Shown piece by piece: positions 1 through 64,000 of a DNA stretch of 64,000 nucleotides. Each line of letters opens with the position of its first letter. The stretch's first letter is position 1. The DNA comes from Crassaminicella thermophila (GTDB lineage: Bacteria; Bacillota; Clostridia; Peptostreptococcales; Thermotaleaceae). A program made the position numbers and the translations under genes. Location of the stretch: positions 2,361,026 to 2,425,025 of the forward strand of contig NZ_CP042243.1 of NCBI RefSeq assembly GCF_008152325.1, in the 5' to 3' direction. Below the pieces are notes generated by a model, which was not told where the DNA came from, made no database searches, and saw nothing but the letters and a program-made list of their open reading frames with translations.

Positions 1-3000
1 GTTTTGGTGTCTCTTTTAAGGTTGCTCCCCGATATATCCCTATGTTTGGTGCTAAAGCCTTTTGATCTCTCTTCTTCATTTCCTCTTTATCCATATCAAT
101 CAAACGCTCTTCAATTTCATCAATAAATCTAGACATTGGATTGTAGTTGGTTCTTCCATATAATGTTCTCATTCTTGCATGGGTTAGGAATAACATCTCT
201 TCTGCTCTAGTAATTCCTACATAACAAAGTCTTCTTTCTTCTTCCAAATCTCGATCACTCTCTAAAGCCCTTGAGATTGGAAATATCCTCTCCTCCATCC
301 CTATAAGGAAAACAACTGGAAACTCTAAGCCCTTTGCACTATGAAGAGTCATAAGCACTACTGCATTTTCCTCATCATCCATCGTATCTAAATCTGATAC
401 TAATGATATATTGGATAAAAATTCTTCTAATGTATTTACTTCACTACTTCTTTCAAAGTCCATAGCAACCGATAAAAATTCTTGCAAGTTTTCAATTCTC
501 GCTTCAGCCTCTACTGTATTTTCATTACGAAGCTCATCCATATATCCCGACTCTTGCAATACATTTTTAATAAGTTCTGTTATGCCTATTTCTTCCTTCA
601 TTATTCCATATTTCGTAATCAATAATGCAAAGTCCTTTATTCCTGCTTTCACTCTTTTTGAAAAACCTTGAATAAGTTCATCATCTAGGATTACACTAAA
701 TATACTTTCTCCTGTTTGATTAGCCATTTGTTCTAATTTTTCAACAGTTCTATCTCCAATCCCTCTTTTAGGAACATTGATTACTCTTTTAAAGCTTACA
801 TCATCTACAGGATTTTGAATCAATCTCAAATAAGCAATAATATCTTTTATTTCTTTACGATCATAGAACTTTAATCCTCCATAAATCCTATAAGGAATCC
901 CTGCTTTCATGAGCATTTCTTCAACTACACGAGACTGGGCATTTGTTCTATAAAGAATAGCAAATTCTGAATAGTTTCTTCCATCCGTTTCTACCATGTC
1001 TTTAATTTGTTTTACAACAAACCCTGCTTCATCATGTTCATTCATAGCACGATAATATCTTAATATTTCTCCACTTTCTTGAGAAGTCCATAATTTTTTG
1101 TTTTTTCTACTTCTATTATTTTTAATAACACAGTTCGCAGCATCTAATATATTTTGTGTCGAACGATAGTTTTGTTCGAGTTTTATTACAGTTGCATTTT
1201 TAAAATCATCCTCAAAATTTAGGATATTTCTTATATCTGCACCCCTCCAGCTGTAAATAGAGTTATGGACAACAATTCCTTCACATATATATTGTCTAAA
1301 ATGAGGAACTGATAAATCATATACATATCCATCATACTCTTCAAAAACAACTTCTTCTATAATGTCTTCTATGATTTTTCCATCTTCATATACTGCTACA
1401 TGCATTGTAGGCTTCATATGAGCTAACGGCATATAATAAAAACTCTTTTTCTCTGTTAATCTTGCTTTTTTTACAATATCAATAGTATCATCTAGTTGTG
1501 CTAATTCTCTTGCATATAAATAAGCTTCATCATATTCTTTTCTTTCTGTTTCTATTCTCCACGTATTTCTTTGTCCATCCCTTACAGGAAAATCTTTGCT
1601 AGCTTTTTCCTTTAAATCTTCTCCTGATGTATTCAAACATATTCTATGTCCATGCCAACCAGCATCTAATCCAGTTTCTCTTCCTCCAAAGGAAGTAACA
1701 TTTACAATTCTTCTTATAGACTGACCGCGAACAACTGCATTACACAAATGCTGTGGATATTCTTCAAAAATACATAAATCATTCATTAAATTAATTGCAG
1801 CTTTTTCTGTGTTAATTTCCTTATAAATTGCATCAATATGTTCCTGTAATAATGTCATTTTTCTTCCATTTGCATGAAATACAGTTGTAGGAATCCCATA
1901 TTTAAAAGCATATAATTGTTCATAAAAGTGTGCTTCATCTTTACTAAAGCATACTTTTAGAATCCACATCTTATCTGCATGTTCTTGATTAAGCCTTACG
2001 GCCAATCCATTTGTAATTTCACCTTTTCTACTTCTTACACCCTGTGTTTGTCCTATACGATATCCATACCCTTTTTTATACATTAAATACACATAATAAA
2101 CTCCAGGCTGTGGATTCAGTCTTGCAAAACCAATATGATTCGGTGTACCTTTGATTTCTTTTCCTGATTTTGTTTTAATCCTTACGATAGGTCCTTTATA
2201 TTCTTTTTTCATTTTCTTATCTACAGTACCTATCATAGTTTTCGCTTGTCCTGAAGCACAAAGCACCTTTTGATGCTCTTTAATTTCTTCTATGGCAATT
2301 TTTCCATCTTGCGTCTCTACTTTACACCCCTCCACAATACATTGATCATCGTCCCCTACAACGCATAAATTTCCATGTTTTGCTGCAAGCATAGAAATCA
2401 ACTTATATTGAAGCTGATTTGTATCCTGATACTCATCTACCATTATGTATTGAAACTTATTTTGGTAATAAGAAAGAGTTACTTTGTCATTTTCAAATAG
2501 TTCAACAGTCTTAAAAATTAGATCATCAAAATCTAGTGCATTATTCTTTTTTAACTTTTTCTGATAAAGTTTATATATCTTTCCTATTGTCTCCATTTGA
2601 AAATCGCCAGCATACTCTTTTATAAACTTTTCCGGAGTTAACATTTTATCCTTCGCTTCACTAATTCTATGCTGAACCATAGGAAGTGGATATAATTTAT
2701 CATTTATGTTTAATTCTTTATAACATTCCTTAAAAACTACCTTTTGATCCGATGTATCATAAATGACAAAATCATTTGTATAACCTATCTTTTCTATATC
2801 TCTTCTTAAAATTTTTACACAAGCAGAGTGAAAAGTGCTTACCCATATATCAGTAGGCCTTCCTAATAAATCTTCTACTCTGTACTTCATTTCTTTTGCT
2901 GCCTTATTTGTAAATGTAATCGCTAGAATATTCCCTGGATAAACTCCAAGCTCTTCTATTAGATATGCAATTCTATGAGTTAAAACTCTAGTTTTTCCCG

Positions 3001-3085
3001 ATCCAGCACCTGCTAAAATAAGTAGTGGTCCTTCCGTTTTTAAAACAGCCTCCCTCTGTGGAGGATTTAACATGGACAAATCCAT
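1..3085 (-). CDS. pcrA: ATP-dependent DNA helicase PcrA/UvrD, 3' end outside window, intein-interrupted
   Basis: Superfamily 1A 3'-5' helicase of repair and rolling-circle replication. Reading leftward from ATG 3085 (AGGAG just upstream), the first residues MDLSMLNPPQREAV match PcrA. Walker A (AGAGSGKT), Walker B (DEYQDTN), motif III (GDDDQ then SIYSWRGAD), motif IV-VI elements (NYRS, LMTLHSAKGLEF, EERRLCYVGITRA) are all present. The frame stays open to base 1. After removing the intein (1262-2341), about 668 extein residues remain, so roughly 50-70 C-terminal residues lie outside the window. The intein sits after Gln248, inside motif III, so unspliced protein should be inactive. Confidence in the family is high; PcrA and UvrD names are interchangeable here. 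Confidence 0.95.
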   Translation of the reverse strand, partial: MDLSMLNPPQREAVLKTEGPLLILAGAGSGKTRVLTHRIAYLIEELGVYPGNILAITFTNKAAKEMKYRVEDLLGRPTDIWVSTFHSACVKILRRDIEKIGYTNDFVIYDTSDQKVVFKECYKELNINDKLYPLPMVQHRISEAKDKMLTPEKFIKEYAGDFQMETIGKIYKLYQKKLKKNNALDFDDLIFKTVELFENDKVTLSYYQNKFQYIMVDEYQDTNQLQYKLISMLAAKHGNLCVVGDDDQCIVEGCKVETQDGKIAIEEIKEHQKVLCASGQAKTMIGTVDKKMKKEYKGPIVRIKTKSGKEIKGTPNHIGFARLNPQPGVYYVYLMYKKGYGYRIGQTQGVRSRKGEITNGLAVRLNQEHADKMWILKVCFSKDEAHFYEQLYAFKYGIPTTVFHANGRKMTLLQEHIDAIYKEINTEKAAINLMNDLCIFEEYPQHLCNAVVRGQSIRRIVNVTSFGGRETGLDAGWHGHRICLNTSGEDLKEKASKDFPVRDGQRNTWRIETERKEYDEAYLYARELAQLDDTIDIVKKARLTEKKSFYYMPLAHMKPTMHVAVYEDGKIIEDIIEEVVFEEYDGYVYDLSVPHFRQYICEGIVVHNSIYSWRGADIRNILNFEDDFKNATVIKLEQNYRSTQNILDAANCVIKNNRSRKNKKLWTSQESGEILRYYRAMNEHDEAGFVVKQIKDMVETDGRNYSEFAILYRTNAQSRVVEEMLMKAGIPYRIYGGLKFYDRKEIKDIIAYLRLIQNPVDDVSFKRVINVPKRGIGDRTVEKLEQMANQTGESIFSVILDDELIQGFSKRVKAGIKDFALLITKYGIMKEEIGITELIKNVLQESGYMDELRNENTVEAEARIENLQEFLSVAMDFERSSEVNTLEEFLSNISLVSDLDTMDDEENAVVLMTLHSAKGLEFPVVFLIGMEERIFPISRALESDRDLEEERRLCYVGITRAEEMLFLTHARMRTLYGRTNYNPMSRFIDEIEERLIDMDKEEMKKRDQKALAPNIGIYRGATLKETPK
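1262..2341 (-). mobile_element. Intein (360 aa) in PcrA with GIY-YIG-like homing endonuclease domain
   Basis: The helicase reading frame contains exactly 360 extra codons between Q and S of GDDDQ/SIYSWRGA. Splice-site residues are classic: Cys1, block B GTPNH at 65-69, a C-terminal block YDLSVPHF followed by EGIVVHN ending His-Asn, and Ser as +1 residue. No LAGLIDADG or HNH motif is visible. After block B comes PGVYYVYLMY (79-88) and YRIGQT (94-99), then Arg116, Glu141 in AHFYEQLYAF and an Asn158; this order and spacing fit the GIY-YIG nuclease core (GIY, YIG, Arg, Glu, Asn). A further 140 residues of uncertain nature precede the C-terminal splicing part. Intein call is near certain; the nuclease class is inferred from motifs. 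Confidence 0.92.
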
Positions 3086-3317
3086 AAATTTTCTCCTTTC
3101 TTTTGTACCTTTTATCTATGTCTTATTTCATAATTCTCAAAAGAACTTTGATAAGAAATAGTATATCATAATTTCCTTTTTTTCAGTAGAGATGCGAACG
3201 TTTGTTTTGTATAAAAAAAGTGAAATATTTTTATTGTAATCTATAATAGAGGATAATATAATTTTGTTATCTAAATTCAATATCTAATCAAAAAAAGTAC
3301 AGATAGGGGTGCCTACA

Positions 3318-4580
3318 ATGTCACAAGTATATAAAAATATTAAAAACGATCATCAAATATGGAAATTCTGTTTTTATGGTTTACTAAAAAATCTCAAATT
3401 TTTTGAACCATATCTTCTCATCTATCTTTTAGGGATGGGTTTTAATTTATTTAAGATAGGTATTTTATTCTCAATTAGGGAAGTCATTACCTATATATTT
3501 GAAGTACCTTCAGGCATATTTGCTGATCACTACGGAAAGAAAAAGGAACTGATGATTTGCTTTACTTTTTATATAATTTCATTTGTATTTTTCTTTATAG
3601 GAAAAAGCTTTTACAATTTTGTAATCGGTATGATCTTCTTTGGATTAGGTGAAGCCTTCAGATCTGGAACTCATAAAGCAATGATTTACACTTATCTTGA
3701 ACAAAAAGGATGGTTTGAGCATAAAGCCTTTGTTTATGGAAGAACAAGATCATTTTCTTTAATAGGTTCAGCAATTTCTGCTTTTTTATCAATCCTATTT
3801 ATTCTAAATTTACCTAGTGCAAGATGGATTTTTTTAATTTGTATCATACCATATATTATAGATTTTATACTAATATGGTCTTATCCTGATAGTTTAGATG
3901 AAAGAAGATACAATGTATTAAATTTGAAAAAATTCTTTATAGAAAGCTTTATTCAACTTAAGAATATTATTTTCAATACTTCTTTAAATAAAATCCTTAT
4001 TAGTTCTTCGCTATATGATGGGATTTTTAAAACAATTAAGGATTATATTCAACTTATTTTAAAGCTAACAATAATAACTTCAGCTGCTTCTAGCTTGAAA
4101 GTGCTAGAAGGAGAAAATATGGTAAAAATATACTTAGGAATTACTTATGGTATATTTTATATATGTAGCTCTATGGCTTCAAAAAATGTTTACAAGCTTA
4201 ATAAAATAACAACATCCAATAAACTATTAGTTGTTTCATTTGACGTTATGGCAATCCTTTTGTTGTTCCTTTCAATTGCAATAAAAAATAATAATATAAT
4301 GATTATTATTGGAATTTTCTTTGTCTTATATATATTAAAAGACGCAAGAAGACCAATATTTGTTGATGTATGCGGTGATTATATGGAAAAAAATCAACGT
4401 GCTACAGTATTATCTGTAGATAGTCAATTAAGATCACTTTTTACAGTTATTTTTGCTCCAATCTTTGGTTTTGTAGCAGATCATTACTCCATAGGCACAT
4501 TATTTTTATTGATTGGCATTCTAATTCTTATCGTTAATCGATTTTTATATGTACCAAAACAAAGTTTACAGATTAGATAG
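3318..4580 (+). CDS. MFS transporter
   Basis: About 420 residues of almost wholly hydrophobic segments, consistent with a 12-helix major facilitator superfamily permease. The loop between helices 2 and 3 reads GIFADHYGKKK, the MFS signature A form, and a second copy-like loop FVADHYSIG lies near residue 400. It belongs with Clostridial MFS proteins of unknown substrate, often annotated as drug exporters. I prefer ATG 3318 over an in-frame GTG at 3309, because AGGGG ends 8 bases before the ATG. It stands alone, divergent from pcrA, and is followed by a hairpin. Substrate cannot be told from sequence. Confidence 0.85.
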   Translation: MSQVYKNIKNDHQIWKFCFYGLLKNLKFFEPYLLIYLLGMGFNLFKIGILFSIREVITYIFEVPSGIFADHYGKKKELMICFTFYIISFVFFFIGKSFYNFVIGMIFFGLGEAFRSGTHKAMIYTYLEQKGWFEHKAFVYGRTRSFSLIGSAISAFLSILFILNLPSARWIFLICIIPYIIDFILIWSYPDSLDERRYNVLNLKKFFIESFIQLKNIIFNTSLNKILISSSLYDGIFKTIKDYIQLILKLTIITSAASSLKVLEGENMVKIYLGITYGIFYICSSMASKNVYKLNKITTSNKLLVVSFDVMAILLLFLSIAIKNNNIMIIIGIFFVLYILKDARRPIFVDVCGDYMEKNQRATVLSVDSQLRSLFTVIFAPIFGFVADHYSIGTLFLLIGILILIVNRFLYVPKQSLQIR

Positions 4581-4599
4581 GTAATAAAATCTTATTCAT

Positions 4600-4640
4600 G
4601 GGTGTTGATTCTTACTTTTTTAAGAATCAACCCCCATTTA
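4600..4640 (+). terminator. Hairpin after MFS gene
   Basis: A 10-bp perfect stem (TTGATTCTTA with TAAGAATCAA, loop CTTTTT) extends by GGTG/CCCC pairs just after the MFS stop. The following U-tract is weak (CATTTA), so termination may be partial. Confidence 0.5.
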
Positions 4641-4810
4641 CTCATCTAATATTCCTTCACTATATATCCTATAATGATGAAATTAATTATTTTCTTTCAT
4701 ATTATATTTTTCCATTCTATATATAAGGATATGTCTAGTATATCTTCATTGCCTCTATTGCGGATTTCATTATTCCATTAGCTGTGATCATTATTACAGG
4801 CATATTCTCA

Positions 4811-6241
4811 TTAAGCTCCTTCCTCTACTGCAATAGGAAGATATACATCTATTTTTGTTCCCTTTCCTACTACACTATCTATCCCCATATAGCCCTTATG
4901 TTCTTCTATAATTCTATGGGTAATAGATAATCCAAGCCCTGTTCCAGTATCCTTTGTAGTGTAAAAAGGCTCAAATATTTTTTCAATTTTTTCTTGAGGT
5001 ATTCCTATTCCAGTATCTTCAAAAGAAATTTTTACCCAATTCTTTTCTTTGAATAGACTAATATATAATTTCCCACCTTTTGGCATAGCTTGTACAGCAT
5101 TAAAGATAATGTTTACAAATGCTTGTTTTAATGCTTCTGAATCTACAAATAATTTCACATCTTCTTGTAACTCATAATTCATTTCTACATGGTTCTGCTG
5201 TGCATATTTTTTCGTAATCAGTAGAATATCCTGTAGTAGGCCATCTATACTTTGAACCTTTCTTTCATATACATTAGGCTTCGCAAAATTTAACAAACTC
5301 TGAATTACTGAATTTGCTCTATCAATTTCATGAATGATAATTTCAAGACCTTCTTCTAACTCTTCATCGTCTGTATCTTCATGTATTGTTTGGGATATGG
5401 TCTTTATAATACCTAGTGGATTTCTTATCTCATGAGCAATACCTAATGCAAGTTCTCCTACTGCTGATAACTTTTCCGATCTTTTTACTTGGCTTTCTAA
5501 CTTTCGAATCTCAGATATATCTTCAAGTACAAGTACAACTCCCTCTACCTTGTCCCTAGTGCTTCGTAATGGATATGCAAACAGTTTTACATAAACACCT
5601 TTTCCATCTTTTGAAATGCATTGTGTTTCCATATTTAATACTTTTTTATTATATTTAAATACATCATTTAATATTTTTTCCACATGGTCGTATTCGACAA
5701 ACAAAGAACTTAAATTTCTACTCTCAATTCCTCCATCTAATTGAAATATTTTTTTCCCTTCCTTGTTCATAGATTGTATCATTAAATTTTTGTCAACAGC
5801 AATAAAAACATTTGTAATACTATCTAATATATTTTGGGTATAATTTTCAAGATCCGTTAATTTTCTTATTTGTATTTCTAGCATTTTTTTCTTTTTAAAG
5901 TCAGATTCCACTAAAAATCCTGTGATTGTACCTATAACTATAAACATCATAATTTCTAAAAATTGATTTAATACCTCTATATTGATTTTTCCAAAATATA
6001 ACAATAAATGGGGTGTATACAGCATAGAAATAATGAGTGATGAAAGTACACCACCTTTTAGTCTAAATTTAAAACTAGCAACAATAATAGGAATATAATA
6101 TAGCCTTCTATAGAAGTCATGTATATCCCATCTTGAAGCTATAGTAAAATAATGAAGTAACGTGATCCCTATAATACTCATACTAATAAATAGAATCTCT
6201 TGAATTTTTTTTTCTGTTCTCATCATTTCTCTCTCTTTCAT
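4811..6241 (-). CDS. Membrane sensor histidine kinase (AtoS/NtrB-like)
   Basis: 476 residues. The first 115 hold four or so membrane helices with short loops (a DUF4118-like sensor region, no large extracellular domain). A PAS domain follows (about 130-245), then a HisKA dimerisation domain with the phospho-acceptor His270 in GIAHEIRNPLG, and a HATPase_c domain with N (FINIIFNAVQ), G1 (DTGIGIP) and G2 (TGLGLSI) boxes. This arrangement resembles kinases that pair with sigma-54-type response regulators. No response regulator is next to it, so it is an orphan here. The start is uncertain: in-frame ATGs at 6226 and 6223 follow a weak purine stretch. Confidence 0.88.
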   Translation of the reverse strand: MKEREMMRTEKKIQEILFISMSIIGITLLHYFTIASRWDIHDFYRRLYYIPIIVASFKFRLKGGVLSSLIISMLYTPHLLLYFGKINIEVLNQFLEIMMFIVIGTITGFLVESDFKKKKMLEIQIRKLTDLENYTQNILDSITNVFIAVDKNLMIQSMNKEGKKIFQLDGGIESRNLSSLFVEYDHVEKILNDVFKYNKKVLNMETQCISKDGKGVYVKLFAYPLRSTRDKVEGVVLVLEDISEIRKLESQVKRSEKLSAVGELALGIAHEIRNPLGIIKTISQTIHEDTDDEELEEGLEIIIHEIDRANSVIQSLLNFAKPNVYERKVQSIDGLLQDILLITKKYAQQNHVEMNYELQEDVKLFVDSEALKQAFVNIIFNAVQAMPKGGKLYISLFKEKNWVKISFEDTGIGIPQEKIEKIFEPFYTTKDTGTGLGLSITHRIIEEHKGYMGIDSVVGKGTKIDVYLPIAVEEGA

Positions 6242-6335
6242 ATTTTATAATTATTACGATGATTATAAAATCCCATGAGATATATTTCATGGGATTTCAA
6301 TTTCATACTTTTAAAACCTTTATATTCTGAAATAC

Positions 6336-6458
6336 CTACTTAGATTTAGAACCATTACTTTTTTTATTTACATCACAGCAATCTAATCTTTCTGATCCAA
6401 AGTTTTTCTTATTTGCCTCACCTAATTTCTTCAAAAAGTTTTCAAACCACTTTTTCAT
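6336..6458 (-). CDS. LDCC-motif small protein, putative metal-binding
   Basis: A 40-codon frame with a strong AGGAGG site 7 bases before ATG 6458. The product starts MKKWFENFLKKLGEANKK, a Lys-rich amphipathic helix, and then has RLDCCDVNKK with the paired cysteines that give the LDCC-motif family its name, ending in a polar SNGSKSK tail. Such microproteins of about 40 residues recur in Clostridia and are proposed, without direct proof known to me, to bind metal. It lies downstream of nothing obvious and upstream (on the minus strand) of the sensor kinase, with 94 bases between. Confidence 0.8.
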   Translation of the reverse strand: MKKWFENFLKKLGEANKKNFGSERLDCCDVNKKSNGSKSK

Positions 6459-6887
6459 TTCTTCTTCCTCCTTTAATTTTATGATGATTTATATATTTTA
6501 CATTTATTCACTATAAGTACTTTTTCTCTAATTTGTATCAATTATCTGTCTACATTGCTCACACCTTCTTTTAAGTTTTTCTTTACAATTTTAAGAATAA
6601 TTATATTCTTCTCATTCAAAACCATAATAAGAAACTGTAGCTTTTCACACAGCACTTGTAGGATATGCTCCTTTGTTACAATTTATTAAAACAATTGATT
6701 TATGCTATAAATACCTACCGTAACCCCCATCGTTATAAAGAAAATAACTTATTAAATAACCATATGCTTAAATTTATCCATATGCTACCCTCTCCTTTTA
6801 AAGATTTTCAATTATTTTTAACTTACTTGTATTTAATGCAAGAACAATACCAACTATAAAAATATATTTTTAGGACAATATTATATT
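6459..6887. other. Intergenic, no gene supported
   Basis: Very AT-rich stretch. A 64-codon plus frame (6665-6859) has no ribosome binding site and no recognisable sequence, so I leave it out. The left end should hold the promoter for the LDCC gene. Confidence 0.5.
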
Positions 6888-6903
6888 TTGGCATTAATTT
6901 TGC
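6888..6903 (+). promoter_or_regulatory. Sigma-54-type promoter (-24/-12)
   Basis: TTGGCATTAATTTTGC: GG and GC dinucleotides are separated by exactly 10 bases, as the RpoN consensus TGGCAC-N5-TTGC requires. Transcription would start near 6915, leaving about 20 bases before ATG 6936, with AAAGGAG in between. Confidence 0.6.
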
Positions 6904-6935
6904 GTGAATGCTTATACTAGAAAGGAGTGATATTT

Positions 6936-7397
6936 ATGGAGAAAAGAGGTCTTTTTATGAAACAATTCTTAAGAAATTTTATTATAATAGCATTGATATC
7001 TTTCATATTTCAAGCTGCCTGGGAATACTTATCATGTGGTTTATTTTATGCTATGGACACAAAAACAGCTACTTCTCCATTAATGTGGAGCGCAACCTTT
7101 GGTGATGTAATGATGACTGTAACTTTATATGTTATATTATCATTTGTTAATGGAAATTCTAACTGGATTGTAAATAAGTGGAAATCTAAAGAATATATTA
7201 TTATATCACTATATGCTTTATTCTTAAGTTTTTATTTTGAAATAAGTGCTCTTTACTCTGGAAGATGGGCCTATTCAGAAGCTATGCCTTTATTCCCTAA
7301 TACAAATATTGGTTTAATACCAGTAATACAACTTTTAATCTTATTTCCATTTACTTTCTTTATCAGTAAATTCATTATTAAAGCAATAAATAAATAA
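6936..7397 (+). CDS. Small polytopic membrane protein, unknown function
   Basis: About 153 residues from ATG 6936, chosen because AAAGGAG (6921-6927) ends 8 bases before it; an in-frame GTG at 6927 lies inside that site. Four hydrophobic segments are visible (about 8-28, 55-70, 90-108, 128-148). Conserved-looking polar features inside or next to them are AAWEYLSCG and YFEISALYSGRWAYSEAMPLFP, which suggest a real family rather than filler, but I do not recognise it. It is preceded by a sigma-54-type promoter and closed by a bidirectional terminator. Confidence 0.75.
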   Translation: MEKRGLFMKQFLRNFIIIALISFIFQAAWEYLSCGLFYAMDTKTATSPLMWSATFGDVMMTVTLYVILSFVNGNSNWIVNKWKSKEYIIISLYALFLSFYFEISALYSGRWAYSEAMPLFPNTNIGLIPVIQLLILFPFTFFISKFIIKAINK

Positions 7398-7427
7398 TCT
7401 ATAACTATGCAAAAGCTAATAATTCAT

Positions 7428-7471
7428 AAGCAATAAAAAACCTTCTATTTGCAGAAGGTTTTTTATTGCTT
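7428..7471. terminator. Bidirectional terminator
   Basis: 18-bp perfect stem (AAGCAATAAAAAACCTTC and its complement) around an 8-base loop, between the convergent membrane-protein and rhodanese genes. A and T runs on the two sides give a U-tract on either transcript. Confidence 0.85.
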
Positions 7472-7479
7472 ATAACTTT

Positions 7480-8388
7480 TTATTTTTCAATTGGTTCTCC
7501 TGATTTTTCATAGTCTTCCCATGAACCATCATAGTTTTTCACATTTTCATAACCAAGTAATTCTGTTAATGCAAACATTGAGTGAGCTGCTCTCCAACCA
7601 CCTAAGCAGTATGTTATAATTTCTTTATCAGCTGTAATTCCCTTTTCTTCATATAATGCTTTTAATTCATCAGCACTCTTGAATGTACCATCTTCTCTTA
7701 GTGCATTTGTCCATTCAATGTGAACAGCTCCTGGAACACGTCCTTTTCTCCATTCTTTGTCTGAACGCGTATCTAAAGTAGCAATATTTTCATTATCAAA
7801 GCTTGTTTTTACTGTCTCAACAGTAGCAAGTATATCTGGGTTTTCTCCTTTGATTTCATAAGTTGTTGCTTCTTTTTTTGCTGGAGATGATGCTGTTTCA
7901 TAACCAGCATTTTCCCATGCTTTTATACCACCATTTAAAATTTTCACATCATCATGGTTGTAATATTTAAGAATCCACCAAACACGTGCTGATAATAACA
8001 TATTTTTCGCATCATAAAGAACGATTGTGTCATCATTATCAATACCTACATTTGATAAAACTTTTTCCCATTGTTCTTTCGTTGGTCTCGCATTTTTTAG
8101 TCCATCTGCAGTATAATTAAAGTCTTCTTCTTTAATCTTAACAGATCCTGGTATATAATCTCTTACTTCTACACCAAGGATTACAACATTTTCATCATTC
8201 ATAATTTCTTTTAACTCTTGTGCTGAAATTAAACTTTCTGGATGAGCATATCCTAAATCTCCTACTTTTGTCTCAGCATTTTCCTCTGCTTTTGGTGCTT
8301 CTTGAGCAGGTTGTTGTGTACATCCAACTACTGAAACTACAAGAGATAAAATTAGTAGCGTTACAATAAGTAACTTTTTCTTAAACAT
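7480..8388 (-). CDS. Rhodanese lipoprotein (thiosulfate sulfurtransferase-like)
   Basis: About 300 residues with a signal peptide ending in the lipobox VVGC, so it is anchored outside the membrane. Two rhodanese domains follow. The first (about 50-160) keeps the fold motifs (VVILGVEVRDYIPGSVKI, LYDAKNMLLSARVWWIL) but has no catalytic Cys. The second (about 175-300) has TLDTRSDKEWRKGRVPGAVHI and the active loop ITYCLGGWRAAH with the catalytic cysteine. Such two-domain enzymes move sulfane sulfur from thiosulfate or another donor to a thiol acceptor; E. coli YnjE is a related exported form. Start at ATG 8388 rather than 8397, as GGGAGG directly abuts the latter. Last gene of its operon. Confidence 0.88.
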   Translation of the reverse strand: MFKKKLLIVTLLILSLVVSVVGCTQQPAQEAPKAEENAETKVGDLGYAHPESLISAQELKEIMNDENVVILGVEVRDYIPGSVKIKEEDFNYTADGLKNARPTKEQWEKVLSNVGIDNDDTIVLYDAKNMLLSARVWWILKYYNHDDVKILNGGIKAWENAGYETASSPAKKEATTYEIKGENPDILATVETVKTSFDNENIATLDTRSDKEWRKGRVPGAVHIEWTNALREDGTFKSADELKALYEEKGITADKEIITYCLGGWRAAHSMFALTELLGYENVKNYDGSWEDYEKSGEPIEK

Positions 8389-8477
8389 AAAATTCATCCT
8401 CCCTTTTCATTTGAAAATATTTACTACAAGGCTATAAAGCCTATTATAGTCTCGTATATTAATAAATTAAATAAATT

Positions 8478-9188
8478 TTATTTTAAATCCTCCATATTAA
8501 TTCCTTTTTTCTTGGCAATGTATTTTGGTATTAATGAAACTAAGAATAAAGCAATACCTGCTATAGCAAACTTCACTAACAATCCTGCTGAAAAACCGTT
8601 TGTTACAATCTCTCCAGCCATATAAGCATAAATGAATGCTCCTGGTGCCATACAAATTAATGATACGATAAAATATGTTCCTAAATTAATTTTTGTCAAT
8701 CCATATGCATAATTTTGGAAAGAAAATGGAAAAACAGGAACTAAACGGGTTAAAATTAAAAAACTTGTTCCATTCTTCTCAACCCCATCATCTATTTTTT
8801 TGAACATTTCGTTCTGTCCGATTTTCTCTTCAATCATTCCTCTAGCTACATATTTTGAAACTAAAAAGGCAGCTGTCGCTCCAAGTGTTGCCCCTATTAA
8901 CGAAACAACTCCTCCTAATATTGGACCAAAAGCAATTCCAGCTACAATTGTAAGCATTGATCCTGGGAGCATAAATACACAAGATGCAATAAAAACCAGT
9001 ATAAATACAAGATAACCCCATATACCAAAAGACTTAAAAAATGCTTGCATTGCTTCAACATCTTGAATCTTGCTAACTACACCTGTTTTCCAAGCTATAA
9101 AAAAACCAATAGCAATAATAAGTACTGCTGCTAACAATTTAAATGAACTTGACTTTTTTTCTTGTTGTTTTTCTTTTCCTTGAGACAT
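8478..9188 (-). CDS. TVP38/TMEM64-family membrane protein (DedA-like)
   Basis: 236 residues: a cytoplasmic Lys-rich start, one helix at about 17-35, then the VTT/SNARE-associated domain with FILVFIASCVFMLPGS, TIVAGIAFGP, GATLGATAAFLVSKYVAR and LTRLVPVFPFSFQNYAYGLT, all hallmark stretches of the TVP38 family. Members are membrane proteins with re-entrant loops, related to DedA lipid scramblase-like proteins. It sits between two rhodanese genes; E. coli YdjX and YdjZ of the same family are encoded near the rhodanese YnjE, which supports a shared role. What it transports here is unknown. Confidence 0.87.
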   Translation of the reverse strand: MSQGKEKQQEKKSSSFKLLAAVLIIAIGFFIAWKTGVVSKIQDVEAMQAFFKSFGIWGYLVFILVFIASCVFMLPGSMLTIVAGIAFGPILGGVVSLIGATLGATAAFLVSKYVARGMIEEKIGQNEMFKKIDDGVEKNGTSFLILTRLVPVFPFSFQNYAYGLTKINLGTYFIVSLICMAPGAFIYAYMAGEIVTNGFSAGLLVKFAIAGIALFLVSLIPKYIAKKKGINMEDLK

Positions 9189-9241
9189 AACTGCACCTCC
9201 AATGATTTGTAAAAGGGAAAATTCCCTCCTACACGCCTTTA

Positions 9242-10211
9242 TTATTTTATTTCGCCAGTTTCAACTGGAAGATCTTTATGATAACTCCATTCAATCCATG
9301 AACCATCATAGTTTTTCACGTTCTTATATCCTAATAACTGTGTTAATACAAATGTAGTATGTGCAGAACGTACTGCTGATTGACAATAAGGGATAATTGT
9401 TTTATCCGGTGTAATACCATTTGCTTCATATATAGCTTTTAATTCTTCTAATGTTTTAAAGGTTTTATCTTCTCCTTCACCTGTATTGATCGCTTCTTTA
9501 TATTCAATCCAAACACTCTTTGGAATTCTTCCCTTTCTATATGCACCTTTCTTTTAAGCTCTCACCTGTAGCTTCTTCAATTGAACGTGTATCTAATATG
9601 ATTACATTAGGATCATCAATTGCTGCTTTTACATCTTCTAAAGTAGCTAATTTACTTTCATCTACATCTCCTTTAAATTTGTACTCTGTAGGAGTGATTT
9701 CAGGCTTTTCAATAGTTGTATCTAGTCCTGAAGCTTTCCATCCATCAATTCCTCCATCGATTAAAGCCATTTTTTCATGACCATACATATCTAAAATCCA
9801 CCATACTCTAGCAGCATCATATTCACCTTTGCCATCATAAAGTAAAATCATTGTTTCATTATCGATCCCTAAACTTCCTAAGAATGCTTCCATCTTTTCT
9901 TTTTCTGCTCTCATTCCACCAAACTCATAGTTTGTACTTTCATAATCTGGTCTCCAAATGTTAATAGCTCCTGGAATATGTCCTAATAAATATTCTGCTG
10001 ATTTTCTAATATCTATCACTGCAATTTTTCCACCTTGATCAATCATTTCTTTTGCTTGCATTGCACTTACAATCACTTCAGGATTTGCATATTGATCATA
10101 TTTTGTTTCTTGTTTTTTTAGTTCTTCTTCAGTTTTCACATCAGGACTACTACAGCCAGCAACTCCAAATATTAAAGTAGCTATCATCAATACAACTAAT
10201 AATTTTTTCAT
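9242..10211 (-). pseudogene. Second rhodanese lipoprotein, frameshifted
   Basis: Start ATG 10211 follows AGGAGG; the signal peptide ends in the lipobox VAGC. The first frame runs through an N-terminal rhodanese domain (VIDIRKSAEYLLGHIPGAINI) and into the second (LDTRSIEEATGESLK) and then stops at 9537. The homologous reading resumes in the +1 frame with KGAYRKGRIPKSVWIEYKEA and continues to a stop at 9242-9244, including the catalytic loop IIPYCQSAVRTAH. Removing one base from the T4 run at 9552-9555 restores a 322-residue protein like its neighbour at 7480. So either an indel inactivates the catalytic half, or this is a homopolymer sequencing error. Clearly paralogous to the 7480-8388 product. 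Confidence 0.85.
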
Positions 10212-10230
10212 AAATTGTCCTCCTTTAATA

Positions 10231-10998
10231 TTATTTTAAAGTCTTATTAATCGCTTTTTTAGACTTGTATCGATTTATCCAACTTGTAATTGGACTGCTT
10301 GGCACACAAGGAAACTCTGACTTTGAAGTCATAACTTCTCCAAAAATCAAGTCAAGAATATGCACTGCTTTTTTTCCACCCTTAACCATAGATTCTCTAC
10401 AAGCAGCACAATATGCTACAACATAATCTGTCTCAAACTCCTCTGTTCTTCTTTTCATAACCCTTAATGCTAAATCTGGATTGGCTGGAACAACCATTCC
10501 TCCAAAACCACAGCATCTTGTATTTTCCTTTGTATGAGGAGGCTCAACATATTTATATCCTAACTCATCCATAATCCATCGGATTCCATCTTGAATGAAT
10601 GATTTATATCTAGTTGGACATGAATCATGAATCGTAAATACAAGATCGCTATTTTTTCCAATTCCTACAGATTCTTTTGGTAATCCTATTTTTGGTAACA
10701 ACTCCCATAATGATATAACCTTTTGTTTAGGACTATTTTCTGAAATTGTCATATAACATGACTGACATGCAACAACAACTTCCTCTGCCCCTAATCTATC
10801 AATTTCAGCTTGTAAAGTATCATATCTTTCATGGAATTTATCAACTTGCCCTAAAGCCTTTGTTGGCTTTCCACAGCATTTTAATATAGCCCCTGTCCCT
10901 GGTAATTTTTCTTGTAAAAAGGCTAATGTTTTTTCTACTGCTTTAGGGTTATAGGATGGTAAACTACATCCAGGAATAAATACTCGTTTCGTTTTCAT
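10231..10998 (-). CDS. HdrB/GlpC-like CCG-domain Fe-S protein
   Basis: 255 residues with two complete cysteine-rich CCG motifs: Cys11, Cys41-Cys42, Cys78-x2-Cys81, and Cys127, Cys162-Cys163, Cys197-x2-Cys200. In HdrB of heterodisulfide reductase such motifs hold noncubane [4Fe-4S] clusters at the disulfide-reducing site, and related domains occur in GlpC and succinate reductase subunits. No membrane segment or signal is present, so it is cytoplasmic. It lies 14 bases after the Fe-S flavoprotein gene (11013), which carries HdrC-like ferredoxin motifs; together they could make a soluble Hdr-like reductase acting on a disulfide or persulfide. The substrate is inference only. Confidence 0.88.
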   Translation of the reverse strand: MKTKRVFIPGCSLPSYNPKAVEKTLAFLQEKLPGTGAILKCCGKPTKALGQVDKFHERYDTLQAEIDRLGAEEVVVACQSCYMTISENSPKQKVISLWELLPKIGLPKESVGIGKNSDLVFTIHDSCPTRYKSFIQDGIRWIMDELGYKYVEPPHTKENTRCCGFGGMVVPANPDLALRVMKRRTEEFETDYVVAYCAACRESMVKGGKKAVHILDLIFGEVMTSKSEFPCVPSSPITSWINRYKSKKAINKTLK

Positions 10999-11012
10999 AC
11001 TAAGCCCTCCCC

Positions 11013-12806
11013 CTATTTTTTTGCTGGTCTAGCCGTGTTAAATAATTTTGAGAAGCCAAGCATTTGATGCATATCTATCGCTTTATGTCCTTTTATTGGT
11101 GACTTTCCATTATTTGCCTTGACCATTTTCTTTCTAATTTCCATAAATCGATCTGACATTTTAAAATCCTTTGGACATGCAATCGTACATTGGATGCACA
11201 TATTACATGAATAAGGTATGATTGGATCTACTTCTCCCGTTTCTATGATATTTTGGAATAATTCTTTCGGACATTCACAGAAATCATTTAACATAATACA
11301 TTCTTTCATGCAAAGCTTACATTCACATTTTAAACATCTTGATGCTTCTTCTACTGCTTGCTCTTGTGTAAATCCTAGGTCTACTTCATCAAATCCTTTT
11401 ACTCTCTTTTTAGGATCTAATTGCTTAGTTTTCACTCTTGGTAGATTATCTGTTTCTTCTTTTATTTCAGTTTCAAGCCATGTTTCATAAGTTCCTTCAT
11501 ATTCTCTATCTGCTGTCATATCTTTTCCTTGTAAGTATCGATCTACAGATATAGCAGCTTTTCTACCTTCTGCCATTGCTTCTATTACTATAACAGACCT
11601 ACCGCTTGCATCTCCTGCTACAAATACATCCTCTAGCTTTGTTTGCAATGTAACTGGGTTTACTATAAATCTTCCACCTCTTTGAGTTTCTAGTGCTTCT
11701 ACCTTTACAAAAGAATTGTCTACTGCTTGACCTACAGCAAAAATTACATTATCCACGTCTAACATTTTCTTATTTTTTTCATCGAATTTTGGATTAAATT
11801 TTCCATCCTTATCAAATATAGAAGTACACTTCTTAATTTCAAATCCTGCTACCTTATTATTCTTACCAACAATTTTTTCCGGACCAAAGCCTGCATGTAC
11901 AATAACTCCTTCTTCTTCTGCTTCTTCTACTTCCCAATCATGGGCTGGCATTTGATCTTTTGGTTCTAAGCATACAAGATGTACTTCCTCTGCACCTACT
12001 CTTCTTGCACTTCTAGCAACATCTATTGCAACATTTCCTCCACCAATTACAGCAATTTTCTTTCCTATATTGAATTTTCTTGTTAAGCTAACTTCTCTTA
12101 AAAAGTTAACTGCATCAAATACCCCTTCAAGATCATGTCCTTCTACTGGAATCACAACACCTTTATGAGCTCCTACTGCTATAACAACAGCATGAAAATC
12201 TTTTCTTAATTGATCAAAAGATATATCCTTTCCAACTTCTACTCCTAGCCTAAATTCAACACCTATCTTTTCTAATAATGAATATTCACGATCTATAATA
12301 TTTCTAGGTAACCTATACTCAGGTATTCCTACCCGCATCATTCCTCCCACTACTGTGAGTTTTTCAAATATTGTTACCTTATAACCTTTTCTTCTTAAAT
12401 CTAGTGCTGCTTGTGCACCAGCTGGTCCTGCTCCAATAATGGCAATACTTTTTCCATTTTCAGGTTTAATAGATGTATCCCAATCAGATTCATCATCATA
12501 ATTATCTGCAACAAATCTTTTTAATGCTGCTATTGCCATAGCTTGTTTAAAAGCTTCTTCTCTTTTACATTTTTCTTCACATGGATGTGCACATATTCTT
12601 CCTAGTGATCCTGGTATAAACAATTTTTCTCTGATTAATTTAATAGCTTCTTTATATTTTTCTTCCGCTATTAGATTCACATATCCCTTTACATCCGTAT
12701 GCATAGGACAAGTAGCTTCACAATATGGAGGTGCATCTCCCATGCATCCATCTACAATTTCCTTCATTTTTTCCAAAACTTCTTTTGGGTATGAAATCTT
12801 ATTCAT
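11013..12806 (-). CDS. FAD-dependent pyridine nucleotide oxidoreductase with Fe-S domains (GltD/NfnB-like)
   Basis: 597 residues. An N-terminal GltD-type Fe-S region carries CEATCP and CAHPCEEKC (to about residue 80). Then an FAD-binding Rossmann motif (IIGAGPAGAQAAL, near 125), EYRLPRNIIDRE typical of GltD-like enzymes, a NAD(P)-binding motif (VIGGGNVAIDVARSARR, near 257) and the closing FAD motif VFVAGDASGRS. The C-terminal 120 residues add ferredoxin-like cysteines CLKCECKLCMKEC and CNMCIQCTIACP, like HdrC. It would move electrons between NAD(P)H and Fe-S partners, most likely the CCG protein encoded next. First gene of the operon; a promoter with TATAAT (12874-12879) and a LysR-type site lies upstream. 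Confidence 0.9.
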   Translation of the reverse strand: MNKISYPKEVLEKMKEIVDGCMGDAPPYCEATCPMHTDVKGYVNLIAEEKYKEAIKLIREKLFIPGSLGRICAHPCEEKCKREEAFKQAMAIAALKRFVADNYDDESDWDTSIKPENGKSIAIIGAGPAGAQAALDLRRKGYKVTIFEKLTVVGGMMRVGIPEYRLPRNIIDREYSLLEKIGVEFRLGVEVGKDISFDQLRKDFHAVVIAVGAHKGVVIPVEGHDLEGVFDAVNFLREVSLTRKFNIGKKIAVIGGGNVAIDVARSARRVGAEEVHLVCLEPKDQMPAHDWEVEEAEEEGVIVHAGFGPEKIVGKNNKVAGFEIKKCTSIFDKDGKFNPKFDEKNKKMLDVDNVIFAVGQAVDNSFVKVEALETQRGGRFIVNPVTLQTKLEDVFVAGDASGRSVIVIEAMAEGRKAAISVDRYLQGKDMTADREYEGTYETWLETEIKEETDNLPRVKTKQLDPKKRVKGFDEVDLGFTQEQAVEEASRCLKCECKLCMKECIMLNDFCECPKELFQNIIETGEVDPIIPYSCNMCIQCTIACPKDFKMSDRFMEIRKKMVKANNGKSPIKGHKAIDMHQMLGFSKLFNTARPAKK

Positions 12807-12894
12807 AATTTGCCCCCTTTATCTATATAGTTGTTATATGCGAAACAATCTTTGTTAATTTATTCTCAATGTCATTATATACTAAAAAATGTTT

Positions 12895-12927
12895 CTTATA
12901 TCATAAGTATCTTTTATATTATATAAG
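12895..12927. promoter_or_regulatory. Candidate LysR operator pair
   Basis: Two neighbouring dyads, CTTATATCATAAG (12895-12907) and CTTTTATATTATATAAG (12911-12927), fit the T-N11-A style of LysR-family boxes. They sit about where a poor -35 would be for the TATAAT at 12874-12879 on the minus strand, between the flavoprotein gene and the divergent lysR. This suggests activation by the adjacent regulator. Confidence 0.45.
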
Positions 12928-13083
12928 AATAATTTATTCAACTAAAAAAACGTATCTTAATTTTTATCAGGAAAATTGTATATTAATGGAATTTGTATGA
13001 AACTATTTCAGTTTTATGGTATACTTTATATAATAACTTTTTACCAAAGCAAATAAACACAAAATAACTTTCAAGGTGATGTT

Positions 13084-13968
13084 ATGAATATAGAATATTG
13101 CAAAGCTTTTTATATAACCGTTAAAGTCAATAGTATTTCTAAAGCTGCTAAAATCCTACATCTTTCTCAGCCTGCTTTAAGTATGCAAATACAGTCATTA
13201 GAAAAAGAATTACAAGTTAGTCTGCTAAAAAGAAGCAATAAAGGAGTAGAACTAACTGAAGCTGGTGAAATTCTATTTGATTATGCTGATACGCTTCTCT
13301 CTTTACATGAAAATATCGAAAGAGACATCGCAAATCATAAATCAAATAACATCCAGTTGCTTATTGGTTCATGTAAAACTGTAGGGGAGTATGCCCTTCC
13401 TTGCAGCTTATATACTTATAAACAAGATCATAAAAATATTAACATACACTTTGAAATTACAAATACGAGTGGTGTCGTTGAAAATTTAATCAATCGGAAT
13501 ATAAATATTGGCATTATTCAAGGTGATATGCATTATAAAAATATAAAAAGTGAAAAAATAACTTCCGATCAGTTGTTGTTAGTTACATCACTCCCTAATA
13601 TAAAAGATACCATCTCTCTTGAAGAACTTACAAAGCTACCTATAATTCTTAGAGAAGAAGGATCTGGTACTAGAGCAATTATAAAAAAGTTTCTTGAATC
13701 ACATGGTATGAAACTTGATGATCTGAATATTATCTATGAACTTAATTCAATGGAAGCCATAAAATCTTCGGTAGTTGCAGGAAAAGGCATCTCATTTATT
13801 CCTGAAATGACTATTCGAAAAGAATTAAAAACAGGTATTCTGAATAGAATTCATATAAATAATTTTGAAATTGTATCTGATTACTATGTTGTTTACAGAA
13901 ATAAACTAGATACCCATGAAAAAGAATTTATTAAGTTTATTAAATCAAACAAAAGAGGGTTTTGCTAA
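13084..13968 (+). CDS. LysR-family transcriptional regulator
   Basis: 294 residues. The N-terminal winged helix-turn-helix (about 1-60: YITVKVNSISKAAKILHLS then QPALSMQIQSLEKELQVSLL) is standard LysR; residues 90-290 form the periplasmic-binding-like effector domain, with REEGSGTRAIIKKFLES marking the ligand cleft seen in CysB/CysL-type members. It is divergent from the Fe-S flavoprotein operon and convergent with the YeeE-TusA-ABC operon, so it lies between two gene sets that share a sulfur theme. A sulfur compound as effector is my inference from position. No RBS stronger than AAGGTGAT is seen before ATG 13084, which is adequate. Confidence 0.92.
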   Translation: MNIEYCKAFYITVKVNSISKAAKILHLSQPALSMQIQSLEKELQVSLLKRSNKGVELTEAGEILFDYADTLLSLHENIERDIANHKSNNIQLLIGSCKTVGEYALPCSLYTYKQDHKNINIHFEITNTSGVVENLINRNINIGIIQGDMHYKNIKSEKITSDQLLLVTSLPNIKDTISLEELTKLPIILREEGSGTRAIIKKFLESHGMKLDDLNIIYELNSMEAIKSSVVAGKGISFIPEMTIRKELKTGILNRIHINNFEIVSDYYVVYRNKLDTHEKEFIKFIKSNKRGFC

Positions 13969-13996
13969 AATGCTGCCTATATAGGCAGCATTTTAG
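13965..13996. terminator. Bidirectional terminator
   Basis: A perfect 16-bp dyad (CTAAAATGCTGCCTAT and complement) overlaps the lysR stop codon and ends just before the convergent kinase-like gene's stop. Confidence 0.85.
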
Positions 13997-13997
13997 A

Positions 13998-15011
13998 TTA
14001 ACCACAAATATTATATTCTTTCAATAATCCATTCATAAATTCTATATCCAAATATTCTTCTATTTTTCTAATGGTATCCATATTTTGAATATCCTTATTG
14101 GGATTTTGATATTCAAGCCAAGCATAAGCGCACCATGACAATGCTCTTAGATATAGATATGGTGTATATAATCGTACTCTTTCTCTTATATGGTCATCAG
14201 GAATACACAAGCTATTTACATATTCTTGGAAGAAACTTTCTATTTCTTCTTCACTTAATATATAATTAGCTTTCCAAAGGGTAGTTGTTTTTGCTAAAAA
14301 TTGTGTTAAGTCTTGGCATGGATCACTAATTACAGGTTTTTCCCAGTCTATTAAAAAATTATTCTTCTCTCCTATTATAAAGTTATGAGAATTAACCTCT
14401 GTATTGTTGATAACATGCCATTTATTTTCTATGAAATATTTTTCTTTGTTTTTATGTTTTTCACACCAATTTAGAAAATTATCAAAATACCTTTTTAATT
14501 TAGGATCCACTAAGTAGGATACTAAAAAATTCTTCAACAATCTTCTTGCTTCTAATATTCTCTCACTAAATATATTTTCTTCAACAATAAAATGATCCCT
14601 ATTAATTTTTTTAAAATCTAATGAATGTATTCTAGAAAAAATATTTGCAGCCTTTTTTAAGTCTTTATCATATTCTAAGGGTCTTCCCTCTAAAAATTCC
14701 ATAATCAAAATTCCATAATCAAAATAAGCTTTTTTATCATCTACATAATATACTTTTGGGGTTACACCACTCTTCTCTAATGCTCTTAATGCATCATACT
14801 CATATTTTATCTGATTTTCTAATTCCAATTGGCTTCCTGTATTCACTCTAAATACATACTTTTTCATTCCATCTGTAATAATAAAGTTTACGTTATATTC
14901 TCCTTGTGCTAAAAATGTTACATAAACATTGTTCTTTAAGTCTAGCTTGCTCAAGATAGAATTATTTTTTAAATAATCATAAATCTTATCCTTTAGCCTG
15001 TCTCTTAACAT
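13998..15011 (-). CDS. APH/choline-kinase-family phosphotransferase
   Basis: About 337 residues. Kinase-like fold signs: YVFRVNTG (lysine-strand region), ILIMEFLEGRPLEYD (hinge), a catalytic-loop equivalent around VINNTEVNSHNFIIG, and the metal-binding FLIDWEKPVISDPCQDLTQFL that matches the IDWE(Y) motif of aminoglycoside and choline kinases. The catalytic loop reads NTEVNSHNF where choline kinases have HxDxxxxN; the usual H-x-D is altered to N-x-E, so activity may differ. ATG 15011 is preferred (GGAGTGAT 7 bases upstream) over GTG 15023. Overlaps the 3' end of the preceding glycosyltransferase gene and is last in a ten-gene operon. Substrate unknown. Confidence 0.8.
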   Translation of the reverse strand: MLRDRLKDKIYDYLKNNSILSKLDLKNNVYVTFLAQGEYNVNFIITDGMKKYVFRVNTGSQLELENQIKYEYDALRALEKSGVTPKVYYVDDKKAYFDYGILIMEFLEGRPLEYDKDLKKAANIFSRIHSLDFKKINRDHFIVEENIFSERILEARRLLKNFLVSYLVDPKLKRYFDNFLNWCEKHKNKEKYFIENKWHVINNTEVNSHNFIIGEKNNFLIDWEKPVISDPCQDLTQFLAKTTTLWKANYILSEEEIESFFQEYVNSLCIPDDHIRERVRLYTPYLYLRALSWCAYAWLEYQNPNKDIQNMDTIRKIEEYLDIEFMNGLLKEYNICG

Positions 15012-15693
15012 GATCCATATCACTCCAACATCTATTTACAAAATTAATTGTATTCCATGGTGATTCTTTATAATCGAATGATCCATTATCTATCCTTTCC
15101 TTTAAAGCAAATAAATCTTCTTTAGTATCTATATCCATATGCTTTGCTGCAATCCCAACTTTTAAATCCAAATTATTTGCAATATCTAATGTCCCTTCAA
15201 GAACCGTTTTATTTCCCCACTTCAAACTATCATGAAATAGTTCTGTATAAAGCTTTTTCATACCTATTAAATAATACCCTCCATCAAAGGTAGGTCCAAT
15301 ACATATGTCTTTATCCTTTAGTATTTCAAAAGCATCCTTTATCTCACAAACTTTAATATCTGGAATATCAGATCCTATAAGCAATACATGATCATATCCT
15401 TTTTTAAAAACATACCCTATAGCATTTGACATTCTATCACCTAATTTACTCCCCTCCTGAGGAAAATGCTGGATATATTCTGGAAGCATATCTTTTATTT
15501 TGTTTAAAGAATCCTCTGGCGTATAAGTTAAAAATATATCTATATCATCCTTTAGAAACTCAAAAACATAAAATAAATCTAAAAGAAAACATTTATGAAT
15601 CTCTGCACATTCTCTCCCTGTTAAAATTTCCATAAGTCGGGTTTTGGTTTTTCCTGGAATTGGTATTCTTGTCATTAAAATAAGCGCCTTCAC
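14986..15693 (-). CDS. TIGR04282-family (DUF2064) glycosyltransferase
   Basis: 235 residues. It begins MKALILMTRIPIPGKTKTRL, the nucleotide-sugar-binding opening of this GT-A family, and has the metal-binding region HVLLIGSDIPDI and IGPTFDGGYYLIGMKK typical of DUF2064. The family is named for frequent linkage to arsenosugar genes, but no arsM or radical-SAM arsS is in this window, so that product is not implied. Its start overlaps by one base the end of the TIGR04283-like gene upstream, showing tight coupling. The last 30 residues extend past the usual domain and overlap the kinase-like gene. Confidence 0.87.
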   Translation of the reverse strand: MKALILMTRIPIPGKTKTRLMEILTGRECAEIHKCFLLDLFYVFEFLKDDIDIFLTYTPEDSLNKIKDMLPEYIQHFPQEGSKLGDRMSNAIGYVFKKGYDHVLLIGSDIPDIKVCEIKDAFEILKDKDICIGPTFDGGYYLIGMKKLYTELFHDSLKWGNKTVLEGTLDIANNLDLKVGIAAKHMDIDTKEDLFALKERIDNGSFDYKESPWNTINFVNRCWSDMDHVKRQAKG

Positions 15694-16367
15694 TACCTCG
15701 CCTCCCTATATAGTTTGCTTAACTGATTAGGGGACATTCCACATATAAATAGTATTTTTATTTTTTGCATCAGTAAAAAAGTTCTAAACTGTCCTCCTAT
15801 CTTAAACCGCCTAGCAGATGTCCCAATAGAGCTCTTAACCATTTTCATTTTCCCTGTTTTGTGAAGTTTCTTAGATAGTACCCAATCCTCCATAATCTCT
15901 ATATCTGGATACCCCTGTAAATAATAAAAAATATCTTTTCTTACAAAAATGGCTTGATCTCCAAAATATAGGCCTAGGTATTTTGCACGCAAATTAGAAG
16001 TCCAAGCGATATATCTCATAAACACCGTATCATAATCATAAAAATAAAGTGAAAAACCACCACCAATATATCCACTACTAATCGCATCTTCAATATTTTT
16101 TAAGGAATCAGAAGAAATCTTTGAATCAGAATGAACAAACCATAAAATATTTCCCTTAGCTTTTTTGGCTCCTGCATTCATCTGATTTGCTCTGCCCTTT
16201 TTACTCTTTACAATCTCTGCATACGCCGAAGCAATCTCAACCGTCTTATCCTTACTTCCTCCATCAACAACAATTATTTCTTTATCTCCTTCTAACCTGT
16301 TTATTTGCTTTAACAAATCCTCTATGCTTTTTTCTTCATTTAACACAGGGATTATAATTGATATCAT
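15693..16367 (-). CDS. TIGR04283-family glycosyltransferase (GT2)
   Basis: 224 residues with the GT2 opening ISIIIPVLNEEKSIEDLL, the VDGGSKDKTVEIA nucleotide-binding segment, the DXD-like FVHSDSKI and a later YFGDQAIFVRKDIF plus IMEDWVLSKKL acceptor/catalytic region. These are diagnostic of the TIGR04283 group. It is cytoplasmic, lacking membrane helices apart from a hydrophobic C-terminal patch. It almost always pairs with TIGR04282, as it does here (one-base overlap). The pair probably adds a sugar to a small molecule or lipid head group; the acceptor is unknown. Confidence 0.87.
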   Translation of the reverse strand: MISIIIPVLNEEKSIEDLLKQINRLEGDKEIIVVDGGSKDKTVEIASAYAEIVKSKKGRANQMNAGAKKAKGNILWFVHSDSKISSDSLKNIEDAISSGYIGGGFSLYFYDYDTVFMRYIAWTSNLRAKYLGLYFGDQAIFVRKDIFYYLQGYPDIEIMEDWVLSKKLHKTGKMKMVKSSIGTSARRFKIGGQFRTFLLMQKIKILFICGMSPNQLSKLYREAR

Positions 16368-16405
16368 ATTATCACCTTTTTCTTTTTGGTTGAGCTTTTC
16401 ATGAC

Positions 16406-17434
16406 TTACCTATTCTCATAAAAAACAGCCTTATCGACATCGATCTTTAAAGAAACTTCTTCATTTATATCAAATATTTTTTTAGTGTTGCTTATAGATT
16501 TTAGCTGAACTCCATTCACAGAAATCGTATAATAAACCCGATCTCCAGCATACCTTCTAAGAATTATTTTTCCTTTCACACCTGTAGGTATATCTTTTGG
16601 TAATACCTCTATCTCTTCAGGCTTAATCATTGCTTTGACAACTGAATATTTGTCAAAGGTTGTTTCAAATGCTCCTAATTTACTTTTAAATATTCCATTT
16701 TCTATATTTCCAACGATGTAATTCTTCTCACCAAAAAAATTTGCAACCTCTGGCGTAACAGGTCTTTCATATAGCTGAGTAGGGGTTCCGAATTGTCTTA
16801 TTTTCCCCCTAAGCATTACTGCTATTTTATCAGACGTCATCAATGCTTCTTCTTTATCATGGGTAACCAATATAGTAGTTATATTTAAACTTTTTTGAAT
16901 GTTGCAAATAAACTCACGCATATTTGCTCTTAGTATTGTATCTAGATTTGAAAATGGTTCATCTAATAATAAAACTTTCGGTTCAATTGCCAATGCTCTG
17001 GCTATAGCCACTCGCTGTCTTTGCCCACCAGACAATTCATTTGGATATTTCCTTTCATAGCCATTTAATTGAACCAAGTCTAACATTTTTTTTACTATTT
17101 CTTTTTGTTTCAATTTTTTAACCTTCGCCATTTTTAACCCAAAACCAACATTTTCTTCTATGGTTAAATGCGGAAATAATAAATATTCTTGAAAAACTAT
17201 GACAGCTCCTCTCTTTTCAACAGGTACATCCAGAACAGATTTATTGTTAAATAATATATCTCCACTGTCAGGGTGAATCAGTCCTGCAATCATTTTTAAT
17301 GTAGTAGTTTTCCCACATCCAGAGGGCCCTAATAGAGAAACCATTTCCCCTTCTTTAACTGATAGGTTGATATTATCTAGTACCTGTTTATGCTCAAAAG
17401 ACTTTGATATATTTCTTAATTCGATTCCTGACAT
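16406..17434 (-). CDS. ABC importer ATPase (YnjD/PotA/Fbp-like)
   Basis: 342 residues with Walker A GPSGCGKTT, the Q-loop VFQEYLLFPHLT, ABC signature LSGGQRQR, Walker B VLLLDEPFSNLD and H-loop VTHDKEEA. After residue 235 comes a TOBE/MalK-type regulatory domain (YIVGNIENG, VKAMIKPEEIEVL), usual for iron, thiamine, spermidine and molybdate-type importers. It energises the two permeases encoded just upstream (17461 and 18267). With a YnjB-like binding protein in the same operon, the best parallel is E. coli YnjD. Start ATG 17434 is preceded by GGAGAAAG. Confidence 0.92.
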   Translation of the reverse strand: MSGIELRNISKSFEHKQVLDNINLSVKEGEMVSLLGPSGCGKTTTLKMIAGLIHPDSGDILFNNKSVLDVPVEKRGAVIVFQEYLLFPHLTIEENVGFGLKMAKVKKLKQKEIVKKMLDLVQLNGYERKYPNELSGGQRQRVAIARALAIEPKVLLLDEPFSNLDTILRANMREFICNIQKSLNITTILVTHDKEEALMTSDKIAVMLRGKIRQFGTPTQLYERPVTPEVANFFGEKNYIVGNIENGIFKSKLGAFETTFDKYSVVKAMIKPEEIEVLPKDIPTGVKGKIILRRYAGDRVYYTISVNGVQLKSISNTKKIFDINEEVSLKIDVDKAVFYENR

Positions 17435-17460
17435 AGTTTCTTTCTCCTTCTTATTCTTCG

Positions 17461-18270
17461 TTACAAATAAAAGTGTGCTTCTGTTTTATAGTAAGCCTTA
17501 ACTGATTTTTCCATAATCAATAGCACCATAAAAGATGTAATAATAAAAATAAGACTATAAATTGATGCCATCATTCGATCTCCACTCTGTATATAAGGAA
17601 ACATATCTATTACAAAAGTTACAACTTTTCCACCACCAATTAAAAAGGTCAAAAAATATTGACTAAAAGAAATAATAAATACCATACTTGCTGCTGAAAC
17701 AAGTCCTGGTGCAATAAGTGGCAACGTTACATAAAAAAATATTTGGATTGGTTTTGCTCCTAAAACTCTTGCTTGCATCTCCATTGAATCTCCAACAATC
17801 TCAAACACATTCATTAAAATCCGAACGCCATATGGTATAGTAGGCACAAGATGAACCAGTACAACCCCCCAAAAGGTATTTGCAAGTCCAATCTTTATAA
17901 AAGACACATGTATACCCATTGCTACAGCCACCGGTGGTACAATGATTGGTGCTAATATTAAGGTTTTAAAAAATTTTTTACCTCTAAAAGTATATACACC
18001 TAACGCCTTCGCAGCTGGTATACTTATCAAAAGATTTATAATGGTAACAATCATAGATAGAAAAATGCTGTATACTAAAATCCTTGGTGATTTACAGGTT
18101 GCACTTGTTATATAACAAAATCCCCTTAATCCAAAATCTTTTGGTATCAAGTATGGCCACGGCCAGCTTTTACTAAAGCTCCATATAACCAAAACCAATA
18201 GTGGGAAAACTAACATAAATATTAATATATACATGATTGTTTTAAATATCAAACTGTTTTTTCTTTTCAT
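17461..18270 (-). CDS. ABC importer permease (YnjC-like, second half)
   Basis: 269 residues, six membrane helices. The cytoplasmic EAA loop reads EMQARVLGAKPIQIFFYVTLPLIAPG and docks on the ATPase. Overlaps the previous permease gene by four bases. In E. coli YnjC both permease domains are fused in one protein; here they are two genes, as in most binding-protein-dependent importers. Confidence 0.9.
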   Translation of the reverse strand: MKRKNSLIFKTIMYILIFMLVFPLLVLVIWSFSKSWPWPYLIPKDFGLRGFCYITSATCKSPRILVYSIFLSMIVTIINLLISIPAAKALGVYTFRGKKFFKTLILAPIIVPPVAVAMGIHVSFIKIGLANTFWGVVLVHLVPTIPYGVRILMNVFEIVGDSMEMQARVLGAKPIQIFFYVTLPLIAPGLVSAASMVFIISFSQYFLTFLIGGGKVVTFVIDMFPYIQSGDRMMASIYSLIFIITSFMVLLIMEKSVKAYYKTEAHFYL

Positions 18271-19151
18271 CTATATCCCCCACTATATTTTGATATTAGC
18301 TTAAATGTCTTTTGATAAAGCCAAATCAATACCAATGAAAAAAATGTCAAAATCATATTAATTACCATAGCATATGGTCTATTTGCTAAATTTGGATTCG
18401 TATATTCTATATAGGCCTCTACAGGTAATGTTTTTGGAGCCGTAGGACCTAACAAATATGGTACCTCAAAGGCTCCAAAAGAAAATGCAAATATGATGAT
18501 AAAGGAAGAAATGATTGATGGCATAACCAGTGGTAATAGTACATGCCAAAAAACCTGCCTTTTACTTGCACCTAAATTTAATGCTACCTCACTTAGTTTA
18601 TTACTTATGTTGCTTAAAACCGTATAAACAACCATTGCAATAAAGGGAATTTCCTTCCATAAATAAGTTATTATTATTCCTATTCCACTTTTATCAAATA
18701 ACATAGAAGGAAATTGGGACTGATCATGAATCAGTCCTAAATGAAATAATATTCTTGGTAAAATCCCACTTTGAGCCAATATGTTATATACAATCAAAAC
18801 AGCAACTGTATGTGGTATAATAATTGGCAGTTTATATACAATCTCTTCAATTCCTTTTTTATGTTTGCTTTGCAGTATAGAATATGCCAATGCTACTCCA
18901 ATGATAACTGCAAGTATTGAAGAAACAATAGATATATATAAACTAAACTTTAGAGATGATAAAAAGCCTTTGTCTGTTAATATTTCCATATAGTATTTCA
19001 AAGTAAAATCCTTTAATCCTATTGCAGGGAAATAACCAAAGCTTTGGGCAAGTCCCATAGCCAGTCCAAATGTAAATATACCTAAAATAATTGTCATAAC
19101 TGGTATAAGTAATAGATAAGGTTTTAATTTTGTATTCAATGCTTTACTCAC
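18267..19151 (-). CDS. ABC importer permease (YnjC-like, first half)
   Basis: 294 residues with six predicted helices and an EAA loop (EVALNLGASKRQVFWHVLLP). The first periplasmic loop (LAQSFGYFPAIGLKDFTLKYY) resembles YnjC and thiamine/iron-type permeases. Its start overlaps the stop of the binding-protein gene by eight bases, and its end overlaps the next permease by four, so the transporter genes are translationally coupled. Confidence 0.9.
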   Translation of the reverse strand: MSKALNTKLKPYLLLIPVMTIILGIFTFGLAMGLAQSFGYFPAIGLKDFTLKYYMEILTDKGFLSSLKFSLYISIVSSILAVIIGVALAYSILQSKHKKGIEEIVYKLPIIIPHTVAVLIVYNILAQSGILPRILFHLGLIHDQSQFPSMLFDKSGIGIIITYLWKEIPFIAMVVYTVLSNISNKLSEVALNLGASKRQVFWHVLLPLVMPSIISSFIIIFAFSFGAFEVPYLLGPTAPKTLPVEAYIEYTNPNLANRPYAMVINMILTFFSLVLIWLYQKTFKLISKYSGGYR

Positions 19152-20376
19152 CTTCTGTAGGTATATTTTCTATCCAAATTTCCTCAATGATAGGTATTAA
19201 TTTTGCTGGTATTTCAGGAAGCCTATGACTTAATAGGTAATCTTGAGGCAAAACACCCTTTCCAATTTTTATCGCTTCAAATACCTTTTTTTCATCTTCA
19301 GTCAATTTCTGATAATCTAAGACTGGTAAGTCTCCCCAGTTTTCTGGATTATATTTTGATGCTTGGGCTTGTACACTAAGAATAAAATTAATCACTACTA
19401 ATGCGCCAGCCTTATTAGGGGCATTCTTTGGTACTGCTAAAAAATGTGTATTTCCTATTGTTCCTTTTTCAAATACAAAGGTATTTGTTGTCTCTGGAAA
19501 TTCTCCTGTTATGATCTTTCCTGCAACTGAGTTTGGATTATATGTCATACTCATAATGACTTCATTATCTGAATACATATTATCTAATTGAGCAATTGTA
19601 GCAGGATAAGTCTTTCCTTCCTTCCAAAGATAAGGTTTTAACGTTTTTAAATAATCAATTGCTGGCTCAATAGCCTTTTTTACAGTTTCCTTATCTGCTT
19701 TCATAGTTAGAAATTGTTCATATCCTACAATATCATAAATAATATTTCTAACGAAAGCACTTCCAGTAAAATCAGGTGGTGCAGGATAAGTGAACTTTCC
19801 TGGGTTGTTCTTCGCCATTTCTAATAAAGTTTTATGATCTATTGGAACATTTTTTACCCTTTCTTTGTCATAAACCATGACAAATTGTGCTTTTCCATAT
19901 GGTGCCTCATATCCCTCAACTGGAAATCCAAAATCATATTCTACTTCTACAGAGTCTGTATCCACATACTTTTTAAAGTTAGGAAGTTTCTCTACGAAAG
20001 GTCCATAAAGCAAGTCATTACTCTTTGCCGTATAAAAATTTTCTCCATTGATCCATACTATATCTACAGTTCCTTCTGTATTCAGTTGTTTTTCACCTAA
20101 TAGCTTATTTAAAATATCATCTATATTCATAGGTACCCTATTTAAAGTTATATCATATTCTTCTTTTAATCTTTTTGCTAAATAGGTATCAATCCAGTTA
20201 TTTGTCATTTGGCTTCCGCCCCAACCATAAAAATTAACAGTTGTTCCCTTCGCGCTTTCTAAAATTTGATTCCACTCCATTTCTGAAATGTTTTCCACTT
20301 TACTTTTATTCTGATTGCAAGCAGCTAAACTAAAAACCAAACTAAAAATTATAATAAATGCTAATATTCTTTTCAT
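19144..20376 (-). CDS. YnjB-like solute-binding lipoprotein of ABC importer
   Basis: 410 residues. Signal peptide with lipobox SLAAC at residues 16-20. The mature part is a type II periplasmic binding protein with VNFYGWGGSQMTNNWID near the start, VDIVWINGENFYTAKSNDLLYGP, GKAQFVMVYDKERV and FLAVPKNAPNKAGALVVINFIL; this pattern is that of the E. coli YnjB group (a large, 390-410 residue subfamily). Its ligand is not established in E. coli. Here it follows YeeE and TusA genes with 16 bases between, so a sulfur compound or a conjugate is a reasonable guess. Strong AGGAGG before ATG 20376. Confidence 0.88.
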   Translation of the reverse strand: MKRILAFIIIFSLVFSLAACNQNKSKVENISEMEWNQILESAKGTTVNFYGWGGSQMTNNWIDTYLAKRLKEEYDITLNRVPMNIDDILNKLLGEKQLNTEGTVDIVWINGENFYTAKSNDLLYGPFVEKLPNFKKYVDTDSVEVEYDFGFPVEGYEAPYGKAQFVMVYDKERVKNVPIDHKTLLEMAKNNPGKFTYPAPPDFTGSAFVRNIIYDIVGYEQFLTMKADKETVKKAIEPAIDYLKTLKPYLWKEGKTYPATIAQLDNMYSDNEVIMSMTYNPNSVAGKIITGEFPETTNTFVFEKGTIGNTHFLAVPKNAPNKAGALVVINFILSVQAQASKYNPENWGDLPVLDYQKLTEDEKKVFEAIKIGKGVLPQDYLLSHRLPEIPAKLIPIIEEIWIENIPTEGE

Positions 20377-20392
20377 TAAAATTCCTCCTATT

Positions 20393-20911
20393 TTACAAAA
20401 TAAATTTCAGTAGTATTTTACATCCTATCCATGCTCCTACAAACATAAATATGCCAAAAATCCAACCATGTAATGAAAATGATGGGATCGCACTAAAATA
20501 TGCTCCTATATTACATCCATGACTTAGTCTAGCACCATATCCCATTAAAATCCCACCTAACAAGCCAAAAAATAATTGTTTTTTATTCTTTATACGTTTC
20601 CAATTAAATTCTGATGCTAATAAAGTAGATATTAATGAACCTAAGATCATAGCTAAGATTAAAATAGTATAGTGATTTTTAACAAATGTTTCTCCAATTT
20701 CAAATGTATTACGATTCATTACAAAGTAATGCCATTTACTAGGGTCAAATCCAAATTTCTCTAAAATATATACTCCCCAGCCTAAAAAACCTGTCGATAT
20801 TCCCCAAGATGTTTTAGTTTCTAATAGTAAAATTACATTCAATACTCCTAGTAAAATACCACCTACCCAATATGGCCATGGTTTTTTTAGTATTGTATCA
20901 TATACCTTCAT
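20393..20911 (-). CDS. YeeE/YedE-family transporter, C-terminal-half type
   Basis: 172 residues with four to five helices and the motif GYGARLSHGCNIGAYFSAIPSFSLHGWIFG near the end. The GARLxxGCN segment with its cysteine is the hallmark of the second half of YeeE, the inner membrane thiosulfate transporter described in Spirochaeta and E. coli. It is half the usual length (about 330-350), and the other half is encoded at 21178-21870 with tusA between. Gene order on the minus strand is first half, tusA, second half, then the ABC genes. Confidence 0.87.
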   Translation of the reverse strand: MKVYDTILKKPWPYWVGGILLGVLNVILLLETKTSWGISTGFLGWGVYILEKFGFDPSKWHYFVMNRNTFEIGETFVKNHYTILILAMILGSLISTLLASEFNWKRIKNKKQLFFGLLGGILMGYGARLSHGCNIGAYFSAIPSFSLHGWIFGIFMFVGAWIGCKILLKFIL

Positions 20912-20938
20912 TGAATGCCCCCTTCTTGACTTTTCCCA

Positions 20939-21166
20939 TCACTTCACTTTCTCAATATATATCTCCCATTCACCTTCTCTTATTTCAATATAATCAGCAT
21001 CATATCCTTGTTTTTTTGCCCATTCTATAACATTGGTTATTGAACATGTATGATTTGTCTCCATAATTAATATATCTCCTACTTTCATTGTTTGCAGTTT
21101 TTTATGAGCTTTTAACAAAGGAATTGGACAAGTCTCATACATACAGTCTAGCTTAACCTCTGCCAT
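20939..21166 (-). CDS. TusA/YeeD-family sulfur carrier
   Basis: 75 residues, the normal length for TusA. The active site CPIPLLKAHKKL places the sulfur-carrying Cys at position 13, preceded by a second Cys at 8 (LDCMYETCP). The fold ends with IEIREGEWEIYIEK. TusA proteins hand persulfide sulfur between partners; those next to YeeE (YeeD) help draw in thiosulfate. Flanked on both sides by the two YeeE half genes, 11 and 27 bases away. Confidence 0.93.
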   Translation of the reverse strand: MAEVKLDCMYETCPIPLLKAHKKLQTMKVGDILIMETNHTCSITNVIEWAKKQGYDADYIEIREGEWEIYIEKVK

Positions 21167-21177
21167 TTTATTTCCTC

Positions 21178-21870
21178 CTACTTCATTATGTTGTTTCTTT
21201 TGTGGTATAAATCCGCCAGAAAATATATAAGCAGTAATAGTATAGATTGTCCTATTATTGCCTTAGAAAAACCAATATACCTTGGTATATACACAACATG
21301 GGTTTTAGAAATAATACACTTATCCCAAAATTGAATATATTTAGCTGATATTAAGCTACCTATAATTAATCCGACTAAAACTACAATCTGAAGAATAAAT
21401 CCTTCTCCTATTCTAATTAAGGTTCCACTGACGCATCCTCCTGCTATAACCATTCCTGTTCCAAACAAGATTGCTCCAATTACAGTATGCATACCTACCT
21501 TAGAAATATATCCAGGAATATTTTCTATATCAAAATCTTGACTATCTCCTATTGAAATAAATTGTATAATTCCAAATCCTATGGTCATAATAATTAAGCC
21601 AATAATAACTGCTTTTAGAATGGACGTATTCCCAACTAATATTGGGTCTCTAAAGCTAGCTGCAAAACAAAATCTAGCCCTTTGTAGGACTATCCCAAAT
21701 AAAAGTCCTATAATCCAAAACATACTACTTTTAAAATCCGTTGCTAAAAATATTGCATATATAATCAATGCAAAAATTAGGAAAGTCACTCCAACTGGAA
21801 CTTGGCTTTTTTTCTTTTTAATCTCTCTCTGCCGTCTCTTTTTTAATTCTTCAATCCTATTAGAAGCCAT
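21178..21870 (-). CDS. YeeE/YedE-family transporter, N-terminal-half type
   Basis: 230 residues. A Lys/Arg-rich start (EELKKRRQREIKKKK) is followed by five or six helices. The segment FGIVLQRARFCFAASFRDPILVGNT has the YeeE RxRFCF cysteine, and IAGGCVSGTLIRIGEGF carries a second conserved Cys; in YeeE such cysteines line the thiosulfate path. Together with the 20393-20911 protein it would rebuild a whole YeeE. First gene of the ten-gene minus-strand operon that ends at 13998. Confidence 0.87.
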   Translation of the reverse strand: MASNRIEELKKRRQREIKKKKSQVPVGVTFLIFALIIYAIFLATDFKSSMFWIIGLLFGIVLQRARFCFAASFRDPILVGNTSILKAVIIGLIIMTIGFGIIQFISIGDSQDFDIENIPGYISKVGMHTVIGAILFGTGMVIAGGCVSGTLIRIGEGFILQIVVLVGLIIGSLISAKYIQFWDKCIISKTHVVYIPRYIGFSKAIIGQSILLLLIYFLADLYHKRNNIMK

Positions 21871-22131
21871 GTACTCCTCCTTAGCTTTTAGAGAATGTTA
21901 ATTTTTAATCAAACTTTCTCTAAATATATTATACTTTTAGTAAATGGTATTCCTATATAAAATATCATTATGTTAAATAAAAATATTTTATATTAAATTT
22001 TATAATAAATCCTAAATTCATTCAAATATCAATTATTGTAAGTAATACATCATTTGTAGATTCATTTCTTTTATTTTTTATATGATTTTGTTAAAATAAA
22101 GCTAATGAGTCAAAAAGGAGAGATATAAACT

Positions 22132-23004
22132 ATGCATAAAATCATTTATGACTGTGATAATACAATGGGCGTTAAAGAAAGAGATGTGGATGATGGACTA
22201 ACACTTCTATATCTATTAGGAAGAAATGACATTGATCTTTTAGGTGTTACAACTACCTATGGAAACAGTACCATTGATATTGTACATAATAATACCATAC
22301 AAATGTTTCAAGATTTAGGGATTAATAATATTCCATTGCATAAAGGTGCACCATCCCCTAATCATAGGCAAAGCGCCGCAGCTGAATTTTTAGTAGATAT
22401 GACAAAAAAATATCCAGGTGAAATCACCTTATTAGCAACAGGTTCCCTTACAAACTTATATGGTGCCTATAAACTTGATAACAACTTCTTTGATAATTTA
22501 AAAGAAATTGTTCTTATGGGTGGAATTGTAAAACCCCTTATTATTAATGGTAAAAATCTTGATGAATTAAATTTTTCCTGTGACCCAGAAGCCACATATA
22601 AGGTGTTAAGTTCTAATGCAAAAGTAACCATTTTAACTGGTCATATATGTCTACAAGCTGTTTTTGGAGAAGCTGAATTTGATCGCTTGATGAATAATGA
22701 ATCCATTAAAATATATCAATATATCAAACAAAAAACTTTGCCTTGGTATGAATTCATTATGAAAGAGTTTGGTATTAAAGGCTTTTATAACTGGGATGTT
22801 GTATCTGCAGTCTATGTGACCAATCCAGAATTATTTGATGAAAATTTCCAAAAGGTTATATCTAGTACTGAAGATTTAAAAACTGGATATCTAAAAATAG
22901 ATCCTGATTCATCTACTGGATATGTTGTAAACATCCCTACAATAATTAAAGATATCCATAAGTTTAATGAAATTATCTTTGAAGCTTGGAAAAATGTAAA
23001 TTAA
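22132..23004 (+). CDS. Inosine/uridine-preferring nucleoside hydrolase family protein
   Basis: 290 residues. IUNH enzymes split the N-glycosidic bond of ribonucleosides using Ca2+. The family opening (IIYDCDNTMGVKERDVDDGLTLLYLL) retains the metal aspartates but as DCDNT where DTDPG is standard, and LLATGSLTNLY, LMGGIV and ELNFSCDPEA match the later active-site strands. The changed first motif (DCDN for DTDP) suggests altered substrate. Alone in the gene order, closed by a terminator. RBS AAAGGAGAG ends 9 bases before ATG. Confidence 0.87.
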   Translation: MHKIIYDCDNTMGVKERDVDDGLTLLYLLGRNDIDLLGVTTTYGNSTIDIVHNNTIQMFQDLGINNIPLHKGAPSPNHRQSAAAEFLVDMTKKYPGEITLLATGSLTNLYGAYKLDNNFFDNLKEIVLMGGIVKPLIINGKNLDELNFSCDPEATYKVLSSNAKVTILTGHICLQAVFGEAEFDRLMNNESIKIYQYIKQKTLPWYEFIMKEFGIKGFYNWDVVSAVYVTNPELFDENFQKVISSTEDLKTGYLKIDPDSSTGYVVNIPTIIKDIHKFNEIIFEAWKNVN

Positions 23005-23044
23005 AGATGCTCTAACATTCCGTTAGTGCATCTTTAATTTTTGA
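23002..23044 (+). terminator. Terminator of nucleoside hydrolase gene
   Basis: Hairpin TAAAGATGC...GCATCTTTA with internal CTAAC/GTTAG pairing, then ATTTTT. Confidence 0.8.
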
Positions 23045-23124
23045 AAAAGTAAATCTATAAATACCCATTAAAATATTCAAAACAAAAAGAACCCTTCAAA
23101 TAAAGGATTCCCTTTTAGATAAAT

Positions 23125-23442
23125 TTACTTTGTATCTTCTTTTTTGGCTTTTTCTTCCAAACGGTCTAAAATTAAATTATATCCATCTGCTCCATAAACT
23201 AAAAAGCGATTAATTCGGCTAATGGTTGCTGTACTTGCCCCTGTAATCTCTTCAATTTCATTATAAGTTTTCTTATCTCTAAGCAACTTTGCAACTTTTA
23301 ATCTTTGTGCTAAGGTTTGAGTTTCTTTTATAGTACAGATATCCGTAAAAAACCTATAGCATTCTTCAATATTTTCTAGTAGTAATATGGCCTCAAAAAG
23401 TTCATCAGTAAACTCATTTTTCAGTTTTGATTCATAGCTCAT
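23125..23442 (-). CDS. YerC/YecD TrpR-related DNA-binding protein
   Basis: 105 residues, the family's usual size. An all-helical TrpR-like fold with the helix-turn-helix RDKKTYNEIEEITGASTATISRINRFLVYG (about 51-80). YerC of Bacillus is a trp-repressor-superfamily protein of uncertain target. It ends downstream of a small hairpin shared with the preceding region and starts at ATG 23442 after TGGGGTGA. Confidence 0.9.
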   Translation of the reverse strand: MSYESKLKNEFTDELFEAILLLENIEECYRFFTDICTIKETQTLAQRLKVAKLLRDKKTYNEIEEITGASTATISRINRFLVYGADGYNLILDRLEEKAKKEDTK

Positions 23443-23617
23443 TCAATCACCCCAAAAATATCTTTTGTATAGTTATATTCTATATTGACTTATTATATCC
23501 TTTTTATAGATAAACAATTTTTAAGAAGAAAAATAAAAACACGCTCATTCACGTGTCTTTATTTTTTTCTTTTAATATTGTTTATATTTATATTAATATA
23601 AAATTATATAAAAAGTA

Positions 23618-23646
23618 TTGACATTATTCCAAAAAATCATTATACT
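23618..23646 (+). promoter_or_regulatory. Sigma-A promoter of metNIQ
   Basis: TTGACA (23618-23623), 17 bases, TATACT (23641-23646), 36 bases before the riboswitch. Confidence 0.85.
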
Positions 23647-23682
23647 CAATATTAATCAAAACGAAAAATAAATAAAACGGAT

Positions 23683-23838
23683 ATCTCTTATCCAGAGAGG
23701 TGGAGGGACTGGCCCTATGAAACCCGGCAACCGGCTTTTTATAAAGCAGCGGTGCCAATTCCTGCGATACTTTTGTATCGACAGATGAGAGAGAAGCAGA
23801 AATTTTTATGCCTCTTTCTCTATGAAAGAGGCTTTTTT
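23683..23838 (+). promoter_or_regulatory. SAM-I (S-box) riboswitch with terminator
   Basis: Classic S-box core: AGAGAGGTGGAGGGACTGG, CCCTATGAAACCCGGCAACC, GCGGTGCCAATTCC and the closing GATGAGAGA that pairs with TCTCTTATC (P1). A terminator stem GCCTCTTTC/GAAAGAGGC with T6 lies at 23810-23838. When S-adenosylmethionine is bound, P1 forms and transcription ends before metN; low SAM lets the methionine importer be made. Confidence 0.96.
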
Positions 23839-23890
23839 AGTACCTCTTTCCCATATGTATTATAATCTAGAGTTTTAAAGGGGTGAAATT

Positions 23891-24883
23891 ATGATAAAAA
23901 TAGATAATCTATCTAAGGTTTATACCAAAGGAAGAAATAAAGTAGTCGCACTAAAAGATATAAACTTACGTATTGACAAAGGAGATATTTATGGAATCAT
24001 TGGACTAAGTGGTGCTGGAAAATCTTCTCTTATTCGTTGCATAAATAGATTAGAAGAGCCAACAAACGGTGATATTTGGGTAAATGGTATAAACTTAGTT
24101 ACTTTAAAAAACAAAGAGCTTCGAAAAGCAAGAAAGAAAATCGGTATGATTTTCCAAAACTTTAATCTCTTACACAGTAAGACAGTCTTTGAAAATATTG
24201 CATTTCCTTTAAAATTAGTCAAAACACCAGAGAAAATCATAAAAGAAAGAGTATCAGAACTATTAGAGCTTGTAGAATTATCAGATAAAGCCAATGTTTA
24301 TCCATCTCAGTTAAGTGGTGGTCAAAAGCAAAGGGTAGGTATTGCAAGGGCTTTAGCTAATAATCCAGATGTACTTCTTTGTGATGAAGCAACATCTGCA
24401 TTAGATCCAAAAACAACAAAACAGATTCTAAATCTTCTTAAAAATATTAACAAAGAATTTGGCTTAACTATTGTGGTTATTACCCATGAAATGGAAGTAA
24501 TCAAAGAAATTTGCAATCGTGTGGCTATATTAGAAGGAGGTTATATTATAGAAGAAGGACATACAATAGATATTTTCTCTAAACCTGGCAATAATGTAAC
24601 AAAGCATTTTGTAGATCAAGAACAAAATCTGCCAAAGCAATACTTAAAAGGAAAAATTCTAAATTTATCCTTTACAGATGGTAGTGCTGGTGATCCTATT
24701 ATTTCAAAATTAATAAGAAAATTTGATATTGATGTAAATATTCTATCTGGAAAAATTGAATATATACAAGAAAAGCCAATTGGAAAACTTACTATTCAAA
24801 TAAATGTAGATTGTCATGAATTATCAAATATCATATCTTATTTTGAAGAAAACAATGTTAAAGCGGAGGTGTTAAAACAATGA
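23891..24883 (+). CDS. metN: Methionine ABC importer ATPase MetN
   Basis: 330 residues. Walker A GLSGAGKSS, ABC signature LSGGQKQR, Walker B VLLCDEATSALD, H-loop THEMEV. The last 80 residues form the ACT-like NIL domain (GKILNLSFTDG onward) that binds methionine and limits transport. Set under a SAM riboswitch and directly before metI, whose start overlaps its stop by four bases. Confidence 0.96.
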   Translation: MIKIDNLSKVYTKGRNKVVALKDINLRIDKGDIYGIIGLSGAGKSSLIRCINRLEEPTNGDIWVNGINLVTLKNKELRKARKKIGMIFQNFNLLHSKTVFENIAFPLKLVKTPEKIIKERVSELLELVELSDKANVYPSQLSGGQKQRVGIARALANNPDVLLCDEATSALDPKTTKQILNLLKNINKEFGLTIVVITHEMEVIKEICNRVAILEGGYIIEEGHTIDIFSKPGNNVTKHFVDQEQNLPKQYLKGKILNLSFTDGSAGDPIISKLIRKFDIDVNILSGKIEYIQEKPIGKLTIQINVDCHELSNIISYFEENNVKAEVLKQ

Positions 24884-25530
24884 GTTATTGGATTGAATTA
24901 CTTACACCATCATTATTTGAAACCTTATATATGGTCTTTATATCTGTATTTTTTACAATAATTTTTGGACTTCCACTAGGAATTATTCTCGTTGTAACAG
25001 ATCAAGATCATATTCTTCCAAATCCATGGCTAAATAATGTGCTTTCATACATTATTAATATAACAAGATCACTTCCCTTTATCATACTGATGATTTTTAT
25101 AATTCCTTTTACAAGGCTTGTTGTTGGAACAACTATTGGTACTACAGCAGCAATTGTTCCATTAATCATCGCAGCAACACCTTTCTTCGCTAGAGTTGTT
25201 GAAAGCAGTATAAGGGAAGTAGACTGGGGAGTAGTAGAAGCTTCTATTGCAATGGGAGCTACCCCTACTCAAATTATCATGAAAGTTTTAATTCCAGAGG
25301 CTATGTCATCTCTTATCCTTGGAATTACCATCACCATAATAAACGTTTTAGGCTATTCAGCAATGGCTGGCGTTGTTGGAGGAGGTGGACTTGGAGATTT
25401 AGCTGTAAGATACGGTTATCATCGATTCCAAACGGATGTGATGATTGCTACAGTAATTTTACTGATTGTACTTGTTCAAATTATTCAAAGCACTGGCAAC
25501 AAAATTGCACAAATCATTAATAAAAAATAG
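24880..25530 (+). CDS. metI: Methionine ABC importer permease MetI
   Basis: 216 residues, five helices, with NITRSLPFIILMIFIIPFTRLVVGT and the EAA loop VVEASIAMGATPTQIIMKVLIPEA, both typical of MetI. ATG overlaps the metN stop. Confidence 0.95.
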   Translation: MSYWIELLTPSLFETLYMVFISVFFTIIFGLPLGIILVVTDQDHILPNPWLNNVLSYIINITRSLPFIILMIFIIPFTRLVVGTTIGTTAAIVPLIIAATPFFARVVESSIREVDWGVVEASIAMGATPTQIIMKVLIPEAMSSLILGITITIINVLGYSAMAGVVGGGGLGDLAVRYGYHRFQTDVMIATVILLIVLVQIIQSTGNKIAQIINKK

Positions 25531-25541
25531 GGGGAATAAAT

Positions 25542-26366
25542 ATGAAAAAAAATATTTTAAAAGTACTTTTAAGTTTATTAGTTTTATCATTGGTCTTTAC
25601 AGGTTGTTCAAAAAAAGAAGAAAAAGTATCAGATACTAAAAGTAAAACAGTAACTCTAAAAATAGGTGCAACACCTGTACCTCATACAGAAATATTAAAA
25701 TTTATCGAGCCAAAGCTTAAAGAAGAAGGAATTAAATTAGAAATTGTTGAATTCACTGATTATGTAAGTCCTAACCTTGCTTTAGCTGATAAAGAAATCG
25801 ATGCAAACTTCTTTCAACACTTACCTTATTTAGAAACTTTTAACAAAGAACGTGGTCTTAACCTTGTAAGTGCTGGAAATGTTCACGTTGAGCCTCTTGG
25901 ACTATATTCCAAAAAAATTAAATCTGTTGAAGAATTAAAAGAAGGCGCTACAATCACTATTCCTAATGATCCAACAAACGGAGGTAGAGCATTAATTCTT
26001 TTAGATGCAAAAGGTATTATAAAATTAAAAGAAGGTGCAGGACTTGAAGCTACTGAAAAAGATATTGTAGAAAATCCTAAGAAGTTAATATTTAAGCCTA
26101 TTGATGCAGCTCAATTACCAAGAACATTAGAAGACGTTGATGCAAGTATCATTAATACAAACTATGCATTAGAAGGAAACTTAAATCCTCAAAAAGATGC
26201 TTTGTTGATAGAAGGAAGCGAATCTCCATATGCAAATATTATTACTATCCGTCCAGAAGATAAGGATTCTGAAAAAATTAAAAAATTAATGAAAGTGTTA
26301 CAAAGTGACGAAGTAAAACAATTCATTCAAGAAAAATACAACGGAGCTGTTGTTCCTGCTTTTTAG
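25542..26366 (+). CDS. metQ: Methionine-binding lipoprotein MetQ (NlpA family)
   Basis: 274 residues with signal peptide and lipobox FTGC at residues 19-22. The mature protein has the NlpA pattern: IGATPVPHTEIL, IVEFTDYVSPNLAL, DANFFQHLPYLE and TIPNDPTNGGRAL. It binds D- or L-methionine outside the cell and delivers it to MetNI. Third gene of the operon. Confidence 0.95.
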   Translation: MKKNILKVLLSLLVLSLVFTGCSKKEEKVSDTKSKTVTLKIGATPVPHTEILKFIEPKLKEEGIKLEIVEFTDYVSPNLALADKEIDANFFQHLPYLETFNKERGLNLVSAGNVHVEPLGLYSKKIKSVEELKEGATITIPNDPTNGGRALILLDAKGIIKLKEGAGLEATEKDIVENPKKLIFKPIDAAQLPRTLEDVDASIINTNYALEGNLNPQKDALLIEGSESPYANIITIRPEDKDSEKIKKLMKVLQSDEVKQFIQEKYNGAVVPAF

Positions 26367-26425
26367 TCCATTTTTCGGTCACATATCTTTCTTCATCTGT
26401 GAAATACTAATACAAAGGAGATGAT

Positions 26426-26662
26426 ATGATGACAAATAAAAAAGGAACAAATTTTAATTCAGATAAAGCACAGGATATGATTGATTCTACTTATAACAGT
26501 CATGATTATCCAATAATTGAAAAAACACAGAATGCCTATGTTATGCCACTAAATATGCAAAGAGATGTGGATGCTATTGATAGCTTAAGATTTTATGAAG
26601 ATACAACAGAAACTACTAAAAAACGAAATCCTGAAAGTAAAAAACATACAAAATTAAGATAA
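26426..26662 (+). CDS. Small hypothetical protein
   Basis: 78 residues from ATG 26426 (AAAGGAG 5-6 bases upstream; a second ATG follows at 26429). The sequence is polar and likely flexible: an N-terminal TNKKGTNFNSDKAQD, a middle SHDYPIIEKTQNAYVMPL that might be structured, and a Lys-rich tail. No cysteines or membrane segment. I do not recognise it. It lies 59 bases after metQ with no terminator between, so it may be read from the metNIQ transcript. Confidence 0.6.
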   Translation: MMTNKKGTNFNSDKAQDMIDSTYNSHDYPIIEKTQNAYVMPLNMQRDVDAIDSLRFYEDTTETTKKRNPESKKHTKLR

Positions 26663-26689
26663 GGTGATGAAATATTTTTCATCACCTTA
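26660..26689. terminator. Bidirectional terminator
   Basis: AAGGTGATGA/TCATCACCTT stem between the convergent small gene and the chemoreceptor gene, with A/T flanks. Confidence 0.75.
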
Positions 26690-26694
26690 TCTAT

Positions 26695-28416
26695 TTAAAC
26701 TTTAAATAATTCCATTGCTTTTGATAATTCATCTATCATATTGTTTAAATTTTGAATAGATACTGTAACTTCTTGTATAGATGCTGCTTGTTCTTCTGTT
26801 GATGCACTTATTTCATGAATAACTGATGCAGATTGCTGTGATACTGAAGATATATTCTCTATTGATTTTAATACATCATTTTTTGCTTTTTCAACACAAT
26901 CAATCTGGCTATATAAATATGATATTTTCTCCACAACTTTCTCTGTAGACATTTTTATATTATCAAATGCTTCTTTTGTTTGATTTAAATGATTTCTCGC
27001 ATGCTTTGCCATTGCCTTTGTATTATTCATATTCATACTTGTTCTATCAATAACTTGAATAATCGCCTGCATTTTATTATGTATTTCTTTAGTAGCATTT
27101 GAAGACTGTTCTGCTAATTTTCTTACCTCATCTGCAACAACTGCAAAACCTCTGCCATGTTCTCCAGCTCTTGCAGCTTCTATAGAAGCATTTAAAGCCA
27201 ATAGATTGGTTTGATCAGCCATTGCTTTAATAGTTTCCACAATTTCACCGATTGACTTTGACTTTTCTGATAATTCTTCTATACTTTTTCTCACATTTAT
27301 TCTTCCTTGCATATCTTCCTTAAAAATATGGTCAAATTCTTTAATTGCTTTCATTCCTAGTTCATTCTTTTCTTTCATTTCTTCAGCGTCAAGACCTACA
27401 GACTTTAACTTGTCTAATATATCTTCTATATTACGTGATAAATAGTTGGTTGTTTCTAAACCATTGTTTGTTTCCACTGATTGTTCAGTTGCTCCTGATG
27501 CAACTTGTTGAATTGACTTTGAAATTTCTTCGCTGGCTATACTTACTTGTTCTGAAGAAACTGCTATTGTTTGTGATGTATTTTCTAATTCTTTGGTAGT
27601 TTTTTGAATACTATTAATTAAATTTCTAACATTTTCAGCCATTCTATTAAAACTATTTACCAATAAGCCAATTTCATCTTTATTTTTAGTATTTATATTT
27701 TCAATATTCAAATCATAATCTGCCATTTTATTAGCTATTTTAGCTATATTCTCTATAGGTTTTGATATCTTTTTTGATATAAATATTCCTATCATTGTTG
27801 TAATTATTAATACTAAAGATGATAATAAAAGAATCATTTTTTTCATTTTCTGAAATGCTTTATACTCTGCTTCAGCACCATAATCAGCACCTACAACTCC
27901 TATTATTTTCCCATTTTTATCTTTTAATGGATAGTACGCACAAATCATGGCCCCCCATTCTTTATCAAGCCAAATTTCTTCTTCATGAAATGCTTTTCCT
28001 TGCCATGCTAACGTATAGCTTTCATCATTTTCAACTTCTCCAATCTCACAAACTTCTTCTTCATCATCAGCTGTATCAAATATGTAAATAAAATCACCAT
28101 TTTCATTTTTTCTCAGTACATATAAATATTTAACTCCACCTATTTTTCTAATATAATTAAGATCACCCATTATTTTTTTATAGCTTTCCTTTTGCATATC
28201 ATCAGCAGTCTTAAACTCTTTAAATGCATCAACATCTATCCTCTCAGCTGCTGTTTTTGTAATGGCTAAAGCTTTTTTCCCTACAGTATTGATTAACATG
28301 TGATAGTTTTGCTTATACATTGCTCCAGATAATATACTGATACTTACTACAATGATTAGTAAAAATGATAAAGTAATTTTCGTTCCCAATCTTTCTTTAA
28401 AAAATATTTTTCTCAA
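26695..28416 (-). CDS. Methyl-accepting chemotaxis protein
   Basis: 573 residues. Helix at about 12-30, an extracellular sensor of about 155 residues with a Cache-like core ([19 protein letters not shown] and [24 protein letters not shown]), a second helix at 192-212, a HAMP domain ([20 protein letters not shown]), then the signalling domain with the tip [50 protein letters not shown]. It senses an unknown small ligand and controls CheA. No other chemotaxis gene is near. Confidence 0.94.
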
Positions 28417-28609
28417 TCAAGTCCCCCCCAGTTTGCATACAAATCAGATATAAATAAACGTTTTCTTTCGTATTATTTCAAGCTTCCTATAAAATTACAC
28501 CTACTATATAATATTATTTTTTATAAACCATGTCAAAAATTTTTTAAATTTATTGAATCATCTATTAAGTATTTAAAATACATAATATTAAAAAGCTCTT
28601 TTCATTTTT

Positions 28610-28674
28610 TTGCAAAATTTATGTTTTTCGGGTATACTATACATAAACATAAGTTTATAAATTAAACATAAGTT
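28610..28674 (+). promoter_or_regulatory. psuKG promoter with repeated operator-like element
   Basis: TTGCAA (28610-28615), 17 bases, TATACT (28633-28638). Just downstream is TAAACATAAGTTTA (28644-28657), a TAAAC-N4-GTTTA dyad, and a second copy of TAAACATAAGTT begins at 28663. The repeat spacing suggests a repressor site near the start of transcription, possibly for PsuK's own HTH domain. Confidence 0.55.
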
Positions 28675-28684
28675 GGTGAAAATA

Positions 28685-29779
28685 ATGACTGATAGAGAAA
28701 AAGAAATTCTATCTTTGATTCAAAAGAATCCTTTTATATCTCAACAAGAGCTAGCAACTACATTAGGAATTGCCCGTTCCTCTGTAGCTGTTCATATTAC
28801 AAATTTAATGAAAAAAGGTTATATAAAAGGAAAAGGCTATATTCTAAGAGAAGCAGAATATGTTGCTGTAATCGGAGGAACAAACATTGATATTCAAGGC
28901 TTTCCAAGCAAACCTTTAATTTTAAACGATTCCAATCCTGGAAAAGTAAAAATTTCACTAGGGGGAGTTGGAAGAAATATAGCAGAAAATCTAGTAAAGC
29001 TTGGCATTGAAACAAAACTAATATCTGCTATAGGAGATGATTTATATGGAAGAAAAATTTTAGAAGAGTGTAAGCTTTCAGGTATTGATATGCAGCATTG
29101 CTTAACATTAAAAGATATGCCTTCCTCTACTTATCTTTCTATTTTAGATGAAAATAGAGATTTAAAAGTAGCAATTTCTCATATGGATATTTTCAATAAG
29201 ATCACAATTGATTTTATAAGAAAAAAATTTCCTATACTAAAAAATTCCCAGTTAGTAGTTGTTGATACAAATATTTCTGAAGAAATTTTATACTACCTAG
29301 TAACCAATTTAAAAGAAGTAAATTTTTTTCTTGATCCTGTATCTACTTCTAAATCGAGAAAAGTTAAGGATTTCATTGGATATTTTCATACTATCAAACC
29401 AAATAAACTTGAAGCCGAAATTCTATCAAATATAAAAATTAATACTAGAAAAGATTTAGAAAAAGTTTCCTATTATTTTTTAAATCAAGGGGTAAAAAAA
29501 GTATTTATAAGCTTAGGAAAAGAAGGAGTATTTTATGCAGATGAGAATAATAAAAACTTTTTATCCACTCCAAAAATAAATGTAGTCAATGCTACAGGAG
29601 CTGGAGATGCTTTTATGTCAGGGCTTATTTATTCATATTTAAATGATTATTCTTTAGATGCCAGTGCAAAATTTGCTATTGGGGCTTCTATTTTAGCTTT
29701 ATCCCATGAAAATACCATAAACCCAACTATGTCATTAGAAAATATAAAAAAACAATTAAAGGAGATGAATATATGTTAA
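28685..29779 (+). CDS. psuK: PfkB-family pseudouridine kinase with N-terminal HTH
   Basis: About 364 residues from ATG 28685 (GGTGA upstream; in-frame TTG 28673 and GTG 28676 are less likely). Residues 1-55 are a winged helix ([25 protein letters not shown] then [10 protein letters not shown]). Then a PfkB kinase: [28 protein letters not shown], and the catalytic anion-hole motif [13 protein letters not shown] near the end. Paired with psuG, the substrate is most likely pseudouridine, which is phosphorylated to the 5'-phosphate. The HTH suggests it also regulates transcription. Confidence 0.88.
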
Positions 29780-30690
29780 AACAATATTTAGATATCCATC
29801 CAGAAGTGAAAAAAGCATTAGAAGAAAAAAAAGCCGTAGTCGCACTAGAATCTACTATTATATCTCATGGTATGCCCTATCCTCAAAATATTCAAACAGC
29901 TAAAAATGTTGAAAAAATCGTAAGAGAAAACGGTGCTGTTCCTGCAACAATAGGCATTTTAAATGGACGATTAAAGGTAGGCCTTACAGATGAAGAGTTA
30001 GAGTATATGGGAAAAGGAAAAAATATATTAAAAGCAAGCAGAAGAGACTTACCTTTTATTATTAGCAAGGGATTAAACGGAGCAACAACAGTAGCTTCTA
30101 CCATGATTATTGCAAATCTTGCAGGTATTAAAATATTTGTTACAGGAGGTATTGGAGGTGTTCATAGAGAAGCTCAAGAAACATTCGATATTTCTGCCGA
30201 TCTTATGGAGCTTGCAAATACAAATGTAGCAGTAGTTTGTGCTGGAGCAAAATCCATACTAGATATTGGTTTAACATTAGAATATTTAGAAACTCATGGT
30301 GTTCCTGTAGTAGGTTTTCAAACAAAAGAATTTCCAGCATTTTTTACTAGAAAAAGTGGATTTTCAGTAGATTACTATATTGATTCTGAATTAGAGCTTG
30401 CAAGAGCACTAAAAGCAAAATGGGATCTAAATTTAAAAGGAGGCATTGTCATAGGTAATCCAATTCCAAAAGAATATGAAATGGACTTTGATAGCATTAA
30501 CAATGCCATAGAAGATGCACTAACTGAAGCAAAGAACAAAGGAATCAAAGGAAAAGAAACAACCCCTTTCCTTCTTTCAAAAATTAAAGCTATCACAGGT
30601 GGAAAAAGTTTAGAATCTAATATTCAGCTTGTATATAACAATGCAAAACTAGGTGCAAAGCTAGCAGTAGAGCTTTCTAAAATATATTAA
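29773..30690 (+). CDS. psuG: Pseudouridine-5'-phosphate glycosidase
   Basis: 305 residues, the family's size. It cleaves the C-glycosidic bond of pseudouridine 5'-phosphate to uracil and ribose 5-phosphate. Family motifs include [64 protein letters not shown], and GIVIGNPIP. Overlaps the end of psuK by seven bases. Confidence 0.96.
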
Positions 30691-30737
30691 TTTCTACTTT
30701 TATTTATAGGTAACCACTTCCAAAATGAAATATAAAA

Positions 30738-30897
30738 AGAACGTTCATTCCAGATAACTTTTGAAAAAACTAAACTTCATTCCATGAAAAAATACTAAAC
30801 CTTCAAAACTCACTTCGTTCAAACAATGAAGGTTCTTAACGTATTTTTCCATGTAATTTCAGTAAGTTTTGAACAAAAGTTATCCAAGTCATTCTCT
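30738..30897. repeat. 160-bp imperfect inverted repeat (foldback)
   Basis: The left arm (30738 to about 30813) and the right arm (about 30824 to 30897) are imperfect reverse complements. Shared blocks are GATAACTTTTG, the ATTCCATG/ATTACATG region with AAAAATAC, and ACCTTCA/TGAAGGT around a loop rich in CACTTCGTTC. Neither strand carries an ORF. Lies between psuG and the hcp terminator. Confidence 0.7.
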
Positions 30898-30946
30898 TAT
30901 CTTTTTTATATTTCTTTTTTTATGTTAATGTTATTTATCTATATAT

Positions 30947-30977
30947 AATAAAAAGCTGGATCACCCAGCTTTTTATT
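30947..30977. terminator. Bidirectional terminator between psuG and hcp
   Basis: AATAAAAAGCTGG/CCAGCTTTTTATT perfect stem with a 4-5 base loop. Confidence 0.85.
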
Positions 30978-30983
30978 ATATTC

Positions 30984-32639
30984 CTATGCTTCTAAGAACA
31001 TTTTTAAATCATCTTCAACATTTGTAATACCACCAATACCAAAGTTTTCAACTAATACCTTTGCAACATTTTCAGATAAAAATGCTGGTAATGTAGGCCC
31101 TAAGTGAATATTTTTTACACCTAAATATAATAGTGCTAGTAATACAATAACTGCTTTTTGTTCATACCATGCAATGTTATAAGAAATCGGTAATTCATTA
31201 ATATCATTTAACTCAAATACTTCTTTTAGCTTTAGTGCGATAACTGCTAAAGAGTAAGAGTCATTACATTGCCCTGCATCTAAAACTCTTGGAATTCCAT
31301 TAATATCTCCTAAATCTAGCTTATTATATCTATATTTTGCACAGCCTGCTGTAAGGATTACTGTATCTTTTGGTAATGCTTTTGCAAACTCTGTATAATA
31401 ATCTCTACTCTTCATTCTTCCATCACAACCAGCCATTACAAAGAATCTTTTGATTGCTCCTGTTTTTATAGCTTCAACAACTTTATCAGCTAAACTCAAT
31501 ACTGTATTATGTGCAAAACCACCTACAATTTCTCCTTTTTCTATTTCAACTGGAGGAGCACATTTTTTAGCATGTTCAATTACCATAGAAAAATCCTTTG
31601 TTCCATCTTCTTTTACAGGAATTCTTTTTAACCCTTCAAAGCCTACTGCTCCTGTAGTATAGACTCTATCTTTGTATACATCCTTTGGAGGAATAAGACA
31701 GTTTGTTGTCATAACAATCGGTCCATTAAATTTTTCAAATTCTTTATCTTGCTTCCACCAAGCATTACCGTAATTTCCTACAAAATGACTGTACTTTTTA
31801 AATGCAGGATAATAATGAGCAGGGAGCATCTCACTATGAGTATATACATCAATACCCGTTCCTTCTGTTTGCTTTAATAATTCTTCCATATCTTTTAAAT
31901 CATGACCACTAATCAAAATAGCAGGATTGTTTCTTACACCAATATTTACTTTTGTAATTTCTGGATGCCCATAAGTTGATGTATTTGCTTTATCAAGTAA
32001 TGCCATAACCTTAACACCAAATTCTCCTGTTTTCATTGTAAGGGCAACTAAATCATCAACTGTTAAATCATCATTCAATGTTGCAACCATTGCTTCTTGC
32101 ATAAATTTATAGATTTCATCATCCTCATATCCTAATCGAAAAGCATGATCAGTGTATGCAGCTAACCCCTTCACACCAAAAATAATTAAACTTCTTAAAG
32201 ATCTTACATCCTCATTTTCAATAGATAAAAATCCTACTGTTTTTGCTTTTTCTTCTAATTCTTCAACACTATCACTAAAGTAGGTTGCAGAATCATGAGT
32301 AATATTTACATTTCCACCTTCTTTTATGATTTGTTCTTTTGCTTCATTTCTTAATGTAAAAGTTTCTTTAATTTTTTCTACAAAGTATTCTTTATCAAAA
32401 TTTGCATTTGTAATTGTTGCAAATAGCCCTTCTGTAATAAATTTATCCACTTTATTTGTATTAATTCCTAACTTTTTTGCTTCTAAATTATACATGGATA
32501 ATCCTTTTAGTAAATAGATAAGTAAGTCTTGTAAGTTTGATACATCGCTAGTTTTTCCACAAACACCTCTTGTGGTACATCCTATGCACTTCGCCGCTTC
32601 TTGACATTGATGACAAAACATTTGTACTTGCTTATTCAT
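30984..32639 (-). CDS. hcp: Hydroxylamine reductase / hybrid cluster protein
   Basis: 551 residues. N-terminal [13 protein letters not shown] with Cys9, Cys12, Cys21 and Cys27 binds a [4Fe-4S] cluster in the clostridial spacing. Later residues match the Fe-S-O hybrid cluster ligands ([52 protein letters not shown]). The enzyme reduces hydroxylamine or nitric oxide in the cytoplasm of anaerobes. Single gene behind a CRP/FNR-type site. Confidence 0.96.
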
Positions 32640-32675
32640 CCATTTTTCCTCCCTTTTTTTATTTGTTTATATGGT

Positions 32676-32713
32676 ATCATAAATACAATTAAACCTATGT
32701 GACGTGTGTCACA
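32676..32713 (-). promoter_or_regulatory. hcp promoter with CRP/FNR-family operator
   Basis: TGTGACGTGTGTCACA (32698-32713) is a dyad with perfect 6-bp arms, TGTGAC-N4-GTCACA. On the minus strand it overlaps the -35 position of a -10 hexamer TATGAT (32681-32676), the layout of class II activation. HcpR-type regulators use such sites ahead of hcp in other anaerobes. Confidence 0.65.
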
Positions 32714-32799
32714 ATATAACTTATTTTTTTATACCCTTAAATTGTTTATCATAAACTATTGAAAAAAATAATTAATGACTGTAATCTGAAAACAAACTA

Positions 32800-32836
32800 A
32801 AAAATCACCCTTTTTTAGATGCATAGGGTGATTTTA
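32800..32836 (-). terminator. Terminator after repeat protein C
   Basis: AAAATCACCCT...AGGGTGATTTT stem, followed on the minus strand by TTTTTT. Confidence 0.8.
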
Positions 32837-32885
32837 TTCTATTGAATAGAAAATAATTGCTTTATATAAAACCTATTTTTAGAAT

Positions 32886-33719
32886 TTATAGCTTAGCTTT
32901 CACTATATAATTGTCAAAAGGAATGTTTGTAAAACAGTATATTCCTTTTTCATTACATACAGTGTGTGCAATTGGAATAAATTTATTATCATCAACTCTA
33001 TATAATATTACTAAAGCATTTGGAATCGGAATATCATTATCATCTTTTATTTGACCGGTTATTTTAGTTTTTATATCTTTTTTATTAAGCTTTATGTTTA
33101 TATCAAATATCTTATCTGTTTGTTTAATTTCAATAAGTTTATTATAAATTTCAAAGTTTGGATTGTTTATAAATATTTCGTATATATCCCTTGGTATATC
33201 TGAAAAGACAAATTGCCCATAAATATTTGTAGTAGTAGCTTTATATACTCTTTTTTCATTGCTACATGTATTCTTTAAAAGATATACAGTAATATCTTTT
33301 AAAGGTTTGTTGTTGTTATCTACTAAATGACCAGAAATTAATGTATATTTAGACATATGTGATTTTTTTAAATAGATGTTAAAGTTTATCATTCTTGAAC
33401 ATATTTTCATAAAATCACTTATTTTAGTTTTGTAGCCTATTTTTTTTGCAATAATCTTCACTTTTGTATTCAATTTTACTTCAAAGTAAGCATAAAAACC
33501 TTCTTCAGAGCTATATACAGAACCTATTTTTTCATCATTTTCATTAAAAAAACTTATAGTAGCATCTTCTATAGGACATTCATTTGAAGTTAGTACATTT
33601 CCATATATAAGTGCATTATCATAGTAAGTATTTTTTTTTAGGTTTAAATTGAGTACTATTTCAGGATGTTCGTCTGTAATACCAGCAATTTTTGATTGAC
33701 CTAATATATACTGATCCAT
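32886..33719 (-). CDS. Carboxypeptidase-regulatory-like repeat protein C (paralog 3)
   Basis: 277 residues. After an N-terminal ILGQSKIAG element come three beta-sandwich repeats of about 80 residues (LIYGNVLTSNECPIEDATISFF..., ISGHLVDNNNKPLKDITVYLL..., ITGQIKDDNDIPIPNALVILY...), each with the G-x-V-x-D/N-x-P-(L/I)-x-x-(A/V) opening and a G-x-Y/F-x-F middle typical of carboxypeptidase regulatory-like / CnaB domains. The third repeat ends early. No signal peptide, lipobox or LPXTG. More diverged than its two upstream paralogs and separated from them by a hairpin. Function unknown; binding or structural scaffold is a guess. Confidence 0.8.
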   Translation of the reverse strand: MDQYILGQSKIAGITDEHPEIVLNLNLKKNTYYDNALIYGNVLTSNECPIEDATISFFNENDEKIGSVYSSEEGFYAYFEVKLNTKVKIIAKKIGYKTKISDFMKICSRMINFNIYLKKSHMSKYTLISGHLVDNNNKPLKDITVYLLKNTCSNEKRVYKATTTNIYGQFVFSDIPRDIYEIFINNPNFEIYNKLIEIKQTDKIFDINIKLNKKDIKTKITGQIKDDNDIPIPNALVILYRVDDNKFIPIAHTVCNEKGIYCFTNIPFDNYIVKAKL

Positions 33720-33747
33720 ACAAATAACCTCACATATATTTTATAGA

Positions 33748-33778
33748 GAATGGGTATATAATTTTTATATACCCATTC
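33748..33778 (-). terminator. Hairpin between paralogs B and C
   Basis: Stem GAATGGGTATAT/ATATACCCATTC with a short T-rich loop. No U-tract follows on the minus strand, so it may be an RNA-stability element or attenuator rather than a terminator. Confidence 0.45.
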
Positions 33779-33790
33779 ATAAATAATTTT

Positions 33791-34666
33791 TTATTCTGCT
33801 GTTTTGTTTGCTTTAATTTTATAATTTCCTTCAGGTATTTGCTCAAATAGATATAAACCTTGCGAATTTGTCCAAGTAGTTCTTATTGGATTTAATGTTT
33901 CTTTTCCTTCTTCATCTGTAATTACTTCAAATAGAATTACATAAGCATTTGCAATTGGTAAACCATTTTTATCCTTTATAACACCATTTATAGTTCCTTT
34001 TCTTCCTACAGGATCTATAGGCATATTTAGGACTATATTCCTAACTTGACTTGGTCCATCTATAATAAAGGATGTGCTAGTATTTGTATAGCCTAATAAT
34101 GAACTAGTAATTTGATACATTCCTTGCGCAACATCAAAGAATGCATACTGACCATATTGATTTGTATGAGTTGTTTTTATTAATGTTGGATTAGATTCAT
34201 TATTAGCATATAATCTTACAGTAGCTCCTTCAAGAGGTTCTCCACTCATATTTAATACTTCACCAGCAACTAAACTATTCGTTGAACCTGGATCAACAGT
34301 CATTACAAAATCTCTTTCTATTTGTTGAGATACTTGCATTGTAAATGGAGTACCTTGTTTTAAATCATAATGATCTTTAGATGCAAATATTAAATATTGA
34401 TTTCCCGCTGCTACTTCAGCTATAGTATATTGTCCAGAATCATCAGTAACAGTATGGTATTTTGGATTATAATTTGTATCTGTTATTTTTATAGTGACAT
34501 TTGGTATTCCATCTCCATTAACATCTAAAGCCTTACCAAAAACAGTACCAGAATCAGTAAAAATATTATCTTCAAGTTCTAAGTCTATACGAATCTCTTG
34601 ACCTAAATCTACTATAGAACCAGTTTGAGATTGCCCTAATTTATAAAGATCTTTATTTTCAGCCAT
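33791..34666 (-). CDS. Carboxypeptidase-regulatory-like repeat protein B (paralog 2)
   Basis: 291 residues. Opens MAENKDLYKLGQSQTGSIVD, then three repeats of about 85 residues starting near 37, 131 and 215 (GTVFGKALDVNGDGIPNVTI, SLVAGEVLNMSGEPLEGATV, GTINGVIKDKNGLPIANAYV). Each repeat has a central D/N-x-G-Q-Y segment and an ending like GNYKI. No export signal is visible. It begins 14 bases after paralog A ends, with GAGGTGAT in that gap, so both are co-transcribed. Confidence 0.82.
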   Translation of the reverse strand: MAENKDLYKLGQSQTGSIVDLGQEIRIDLELEDNIFTDSGTVFGKALDVNGDGIPNVTIKITDTNYNPKYHTVTDDSGQYTIAEVAAGNQYLIFASKDHYDLKQGTPFTMQVSQQIERDFVMTVDPGSTNSLVAGEVLNMSGEPLEGATVRLYANNESNPTLIKTTHTNQYGQYAFFDVAQGMYQITSSLLGYTNTSTSFIIDGPSQVRNIVLNMPIDPVGRKGTINGVIKDKNGLPIANAYVILFEVITDEEGKETLNPIRTTWTNSQGLYLFEQIPEGNYKIKANKTAE

Positions 34667-34680
34667 AATATCACCTCACT

Positions 34681-35541
34681 TTATTGTTCCTTATTTGCTT
34701 TTACAATATATTTGCCTTGTGGAACATCTCCAAATAGGTATGCTCCACCAGATATTGTTCTTGTATACCTTATTGGAGTCAATTTTGGATTTTCAGGATC
34801 ACCAGTAACTTCATATAATATAACTACTGCACCTACTACTGGATTACCATTATCATCTTGGATAATACCATTGATAGTTCCTTGAGAGGTAGTAGGGGAT
34901 ATTTCCATAATTCCAGTAAGATTTATTATTGAGCCTGGTTGAGTTACTTGAATCTCAATCATAGTAGTATGATATCCTTGCTTTGTTGCTCTTCCAATAT
35001 AACTTCCTAGTTCTACCTTAGTAAAAACACATTGACCATATTCATTAGTAGTAGTTACAGCATATGGGATTTCTTCACCTGCAACAATTTTTGATATAGA
35101 AGCAGTTACGCCTTCTAGTGGATTTCCTAATTCATCATAGATATGAGCTGTAATAGTAGATAATTCTGCATTTGGATCAGGGTGTATTGTAGCATTTATA
35201 GTTATTGTTTGACCAGCAACTATTGAAAAAGATGTTGTATCATTAAGAAGATACCCAGTTTTAATCATGCTAAATCTAAGCTCAGATGCTGGGACAATAT
35301 CAGATATATTGTAAAATCCTGTATCATCTGTTAGTGTATGATATAGTGGGTTGTTGTTATTATCTAAAATTTTAACTAAAACTTCTGAAACAGGATTTCC
35401 ATCAGGATCAGTAATTGTTCCTGTAACAGATCCAGTATTTAAAAATGGATCTATATCTAATTGTACGTCTAATCTAATCTCTTCTCCAACGTTTTCTAGA
35501 TTCCCTTGTTTGGATTGTCCAAGTTTGTATAAATCACTCAT
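34681..35541 (-). CDS. Carboxypeptidase-regulatory-like repeat protein A (paralog 1)
   Basis: 286 residues, first of three tandem paralogs. N-terminal YKLGQSKQGNLENVGEEIRL is nearly the same as in B. Repeats begin GSVTGTITDPDGNPVSEVLV, STITAHIYDELGNPLEGVTA and GTINGIIQDDNGNPVVGAVV. The family of domains is a transthyretin-like or CnaB-like beta sandwich. No cysteines, membrane helix or signal peptide. RBS AGGAGG ends 6-7 bases before ATG. Confidence 0.82.
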   Translation of the reverse strand: MSDLYKLGQSKQGNLENVGEEIRLDVQLDIDPFLNTGSVTGTITDPDGNPVSEVLVKILDNNNNPLYHTLTDDTGFYNISDIVPASELRFSMIKTGYLLNDTTSFSIVAGQTITINATIHPDPNAELSTITAHIYDELGNPLEGVTASISKIVAGEEIPYAVTTTNEYGQCVFTKVELGSYIGRATKQGYHTTMIEIQVTQPGSIINLTGIMEISPTTSQGTINGIIQDDNGNPVVGAVVILYEVTGDPENPKLTPIRYTRTISGGAYLFGDVPQGKYIVKANKEQ

Positions 35542-35632
35542 CTATTTACCTCCTTTTTGGTTTTATACTAGCTTTGACTAGTACATATTATGAGTTTTTT
35601 AAAAAAAGTGTTACAGTTGTATTTGTCACCTA

Positions 35633-35667
35633 AAAAATGGCTTCTGCCATATGCAGAAGCCATTTTT
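35633..35667. terminator. Terminator after zinc-ribbon gene
   Basis: AAAAATGGCTTCTGC and complement, overlapping the last codon of the 35666-35911 gene; T-run on either strand. Confidence 0.8.
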
Positions 35668-35911
35668 ATAAAATCTTTTGAATTTCATCATGCTTATAAT
35701 CTTTTATTAACTTTTCTTTAGCTTCATTCACTACAATTAGTTTTACTGCATCATCATTTATTTTAAATACCCTTCCCTTTTGCTTTGTGCCTATAACATT
35801 AACTGGTGCTCCAATGTTTAAAGGCTTAATTTGCTGACTTTCACAAAAACCACATTTAGAATCATTCTTTTCAATTCTTCTACACTCTGTACAATAATAA
35901 AGTTTCGCCAT
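35666..35911 (-). CDS. Small zinc-ribbon protein, unknown function
   Basis: 81 residues. CTEC (8-11) and CGFC (20-23) form a treble-clef or ribbon-type zinc site. The rest has a KGRVFKINDDAVKLIVV beta segment like a small SH3-type fold. Such two-module proteins occur in Clostridia without a known role. Weak RBS (AGGGGAAA) before ATG 35911. Confidence 0.75.
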   Translation of the reverse strand: MAKLYYCTECRRIEKNDSKCGFCESQQIKPLNIGAPVNVIGTKQKGRVFKINDDAVKLIVVNEAKEKLIKDYKHDEIQKIL

Positions 35912-36005
35912 TTTGCATTTCCCCTTATCATATACATATTTTTATTATATATATTCTTTAAATATTCAGAATTTCCTTTTTATTTTGATGTTTTATTTCC
36001 AATAT

Positions 36006-36066
36006 TTTTTTACAAAGATAAATGCATCTCGATTAAAAAATCCAGATGCATTTATCTTTGTAAAAA
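36006..36066 (-). terminator. Long terminator overlapping esterase stop codon
   Basis: About 22-bp stem (ACAAAGATAAATGCATCT and its complement) with a 14-base loop; the stem includes the last codons and TAA of the esterase gene. Minus-strand transcript then reads TTTTTT-like A/T run. Confidence 0.75.
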
Positions 36067-36792
36067 TTCAATTATTTTTCTATGCATATACTCTCTTTCA
36101 GGTCCTAATGTACAAACATGCTTGGATTGCTTAAGCCATAGGATTTCTTTTTGTTTTGAAGAAATACTGTCATAAATTATTTGGGCACTTATTGGTTTTA
36201 CAGTTTGATCCTTCTGTGATTGAATTATCATTGTTGGACATGTAATCTTTGATAAATTACTTTTTGCTTGTTTCATTAATTTTAATAAGCTAGGAACTGT
36301 TCCTACTGGAATAGATGTATAAGCAATTTTATACGCTGTATTTTCTTCTTTTTGTGGTAGTGATTCTTTCCATTTTTTATATGGCATAAAATATTTCACA
36401 ATAGGAGAAAATCTTGCAAACCTATCATAGATACGAATTGGTGCTGCAATAGATATTATTTTATCTACTTTATACTTTTCTGCTAATAATAAAGATAAAA
36501 CCCCTCCCATTGATAATCCTATTACATATACTTTACTACACTTATCTCTTAACTTTTGATATCCATCTAATGCATCCTTCATCCAATCCTTCCAATTGCA
36601 TTTTCTCATGTCTTCTACACAAGTTCCATGTCCTTTTAATAAAATACCATTTACAGTATATCCTTGCTTTTTTAATACTTCCCCTAATAACCTCATATGA
36701 GCAGGGGTTCCTGTAAAGCCATGTATCAATAAACAACCTTCATCATTTCCTTCATAAAAAAATAATTTTGCATAACTATGTAAACAATTCAT
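36052..36792 (-). CDS. Alpha/beta-hydrolase carboxylesterase (Est30/monoacylglycerol lipase-like)
   Basis: 246 residues. LIHGFTGTPAHMRLLGEVL (oxyanion hole HGFTG), nucleophile Ser in VIGLSMGGVLSLLLA, acid Asp in MIIQSQKDQTVKP, and catalytic His in LKQSKHVCTLG. These match the cytosolic carboxylesterase Est of Geobacillus/Bacillus (about 247 residues). It hydrolyses short acyl esters. Single gene with a long hairpin terminator at its end. No strong RBS before ATG 36792 (ACGGAGAAT, good). Confidence 0.9.
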   Translation of the reverse strand: MNCLHSYAKLFFYEGNDEGCLLIHGFTGTPAHMRLLGEVLKKQGYTVNGILLKGHGTCVEDMRKCNWKDWMKDALDGYQKLRDKCSKVYVIGLSMGGVLSLLLAEKYKVDKIISIAAPIRIYDRFARFSPIVKYFMPYKKWKESLPQKEENTAYKIAYTSIPVGTVPSLLKLMKQAKSNLSKITCPTMIIQSQKDQTVKPISAQIIYDSISSKQKEILWLKQSKHVCTLGPEREYMHRKIIEFLQR

Positions 36793-36812
36793 AATTCTCC
36801 GTTACCAAATAC

Positions 36813-37080
36813 CTATTTTATAGGATAATCTCTAAGGTTAAGGCTTGCATCATCAAGTTGCCTTCTAAACTCTCTTAAAGATTGTTCCTGTATAACTTTT
36901 GATAACTTTTTATTTTTAAGCATACCAATTACATTCAAATCCTCAATAACAATATACTTTGGCTTGGTTTTCACTAAAGATGTTGTTATTTGATGAATAT
37001 AATTCTATCTTATTCCTTTAATTTTCCTATAAAGTTTTCTCAACTTATTTTCAATTTTTATAATATTGTTAGTTTTATGG
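36813..37080 (-). pseudogene. TnpB (IS200/IS605 OrfB) remnant, RuvC II-region
   Basis: Minus-strand reading KYIVIEDLNVIGMLKNKKLS then KVIQEQSLREFRRQ matches the RuvC-II glutamate segment of TnpB (IEDLNVKGM). Upstream, ENKLRKLYRKIKGIR runs into an in-frame TAG before YIHQITTSLVK. It ends at TAG 36815-36813. The first RuvC motif and the zinc finger/third motif are absent. A dead fragment of an RNA-guided nuclease gene. Confidence 0.75.
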
Positions 37081-37120
37081 TACTTGTAACGGTTTTCACC
37101 TCCTTCTATTTTTGTTTTAT

Positions 37121-37515
37121 TCATTTTTTCTTGATATTTGTCTTTGTAATCTTTTCATATTTTTTAATTAACTTTTTCATTTTAGGTGATTTATTAGTAT
37201 TTTTATATTTATCTTTATTACTAACAACTGCTAAATCTTTTACTCCTAAGTCTTTATATCCTTTTTTATTTAATTCTTTCCTTATTTTTCTTGTACTATA
37301 GTTATTTCTACTTTTCTTAAAAATACTTATGATCTCATTATCCAATTTACTATCGTATGATTTTTTCACAGGGGTATAATAAACAAGACTTCTAGATATA
37401 TTTCTTTTTTAAGTTTTATAAGTTCGTTCTCTTCATCATTTCTATTATCTTTAGCTTTAAAGGATTTGGTATTGTTATAATCAGAAATCCACTTATTTAC
37501 TGTAGACCTAGTTTA
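37121..37515 (-). pseudogene. IS3-family transposase remnant (OrfA/OrfB)
   Basis: The 3' part (37121-37369) encodes DNEIISIFKKSRNNYSTRKI then RKELNKKGY, the opening of IS150-type OrfB (HTH_21 region). Upstream (37380-37515) in another frame is RSTVNKWISDYNNTKSFKAK then DEENELIKLKKEI, the OrfA helix-turn-helix and leucine-zipper region. Stops and frame changes separate them, and the DDE core is lacking. The upstream end touches the stop of the methyltransferase gene. Confidence 0.75.
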
Positions 37516-38280
37516 TTTTTCTAATATTACTGAATAATTGTCATTATCTAACTGAAAATTATCTTTAACTATATTTAATCCACACTCTTTCAATCTCTTA
37601 ATAAAGTCATCATGCTTAAATGGTGTAAAATCTAATCTAAAAGGAATACATTTTGTTTCTTTATCATTGGCAATCTCAATAAACAAAATTTCAACATTGC
37701 TACTTTCATCAAAACCATTTAAATTCCAAATATATGTAAATATATACTTTCTATCATTGTATCTCTTTATATCACTTGTTTTAAATCTTACATTTTCCTT
37801 TATTACTTTATCCCAGTTTCTTGTGTCAATTATAATTTTGCCACCATTTTTAGTAACTTTATATAGTGACCTTATATTGTTTAACATTTCATCTTTACCC
37901 ATGCTGTGACTAATTGAATTTCCACAACAAAACACAACATCAAACTCATCATCAAAATTATAAGGTAACTGTTCCCAACTCAATTGTTTTGTAGGAAAAA
38001 ATAAGTTATTACTCTTTGCATACTGTTGAGTTAAATTTATCATTTCTTTGCTAATATCCGTTCCAATAACATTAAAACCCTTTCTCTTTAATGCTGTTGC
38101 TTGAATACCATTTCCACATGAACTATCTAATATTTTTGAATTACTTTGTAGGCTATTTAACAAGTCCTCATATTCATTTATAAAGTCATCTTCATAATCT
38201 TTCATATCACACCCAGAATATAAAACATTATAGAAATATGACATTGAGTTGTATTGTTCTTCTACACTATTTCTATTCAT
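37513..38280 (-). CDS. SAM-dependent methyltransferase (class I)
   Basis: 255 residues. Motif I SKILDSSCGNGIQATALKRKG (DxxCGxG), acidic loop VIGTDISKEMI, motif post-I FDVVFCCGNSISH and GGKIIIDTRNWDK are those of Rossmann methyltransferases near glycine/sarcosine N-methyltransferases and DUF-type small-molecule enzymes. Substrate unknown. It lies between transposon remnants and a hairpin, and was likely acquired with them. RBS AAAGGGGGA before ATG. Confidence 0.85.
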   Translation of the reverse strand: MNRNSVEEQYNSMSYFYNVLYSGCDMKDYEDDFINEYEDLLNSLQSNSKILDSSCGNGIQATALKRKGFNVIGTDISKEMINLTQQYAKSNNLFFPTKQLSWEQLPYNFDDEFDVVFCCGNSISHSMGKDEMLNNIRSLYKVTKNGGKIIIDTRNWDKVIKENVRFKTSDIKRYNDRKYIFTYIWNLNGFDESSNVEILFIEIANDKETKCIPFRLDFTPFKHDDFIKRLKECGLNIVKDNFQLDNDNYSVILEK

Positions 38281-38377
38281 AAATTATCCCCCTTTAGTTT
38301 GCATTATTTCTACTACTATACAATATCTATTATTTTTATCTTTTTTAGAATATATTGCTATTACAAATAACGGACTT

Positions 38378-38424
38378 AGACTTTTCGTCGTCCTACATGT
38401 TTTTCGTAGGATGATAAAAAGTCT
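38378..38424 (-). other. Hairpin downstream of hydrolase gene
   Basis: 19-position stem (AGACTTTT...TCCTAC paired with GTAGGA...AAAAGTCT, with two G-U pairs and one mismatch), loop of 9. Sits 30 bases past the 38454 stop codon; no U-tract follows, so terminator is only one option. Confidence 0.45.
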
Positions 38425-38453
38425 ATGTTAGATGACGTGTGAATTCTCATATG

Positions 38454-39338
38454 CTATGGATTCTCTTCAAACCATTCTGCAGCTATTTTGCATACTTCTT
38501 CAGAATTTAATGCCCAAAATGAATGACAAGCTCCTTCAAGATCAACCTTTTTTTTAGGTTCATCGAACCACTCATATACCTTGTTAAGATATTCTTGTGA
38601 AAAAAACCTATCATATTCTGGCACAAACATTAAAATTGGACATTTAGGCTTGTTTTTTAATTTACTATCATCTTCTAAAAATAAACCTATAAAGCTTGAA
38701 TACCAAATTAATGGTATATTCCAAAAATCAATATACTTTTCTTCAATATTTTTATATAATTCTTTTTCTTTTTCAACATTTGGAAATTCTAATATGTCCA
38801 AATTTGCTTGCTTTTTACTATTAACTTTTAATCCAGGAAAAAATTTTGCTAGCATCTTTATTATGGGATAAATTACATATAATTGCTTATGATTTGGAAT
38901 ATAACTCAAATCTTTATGTAAACCGACTCCATATAATGCACATGATCTAATACGATCATCTATAGATACGGCATACTGCCCATAAATACCACCATTTCCA
39001 TTTACTCCATACATATGTATTGCATCATTATAATTTTTTACTATGTAATCTATTACTGTTTTTATATCATCATAAGCAATTTCTGGAGTTAAATGATTTC
39101 GTTTTCCACCACTTTTCCCTGAACCAGTTAATTGGACAGCAAAAATATTGAATCCTAATTCTGCAAAGGGTTTGTAATATTGAGGATAATCATCGATGTT
39201 TATATTAAATTGTGTAGTTAATACATTTGGATAAGATTTATTTACTTCATAAATATCAACGAATAATTTTTGTCCATTTTCTTTTGTTAACATAATTTTC
39301 TTATTTTCCATTTCGAACAAAACACCGCCCTTCTTCAT
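38454..39338 (-). CDS. Alpha/beta-hydrolase family protein
   Basis: 294 residues. A hydrolase fold is suggested by FNIFAVQLTGSGKSGGKRNHLTPE (the beta strand/oxyanion area of peptidase S15/S9-like or lysophospholipase-type proteins), IHMYGVNGNGGIYGQYA where the nucleophile elbow GxSxG would be (here GVNGNG, Asn in place of Ser), CPILMFVPEYDRFFSQEY for the acid, and EGACHSFWALN for the His. Loss of the nucleophile serine suggests a non-hydrolytic or divergent function. Sited next to TnpB remnants. Confidence 0.72.
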   Translation of the reverse strand: MKKGGVLFEMENKKIMLTKENGQKLFVDIYEVNKSYPNVLTTQFNINIDDYPQYYKPFAELGFNIFAVQLTGSGKSGGKRNHLTPEIAYDDIKTVIDYIVKNYNDAIHMYGVNGNGGIYGQYAVSIDDRIRSCALYGVGLHKDLSYIPNHKQLYVIYPIIKMLAKFFPGLKVNSKKQANLDILEFPNVEKEKELYKNIEEKYIDFWNIPLIWYSSFIGLFLEDDSKLKNKPKCPILMFVPEYDRFFSQEYLNKVYEWFDEPKKKVDLEGACHSFWALNSEEVCKIAAEWFEENP

Positions 39339-39342
39339 TTTT

Positions 39343-39480
39343 TTAACAGTCGGGTTTGTTGTTTGGTTTTAGCATGACTTTATATGTTTTAATCATCTTC
39401 AACCAACTCTCTCACCATTTTTCTAGCTTTATTTGTTCTTTTTAAATTAAATACTCCTAAGTCGGATAAATCCTGCAAAT
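39343..39480 (-). pseudogene. TnpB N-terminal remnant and upstream partial ORF
   Basis: ATG 39396 opens MIKTYKVMLKPNNKPDC and stops, matching the start of IS605-type TnpB proteins. A preceding frame ends DLGVFNLKRTNKARKMVREL then VEDD and overlaps that ATG by the usual ATGA-like join; I cannot name it, though it may be an IS607-type OrfA tail. Fragments only. Confidence 0.55.
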
Positions 39481-39651
39481 TAGGTGTTTATACTTTTAAA
39501 ATAATTTTTCTTAAAATACAGTTCCAATTACTGATATTCTTTTTTGCCTACGGCAATTTTATTAATTATTCTCATCTATAATTAGATTATACAAAATTTT
39601 TATAAATTCTTATAATTTTTATTTAACTGTTCATAACATCCATCATTTAGA

Positions 39652-40275
39652 TTACTTTAACACAATATCAATTACTTTTCGAATAATATCATAATCATAT
39701 CCACGATATACTAAATATCTTCCTAATTTTTCATAAATTTTTCTTTTGTCTGTATCTTTAATAGTTTTGACCTTCTTTTGTGCTAAACTTAATGCATTCT
39801 CATATTCTGTTTCCCGATCTAATTCTTCTGTAATTATATTTTCTATAAGCTCTATATCCATCCCTTTTCTATATAAATCTTGCTTTATTCGATTTTGTCC
39901 ATACTTTTTCTCCTTTGATTTACTTTTTACCATCTGCTTAGCGAGTTCCTGATCATTAATAAAGTTATATTCCTTTAGAAATAATATAACTCTATCAATT
40001 ATTTCATCTGAGTATTCATATTTTTTTAGTTTTTCTCTCATTTCTTTTTCTGTACGAGAAGAAAAATGTAATAGCTTTAAAGCCTTACTTTTTGCCTTTT
40101 GATATGTTTCTTCCTCTATAATAAATTGTAGTTCTTTTTTTTCAATATCTCTCCCTTCCTTTAATCTTAATTTGTATAGAATTTCCATATCTATTCCTAA
40201 GAAAAATTCACCATCTACATATAGATTTACCCGATTATTATTTTTTTGCTGCTCAATCTTCGTAATTATAGGCAT
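39652..40275 (-). CDS. recX: RecX-family regulatory protein
   Basis: About 207 residues, three-helix repeats with KALKLLHFSSRTEKEMREKLKKYEYSDEII and the following NDQELAKQMVKSKSKEKKYGQNRIKQDLYRKGM, both standard for RecX, which modulates RecA filaments. I start at ATG 40275 with AAAGGATGAA upstream; a longer frame to 40338 would run through the terminator of the gene before it. Confidence 0.9.
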   Translation of the reverse strand: MPIITKIEQQKNNNRVNLYVDGEFFLGIDMEILYKLRLKEGRDIEKKELQFIIEEETYQKAKSKALKLLHFSSRTEKEMREKLKKYEYSDEIIDRVILFLKEYNFINDQELAKQMVKSKSKEKKYGQNRIKQDLYRKGMDIELIENIITEELDRETEYENALSLAQKKVKTIKDTDKRKIYEKLGRYLVYRGYDYDIIRKVIDIVLK

Positions 40276-40309
40276 TATTTTTTCATCCTTTCTATGTATA
40301 TTAAATAAA

Positions 40310-40340
40310 AGCCGAGAAATTTCTCGACTTTTATTCATCT
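40310..40340 (-). terminator. Terminator after DUF134 gene
   Basis: AAAAGTCGAGAAATTTCTCGGCTTTT on the minus strand would fold (core CGAGAAATTTCTCG), followed by ATTTAA; overlaps the DUF134 stop. Confidence 0.7.
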
Positions 40341-40795
40341 ACCTTTACTTTATTACACCAAGGTTTTCTACATCCTCTTATACAAAATCTTCCTTCATTT
40401 ATGCACACTACTTCCTCCGATTTACACTTCGGGCATAAATGGATTTCTTTTTCATAAGCCTCATTAAATTCATACCCACAATCTTTGCATACATATTTAC
40501 AAATATTCAAAGTATAATTTCCACCTTGAATATTGATTGCCTTTCCTTCTGTTAGTGCCTGAGCAACTTTCCTTCTTGCTTCATCAATTATTAATTGAAA
40601 AGTTTGTCTTGATACATGCATTTTTTCTGCACATTCTTCTTGAGAAAGTTTTTCAATATCTTTTAGGCGCATTGCCTCAACTTCCTCTAGCTTTAATTGA
40701 ATCTCCTCAAGATGACACTTTGGTTTTCCTATAGGAATAAAATATCTATTTTCAGGCATAAAAGCAATTTTTCTTGGTTTTGTTGGCCTAGGCAA
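40331..40795 (-). CDS. DUF134 HTH protein with C-terminal Cys-rich region
   Basis: About 154 residues from a TTG start giving MPRPTKPRKI, the conserved beginning of DUF134; GGGGGTGA precedes it. The HTH KLSQEECAEKMHVSRQTFQLIIDEARRKVA is sigma-like. The tail holds paired cysteines CKYVCKDCGYEF, HLCPKC, CIRGCRKPWC that could carry zinc or Fe-S. DUF134 genes usually neighbour NifX-like and Mrp/MinD genes, as they do here, so it may regulate them. It overlaps the end of the fur-like gene upstream. Confidence 0.87.
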   Translation of the reverse strand: MPRPTKPRKIAFMPENRYFIPIGKPKCHLEEIQLKLEEVEAMRLKDIEKLSQEECAEKMHVSRQTFQLIIDEARRKVAQALTEGKAINIQGGNYTLNICKYVCKDCGYEFNEAYEKEIHLCPKCKSEEVVCINEGRFCIRGCRKPWCNKVKVDE

Positions 40796-40799
40796 AATT

Positions 40800-41237
40800 T
40801 CACCCCCTACACTTTTGACATATACCATTAAGAATCATTGTAAGGTCTTTTATCTCTACATCATGTTCCTTTTCAACAAAATTTCTTAATTTAATAAGAT
40901 CTAAAATCAATTCTGTTTCATCATAATCATAAATACTATTGCACCTTTCACATCGAAAATGAATATGCATTCGTTTTTCACTAAATAATTTTAATTCGTA
41001 GTATCTATCTTTTCCAATCGTAACTTCTTCTATTATATCATGTCTTTTCAATATTTCTATAGTTCGATACACTGTTGCTAATCCGATTTTTTTATCCTTT
41101 ATAAGCTCATATAATTCTTCTGGCTTAAAATGTGCATCATGATTTAAAAAAATCTCTATAATCGCTTTCCTTTGTTTTGTCATCTTTATATTATTTTCTT
41201 TTAAAATCTTTTCTATCATTTCTATTTTGTTTTTCAT
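40800..41237 (-). CDS. Fur-family metalloregulator (Fur/PerR/Zur)
   Basis: About 145 residues from ATG 41237 (GGTGAT upstream); an in-frame TTG at 41255 is less likely. Winged helix MTKQRKAIIEIFLNHDAHFKPEELYELI then GLATVYRTIEILKRHDIIEE. Metal ligands HIHFRCERCN and the C-terminal ICQKC, giving two CxxC zinc-site pairs. Which of Fur, PerR or Zur it is cannot be decided: the key Asp/His of PerR are not distinctive here. Its end overlaps the DUF134 start. Confidence 0.88.
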   Translation of the reverse strand: MKNKIEMIEKILKENNIKMTKQRKAIIEIFLNHDAHFKPEELYELIKDKKIGLATVYRTIEILKRHDIIEEVTIGKDRYYELKLFSEKRMHIHFRCERCNSIYDYDETELILDLIKLRNFVEKEHDVEIKDLTMILNGICQKCRG

Positions 41238-41288
41238 TTTTATCACCAAATTCAATTATTTTCTATAAAGTAAAAATAATTTTTTATA

Positions 41289-41319
41289 TAGAAAAAGGCA
41301 GAATAAAACAATTCTGCCT
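41289..41319 (-). terminator. Terminator after the Mrp/NifX operon
   Basis: AGGCAGAAT/ATTCTGCCT stem with a T5C tail on the minus strand; overlaps the stop of the 41318 gene. Confidence 0.85.
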
Positions 41320-41674
41320 AAGCCTTGCAATTTCCCTCATGAGCATGATCTCTACATACGCTTCCTGTAGATTGTAAATTACCGCTTACATATGCATTAA
41401 CTACATCTTCAATATTTCCTTGTGCTCCCACAACTACTGAAACACCATTTTCTTTAAAAAGTTCTTGAGCAGTAGCACCCATTCCACCAGCAATAATTAC
41501 ATCGATTCCTTTTTCAGCAAGATATGGTGGCAAAAACCCTGGTCTATGACCTGGATTCGGAAGAAAACTTCTTCCTTCAATTTTTCCATCCACTACATCA
41601 AAAACTTCAAACCCTTCACAATGTCCAAAATGTCCGGATACTAAATTCCCTTCCTTAGCTAAAGCAATTTTCAT
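41318..41674 (-). CDS. NifX/NifB-associated-type (dinitrogenase FeMo-cofactor-like) protein
   Basis: 118 residues. MKIALAKEGNLVSGHFGHCEGFEVFDV and IIAGGMGATAQELFKENGVSVVVGA are the NifX-like metallocluster-binding fold. The C-terminus adds CRDHAHEGNC, a His/Cys tail able to bind metal. No nitrogenase genes are in view; such proteins are common in non-fixing anaerobes beside MinD-type ATPases. Last gene of the operon starting at 44531. Confidence 0.88.
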   Translation of the reverse strand: MKIALAKEGNLVSGHFGHCEGFEVFDVVDGKIEGRSFLPNPGHRPGFLPPYLAEKGIDVIIAGGMGATAQELFKENGVSVVVGAQGNIEDVVNAYVSGNLQSTGSVCRDHAHEGNCKA

Positions 41675-41676
41675 TT

Positions 41677-42534
41677 TTAAACATCCTCCTTATATATTTC
41701 TTTTAGTTTGTTCCATATTTTTATAATTTCTTTTGAAGCTTTGCTTTCTTTATAGCTTACAATAGGCTTTAAAGCATTTACAGCTTCTTTTACACAAGGA
41801 TCAAATGGAATTTTTCCTAATACATCAATACCCTCTTCCTTGCAATATTTCTCTATTTCAATAGTCATATCTTCATTTATGTCATATTTATTAATACATA
41901 CAAATGGCTTTACTCCAAAAAAATTGATTAATGAAAGAACTCTCAAAAAATCTTCTAATCCTGACTGAGTCGGCTCAACCACAATAAGTGCAGCATCACA
42001 GCCAGTAACAGAAGCCATAACAGCACATCCTATTCCTGGAGTTCCATCTAATATAATCCATTCATTGTTTTTTCTATGTGCCATAGCATTTTTTCTTACC
42101 TTTGTAACAAGCTTTCCTGAACCTTCTGCACCAATAACCATATCAGCTCTTGATAAAAGTCCTTTATTTGTTTGTGTAATAATAGTCTTCCCAGTCACTT
42201 CATCTTTTAACAGAATTGCATTTTGCTCACATACTACAGTACATGCTGCACATCCTTCACATTTTAGGGGATCTACTTGATAATTTTTTATTGCATCATA
42301 TCTACATACTTTTTCACAAGCTCCACATTTTATACATTTATTAGAGTCTATATTTGCAACCTTTGCTCCAAAGAAGTTTTCTTCTTCTATATCTTTTCCT
42401 TGTAAAAGTATATGAAGGTTTGAAGCATCTACATCGCAATCCACTTTTATGCTTTTTTCACTAAGATAGGCAAGTGATGCTGCAACTGTTGTTTTTCCAG
42501 TTCCCCCTTTACCGCTTATAACCACTAGTTGCAC
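41677..42534 (-). CDS. MinD/ParA-family P-loop ATPase with inserted ferredoxin domain
   Basis: 285 residues. Deviant Walker A SGKGGTGKTTVA, then a [4Fe-4S] pair KCIKCGACEKVCRYDAI and KCEGCAACTVVCEQNAI (about 60-105), then IILDGTPGIGCAVMASVTGCDAALIVVEPTQSG. These COG1149-type ATPases occur in pairs and are linked to Fe-S cluster or metallocofactor handling. Overlaps the next ATPase gene by ten bases. Confidence 0.9.
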   Translation of the reverse strand: MQLVVISGKGGTGKTTVAASLAYLSEKSIKVDCDVDASNLHILLQGKDIEEENFFGAKVANIDSNKCIKCGACEKVCRYDAIKNYQVDPLKCEGCAACTVVCEQNAILLKDEVTGKTIITQTNKGLLSRADMVIGAEGSGKLVTKVRKNAMAHRKNNEWIILDGTPGIGCAVMASVTGCDAALIVVEPTQSGLEDFLRVLSLINFFGVKPFVCINKYDINEDMTIEIEKYCKEEGIDVLGKIPFDPCVKEAVNALKPIVSYKESKASKEIIKIWNKLKEIYKEDV

Positions 42535-43355
42535 CTCTTCACCCCCTCAATTTTTCTTCCTATTTCTTCAAATCCTTTTCTAAATACTTCATCTTCAATA
42601 AGTAGCTTTCCTTGAGAATATAAAACAGCTGCTTTTCGATCAAAGGCAATCTTTCCTAAAAGATAAATCCCTTCTTCTTTGCAATACCTTGTAATAAGAT
42701 CATTTTCTTCTTCAGCGCGATTAATAATAACACCGAATGGAATTTTCATCTCTTTTACAAGTGACACAGCGATTTTTAAATCATGTAATCCAAATGCTGT
42801 AGGTTCTGTAACCAAAACAGCATAGTCTACCCCTTCAATTGCTGATACAACTGAACAAGAGCTTCCAGGAGAACAATCAATTATTGTAGGTTTTTCATCT
42901 ATTAAAGATTTCAATTCCTTGATAATCGGAACAGCCATTGGCTCTCCTACATCTAAAACCCCTCTCATACATTTAATATCTTCGCTTTGTCCTATATCTA
43001 TCTTTCCAATACTTCTTTCTTCCTCTGTAATAGCATCTACTGGACATACAAGTTCACATGCACCACAGCTGTGACACAATTTTTCAAATAAAATAATCCC
43101 TGTATTTGTTCCAGCTAAAGCATTAAACTGACAAATTTCTACACACTTTTTACAATTTATACATTTTTCATCATCTATCTTAGGAATAGGTACATTAACT
43201 TTCTTTGTTTTTAGTACATTAGGCTTTAAAAATATAAACCCATTCGGTTCCTCAACATCGCAGTCTACATAATCCCAATTCATAACCTTTGCAAGATTTG
43301 TTGAGACTGTTGTCTTTCCTGTCCCACCTTTACCGCTTAAGACTGCAATTTTCAT
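42525..43355 (-). CDS. MinD/ParA-family P-loop ATPase with inserted ferredoxin domain
   Basis: About 276 residues, a paralog of the 41677 gene (SGKGGTGKTT, KCINCKKCVEICQFNAL, LCHSCGACELVCPVDAI, IIDCSPGSSCSVVSAIEG). ATG 43355 is preferred to an upstream in-frame start at 43391, since MKIAVLSGKGG is the typical opening; it starts one base past the stop of the NifX-like gene. The two ATPases may work as a heterodimer. Confidence 0.9.
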   Translation of the reverse strand: MKIAVLSGKGGTGKTTVSTNLAKVMNWDYVDCDVEEPNGFIFLKPNVLKTKKVNVPIPKIDDEKCINCKKCVEICQFNALAGTNTGIILFEKLCHSCGACELVCPVDAITEEERSIGKIDIGQSEDIKCMRGVLDVGEPMAVPIIKELKSLIDEKPTIIDCSPGSSCSVVSAIEGVDYAVLVTEPTAFGLHDLKIAVSLVKEMKIPFGVIINRAEEENDLITRYCKEEGIYLLGKIAFDRKAAVLYSQGKLLIEDEVFRKGFEEIGRKIEGVKRCN

Positions 43356-43356
43356 C

Positions 43357-43740
43357 CTACCAGCTCCCTCTTGCTCTGTTTCCCATTCCAAAATGAGCAG
43401 GTCCTGCTTGATTTATCTCTTCTAACTTTCCTTCTTGGAATAATCTAATTTCTTCTTCAATAGCTTTCCCCTGTCCTTTATATACCTTGATATTTCCTCC
43501 TTGTAATACTTTCATTGCATTTGGTCCCATGTGCCCAGTAATTACTACTTCTACTTTTTCATCTACAATTTGTTGTCCCGCAGCAATTCCTGCTCCATGT
43601 GCAGATGTTACACCAGCATTTTCAAGCGCTTTGAATTCTTTTGTTTCTGTATCAAATATAACAAAATATTGACATCTTCCGAATCTTTCATCCATTATAG
43701 AATTTTTTTCTTTTCCTGTACTTGAAATACATATTTTCAT
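43357..43740 (-). CDS. NifX-like metallocluster-binding protein
   Basis: 127 residues: MKICISSTGKEKNSIMDERFGRCQYFVIFD and VVITGHMGPNAMKVLQGGNIKVY, the same family as the 41318 product but without its His/Cys tail. Ends GSW one base before the next start, and its ATG overlaps the Mrp gene stop by one base. Confidence 0.88.
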   Translation of the reverse strand: MKICISSTGKEKNSIMDERFGRCQYFVIFDTETKEFKALENAGVTSAHGAGIAAGQQIVDEKVEVVITGHMGPNAMKVLQGGNIKVYKGQGKAIEEEIRLFQEGKLEEINQAGPAHFGMGNRARGSW

Positions 43741-44531
43741 TACTCAATCCCTCCTATTTTATCTTCTAATTTATTAGCAAAGTTTTCACAAAAACCAAAG
43801 CGTATTTTTCCAAATACCTCTACTCTTCCCTCGTCACACAATTCCACAAATTCAGGATCAATAGGAAGTCTTTCTAATATTTCTATGTCCATTTCCTTAG
43901 CAGCTTCTTCAACTTTACTTTCTCCAAATAGGTAGTGCTTTTTATTGCAATCTGGACATTCAAAATAGCTCATATTTTCAACTATTCCATAAATAGGTAT
44001 TGCCATCATCTTTGCCATATTTACTGATTTTTTAACAATAAGCTTTACTAGATCCTGAGGAGAAGATACTACGACAATACCATCTACTGGCAGTGATTGC
44101 ATAATAGTAAGGGGTACATCTCCAGTTCCTGGCGGCATATCTATAAGTAATACATCTAAATCTCCCCATGCTACATCTGTATAAAACTGCTTTACAGTAG
44201 CTCCTATCAAAGGACCTCTCCATACAACAGGATCATCCTCTTTATCTATCAATAAATTTAATGACATTACTTTAATTCCTGTCACTGTATCTACAGGTTG
44301 AATCACTTTACCATCGCTTGAAAAGGCTCTTATTCCATTTATTCCAAATATTTTTGGAATACTAGGCCCTGTAATATCTGCATCCATTATTCCTACCTTA
44401 TATCCCTTATTTCTTAAAGATACAGCCATTAAAGAAGTAACAGAAGACTTTCCTACTCCTCCTTTCCCACTCATTACTGCAATAATTTTTTTTATGTTAG
44501 TTCCTTCCAGTGGTGTTTCCTTTTGAATCAT
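43740..44531 (-). CDS. Mrp/NBP35-family Fe-S cluster carrier ATPase
   Basis: 263 residues. MSGKGGVGKSSVTSLMAVSL, ADITGPSIPKIFGI, LLIDMPPGTGDVPLTIMQ and the Cys pair FECPDCNKKHYLFGES (cluster ligands) match Mrp/ApbC. First gene of a five-gene operon with NifX and MinD relatives. Strong promoter upstream at 44572-44599. Confidence 0.93.
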   Translation of the reverse strand: MIQKETPLEGTNIKKIIAVMSGKGGVGKSSVTSLMAVSLRNKGYKVGIMDADITGPSIPKIFGINGIRAFSSDGKVIQPVDTVTGIKVMSLNLLIDKEDDPVVWRGPLIGATVKQFYTDVAWGDLDVLLIDMPPGTGDVPLTIMQSLPVDGIVVVSSPQDLVKLIVKKSVNMAKMMAIPIYGIVENMSYFECPDCNKKHYLFGESKVEEAAKEMDIEILERLPIDPEFVELCDEGRVEVFGKIRFGFCENFANKLEDKIGGIE

Positions 44532-44552
44532 TTATTTTCCCTCCATTTTATT

Positions 44553-44607
44553 ATTGGCATTTGCTAGTTATATTATACCCCAAATTTTGTTATTGTCAAA
44601 TGCCAAT
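44553..44607 (-). promoter_or_regulatory. Mrp operon promoter flanked by inverted 11-mers
   Basis: Minus-strand TTGACA (44599-44594), 16 bases, TATAAT (44577-44572). ATTGGCATTTG (44553-44563) and CAAATGCCAAT (44597-44607) flank it as a perfect 11-bp inverted pair, one overlapping the -35 and the other about 10 bases past the start, a position suited to a repressor. Confidence 0.65.
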
Positions 44608-44612
44608 TTGAA

Positions 44613-44642
44613 CAAAAAAAAGAGAAGCATTAATAGCTTCTC
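44613..44642 (-). terminator. Terminator of fru operon
   Basis: GAGAAGC...GCTTCTC stem and T8 on the minus strand, 30 bases after the ptsH stop. Confidence 0.88.
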
Positions 44643-44672
44643 CAAATTAAAGTTATTTATATACTCTTTTAT

Positions 44673-44936
44673 TTAACTTTTTTCAAATCCACTTTCTATT
44701 AATTCCATTAATGCATGTATTGCTTTTTCTTCATCTTCTCCATTAACAATTATAGTAATCTCACTATCTTTTGCAATTCCTAGACTCATAATTCCCATAA
44801 TAGACTTAGCATTTATTTTTCTACCATTAAATTCTATCTCTATATCTGATTTAAAAGCATTTGCTGTTTTAACAAACATACTAGCAGGTCTAGCATGCAT
44901 ACCACTTTCATTCTTAATAACAACTTTTTTCTCCAT
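44673..44936 (-). CDS. ptsH: HPr-family phosphocarrier protein
   Basis: 87 residues with the phosphorylation site GMHARPASMF (His15) and the regulatory Ser46 region KSIMGIMSLGI, both kept. Transfers phosphate from EI to sugar EII proteins; Ser46 phosphorylation by HPrK normally feeds CcpA control. Last gene of a fructose operon, so HPr or its fructose-specific paralog (FPr) is likely. Confidence 0.92.
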   Translation of the reverse strand: MEKKVVIKNESGMHARPASMFVKTANAFKSDIEIEFNGRKINAKSIMGIMSLGIAKDSEITIIVNGEDEEKAIHALMELIESGFEKS

Positions 44937-44953
44937 AATTTCCTCCTTAAGAA

Positions 44954-46822
44954 TTAATTATTATTTATTGGCTTTTTTAAAAATCCAAGCATAAATGCTG
45001 TTATTAAAGATCCTATTAGAATCGCTGCTACATATAAACCTGGATTACCTTTAACAATTGGAATAACAAAGGCTCCTCCATGAGGTGCTGGAAGTCCTAT
45101 ATTAAAGATCATAGAAAGGGCACCTGCCACTGCCGATCCTACAATAATAGATGGAATTACCCTACCTGGGTCTGCTGCTGCAAAAGGGATAGCTCCCTCA
45201 GTAATAAATGATGCTCCCATAATATAACAAGTCTTTCCTGCTTCTCTTTCACCCTTTGTAAATTTATTTCTGAATAACGTTGTTGCAATAGCTATTCCAA
45301 GTGGTGGCACCATTCCACCTGCCATGACTGCAGCATGAGGTGCAAAATTTCCAGCGTCAATCATTGCTATACCAAAAGTAAACGCAGCTTTATTAATAGG
45401 TCCACCCATATCTACAGCCATCATACCACCTAACACTAATCCTAATAATACTTTATTAGCTGTTCCCATACCGTTTAACCAGCTTTGCAATCCTAAATTC
45501 AAACTTTTAACAGGATTTACAACAACAAGCAACATAATAGCTCCTGTAATAAATATTCCAAATAAAGGATATAATAATACCGGCTTAATTCCTTCTAATG
45601 ACTCTGGCAACTTAGTAAACGCTTTCTTTAAGAATAAAACAATATATCCTCCTAAGAAACCTGCAATCAGTCCTCCTAAAAATCCTGCTCCATTATTTGC
45701 TGCAATCAATCCGCCCACCATAGCTGGTGCAAAACCTGGTCTATCTGCTATACTCATACCAATAAATCCTGCAAGAATAGGTACCATTAAGAAAAATGCA
45801 CTTCCACCACCTATATCCATTAATAGCTTTGCAAAAGGATGAAAAGATGGATCATTTGGATCAAATGCTTTTATTCCGAAAAAGAAAGATATAGCAATTA
45901 ATATTCCTCCACCTACTACAAACGGAAGCATATTTGAAACCCCATTCATCAAATGCTTATAAAAACCACGTCTTTCCTTTTTGTCAAGGGTATCAGATAC
46001 TATATTTCCCTTATGATTATAAATCGTTGCATCCCCCTTTAGCCCTTTCATAATAAGTTCTTCAGCATTTTTGATTCCTTGTGATACTGGAACTTGAATA
46101 ACTTTTTTTCCTTCAAATCTTGCCATGTCTACTTGTTTATCTGCAGCAACAATAATAGCTGTAGCTTTTTTTATCTCTTCATCGGTTAATCTATTTTTAA
46201 CTCCTGTAGCACCATTTGTTTCTACTTTTATTTCTACACCCATTTCTTGTGCTTTATTTTTAAGAGCATCTGCAGCCATATAAGTATGTGCAATCCCTGT
46301 TGGACAAGCTGTTACTGCTAAAATTAATCCTTTAGTATTATTTATCTTCTTTTGATCCTCGGTTTTTAATTTTTCTTGTGCCTCTATAATATTTAATAAT
46401 TCTTCTTCACTCTTTACATTAGTAATTTTTTTCCTAAAATCTTCGTTCATAAGCATTACAGATAACCTAGATAATGTTTCTAAATGCTCATTATTTGCAT
46501 TCTCACTACCAGCAATCATGAAAAAAATATGTACTGGCTTTCCATCTAATGAATTATACTCTATACCCATTTTAGAATATCCAAAAGCTAAAGCTGGTAT
46601 CTTCACTGCGCTAGTCTTTGCATGAGGAATAGCAATCCCATCACCTACACCTGTTGAAGCATCCTCTTCCCTTTTTAGAATTGCTTTTTTGAATGCTTTT
46701 TTATCATTTAATCTTCCTGCTTTATCTAGTTTATTTACTAATTCATCGATTACTTCTTCTTTTGTCGTAGCTTTTAAATCAAGAATAATTGTATCTTTCT
46801 TTAAAATATCTGTTATTTTCAT
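44954..46822 (-). CDS. fruA: PTS fructose transporter EIIABC
   Basis: 622 residues. EIIA (1-150) with phospho-His in GDGIAIPHAKTSAVK; EIIB with Cys in VTACPTGIAHTYMAADALK (about 170-190); EIIC from about 290 to the end with eight or more helices and NKAAFTFGIAM. Imports fructose as fructose 1-phosphate, which FruK then uses. Confidence 0.95.
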   Translation of the reverse strand: MKITDILKKDTIILDLKATTKEEVIDELVNKLDKAGRLNDKKAFKKAILKREEDASTGVGDGIAIPHAKTSAVKIPALAFGYSKMGIEYNSLDGKPVHIFFMIAGSENANNEHLETLSRLSVMLMNEDFRKKITNVKSEEELLNIIEAQEKLKTEDQKKINNTKGLILAVTACPTGIAHTYMAADALKNKAQEMGVEIKVETNGATGVKNRLTDEEIKKATAIIVAADKQVDMARFEGKKVIQVPVSQGIKNAEELIMKGLKGDATIYNHKGNIVSDTLDKKERRGFYKHLMNGVSNMLPFVVGGGILIAISFFFGIKAFDPNDPSFHPFAKLLMDIGGGSAFFLMVPILAGFIGMSIADRPGFAPAMVGGLIAANNGAGFLGGLIAGFLGGYIVLFLKKAFTKLPESLEGIKPVLLYPLFGIFITGAIMLLVVVNPVKSLNLGLQSWLNGMGTANKVLLGLVLGGMMAVDMGGPINKAAFTFGIAMIDAGNFAPHAAVMAGGMVPPLGIAIATTLFRNKFTKGEREAGKTCYIMGASFITEGAIPFAAADPGRVIPSIIVGSAVAGALSMIFNIGLPAPHGGAFVIPIVKGNPGLYVAAILIGSLITAFMLGFLKKPINNN

Positions 46823-46838
46823 GTTTGTCCTCCTTTAT

Positions 46839-47750
46839 TTAAATTTTATTTATTTTTACTTGATCTAGTAATTTTTCAACATCTTCTCTTTTACATAAAT
46901 CAAGTGAAAAAGCTGTAGCACTGCCAGAAGCTATTCCCATTTTAAAAGCTTTCTCTATATCTAAGTTCTGTGAATAACTAGCAATAAATCCTGCAATTAA
47001 GGAGTCTCCTGCGCCCACAGAATTTTTTACAACTCCTTTTGGTACAGACCCATGATATACGCCATTTTTACATATAAGCAAAGCTCCCTCTCCTGCCATT
47101 GAAATGATTACATTTTGTGCTCCCATATCTCTAAGCTTTTTTGCATATAAAATAATTTCTTCTTGTGTATTCATTTCAACACCAAATATTTCTTCTAGTT
47201 CCTCTTTATTTGGTTTTATTAAAAAGGGATGATATTTTAAAGTAACTATCAATGATTCTCCTGTTGTATCTACAACTACTTTCACATCATTGCTTATACA
47301 TTTTTCTTGAATCTTTGAATAAATATCTCTCGATAAGCTTTTTTGAATATTTCCTGCAAGTACAAGATAGTCATTACTTGTTAATTTACTTATCTTTTCA
47401 AATAATACATTTATATTTTCTTCTGTAATATCAGGTCCAGCTCCATTGATCTCAGTTTCTTCATCAGCTTTAAGCTTTATATTGATTCTTGTATCTCCTT
47501 TTACAGTTATAAAATCCGTTTCAATCCCTTCAGCTTCTAAATATTTTTTAATATACGCCCCTGTAAACCCTCCTATAAAACCTAATGCTTTACTTTTTAT
47601 CCCCATATTTTTCAAAACCCTTGACACATTAATCCCTTTTCCTCCAGGATATTTATAATCTGTATTTACTCTATTTACTGTTCCTAATCGAAAATCTTCA
47701 ACTTTTACTACATAATCTATTGATGGATTTAATGTTACTGTATATATCAT
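46839..47750 (-). CDS. fruK: 1-phosphofructokinase
   Basis: 303 residues, PfkB family: VTLNPSIDYVV, YPGGKGINVSRVLKNMG and the anion-hole signature NSVGAGDSLIAGF near the C-terminus. Converts fructose 1-phosphate to fructose 1,6-bisphosphate. Start at 47750 coincides with the stop of fruR. Confidence 0.95.
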   Translation of the reverse strand: MIYTVTLNPSIDYVVKVEDFRLGTVNRVNTDYKYPGGKGINVSRVLKNMGIKSKALGFIGGFTGAYIKKYLEAEGIETDFITVKGDTRINIKLKADEETEINGAGPDITEENINVLFEKISKLTSNDYLVLAGNIQKSLSRDIYSKIQEKCISNDVKVVVDTTGESLIVTLKYHPFLIKPNKEELEEIFGVEMNTQEEIILYAKKLRDMGAQNVIISMAGEGALLICKNGVYHGSVPKGVVKNSVGAGDSLIAGFIASYSQNLDIEKAFKMGIASGSATAFSLDLCKREDVEKLLDQVKINKI

Positions 47751-48508
47751 TATTCTGTCACAACCTTTATTCTAGTCTTGTTCCTATATTTATCATAATC
47801 TTCAACCTCACAGTTTGTAATAATGACTGCTTTTTTTAAGTCAGCAACCTTTACAAAAGCTACTTCCCCAAATTTGCTTTCATCTGCTAGCACAAAAGCT
47901 TCTCTAGAAAGATTTATCGCTGTATCCTTAAGAATCGCCTCTTCTGAATCTGGAGTAGTAAATCCATAGTCTATATGTATGCCATTCATTCCCATAAAGC
48001 ATTTATCAAACCTAAATTTTTCAATATTTTTCAACGCATCTGTCCCTATAACAGCCTTTGTTCGTGATTTTACTTTCCCACCAACGATATAAGCATTGAT
48101 ATCCTTTTCCACTAACATATCAATATGCTTTAATCCATTTGTAACCACAATAATATCTTTTTTATTTAAAAACTGAATCATCTTAAATGTTGTAGTTCCA
48201 GCATCTAAATACACACAATCCCCATCTTCTATTAAAGATGCCGCATATTTAGCAATCATTGTTTTTTCTTGAACGTATTGATCTTGCTTCTCACCATAGC
48301 TAGGTTCATTAAATCTACCTTTTAGTAAAGTAGCTCCTCCATGTACTCTCTTTAGTGTATTTATACTTTCTAAAAAAGTAAGATCACGTCTTATAGTAGA
48401 TTCTGATGTATTTGTAGCTTCTACAAGTTCGTTAATTCTTACTGATCCTTTTTGTTTTAAAATTTCTAATATAATTTCATGTCTTCTTTCTGTAAGCAAA
48501 CTTATCAC
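47750..48508 (-). CDS. fruR: DeoR-family regulator of fructose operon
   Basis: 252 residues. N-terminal HTH RRHEIILEILKQKGSVRINE then LVEATNTSESTIRRDLTFLE, then the DeoR sugar-phosphate-binding domain (YLDAGTTTFKMIQFL). Start is GTG 48508 with AAGGGG 7 bases before. First gene of the fruR-fruK-fruA-ptsH operon; likely an autogenous repressor released by fructose 1-phosphate. Confidence 0.93.
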   Translation of the reverse strand: MISLLTERRHEIILEILKQKGSVRINELVEATNTSESTIRRDLTFLESINTLKRVHGGATLLKGRFNEPSYGEKQDQYVQEKTMIAKYAASLIEDGDCVYLDAGTTTFKMIQFLNKKDIIVVTNGLKHIDMLVEKDINAYIVGGKVKSRTKAVIGTDALKNIEKFRFDKCFMGMNGIHIDYGFTTPDSEEAILKDTAINLSREAFVLADESKFGEVAFVKVADLKKAVIITNCEVEDYDKYRNKTRIKVVTE

Positions 48509-48530
48509 CTCTTAACCCCTTCATATGCTC

Positions 48531-48575
48531 ATTATAAGTCAAAACCACTCAAAAATCAATCATTTTCTTTCAAAA
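48531..48575 (-). promoter_or_regulatory. fru operon promoter with three TTTTGA repeats
   Basis: Minus-strand TTGATT (48559-48554), 17 bases, TATAAT (48536-48531). TTTTGA occurs at 48575-48570, 48554-48549 and 48544-48539, that is 21 and 10 bases apart on one face of the helix, as expected for a DeoR-type operator. Confidence 0.65.
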
Positions 48576-48806
48576 CTTTTCACAAATACACTTTATTCAC
48601 TCATGATCATTCAAATACAATCACGTTATGTAATTTTTATCATAAAAAACGTCGTCTATCACACGCTTTTTTTAACTACATAATACTTTTCTCCTCCATT
48701 GATGTCCGTTTTTAGCAAGCTATATACCCTAATGCAATTATAATCTTAATCCATTCCAGAGCGTTATTTTTCAATTCATTAATAAATATAACTTTGTCAA
48801 CAAGCT
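48576..48806. other. Intergenic, nothing recognised
   Basis: AT-rich stretch between the fru promoter and the ABC locus. No ORF with ribosome binding site and no clear RNA structure seen. Confidence 0.5.
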
Positions 48807-48844
48807 AAAACCAGCTTCTATATGAATATATAGAAGCTGGTTTT
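48807..48844 (-). terminator. Terminator of ABC export operon
   Basis: AAAACCAGCTTCTATAT and complement, 4-base loop, just after the permease stop. Confidence 0.85.
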
Positions 48845-48871
48845 GGTTGTTAACAACCTATCAAAATTTTG

Positions 48872-50202
48872 TTATTCAGTTTTTATTGCATCTAATGCAC
48901 TTAGATTCATTGCTCGTCTTGCTGGCAAATATCCTGAAATAACACCAATAATTGTTGCAAACAACACTCCACCTGTCGCCAAGCTTATTGTAATAACAGA
49001 AATTCCAGTATCACTATCCATAGGTCCCATAAACCCTCCAGCTAATTTGTTAAGTCCAAAGGATACTGCATAACTTATTATAATCCCTAATATCCCTCCA
49101 ACAAAACCAATCATAGCAGCTTCAAATAAAAATAATTTTTTAATATCCGTAAGATTTGCTCCAAGCACCTTCATAACTCCTATTTCTCTTGTTCTTTCAT
49201 ATATACTCATAATCATTGTATTTGTAATACCAATAGCTGCAACAAGTAAACTTACAGCCCCAATACCTCCTAATATTGCCTGTACCTTCTTTGTCTGTTC
49301 TTTCATAGACTTTAACATATCTGTTAAGCTACGAGCTTGAAATCCCATATCTTTTATCTTCTTTTGAATCTCCTCTACCATTTGGATATCTTCTACCTTT
49401 ACCTTTATTTCTTCATATTTATTTCTATTATTTGAGGATCTTCTTCTTTCATGCCTTGCATCTTTATCTTCTTTAATCAGTTTTTCAAGAGAAGTTATAT
49501 TCATATAAGCATACCAATCTCTTTCTCCTCCGCTTTCTGCTAAAATACCTACTCCTTTTGCTTTATGAGGCTTTGGAGGCTTATAATCATCCCTTCTTTG
49601 ATTCCTTTTTTTCTCTCCATAATCCATATCTGATGTTATAATTAATTTATTACTCACCAAATTTACCTTTGGCTCATCTGAATAATCATATTGATTTCTT
49701 GATCTTGGATTATAAAACTGATAAGCTACTTCTTTTCCAAAAACCAATACTTCTTTTTATCCGATGGCAAAAGAAGTCTTCCCTTTTCTACTTTAAATCC
49801 AAAGGCTTCCATCAATTCAGGTTTTATTCCTACTACATCTACATATCCTAGCATTTTTCCTGCTGCAATTTTCAGTTGCATTCTTTTTATAGGCATTACA
49901 GCCTTTACTCCTGGAATTTTTTCAAATTCTGCAACACTTTTATCATCAAGTTTTACTTCTTTTTTTGAGTTTCTTGAATTCTGATCAAAATGATGTCCTG
50001 AAGCCCTTACCTCAATTACACTTAAATCTCCCATACTCTCAATCCACTCTTTGTTGCTTTTATCCATTGCAATTCCAATTGACATCATAATTACTATGGA
50101 ACAGGTTCCAATAATTACACCTAAGATAGTCAAAAAAGTCCTTGTCTTTTTTTTCCACAGATTTCGAAAGCCCATTTTAAATAAATCAAAATTATTCATC
50201 AA
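48872..50202 (-). pseudogene. MacB-like ABC transporter permease, frameshifted
   Basis: The N-terminal 158 codons (50202-49726) begin NFDLFKMGFRNLWKKKTRTF, the MacB_PCD opening with one helix and a periplasmic domain, and stop after PSDKKKYWFLEKK. The frame -1 to it (from about 49757 to 48872) continues VLVFGKEVAYQFYNP and carries the three C-terminal FtsX helices (LLVAAIGITNTMIMSIYERTREIGVMKVLGA). Adding one A to the A5 run (T5 at 49754-49758) joins them as DKKEVLVFGKEV, giving about 443 residues. Mutation, sequencing error, or -1 slippage (T AAA AAG) are all possible. Confidence 0.85.
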
Positions 50203-52186
50203 TAGTCACTTCCTCGGCTTTCTTTTTTTTCTTTCTATAAATAAATATTGCAATACCTAATGCTAAAAGTCCACCTCCTGCAATCCAAATCCATCTTTTA
50301 GAAGTTTTTGGCTTTTGCATTTCCATTCCTTCTGGAGGCATTGGTGGTTCTTCTATTTTTTGTGCATTTATTTCAAAATCCTTTACTATTTCATGAGGAT
50401 TTCCTACAGCATCTTCAAATTTGAATACAATTTTGCCGTTAAATTTTCCTTCTTTTTTAGGTATTATTGTAACATCATAATAATCATCTTTTCCTGCTTC
50501 CATATTTCCTATATAGACACTTCCATCTTTTATCTCAAAATCGCCTTCTGTATGAATCATCATATTTCTTAAAATACCTCTTCCTAAGTTGTAATAATCA
50601 ATAGATAACGCACAAGGTTCTCCTGCAAATATATCAGATGGAATCTTTACATCAGACGTTTCAAACCTAACTTCCTGAATTACATAAATTCCTATTGTCT
50701 CCTTTGCAGAATACTGTTTTCCTGTATTGTCTTCATATTCAATATCTACTACTACATTATATACTTTCTGTTCTGCATCTACTTTTGCTTTTAGCTTAAC
50801 ATTCCTTTTTTTGCGAGCATTTGGCCCTATTTCATTAATAAAGAAAGAGTTACTACTTCCTACCGGTGCAAAAGTATCTCCTTCTGAGGTTAAACTTACC
50901 TTTATGTTTCTTACAGCAGTATTTTTATTCGTATTAAGAAAGGACATAGTAAGTGGAAAAACTTCTCCAGTCTTTATATACTCTTTTCCATAATTATAAT
51001 CATCTATAATTATTTTAGGAGTCAATTTTGAATTATCTCCCTTAAGATATACACCTACATACTGGCTAATAGAATGATTTTCTTCTGATCCATTTAATCC
51101 ATATGTTATATCGATTTTAATAGGATAATTTTTTGATTCAATTCCATCCTTAGCAAAAAATACAAATTCTAAATAAACTGACTTTCCTGAAGCTAAACTT
51201 TTTATATTTTTTATTGAAGGAGACTTTGGTAAAATTTCACTTCCTCCATCTACACTTACTTTTAAGTTTTTTGCATCTTTTTCTGATAAGTTTTTCAAAT
51301 CAAAAGCAATCGTAAAGTCTTCACTTGTATTTACGCCTTCTTTAGGATAAGTTAAATTTTCAAATCCAAAATCTAGTTCTTGCTCACTAACACCTTCTAC
51401 AGGAACATAAATTTTAGTTTTTTGCTCATATTCATGATTATATTCGTCTTTATATTTCATAGAAAGCTCTAATTCATATGTCCCACTTTTCAAATTTTCA
51501 TCTGCATAAAGCTTTATTGGAACAACTTGAAAATGCTTTGCTTTTACTTCTTTTATTTTAGGTATTTCCATATAACCATCCATTCGAATACCATCAGCCT
51601 TAAGACCCTCTAAGCTTATCTTCAAATCTTTTACCAAAGATTCTCCTTCATTTCGAATATCTAATTTCATTGTAGTACTCTGCCCACTTAACAAGCTATC
51701 TCCTTCAAATTTTACATCCATTAATTTTAAAGAAGGCTTTTTACGATTATTCTCTATTTTTACATAAACAGTCTGTGATATCTGACCGCCTCCACCCATT
51801 TCTGTACTATACACAATATCTACCTTTATCGGATAAATTTTTGCCTCTGCATCTAAAGCTACCTTTAAATAAAATACAGCATCTTCATCACTATGTGCAT
51901 TTATAGATGAAATTCTCCTTGTAGTAGCCATTTTATCAATGACAAAAGGAAATTTTTCTAAATCACTTGTATCTAAAGAAACAATAACATCATTTGCATT
52001 ATCAGCTCCAATATTTTCAATAGGAATTGCAAATCTTACTTCCTCCCCTGGCTCAAATACAGGTACATCTGCATTTCTTCCAATAATCAGATTTACGCCA
52101 CTTGCATATGAAATAGTACTATGTATATTACAAATACTTAAAATCATCATCCCTATAACAAAAAAACTAAGTATCTTTCGCTTCAT
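50192..52186 (-). CDS. Exported CARDB/COG1361-like repeat protein with C-terminal anchor
   Basis: 664 residues. Signal peptide (1-28) and then about six Ig-like repeats with the NEW3/CARDB pattern (VRFAIPIENIGADNANDVIVSLD; SLKLMDVKFEGDSLLSGQSTTMKLDIRNEGES; and others), ending with a helix WIWIAGGGLLALGIAIFIY and KKKKK stop-transfer. Such proteins are found between an ABC ATPase and MacB-type permease in Clostridia and probably act as the extracellular partner. Stop overlaps the permease start. Confidence 0.85.
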   Translation of the reverse strand: MKRKILSFFVIGMMILSICNIHSTISYASGVNLIIGRNADVPVFEPGEEVRFAIPIENIGADNANDVIVSLDTSDLEKFPFVIDKMATTRRISSINAHSDEDAVFYLKVALDAEAKIYPIKVDIVYSTEMGGGGQISQTVYVKIENNRKKPSLKLMDVKFEGDSLLSGQSTTMKLDIRNEGESLVKDLKISLEGLKADGIRMDGYMEIPKIKEVKAKHFQVVPIKLYADENLKSGTYELELSMKYKDEYNHEYEQKTKIYVPVEGVSEQELDFGFENLTYPKEGVNTSEDFTIAFDLKNLSEKDAKNLKVSVDGGSEILPKSPSIKNIKSLASGKSVYLEFVFFAKDGIESKNYPIKIDITYGLNGSEENHSISQYVGVYLKGDNSKLTPKIIIDDYNYGKEYIKTGEVFPLTMSFLNTNKNTAVRNIKVSLTSEGDTFAPVGSSNSFFINEIGPNARKKRNVKLKAKVDAEQKVYNVVVDIEYEDNTGKQYSAKETIGIYVIQEVRFETSDVKIPSDIFAGEPCALSIDYYNLGRGILRNMMIHTEGDFEIKDGSVYIGNMEAGKDDYYDVTIIPKKEGKFNGKIVFKFEDAVGNPHEIVKDFEINAQKIEEPPMPPEGMEMQKPKTSKRWIWIAGGGLLALGIAIFIYRKKKKKAEEVTIDE

Positions 52187-52206
52187 TTTTTTCCCCCTGT
52201 TTCTTA

Positions 52207-52893
52207 CTATTTTTCTTCAATTTTTTCAATGTTTCCATCTAAAATGTAAACAATTTTATCTGCATATTCAGCAATGCTTTTATCATGGGTTACAATTACT
52301 AATGTCTGCTGATTCTCTTTTGCTATCTTTAGCATTAATTGCATTACCTCATGAGTCGTTTTTGAATCCAAATTTCCTGTTGGCTCATCAGCAAAAATAA
52401 TAGGTGGTTTACTAACAAAAGCTCTTGCTATTCCTACTCTTTGCTGCTGTCCTCCACTCATCTGTGTTGGCTTATGGCATATATATTTTTTTAAACCAAC
52501 AGCTTCTAGCATATCCATAGAAATTTGTTCTCTCACCTTTTTTTTAATTCCTCTAAAAGTTAATGGTAAGCTAACATTCTCAAGAGCAGTAAGTGATGGC
52601 AAAAGATTATATGACTGAAAAATAAATCCGATATGCTCTTGTCGAAACTTAGCAAGCTTTTTCTCATTCATTTTTTCAACATTTTTACCATTTATTTTTA
52701 TTGTTCCTCGTGTTGGTTTTTCAAGTCCTGCCATTAGGTTTAAAAGGGTAGATTTTCCTGAACCTGAAGTCCCTAAAAAACAACATATTTCTCCTGCTTT
52801 TATTTCCAGGGAAACATCATTTAATGCTATTACCTTTTCATCTCCTACTTTATATACCTTTCTAATATTTTTTATTTCGACTGCATTTTTAAT
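52207..52893 (-). CDS. ABC transporter ATPase (MacB/LolD-like), non-AUG start
   Basis: 228 residues. Walker A LGTSGSGKSTLLNLMAGL, signature QMSGGQQQRVGIARA, Walker B PPIIFADEPTGNLDS, H-loop VTHDKSIAEYAD. The first in-frame ATG (52734) lies after the Walker A motif. The family reading upstream is NAVEIKNIRKVYKVGDEKVIAL, and only ATT at 52893 (six bases after GGGGGG) can serve as start. An ATG is present just after, but in another frame; one missing G would make ATG GCA GTC. So either AUU start or an indel. Confidence 0.87.
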   Translation of the reverse strand: MKNAVEIKNIRKVYKVGDEKVIALNDVSLEIKAGEICCFLGTSGSGKSTLLNLMAGLEKPTRGTIKINGKNVEKMNEKKLAKFRQEHIGFIFQSYNLLPSLTALENVSLPLTFRGIKKKVREQISMDMLEAVGLKKYICHKPTQMSGGQQQRVGIARAFVSKPPIIFADEPTGNLDSKTTHEVMQLMLKIAKENQQTLVIVTHDKSIAEYADKIVYILDGNIEKIEEK

Positions 52894-52995
52894 ATATATC
52901 CCCCCTGAAACGTTTTTTATTTCTTTTTTAAATAACAGTATATAACAAATTTACTCAAAAATAGTTACAAAAATATTACAAACATAGACTTTTAT

Positions 52996-53028
52996 AATAA
53001 GTGTACTATTAGTGTTAGTACACTTATT
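52996..53028. promoter_or_regulatory. YtrA-like operator dyad upstream of ABC locus
   Basis: AATAAGTGTACT (52996-53007) and AGTACACTTATT (53017-53028), a perfect 12-bp inverted repeat with a 9-base spacer. The AGTGTA-N13-TACACT core resembles operators of GntR/YtrA-type repressors of ABC exporters. No such gene is in the window. Confidence 0.5.
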
Positions 53029-53053
53029 ATATTATTTGATTTTATATTTGTCA

Positions 53054-53082
53054 ATAAAAAATAGAAGCTAATCATAGCTTCC
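53054..53082 (-). terminator. Terminator after ybjQ-like gene
   Basis: GGAAGCTATGATTAGCTTC on the minus strand then TATTTTTTATT. Confidence 0.8.
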
Positions 53083-53086
53083 ATCA

Positions 53087-53398
53087 TTATACAAATTTAA
53101 CAGCTGTTCCATAAACAATCACTTCTGCTGCTCCCTGCATAATTGCACTAGTAGCATATCTTATATTAACTATCCCATCTGCTCCTAATTCTTCTGCTTC
53201 TTCAACCATTCGTTTTGTAGCAATCGCTCTAGCCTCATCCATCATTTCTCTATAAGCCTCTATTTCTCCACCTACCAATGTTTTTAATCCACTCAAAATG
53301 TCTTTTCCCACATGCTTCGCTCTTACTGTTGAACCTTTTACAATAGAAATTGTCTCTAATTTTTTTCCGCTAATATAATCAGTATTTACTAAAATCAT
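53087..53398 (-). CDS. YbjQ/UPF0145-family protein
   Basis: 103 residues: LETISIVKGSTVRAKHVGKDI, YREMMDEARAIATKRMVEEAEELGADGIVNIRY and the glycine-rich end. YbjQ proteins form pentamers and are called heavy-metal-binding-like, with no proven reaction. Overlaps the 53379 gene by 20 bases. Confidence 0.93.
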   Translation of the reverse strand: MILVNTDYISGKKLETISIVKGSTVRAKHVGKDILSGLKTLVGGEIEAYREMMDEARAIATKRMVEEAEELGADGIVNIRYATSAIMQGAAEVIVYGTAVKFV

Positions 53399-53615
53399 CT
53401 TTTTCCTCCTCCTTAATTTCTTTTATTCTTTTATACATATTATATATTAACGCCAATATAAATCCTGTAAAAATAATAAACACAACACCTATTATTAAAA
53501 TAGATCCATTAGTATTAATCATTGTAAAAAGAATATCGAAAGCATAAAGCGTGAAAATTATACAAAAAATAATCGTTATGCCAATGGTTATTAATATATT
53601 TTTCATCAAAGTCAC
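53379..53615 (-). CDS. Small two-helix membrane protein
   Basis: 78 residues, two helices (about 5-25 and 35-57) and a charged cytoplasmic tail KRIKEIKEEEKDDF. It precedes and overlaps the ybjQ-like gene, so they form a pair. Not recognised. Confidence 0.65.
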   Translation of the reverse strand: MTLMKNILITIGITIIFCIIFTLYAFDILFTMINTNGSILIIGVVFIIFTGFILALIYNMYKRIKEIKEEEKDDFSKY

Positions 53616-53681
53616 CCTTTATAAAATATGGATTCTATCTTATTATATGCATTACAATCCCCTTAATTACAACTTTTAGTT

Positions 53682-54776
53682 TTATTTTATCTCAAAATCC
53701 TCTAACGGATTTTTTTCATTTTTCCAATCATATTCAAAGAAAGCATCAACAACCTCTTTCTTTACACCTTCTAATGAAGAAGGATTCCATTTAGGATTTC
53801 TGTCCTTATCTACTAATACTGAACGAACACCTTCAAAGAAATCATGACATTTCATAAAATTCATACTCATATTTAATTCCATTTTAAAACAATCTATAAG
53901 TGATTTTTCTTTTCCTTCTATAAGCTGTTTAAGGGTAACTTTTAATGAAGTAGGAGATTTTGTACGTATTAGTTTTGCCGTATCAGCTGCCCAAGAATCT
54001 CCTTCTTTTCCAGCTTCCTCCAAAGAACTTACTATCTCTTCCATGGTATTGTATGCAAAATGCTTATTAATTTTTTCTTCTATTGAAGCTATCGGTGCAT
54101 CTGGTAAAGATTTTTCACAATACTCATCAAAAAGATTACTTAGCTCTCTTGCTGCTGATTCACTAGTCCATACTCTTTCATAAATAGCATTTTTTACATC
54201 TTGCCATTTATCACTCTCCATATAGTAATCAGCTGCACCTATATATATAACATCTGCTGGATTTATTGTCCTAGATGTAAGAGCAAGATATCTTCCTACA
54301 TACCCAGGCATTCTTGATAGGAAATAACTTCCCCCAACATCTGGATAAAGTCCGATATTCATCTCTGGCATAGCCCATTTTGTTTTTTCTGTAACAATTC
54401 TATGGGTACCAGGAATAGCAATTCCAACACCTCCACCCATAACGATACCATGCATCAATACTAAAATAGGCTTATTATAAAGGTGCATTATGATATTCAT
54501 ACAGTACTCTGTAAAGAAAAAATCAAAAGCAAGTTCTTCTACATTTGATTCTCTATGGTCATAAAGGGCACGTACATCTCCACCCGCACACAAAGCTTTG
54601 TCCCCTTCACCTATTAAGCAAATAAACGCTACTTTTTCATCATCTTTCCATTCCTTCAATTGATTATAAATTGCATGAATCATCTCTACTGAAAGAGCAT
54701 TCAAAGCCTTTGGTCTATTTAGCTTTATCCAACCTACTCCATTTTTCACCTCAAATAAAACATTTGACTGCTTCAT
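53682..54776 (-). CDS. Enoyl-CoA hydratase/isomerase family, 3-hydroxyisobutyryl-CoA hydrolase-like
   Basis: 364 residues, longer than the 260 of a plain crotonase. Crotonase fold: LNRPKALNALSVEMIHAIYNQL, GDKALCAGGDVRALY (oxyanion hole GGDV), GIVMGGGVGIAIPGTHRIVTE, and MPEMNIGLYPDVGGSYFLSRMPG with the catalytic Glu/Asp of HIBYL-CoA hydrolases (GLYPDVGGSYF is typical). The last 100 residues form the extra C-terminal domain. It may cleave 3-hydroxyisobutyryl-CoA from valine or a related thioester. Single gene. Confidence 0.9.
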   Translation of the reverse strand: MKQSNVLFEVKNGVGWIKLNRPKALNALSVEMIHAIYNQLKEWKDDEKVAFICLIGEGDKALCAGGDVRALYDHRESNVEELAFDFFFTEYCMNIIMHLYNKPILVLMHGIVMGGGVGIAIPGTHRIVTEKTKWAMPEMNIGLYPDVGGSYFLSRMPGYVGRYLALTSRTINPADVIYIGAADYYMESDKWQDVKNAIYERVWTSESAARELSNLFDEYCEKSLPDAPIASIEEKINKHFAYNTMEEIVSSLEEAGKEGDSWAADTAKLIRTKSPTSLKVTLKQLIEGKEKSLIDCFKMELNMSMNFMKCHDFFEGVRSVLVDKDRNPKWNPSSLEGVKKEVVDAFFEYDWKNEKNPLEDFEIK

Positions 54777-54870
54777 TATTTCCCCTCCATATTTTGTATT
54801 TTAATACTGAATGTTTTTTTTACATTTCATTTTGAATTTATCTAACAATTGCAAACGTTTGGGATAATAT

Positions 54871-54908
54871 AAAATAAACATAGGTCAATTTTGACCTATG
54901 TTTATTTT
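54871..54908. terminator. Palindromic terminator after purD
   Basis: 18-bp perfect arms AAAATAAACATAGGTCAA and complement around TT; works for either strand. 36 bases past the purD stop. Confidence 0.85.
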
Positions 54909-54944
54909 ATCATATTTTGTCATATTTTATAGGATTAAAATTTT

Positions 54945-56213
54945 CTAATCGAGCTTACTTACAAATTTACCTATATCTTTTCTATAATACATTCCATCAA
55001 AATAAATCTTTTCTACATTTTCATATGCCTTTTCTCTAGCCTCATTAATCGTATCTCCCCAAGCTGTAACTCCTAATACTCTTCCTCCATTGGTTAAAAC
55101 TTTTCCATCTACAGCTTTTGTTCCTGCATGAAATACCATTATATCTTCATCTACATCTTCTAACCCATGAATTTCCTTTTCTTTCTCGTAGCTTCCTGGG
55201 TATCCACCTGATGCAACAACAACACAAACCGCTTTTTTGTCACTCCATTTAATTCTTTTATCTTTTAATTTTCCTTCTAAAATACACTCGATAATTTCTA
55301 CTAGATCTGTTTCAAGCCTTGTTAAAACAGTCTGTGTCTCAGGATCTCCAAATCTTACATTAAACTCTAAAACTTTTGGTCCCGTTTGTGTTATCATAAG
55401 CCCAATAAAAAGAATCCCCTTAAAATCCAATCCGTCCTTTTTAAATCCTTCAATAATAGGAACAAGTATTGTTTTTTCCACTTCTTTTCTAAGCTTTTCA
55501 TCATAAATATAGCTTGGAGAATAAGTTCCCATGCCGCCCGTATTAGGTCCTTTATCTTCATCAAATACTTTTTTATAGTCCTGTGCACTTACCATAGGTA
55601 CAATACTTTCGCCATCTACAAAGCATAATATAGAAGTTTCAATACCTGTTAAATATTCTTCAATAACCACTTTTTCTCCAGCTTCTCCAAATGTTTTTTC
55701 AGCCATCATATCCTCTAAAGCTTTTATGGCTTCTTCTTCATTCTGTGCTATTACAACACCTTTTCCAGCTGCTAATCCATCTGCTTTAATAACCATAGGA
55801 TATCCATAAATACCTATGGCTTTTTTTGCTTCTTCAATATCTATAAAAGCTTCATAATTGCCTGTAGGAATATTATGCCTTATTAAAAAATCCTTAGTGA
55901 AAGCTTTGCTACCTTCTAATTGAGCACATTTTTTGTTTGGACCAAACACTACAAGACCTTCCTCTTCAAATCGATCAACAATCCCTAAAACCAAAGGAAC
56001 TTCTGGACCTACAACGGTTAAATCTATATTGTTACTTTTGGCAAAGTCACATAATCCTTCAATATCTTTAGGGTCTATATCTACAATCTCTGCCATATTA
56101 CCAATCCCTGCATTTCCAGGAGCACAATAAATTTTATCAACCCTTGGGCTTTTCCTTAACTTCCATACAATCGTATGCTCTCTACCACCACTTCCTACTA
56201 CTAATACCTTCAT
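54945..56213 (-). CDS. purD: Phosphoribosylamine--glycine ligase
   Basis: 422 residues, ATP-grasp enzyme of IMP synthesis step 2 (GAR synthetase). VLVVGSGGREHTIVWKL, PSYIYDEKLRKEVEKTI, FNVRFGDPETQTVL are diagnostic. Last gene of the pur operon. Confidence 0.97.
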   Translation of the reverse strand: MKVLVVGSGGREHTIVWKLRKSPRVDKIYCAPGNAGIGNMAEIVDIDPKDIEGLCDFAKSNNIDLTVVGPEVPLVLGIVDRFEEEGLVVFGPNKKCAQLEGSKAFTKDFLIRHNIPTGNYEAFIDIEEAKKAIGIYGYPMVIKADGLAAGKGVVIAQNEEEAIKALEDMMAEKTFGEAGEKVVIEEYLTGIETSILCFVDGESIVPMVSAQDYKKVFDEDKGPNTGGMGTYSPSYIYDEKLRKEVEKTILVPIIEGFKKDGLDFKGILFIGLMITQTGPKVLEFNVRFGDPETQTVLTRLETDLVEIIECILEGKLKDKRIKWSDKKAVCVVVASGGYPGSYEKEKEIHGLEDVDEDIMVFHAGTKAVDGKVLTNGGRVLGVTAWGDTINEAREKAYENVEKIYFDGMYYRKDIGKFVSKLD

Positions 56214-56230
56214 AAGCTACCTCCTTCCCA

Positions 56231-57772
56231 TTAATGCTTAAAATGCCTCATTCCTGTAAACACCATAGCAATGCCATATTTATTTGCCATCTCTATAGAA
56301 GCTTCATCTTTTATTGAGCCCCCTGGTTGAATAATGGCTGTAACGCCTGATTTTGCTGCTTCTTCAACACAGTCAGGAAATGGGAAAAAGGCATCTGATG
56401 CCATAACACTTCCCTTTACTGGTATATTTGATTGTTTAATTGCATTTTCTACTGCCCAAATTCTATTTACTTGCCCAGGCCCAATACCAATTGTCTGTCC
56501 TTCACGTGCTAAAACAATACCATTTGACTTAATATGTTTTACAACCTTCCAGGCAAACATTAAATCTTCCATTTCTCTTTTAGTAGGAATTCTCTCTGTA
56601 ACAACCTTTAATTCTTCTTCAACAAACAATTCATTATCAACATCTTGAATTAATAGTCCGCCATTTACTTTTTTCATATCTAATGCATTTTTAGATTGCT
56701 TCTTATTGATATTTGCTAATTTTAATATTCTTATGTTTTTCTTGGATTTTAAAATCTCCAATGCATCTTCATCATAATCTGGTGCAATCACAATCTCTAT
56801 AAAAATCTTATTTATTTCTTCTGCCGTTCTTTTATCAATTGTACGATTCATAGCAACAATTCCACCAAAAATAGAAACTGGATCACATTTATAAGCTTTT
56901 AAATAAGCATCATATATATCATATCCACTTCCTACCCCACATGCATTTGTATGCTTTACTGCAACAACTGTAGGTTCTTCATATTCTTTTAGTAGCTCTA
57001 TTGCTCCATTTGCATCATTGATATTGTTAAAGGAAAGTTCCTTTCCATGAAGCTTTATAGCATCTACCAAAGAGCCTTCATTTTTTCCAACTTCTTTATA
57101 AAATACTGCCTTTTGATGCGGATTTTCTCCATATCTTAAATCTTGTACCTTCTCAAAAGTCATTGTAAATACATCTGGTAATGGTGCATCTATTTGCTTT
57201 CTTAAATAATCTGCTATCAATGCATCATAATGTGCTGTATGCTCAAACACCCTTAGTGCCAGCTTATATTTTGTATCATAGGATACTTCCCCATTATTTT
57301 CTAATTCTTCTAATACAGAAGTATAATCATCTGGATTACATATAACAGTCACATCTTTATGATTCTTAGCAGCACTTCTTAACATTGTAGGTCCACCTAT
57401 ATCAATGTTTTCAATAGCTTCTTCTAAAGTTGCATTTTCTTTTGCTATTGTTTCTTTAAAAGGATATAAGTTGATTGCAACTAAGTCAATAGGTACTATA
57501 TTTAAATTTTCTAACTGCTTTAAATGCTCAGGATTATCTCTCATTGCTAATAATCCTCCATGTACTTTAGGATGAAGTGTCTTTACTCTTCCATCAAGAC
57601 ATTCAGGAAAACCTGTAACATCTGATATTGGAATTACTTTTACACCATTTTCAACAAGAACTTTTGCTGTTCCGCCAGTAGAAATTATTTCTACACCCAT
57701 TTCTTGCAATTTCTTTGCAAAATCAATAATTCCTCTTTTATCTGAAACACTTATTAAAGCACGTTTAATCAT
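56231..57772 (-). CDS. purH: Bifunctional AICAR formyltransferase/IMP cyclohydrolase
   Basis: About 513 residues. N-terminal MGS-like cyclohydrolase ([26 protein letters not shown]) and C-terminal transformylase ([40 protein letters not shown]). Start ATG 57772 preferred over 57778, since AGGAGG lies only two bases before the latter. Ends 17 bases before purD. Confidence 0.97.
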
Positions 57773-57783
57773 TTCCATGCCTC

Positions 57784-58407
57784 CTATTTTATTCTCACTT
57801 TTCGACCTTCTACTTTTAATTTGCCTTCAGCAAATAGCTTTATTGCCATAGGAAGAATTTCATGTTCAACTTCTAAAACTCTCTTTGACAAAGATTCTAC
57901 CGTATCATCATCCTTTACAATAACTGTTTTTTGCAAAATTACAGGCCCTGTATCAGTCCCTTCATCAACAAAATGTACAGTAGCCCCTGTCACTTTTACA
58001 CCATAATTTAGAACAGCCTCATGTACTTTTTTACCATAAAATCCCCTTCCACAAAAACTTGGTATAAGAGAAGGATGAATATTTATAATCCTATTTTTAT
58101 AACGCTGAACAATTTCTTTATCTAAAATGCTCATAAACCCTGCAAGGATAATTAAATCTATTTGTTTTTCTTCTAAAATTTCTAAAATCTTATATGTTCT
58201 TTCTGCTAAATTAGGATAATTATTTTTTCCTATATAAATTCCCTCTATCCCATGTTTTTTTCCACGTTCTAATGCATAAGCATCCTTTTTACTAGATATA
58301 ATAACTTCTATATTTCCATCTATATTACCTTTTTTTATATTATCAATAATTGCCTGAAGGTTTGTACCTCCTCCTGATACAAATACAGCAATATTTATTT
58401 TTGACAT
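57784..58407 (-). CDS. purN: Phosphoribosylglycinamide formyltransferase
   Basis: 207 residues. [15 protein letters not shown], catalytic [18 protein letters not shown] (Asn, His) and [13 protein letters not shown] (Asp). Folate-dependent GAR formylation. Starts within the purM end (13-base overlap). Confidence 0.97.
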
Positions 58408-59435
58408 AATGTCACCCCATGCTCTGAAGTAACCCTACCGATTACATAAGCTTTTTCTTCTAAACTATTAAGATATTCTATCACTTCTTGTGAATCCTTG
58501 TTAGAAACAATCATAATCATACCAATTCCCATGTTGAAAGTACTAAACATTTCTTCAGTACAGATATTTCCTAGCTTTTGAATCAATTTAAAAATAGCTA
58601 GTATATCAAAGCTTCCTAAATCTATTTCTACGCCTAGTCCTTCTGGCAGGATTCTTGGAATATTTTCATAAAATCCTCCACCTGTCATGTGGACCATTCC
58701 CTTTACTTTATATTTTTTCATAACTTTACTACAAACATCTACATATATCCTAGTAGGCTTTATAAGTTCTTCTCCTAAAGTACATCCTAACTCTTCTATA
58801 TATCTATCTATCTTATAGCCTAATGTTTCAAAAAACAGCTTTCGTACCAATGAATATCCATTACTATGAATTCCACTAGAAGGTAGCCCGATTAATACAT
58901 CTCCTTCTTCAATGTCTGACCCATCAATAATTTTTTCTTTATCTACAATTCCTACTGCAAAGCCTGCCATGTCATACTCTCCTTCTTCATAAAAGCCTGG
59001 CATTTCTGCAGTCTCTCCTCCAATAAGTGCACACTGTGCTTTTATACATCCATCTGATATACCCTTTACAATGTCTGCTATCTTTTCAGATTTTAGTTTT
59101 CCTGTTGCAACATAATCTAAAAAAAACAAAGGCTTTGCTCCTTGACATAAAATATCATTTACACACATTGCTACGCAATCTTGTCCTACCGTATCATGTT
59201 TATTCATTAAAAAAGCTATCTTTAGCTTTGTTCCTACTCCATCTGTTCCAGATACCAATACAGGCTTTTTAATTCCTTCTAAATCTAGTTCAAAAAGTCC
59301 TCCAAATCCACCTAAACCACATAGTACGTTTTTGGTAAATGTTTTTTGAACATGCTCCTTCATAAGTGTAACAGCTCTTGCTCCCTCAGAAACGTCTACA
59401 CCAGCATCTTTATAAGTTAGTGATTGTTTTTCCAT
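58395..59435 (-). CDS. purM: Phosphoribosylformylglycinamidine cyclo-ligase
   Basis: 346 residues: [59 protein letters not shown] synthetase of the same pathway. Twelve bases after purF. Confidence 0.97.
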
Positions 59436-59446
59436 AGTATCCTCCT

Positions 59447-60862
59447 CTATCTTTTCTCAAATAGATATTTGTTCCCTTGTTTTGGAACTTCCATTGGATA
59501 ATCTCCACTAAAACAAGCTGTACATAAACTGCATCCTTCCATGCTGGTTGATTTTATAAGCCCCTCTATACTTAAATAACCTAAGCTATCTGCACCAATC
59601 ATTTTCCTTATTTCTTCTACGGAATGAACTGCTCCTACTAAATTTTTTCTTGTTGGTGTATCTATACCAAAATAGCAAGAATACTTTACAGGCGGAGAAC
59701 ATACTCTTACATGAACTTCTTTTGCTCCTGCTGATTTTAATAAATCGACAATCTGCTTGCTCGTTGTTCCCCTAACTATAGAATCATCAACCATTATCAA
59801 TCTTTTTCCTTTTATATTATCCTTTAGTACATTTAGCTTTAATCTTACACTTCTTTCTCTCATTCTTTGATCTGGCTGTATAAATGTTCTGCCTACGTAT
59901 CTATTTTTTATAAGTCCTTCTCCAAAAGGAATTTTTGATTCTTGTGCATATCCAATAGCTGCAACAGTTCCAGAATCTGGAACAGCAATAACTAAATCTG
60001 CTTCTACTGGATGTTCCTTAGCTAGCATTTTTCCTGCATTTCTTCTGCTTACATATACGCTTTGTCCATCTAGTACACTATCAGGTCTTGCAAAATAGAC
60101 AAATTCAAAAGAACACAATGCTCTTTTCATATTTTCTGCATATCTTATACTTTTAATCTTATAATTCTCAATAATAACAATTTCACCTGGTTCAACATCT
60201 CTTACAAACTCTGCACCTATTACATTAAACGCACAACTTTCTGAAGATAATACATATCCTCCATCAATTTTTCCTATGCATAATGGCCTAAGTCCATGAG
60301 GATCTCTAACACCAATAAGCTTATCTTTATAGGTAATAGCAAGCGCATAAGATCCTCTAATTTGATCCATTGTTTCCTTTATTGCATTTTCTATTCCTAA
60401 TTTGTGATGTCTAGCAATCATATTTGCAATCACTTCACTGTCAATAGAAGTTTGAAAGATAACCCCTTGATCTTCCAATGCTTCTCTAATTTCATTAGCG
60501 TTTACAAGATTCCCATTATGGGCAAGTGCTATTGCCCCACCTTTATGGTGTACTACTAAAGGTTGAGCATTTGCTACATAACTTTCTCCAGTAGTAGAAT
60601 ATCTTACATGCCCTATGGCAATGTCTCCTTGAAGTCTCTCAATAATTTGATCAGAAAATACTTCTTGAACCAGTCCCATTTCCTTATAATAGTGAATTTC
60701 CCCATTTTTATTTGCAGCGATTCCTGCACTTTCTTGCCCTCTATGCTGAAGAGAATGTAGTCCAAAATAGGCCAATTGTGATATATTATCTATTCCTGGT
60801 GCATAAATGCCTATGATTCCACACTCCTCTTTTAATTTATCAAAATTTATTGTATTATACAT
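59447..60862 (-). CDS. purF: Amidophosphoribosyltransferase
   Basis: 471 residues. Glutaminase N-terminal Cys14 in EECGIIGIY after a short propeptide; PRPP site [17 protein letters not shown]-terminal cysteines [15 protein letters not shown] typical of the [4Fe-4S] PurF of Bacillus type. First committed step of purine synthesis and the one that consumes PRPP. Confidence 0.97.
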
Positions 60863-60885
60863 GGTTACCTCCTAAAGGTTATCCC

Positions 60886-61590
60886 TTATTTTTCAAGTCT
60901 TTCTAAAACTTCTTGGTAAGTTTTTTCTACATCTCCTAAATCTCTTCTGAATCTATCTTTATCCATTTTTTTGTTTGTTTCTACATCCCATAATCTGCAA
61001 GTATCTGGCGAAATTTCATCAGCCAAAATCACTTTACCATCGAAAACACCAAATTCTAATTTAAAATCAATTAATTTCATTCCTCTTTCAAGAAAATATT
61101 CCTTTAGTATTTCATTTATTTTAAAAGCATATTTTTTCACAACTTCAACTTGCTCTTTAGTTGCTAATTCTATAGCTTCAATATGATAATCATTAATCAT
61201 CGGATCTCCTAATTCATCATTTTTATAACAAAATTCTAAAACTGTTGTTTTCATTTCAGTTCCTTCAGCAACACCTAGTCGCTTTGCAAGAGACCCTGCA
61301 GCTACATTTCTAACAATCACTTCAATAGGAAGTATTTTTACTGCCTTTACTAATGATTCTCTATCACTTAATAGTTCTTCAAAATGAGTAGGAACCCCTT
61401 TTTCTTCTAAAATTTTAAATAATACTGCTGACATTTTATTATTCACAATTCCTTTATCTTCAATTGTCCCTTTCTTTACACCATTAAATGCTGTTGCATC
61501 ATCTTTATATTCTACAATATATTTTTTTTCATCATCCGTTTTATATACTTTCTTTGCTTTTCCTTCATATAACATTTCTAATTTTTTCAT
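60886..61590 (-). CDS. purC: SAICAR synthetase
   Basis: About 234 residues from ATG 61590 (AGGAAATTAAT upstream), matching the usual opening [22 protein letters not shown]-binding and substrate motifs [19 protein letters not shown] and [24 protein letters not shown] are kept. A TTG extension to 61608 is less likely. Confidence 0.97.
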
Positions 61591-61610
61591 ATTAATTTCC
61601 TCCCTCAATT

Positions 61611-62093
61611 TTATCGATTTAAAAATCCTTCATCTTTTTTTATAACTTCTTTTTCTTGAAGTTCTCTAAATGCTTTTAATTTTTCTCTCAACTCTGGATA
61701 CTTAACAGATAATATTTGAATAGCAAGAAGTGCTGCATTTTCTGCTCCATTTATTGCTACTGTTGCTACAGGTATTCCCTTTGGCATTTGAACAATAGAT
61801 AAAAGAGAATCTAATCCATCCATTGTTGAAGATTTTATTGGCAATCCTATAACAGGTAGTACTGTTAAACTTGCTAATACTCCTGGAAGATGTGCAGCCT
61901 TTCCAGCAGCACCTATAATTACTTCAAATCCGTTTTCTTCTGCATTTTTTGCAAACTCCATGGCACGATTTGGTGTTCTATGGGCAGATATCACCCTAAC
62001 TTGTACTTCTATACCAAAATCCTTTAAAATTTTTTCACCCTTTTCAACAACATTATAATCTGAATCACTTCCCATAATAATTGCAACCTTCAT
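61611..62093 (-). CDS. purE: N5-CAIR mutase, PurE class I
   Basis: 160 residues: [54 protein letters not shown]. No purK follows, so carboxylation may proceed without PurK or its gene is elsewhere. First gene of the pur operon; strong GGAGGG before ATG. Confidence 0.96.
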
Positions 62094-62211
62094 ATTTTTC
62101 CCTCCTTATTAAAATCAGTAATTCCATTTTTATTAACCAAACTTTAGTCTTAATATTTCTAATTCTTTATTTTTTTATCATCAATTTAAAATTTTCAATC
62201 AAACCTTGGAT

Positions 62212-62249
62212 AAAAAAAACCCGATATAGACTTCATCATCTATTTCGGG
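62212..62249 (-). terminator. Terminator after NCS2 permease gene
   Basis: CCCGAAATA/TATATCGGG stem with T8 following on the minus strand, ten bases after the permease stop. Confidence 0.9.
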
Positions 62250-62258
62250 CTATTTAGT

Positions 62259-63593
62259 TTAACTAGCTATATGCTTTAATATAAACAGCACTGCAATAAC
62301 ATACATCATTGGATGTACTTCATCTGATCTTTTTGCTAGAACTTTTAATAGTACATAAGAAATCACACCAAAAACAAGTCCTTCTGCAATGCTATAAGTT
62401 AAAGGCATCATAATAATTGTTAAAAATGCTGGAATGGCTTCTGTAAAATCTTCAAAATTTATTTTTAATATTGGACTAATCATAAATAATCCTACTAAAA
62501 TCAGTACTGCTGAAGTAGCTTGCGGTGGAACAGCTGTAAATAGTGGAGCAAATACTACAGAAGCTAAGAATAACACTCCAGTTGTAAGCGCTGTAAGTCC
62601 TGTTCTTCCACCCTCTGCAACACCAGATGCACTTTCAACATAAGTTGTAACAGTACTTGTTCCCATCATAGATCCCACAGTCGTACCAATAGCATCTGCA
62701 AATAAAGCTTGTTTTGCCTTAGGCAATTTCCCTTCATCATCAATCATATCTGCTTTTGTAGCAACACCAATTAATGTTCCTAATGTATCAAATAAATCTA
62801 CAAATAAGAAAGTAAATACAACCACTACCATATTCCATGATAAAATTTCATTCATTCCGACAAACTTGAAAAAGATTGGTTTTATAGATGGCGGTACGCT
62901 GACAATTGTAGCAGGGATTGCTGTTTTCCCAATCACCATACCCCCAACTGTCGTAAGAATCATACCAATTAACAAAGCACCTTTTACATTCTTTACAAGT
63001 AATATTCCTGTTACAATAATTCCAACTAATGCCAATAACACCCCAGGATCTTTTACATTTCCTAATCCTACTAAAACAGCATCATTATTTACAATAATTC
63101 CAGCACTTTGAAATCCTATAAAAGCAATAAATAATCCAATCCCAACGCTTACTGCATTTTTAATCACCATAGGCATTCCATTAATAATTGCCTCACGAAC
63201 ATTTGTTAAGGTAAGTACTATAAATATAAGTCCTTCAATTAATACTGCGGTTAAAGCAAATTGCCAGCTATATCCCATTCCAATACAAACTGAAAACGCA
63301 AAGAATGCATTTAATCCCATACCTGGTGCTAATGCAAATGGCAGATTTGCCATAAATGCCATCAAAAATGTAGCAAATGCTGCTGAAAGAGCAGTAGCAG
63401 TAAATACAGCTCCTTTATCCATTCCTGTAGCACTTAAAATATCTGGATTAACAATAAGAATATAGGCCATCGTCATAAATGTTGTAATACCAGCAATAAT
63501 TTCAGTTTTTACATTAGTTTTTTTCTCTGAAAGCTTAAATAAATTTTCAAGCACTCCTGATTTTGATTTTTTGTTTGTAATTTCCAATTTCAT
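62259..63593 (-). CDS. pbuG: NCS2/AzgA-family purine permease (hypoxanthine/guanine type)
   Basis: About 444 residues with 12 or more helices. EIIAGITTFMTMAYILIVNPDIL, GMGLNAFFAFSVCIGMGYSW, LFVDLFDTLGTLIGVATKADMID and TVTTYVESASGVAEGGRTGLTAL are AzgA/PbuG motifs. True start is ATG 63593 (GGAGGAG before it); an open frame further up runs through the riboswitch and is not coding. Imports hypoxanthine or guanine. Confidence 0.93.
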   Translation of the reverse strand: MKLEITNKKSKSGVLENLFKLSEKKTNVKTEIIAGITTFMTMAYILIVNPDILSATGMDKGAVFTATALSAAFATFLMAFMANLPFALAPGMGLNAFFAFSVCIGMGYSWQFALTAVLIEGLIFIVLTLTNVREAIINGMPMVIKNAVSVGIGLFIAFIGFQSAGIIVNNDAVLVGLGNVKDPGVLLALVGIIVTGILLVKNVKGALLIGMILTTVGGMVIGKTAIPATIVSVPPSIKPIFFKFVGMNEILSWNMVVVVFTFLFVDLFDTLGTLIGVATKADMIDDEGKLPKAKQALFADAIGTTVGSMMGTSTVTTYVESASGVAEGGRTGLTALTTGVLFLASVVFAPLFTAVPPQATSAVLILVGLFMISPILKINFEDFTEAIPAFLTIIMMPLTYSIAEGLVFGVISYVLLKVLAKRSDEVHPMMYVIAVLFILKHIAS

Positions 63594-63626
63594 CTCCTCC
63601 TTTTGTTTTGGGGATTTTTCTATATT

Positions 63627-63692
63627 CACAAAAACGAAAGCCCGGATGGGAAGGTTTGTACTCATAAGTGAAACCTCCCCGTCCGGGCTTTT
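63627..63692 (-). terminator. Intrinsic terminator of riboswitch expression platform
   Basis: Long stem AAAGCCCGGACGGGGAGGTTT with its near-complement AAACCTTCCCATCCGGGCTTT, then CGTTTTTG. Its 5' arm shares bases with the last PRPP-aptamer strand GCCCGG, so ligand binding can block it. Confidence 0.88.
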
Positions 63693-63772
63693 ATCCCCAC
63701 GGTGTAGTATTACATACTGCAATACTCGTATCACTTGGACCAGACGCAAAACAGCCGGAACCCTAGATACGC
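63672..63772 (-). promoter_or_regulatory. ykkC subtype-2 riboswitch, PRPP-type
   Basis: Minus strand shows the ykkC core: CTAGGGTTCCGG, GTCTGGTCCAAG, then CTACACCGTGGGGATAAAAG leading into CCCGG. Known ykkC subtypes bind guanidine, ppGpp or PRPP. Its place directly behind a guanine aptamer, before a purine permease, is that of PRPP riboswitches. High PRPP would turn expression on by preventing the terminator. Confidence 0.85.
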
Positions 63773-63775
63773 TTT

Positions 63776-63848
63776 CACCCATAGTCAGGCAATTTACGGT
63801 TGCCTGGTAGAGACTTTCGGACCCTATTACCGAAATTATATGAGTAGA
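63776..63848 (-). promoter_or_regulatory. Guanine-type purine riboswitch aptamer
   Basis: Minus-strand pattern: TCATATAATTTCGGTAATAG, GGGTCCGAAAGTCTCTACC, AGGCAACCGTAAATTGCCTG, ACTATG. The C in GACTATG (position 74 by convention) gives guanine/hypoxanthine specificity; adenine riboswitches have T there. P1 pairs CTCAT with ATGGG. Confidence 0.93.
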
Positions 63849-63884
63849 TGATTTAATTGTTTTTTCATTTGTTCTTACATCATT

Positions 63885-63913
63885 ATCATATCAAAGTCAC
63901 TTTTTTTAGTCAA
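63885..63913 (-). promoter_or_regulatory. Sigma-A promoter for tandem riboswitch and NCS2 permease
   Basis: Minus-strand TTGACT (63913-63908), 17-base spacer, TATGAT (63890-63885); start near 63878, 30 bases before the guanine aptamer. Confidence 0.8.
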
Positions 63914-64000
63914 TAGCTTTTCGAATGTTTTTGTTTTTATTTTTAAATTAATTTGTATAAACACGAACATTAAGCCTTTTTATTTGTTTTATAATTCCTG

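Follow-up and report, generated by a model that had tools for sequence, protein, structure and literature searches.

A guanine–PRPP tandem riboswitch predicted to gate a purine permease ahead of the pur genes of Crassaminicella thermophila

Riboswitches in which a guanine aptamer and a PRPP aptamer stand in tandem have been counted at 127 loci in 2018 (PMC5912903) and 192 in 2022 (PMC9481103), and such a tandem has been validated in vitro and in vivo as an IMPLY gate at a locus other than the one described here (PMC5912903, Sherlock 2018). A mechanism in which the P0 helix of the PRPP aptamer and the P1 helix of the guanine aptamer exclude each other was proposed from a crystal structure (PMC6031431), and was described as not yet established both in 2018 (PMC5912903) and in 2022 (PMC9481103).

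Here we analyse a tandem at the right end, and on the minus strand, of a 64,000-nucleotide stretch of C. thermophila DNA (the window). It resembles the B. megaterium codA IMPLY gate (PMC5912903) in the order of its aptamers, the closeness of the P1 helices, its occurrence in Firmicutes and the single terminator overlapping the 3' end of the PRPP aptamer, and the T. mathranii tandem (PMC6031431) in P0, the pyrimidine at position 49, G96, the C75–G96 pair and a P0 proposed to be exclusive with guanine P1. In contrast with the published targets of the IMPLY gate, which are the de novo genes up to IMP together with codA (PMC5912903), the first gene in the window encodes an importer. The word 'permease' is absent from the main text of PMC5912903, and no description of a guanine–PRPP tandem before a permease was found in the literature, although supplementary alignments, which lay outside the search, may hold such loci. 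The kind of switch is already known, while purine import as its target was not found described; this locus carries the gate beyond de novo purine genes, to a purine importer, and is relevant to the view put forward in the literature that what the gate serves is synthesis as far as IMP and then AMP. The B. subtilis hypoxanthine/guanine permease gene pbuG, like the present permease gene, carries a guanine riboswitch. It is under PurR (PMC8789054), and the present locus, which adds a PRPP aptamer, possibly also has PurR boxes.

Two aptamers and one terminator in series

The original prediction, two different aptamers and one terminator in series over 63627–63848, is borne out by Rfam matches on the minus strand and by folding of the hairpin, and its span agrees with the coordinates obtained for the aptamers and the terminator:

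63776–63846, minus strand: guanine aptamer (Rfam Purine), with P1 formed by 63846–63839 and 63783–63776
63667–63779, minus strand: PRPP aptamer (ykkC subtype 2b), from Rfam, alignment, subtype marks and fold
63776–63779, minus strand: strand common to guanine P1 and PRPP P0 (GGUG), from three-strand covariation and fold
63630–63691, minus strand: single shared intrinsic terminator, with arms 63691–63671 and 63657–63637 and U-run 63634–63630

The first match (63863–63762) is to Purine RF00167 (94.5 bits, E 3e-16, gathering score 37) and the second, of ykkC type (63777–63678), to Guanidine-I RF00442 (65.4 bits, E 2e-9, gathering score 63). A C at position 74 marks guanine riboswitches and a U adenine riboswitches; as read from the sequence, the equivalent of C74 lies at 63784 (GACUA), which is the guanine type, and that of U51 at 63809. 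The spacing between guanine P1 and PRPP P1 is 4 nt (5 without the last P1 U–G pair), which is at the lower limit of the 5–7 nt typical of described tandems and, being so small, leaves no space for a terminator between the aptamers; the one terminator overlaps the PRPP aptamer, as is also expected of a tandem.

The tandem aptamer is the only ykkC-model match in the whole genome, which holds three purine aptamers beyond the tandem's. One of these stands 5' of a guaB ORF (named from sequence), and another, a lone aptamer, stands 5' of a second permease 49% identical to the tandem's, so that, judging from the adjoining ORFs, the tandem would serve this permease, its paralogue having a guanine aptamer alone. 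Elsewhere in the window, Rfam also identifies a SAM-I riboswitch (23685–23791, plus strand, 97.5 bits).

Shared strand and proposed gate

In the window, P0 consists of six pairs between GGUGAA (63779–63774) and UUCACU (63672–63667), and the GGUG with which it begins doubles as the final four bases of the 3' strand of guanine P1 (63783–63776). A 30-pair model including P0, applied to 31 sequences, has 96.2% of its cells paired and 16 pairs changed on both sides (four of six within P0), with a covariation score of 0.362 versus 0.167 when shuffled and at most 0.131 when strands were slid.

Three bases (guanine P1 5' strand, shared strand, P0 3' strand) were then compared in each of 51 tandems, a set in which the window's relatives are over-represented and which includes two edits made by hand, to the P1 strand register of L060 and to the P0 tail of L057, which is one base short. 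Both pairings are kept at shared position 5 in all 51, including L060, where C-G-C has become T-A-T and both pairings are retained. At shared position 6 both are kept in 46 of 51 (shuffled mean 31.8, with none of 20000 shuffles as high), in the states A-T-A, G-C-G and C-G-C, these counts being of sequences rather than independent events and G-C-G lying mostly within one clade; three separate changes can be made out at the least. Over the 51 tandems the shared bases keep both pairings, with compensation across three strands, which fits the mutual-exclusion model. The comparison lends evolutionary support to this mechanism, and names the exact bases to mutate, 63779–63776, with partners within 63846–63839 and 63672–63667.

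The terminator hairpin (−34.3 kcal/mol) includes, from the PRPP aptamer, the 3' strand of P3, G96 and the first part of the 3' strand of P0, and a hairpin with a U-run overlapping the aptamer end is found in 48 of the 51 tandems; a simple terminator scan missed the leader hairpin because its loop is longer than the scan permits. Since strands are shared, P1 would compete with P0, and P0 with P3 against the terminator. In ViennaRNA folds of the unliganded full leader, the terminator state (−84.1 and −87.9) is favoured over P0 plus P3 (−66.0) by about 18–22 kcal/mol, ligand and tertiary energies being outside the calculation, and the ON state would therefore need ligand or kinetics. A prefix of 215 nt, ending just before the terminator 3' arm, folds into the P0 junction and neighbouring prefixes do not; in these predicted prefix folds, the outcome before termination is close.

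Taken with the ligand assignment discussed below, this arrangement very probably constitutes a guanine–PRPP IMPLY gate on permease transcription, which may spill over into the pur genes. Guanine would close P1 and so take the GGUG strand from P0, weakening the PRPP aptamer and leaving its 3' side free for the terminator (OFF). PRPP, by holding P0 and P3, would occupy the terminator 5' arm and let transcription go on (ON), a state expected to hold even when guanine is there.

Promoter, permease and pur genes

The gate stands between an upstream promoter region and a series of purine genes:

63964–63970, minus strand: upstream box 1, ATGTTCG, a candidate operator half, conserved in relatives
63922–63928, minus strand: upstream box 2, ACATTCG, ending 8 nt short of the -35 TTGAC
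63885–63913, minus strand: promoter TTGACT-17-TATGAT, with TG before the -10 and 10/12 consensus matches
62259–63587, minus strand: NCS2/AzgA-type purine permease (PF00860 Xan_ur_permease), with AGGAGG at 63602–63597
62212–62251, minus strand: terminator-like hairpin between permease and purE (−16.4 kcal/mol, eight T)
54945–62093, minus strand: purE-purC-purF-purM-purN-purH-purD, ORFs named from sequence

The downstream gene had been called a purine permease, in agreement with its PF00860 match and with its solved relatives in the PDB, the AZG1/AZG2 adenine/guanine permeases (E 2e-71). Translation probably starts at TTG 63587 rather than at the in-frame ATG 63593, since relatives have ATG at the former position. 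The pur genes had likewise been placed beyond the permease and one terminator, and the purE-D ORFs do come next, with the hairpin 62251–62212 between. Among the 51 tandems, in a sample weighted toward the window's relatives, the first gene is a permease in 27, purC in 10, purL in 8 and purE in 3, the permease being the commonest; attachment of the tandem to a purine importer seems common in related bacteria, where pur genes often come after the permease.

Two readings of the link to these pur genes have to be weighed. The gate may act on the permease only, with purE-D transcribed from a promoter of its own and regulated elsewhere, an explanation to which we give somewhat less than an even chance. 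It draws on the strength of the hairpin at 62251–62212 with its eight T, and on the 118 nt of AT-rich DNA left between this intercistronic terminator and purE; however, the promoter match in these 118 nt is weak and no better than in shuffles of the region. In every same-family relative for which this gap was examined, the permease and the following pur gene are separated by a terminator-like hairpin, which is conserved across the family (62251–62212 in the window, and L105–L116); in several other families the gap holds hairpins that differ in sequence. Three relatives with this arrangement (L115, L028 and L029) leave only 27–35 nt from U-run to next start codon, too short a gap for a promoter, which argues against separate transcription, and three others (L035, L032 and L020) lack a hairpin after the permease, their genes almost touching. 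We therefore favour, as plausible, the reading that transcripts begun at the tandem promoter partly terminate and partly run on into the pur genes.

A similar promoter occurs in the same place in same-family tandems, preceded by the two boxes. In 18 listed loci, which count the window once and one genome twice and hence represent 16–17 relatives, box 1 and box 2 are 38–39 nt apart and box 2 lies 8–9 nt from TTGAC. The boxes are in direct orientation, with 42 bp (about four helical turns) from TTCG to TTCG, and the same pattern with the same spacing has two further matches elsewhere in the genome, among whose predicted proteins is a member of the B. subtilis PurR family (391.7 bits). In B. subtilis, PRPP relieves repression by PurR, whose CGAA/TTCG boxes lie 5' of the -35, pbuG being one of the targets; those boxes, however, are inverted, with a spacer of 16–17 bp (PMC8789054). 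Because the boxes in the window point the same way, PurR is a mere candidate binder here; the conserved two-box element is possibly an operator. An extension that we regard as rather unlikely is that PRPP is read twice per transcript, by a PurR-type repressor at the two-box operator and by the aptamer, the decision reaching the de novo pathway through a leaky terminator at reduced strength; if true, import and synthesis would be kept in a fixed ratio.

Ligand class of the second aptamer and variant loci

Within the ykkC aptamers, a pyrimidine at position 49 sets subtype 2 apart from guanidine aptamers and G96 sets PRPP apart from ppGpp aptamers (PMC6031431). A DNA pattern was used to gather relatives from named genomes (42 loci); 31 aptamers, the window's included, were aligned and made into a covariance model, and searching 59 relatives plus 391 genomes from the class with it gave 109 matches that were compared for subtype marks. 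As the covariance alignment alone is misleading at position 96, placing a G there in ppGpp-type relatives too, this position was counted ungapped from the conserved AG, which corrected the branched-chain group and, not fully, the natA group.

The window carries U at 63733 (position 49) and G at 63683 (position 96), the latter paired with C75 in a C75–G96 pair invariant across the 31 aligned aptamers. By the ungapped count, all 74 relatives that stand before pur genes or the permease carry G96, and 72 of them have a pyrimidine at 49. In contrast, the eight relatives before branched-chain amino-acid genes all have C or T and never G at 96, the four before small guanidine-type exporters all have A49, and in the four natA-type (ppGpp) relatives the position-96 register is ambiguous by one base. 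The second aptamer thus bears both published PRPP-subtype marks together with a covarying P0 and the architecture of the validated gate, in accordance with the original assignment to PRPP; guanidine and ppGpp, the ligands whose binding had been named as what would overturn it, are both spoken against by these marks.

A tandem of guanine with ppGpp, the second aptamer being a subtype 2a sensor, deserves consideration in that a single base (G96A) can be the whole difference between ppGpp and PRPP aptamers (PMC6031431), but subtype 2a lacks the G at 96 that is found here pairing with the invariant C, and the context consists of purine genes, neither branched-chain amino-acid genes nor natA; we consider it very unlikely. 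We hold it just as improbable that the second aptamer is a relic serving merely as expression platform for the guanine aptamer: one same-family locus (L070) has lost the PRPP core yet kept the P0 strands and terminator, whereas the window's aptamer keeps all residues invariant in the other aligned aptamers and scores 114.6 bits against the purpose-built model, the window being itself in the alignment and one of the 31 sequences from which the model was built. Least likely of all, and hardly credible, is a guanine–guanidine tandem as the Rfam label would have it, since the 65.4 bits behind this name barely exceed the gathering threshold (63), a U stands at position 49 in place of the A of relatives before guanidine exporters, P0 tails are there and covary, and no guanidine exporter is among the downstream genes; the name Guanidine-I was dropped on position 49 and gene context.

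Several relatives depart from the arrangement seen in the window. Some Tissierellia-type loci (L016, L017, L020, L030, L032 and L035) have a pair of PRPP-type aptamers in a span of a few kilobases, the one preceding purC-like or permease genes and the other purL or purE, and some of these copies have no recognisable guanine aptamer. In same-family genera, five loci (L063, L065, L066, L067 and L068; aptamers at about 1500–1685) carry an insert of about 70 nt in the P1b hairpin of the PRPP aptamer, with conserved GTAGAA and TGGGCATAATA-like stretches despite differing flanking stems; an Rfam search of these long inserts gave nothing beyond the two aptamers and chance-level matches, and the insert is possibly an extra structural or sensing element. 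Finally, L070 (1417–1609) has a guanine aptamer of 88.3 bits followed by the coreless PRPP aptamer and stands before a different permease-like gene, apparently representing a tandem that is reverting to a single guanine switch.
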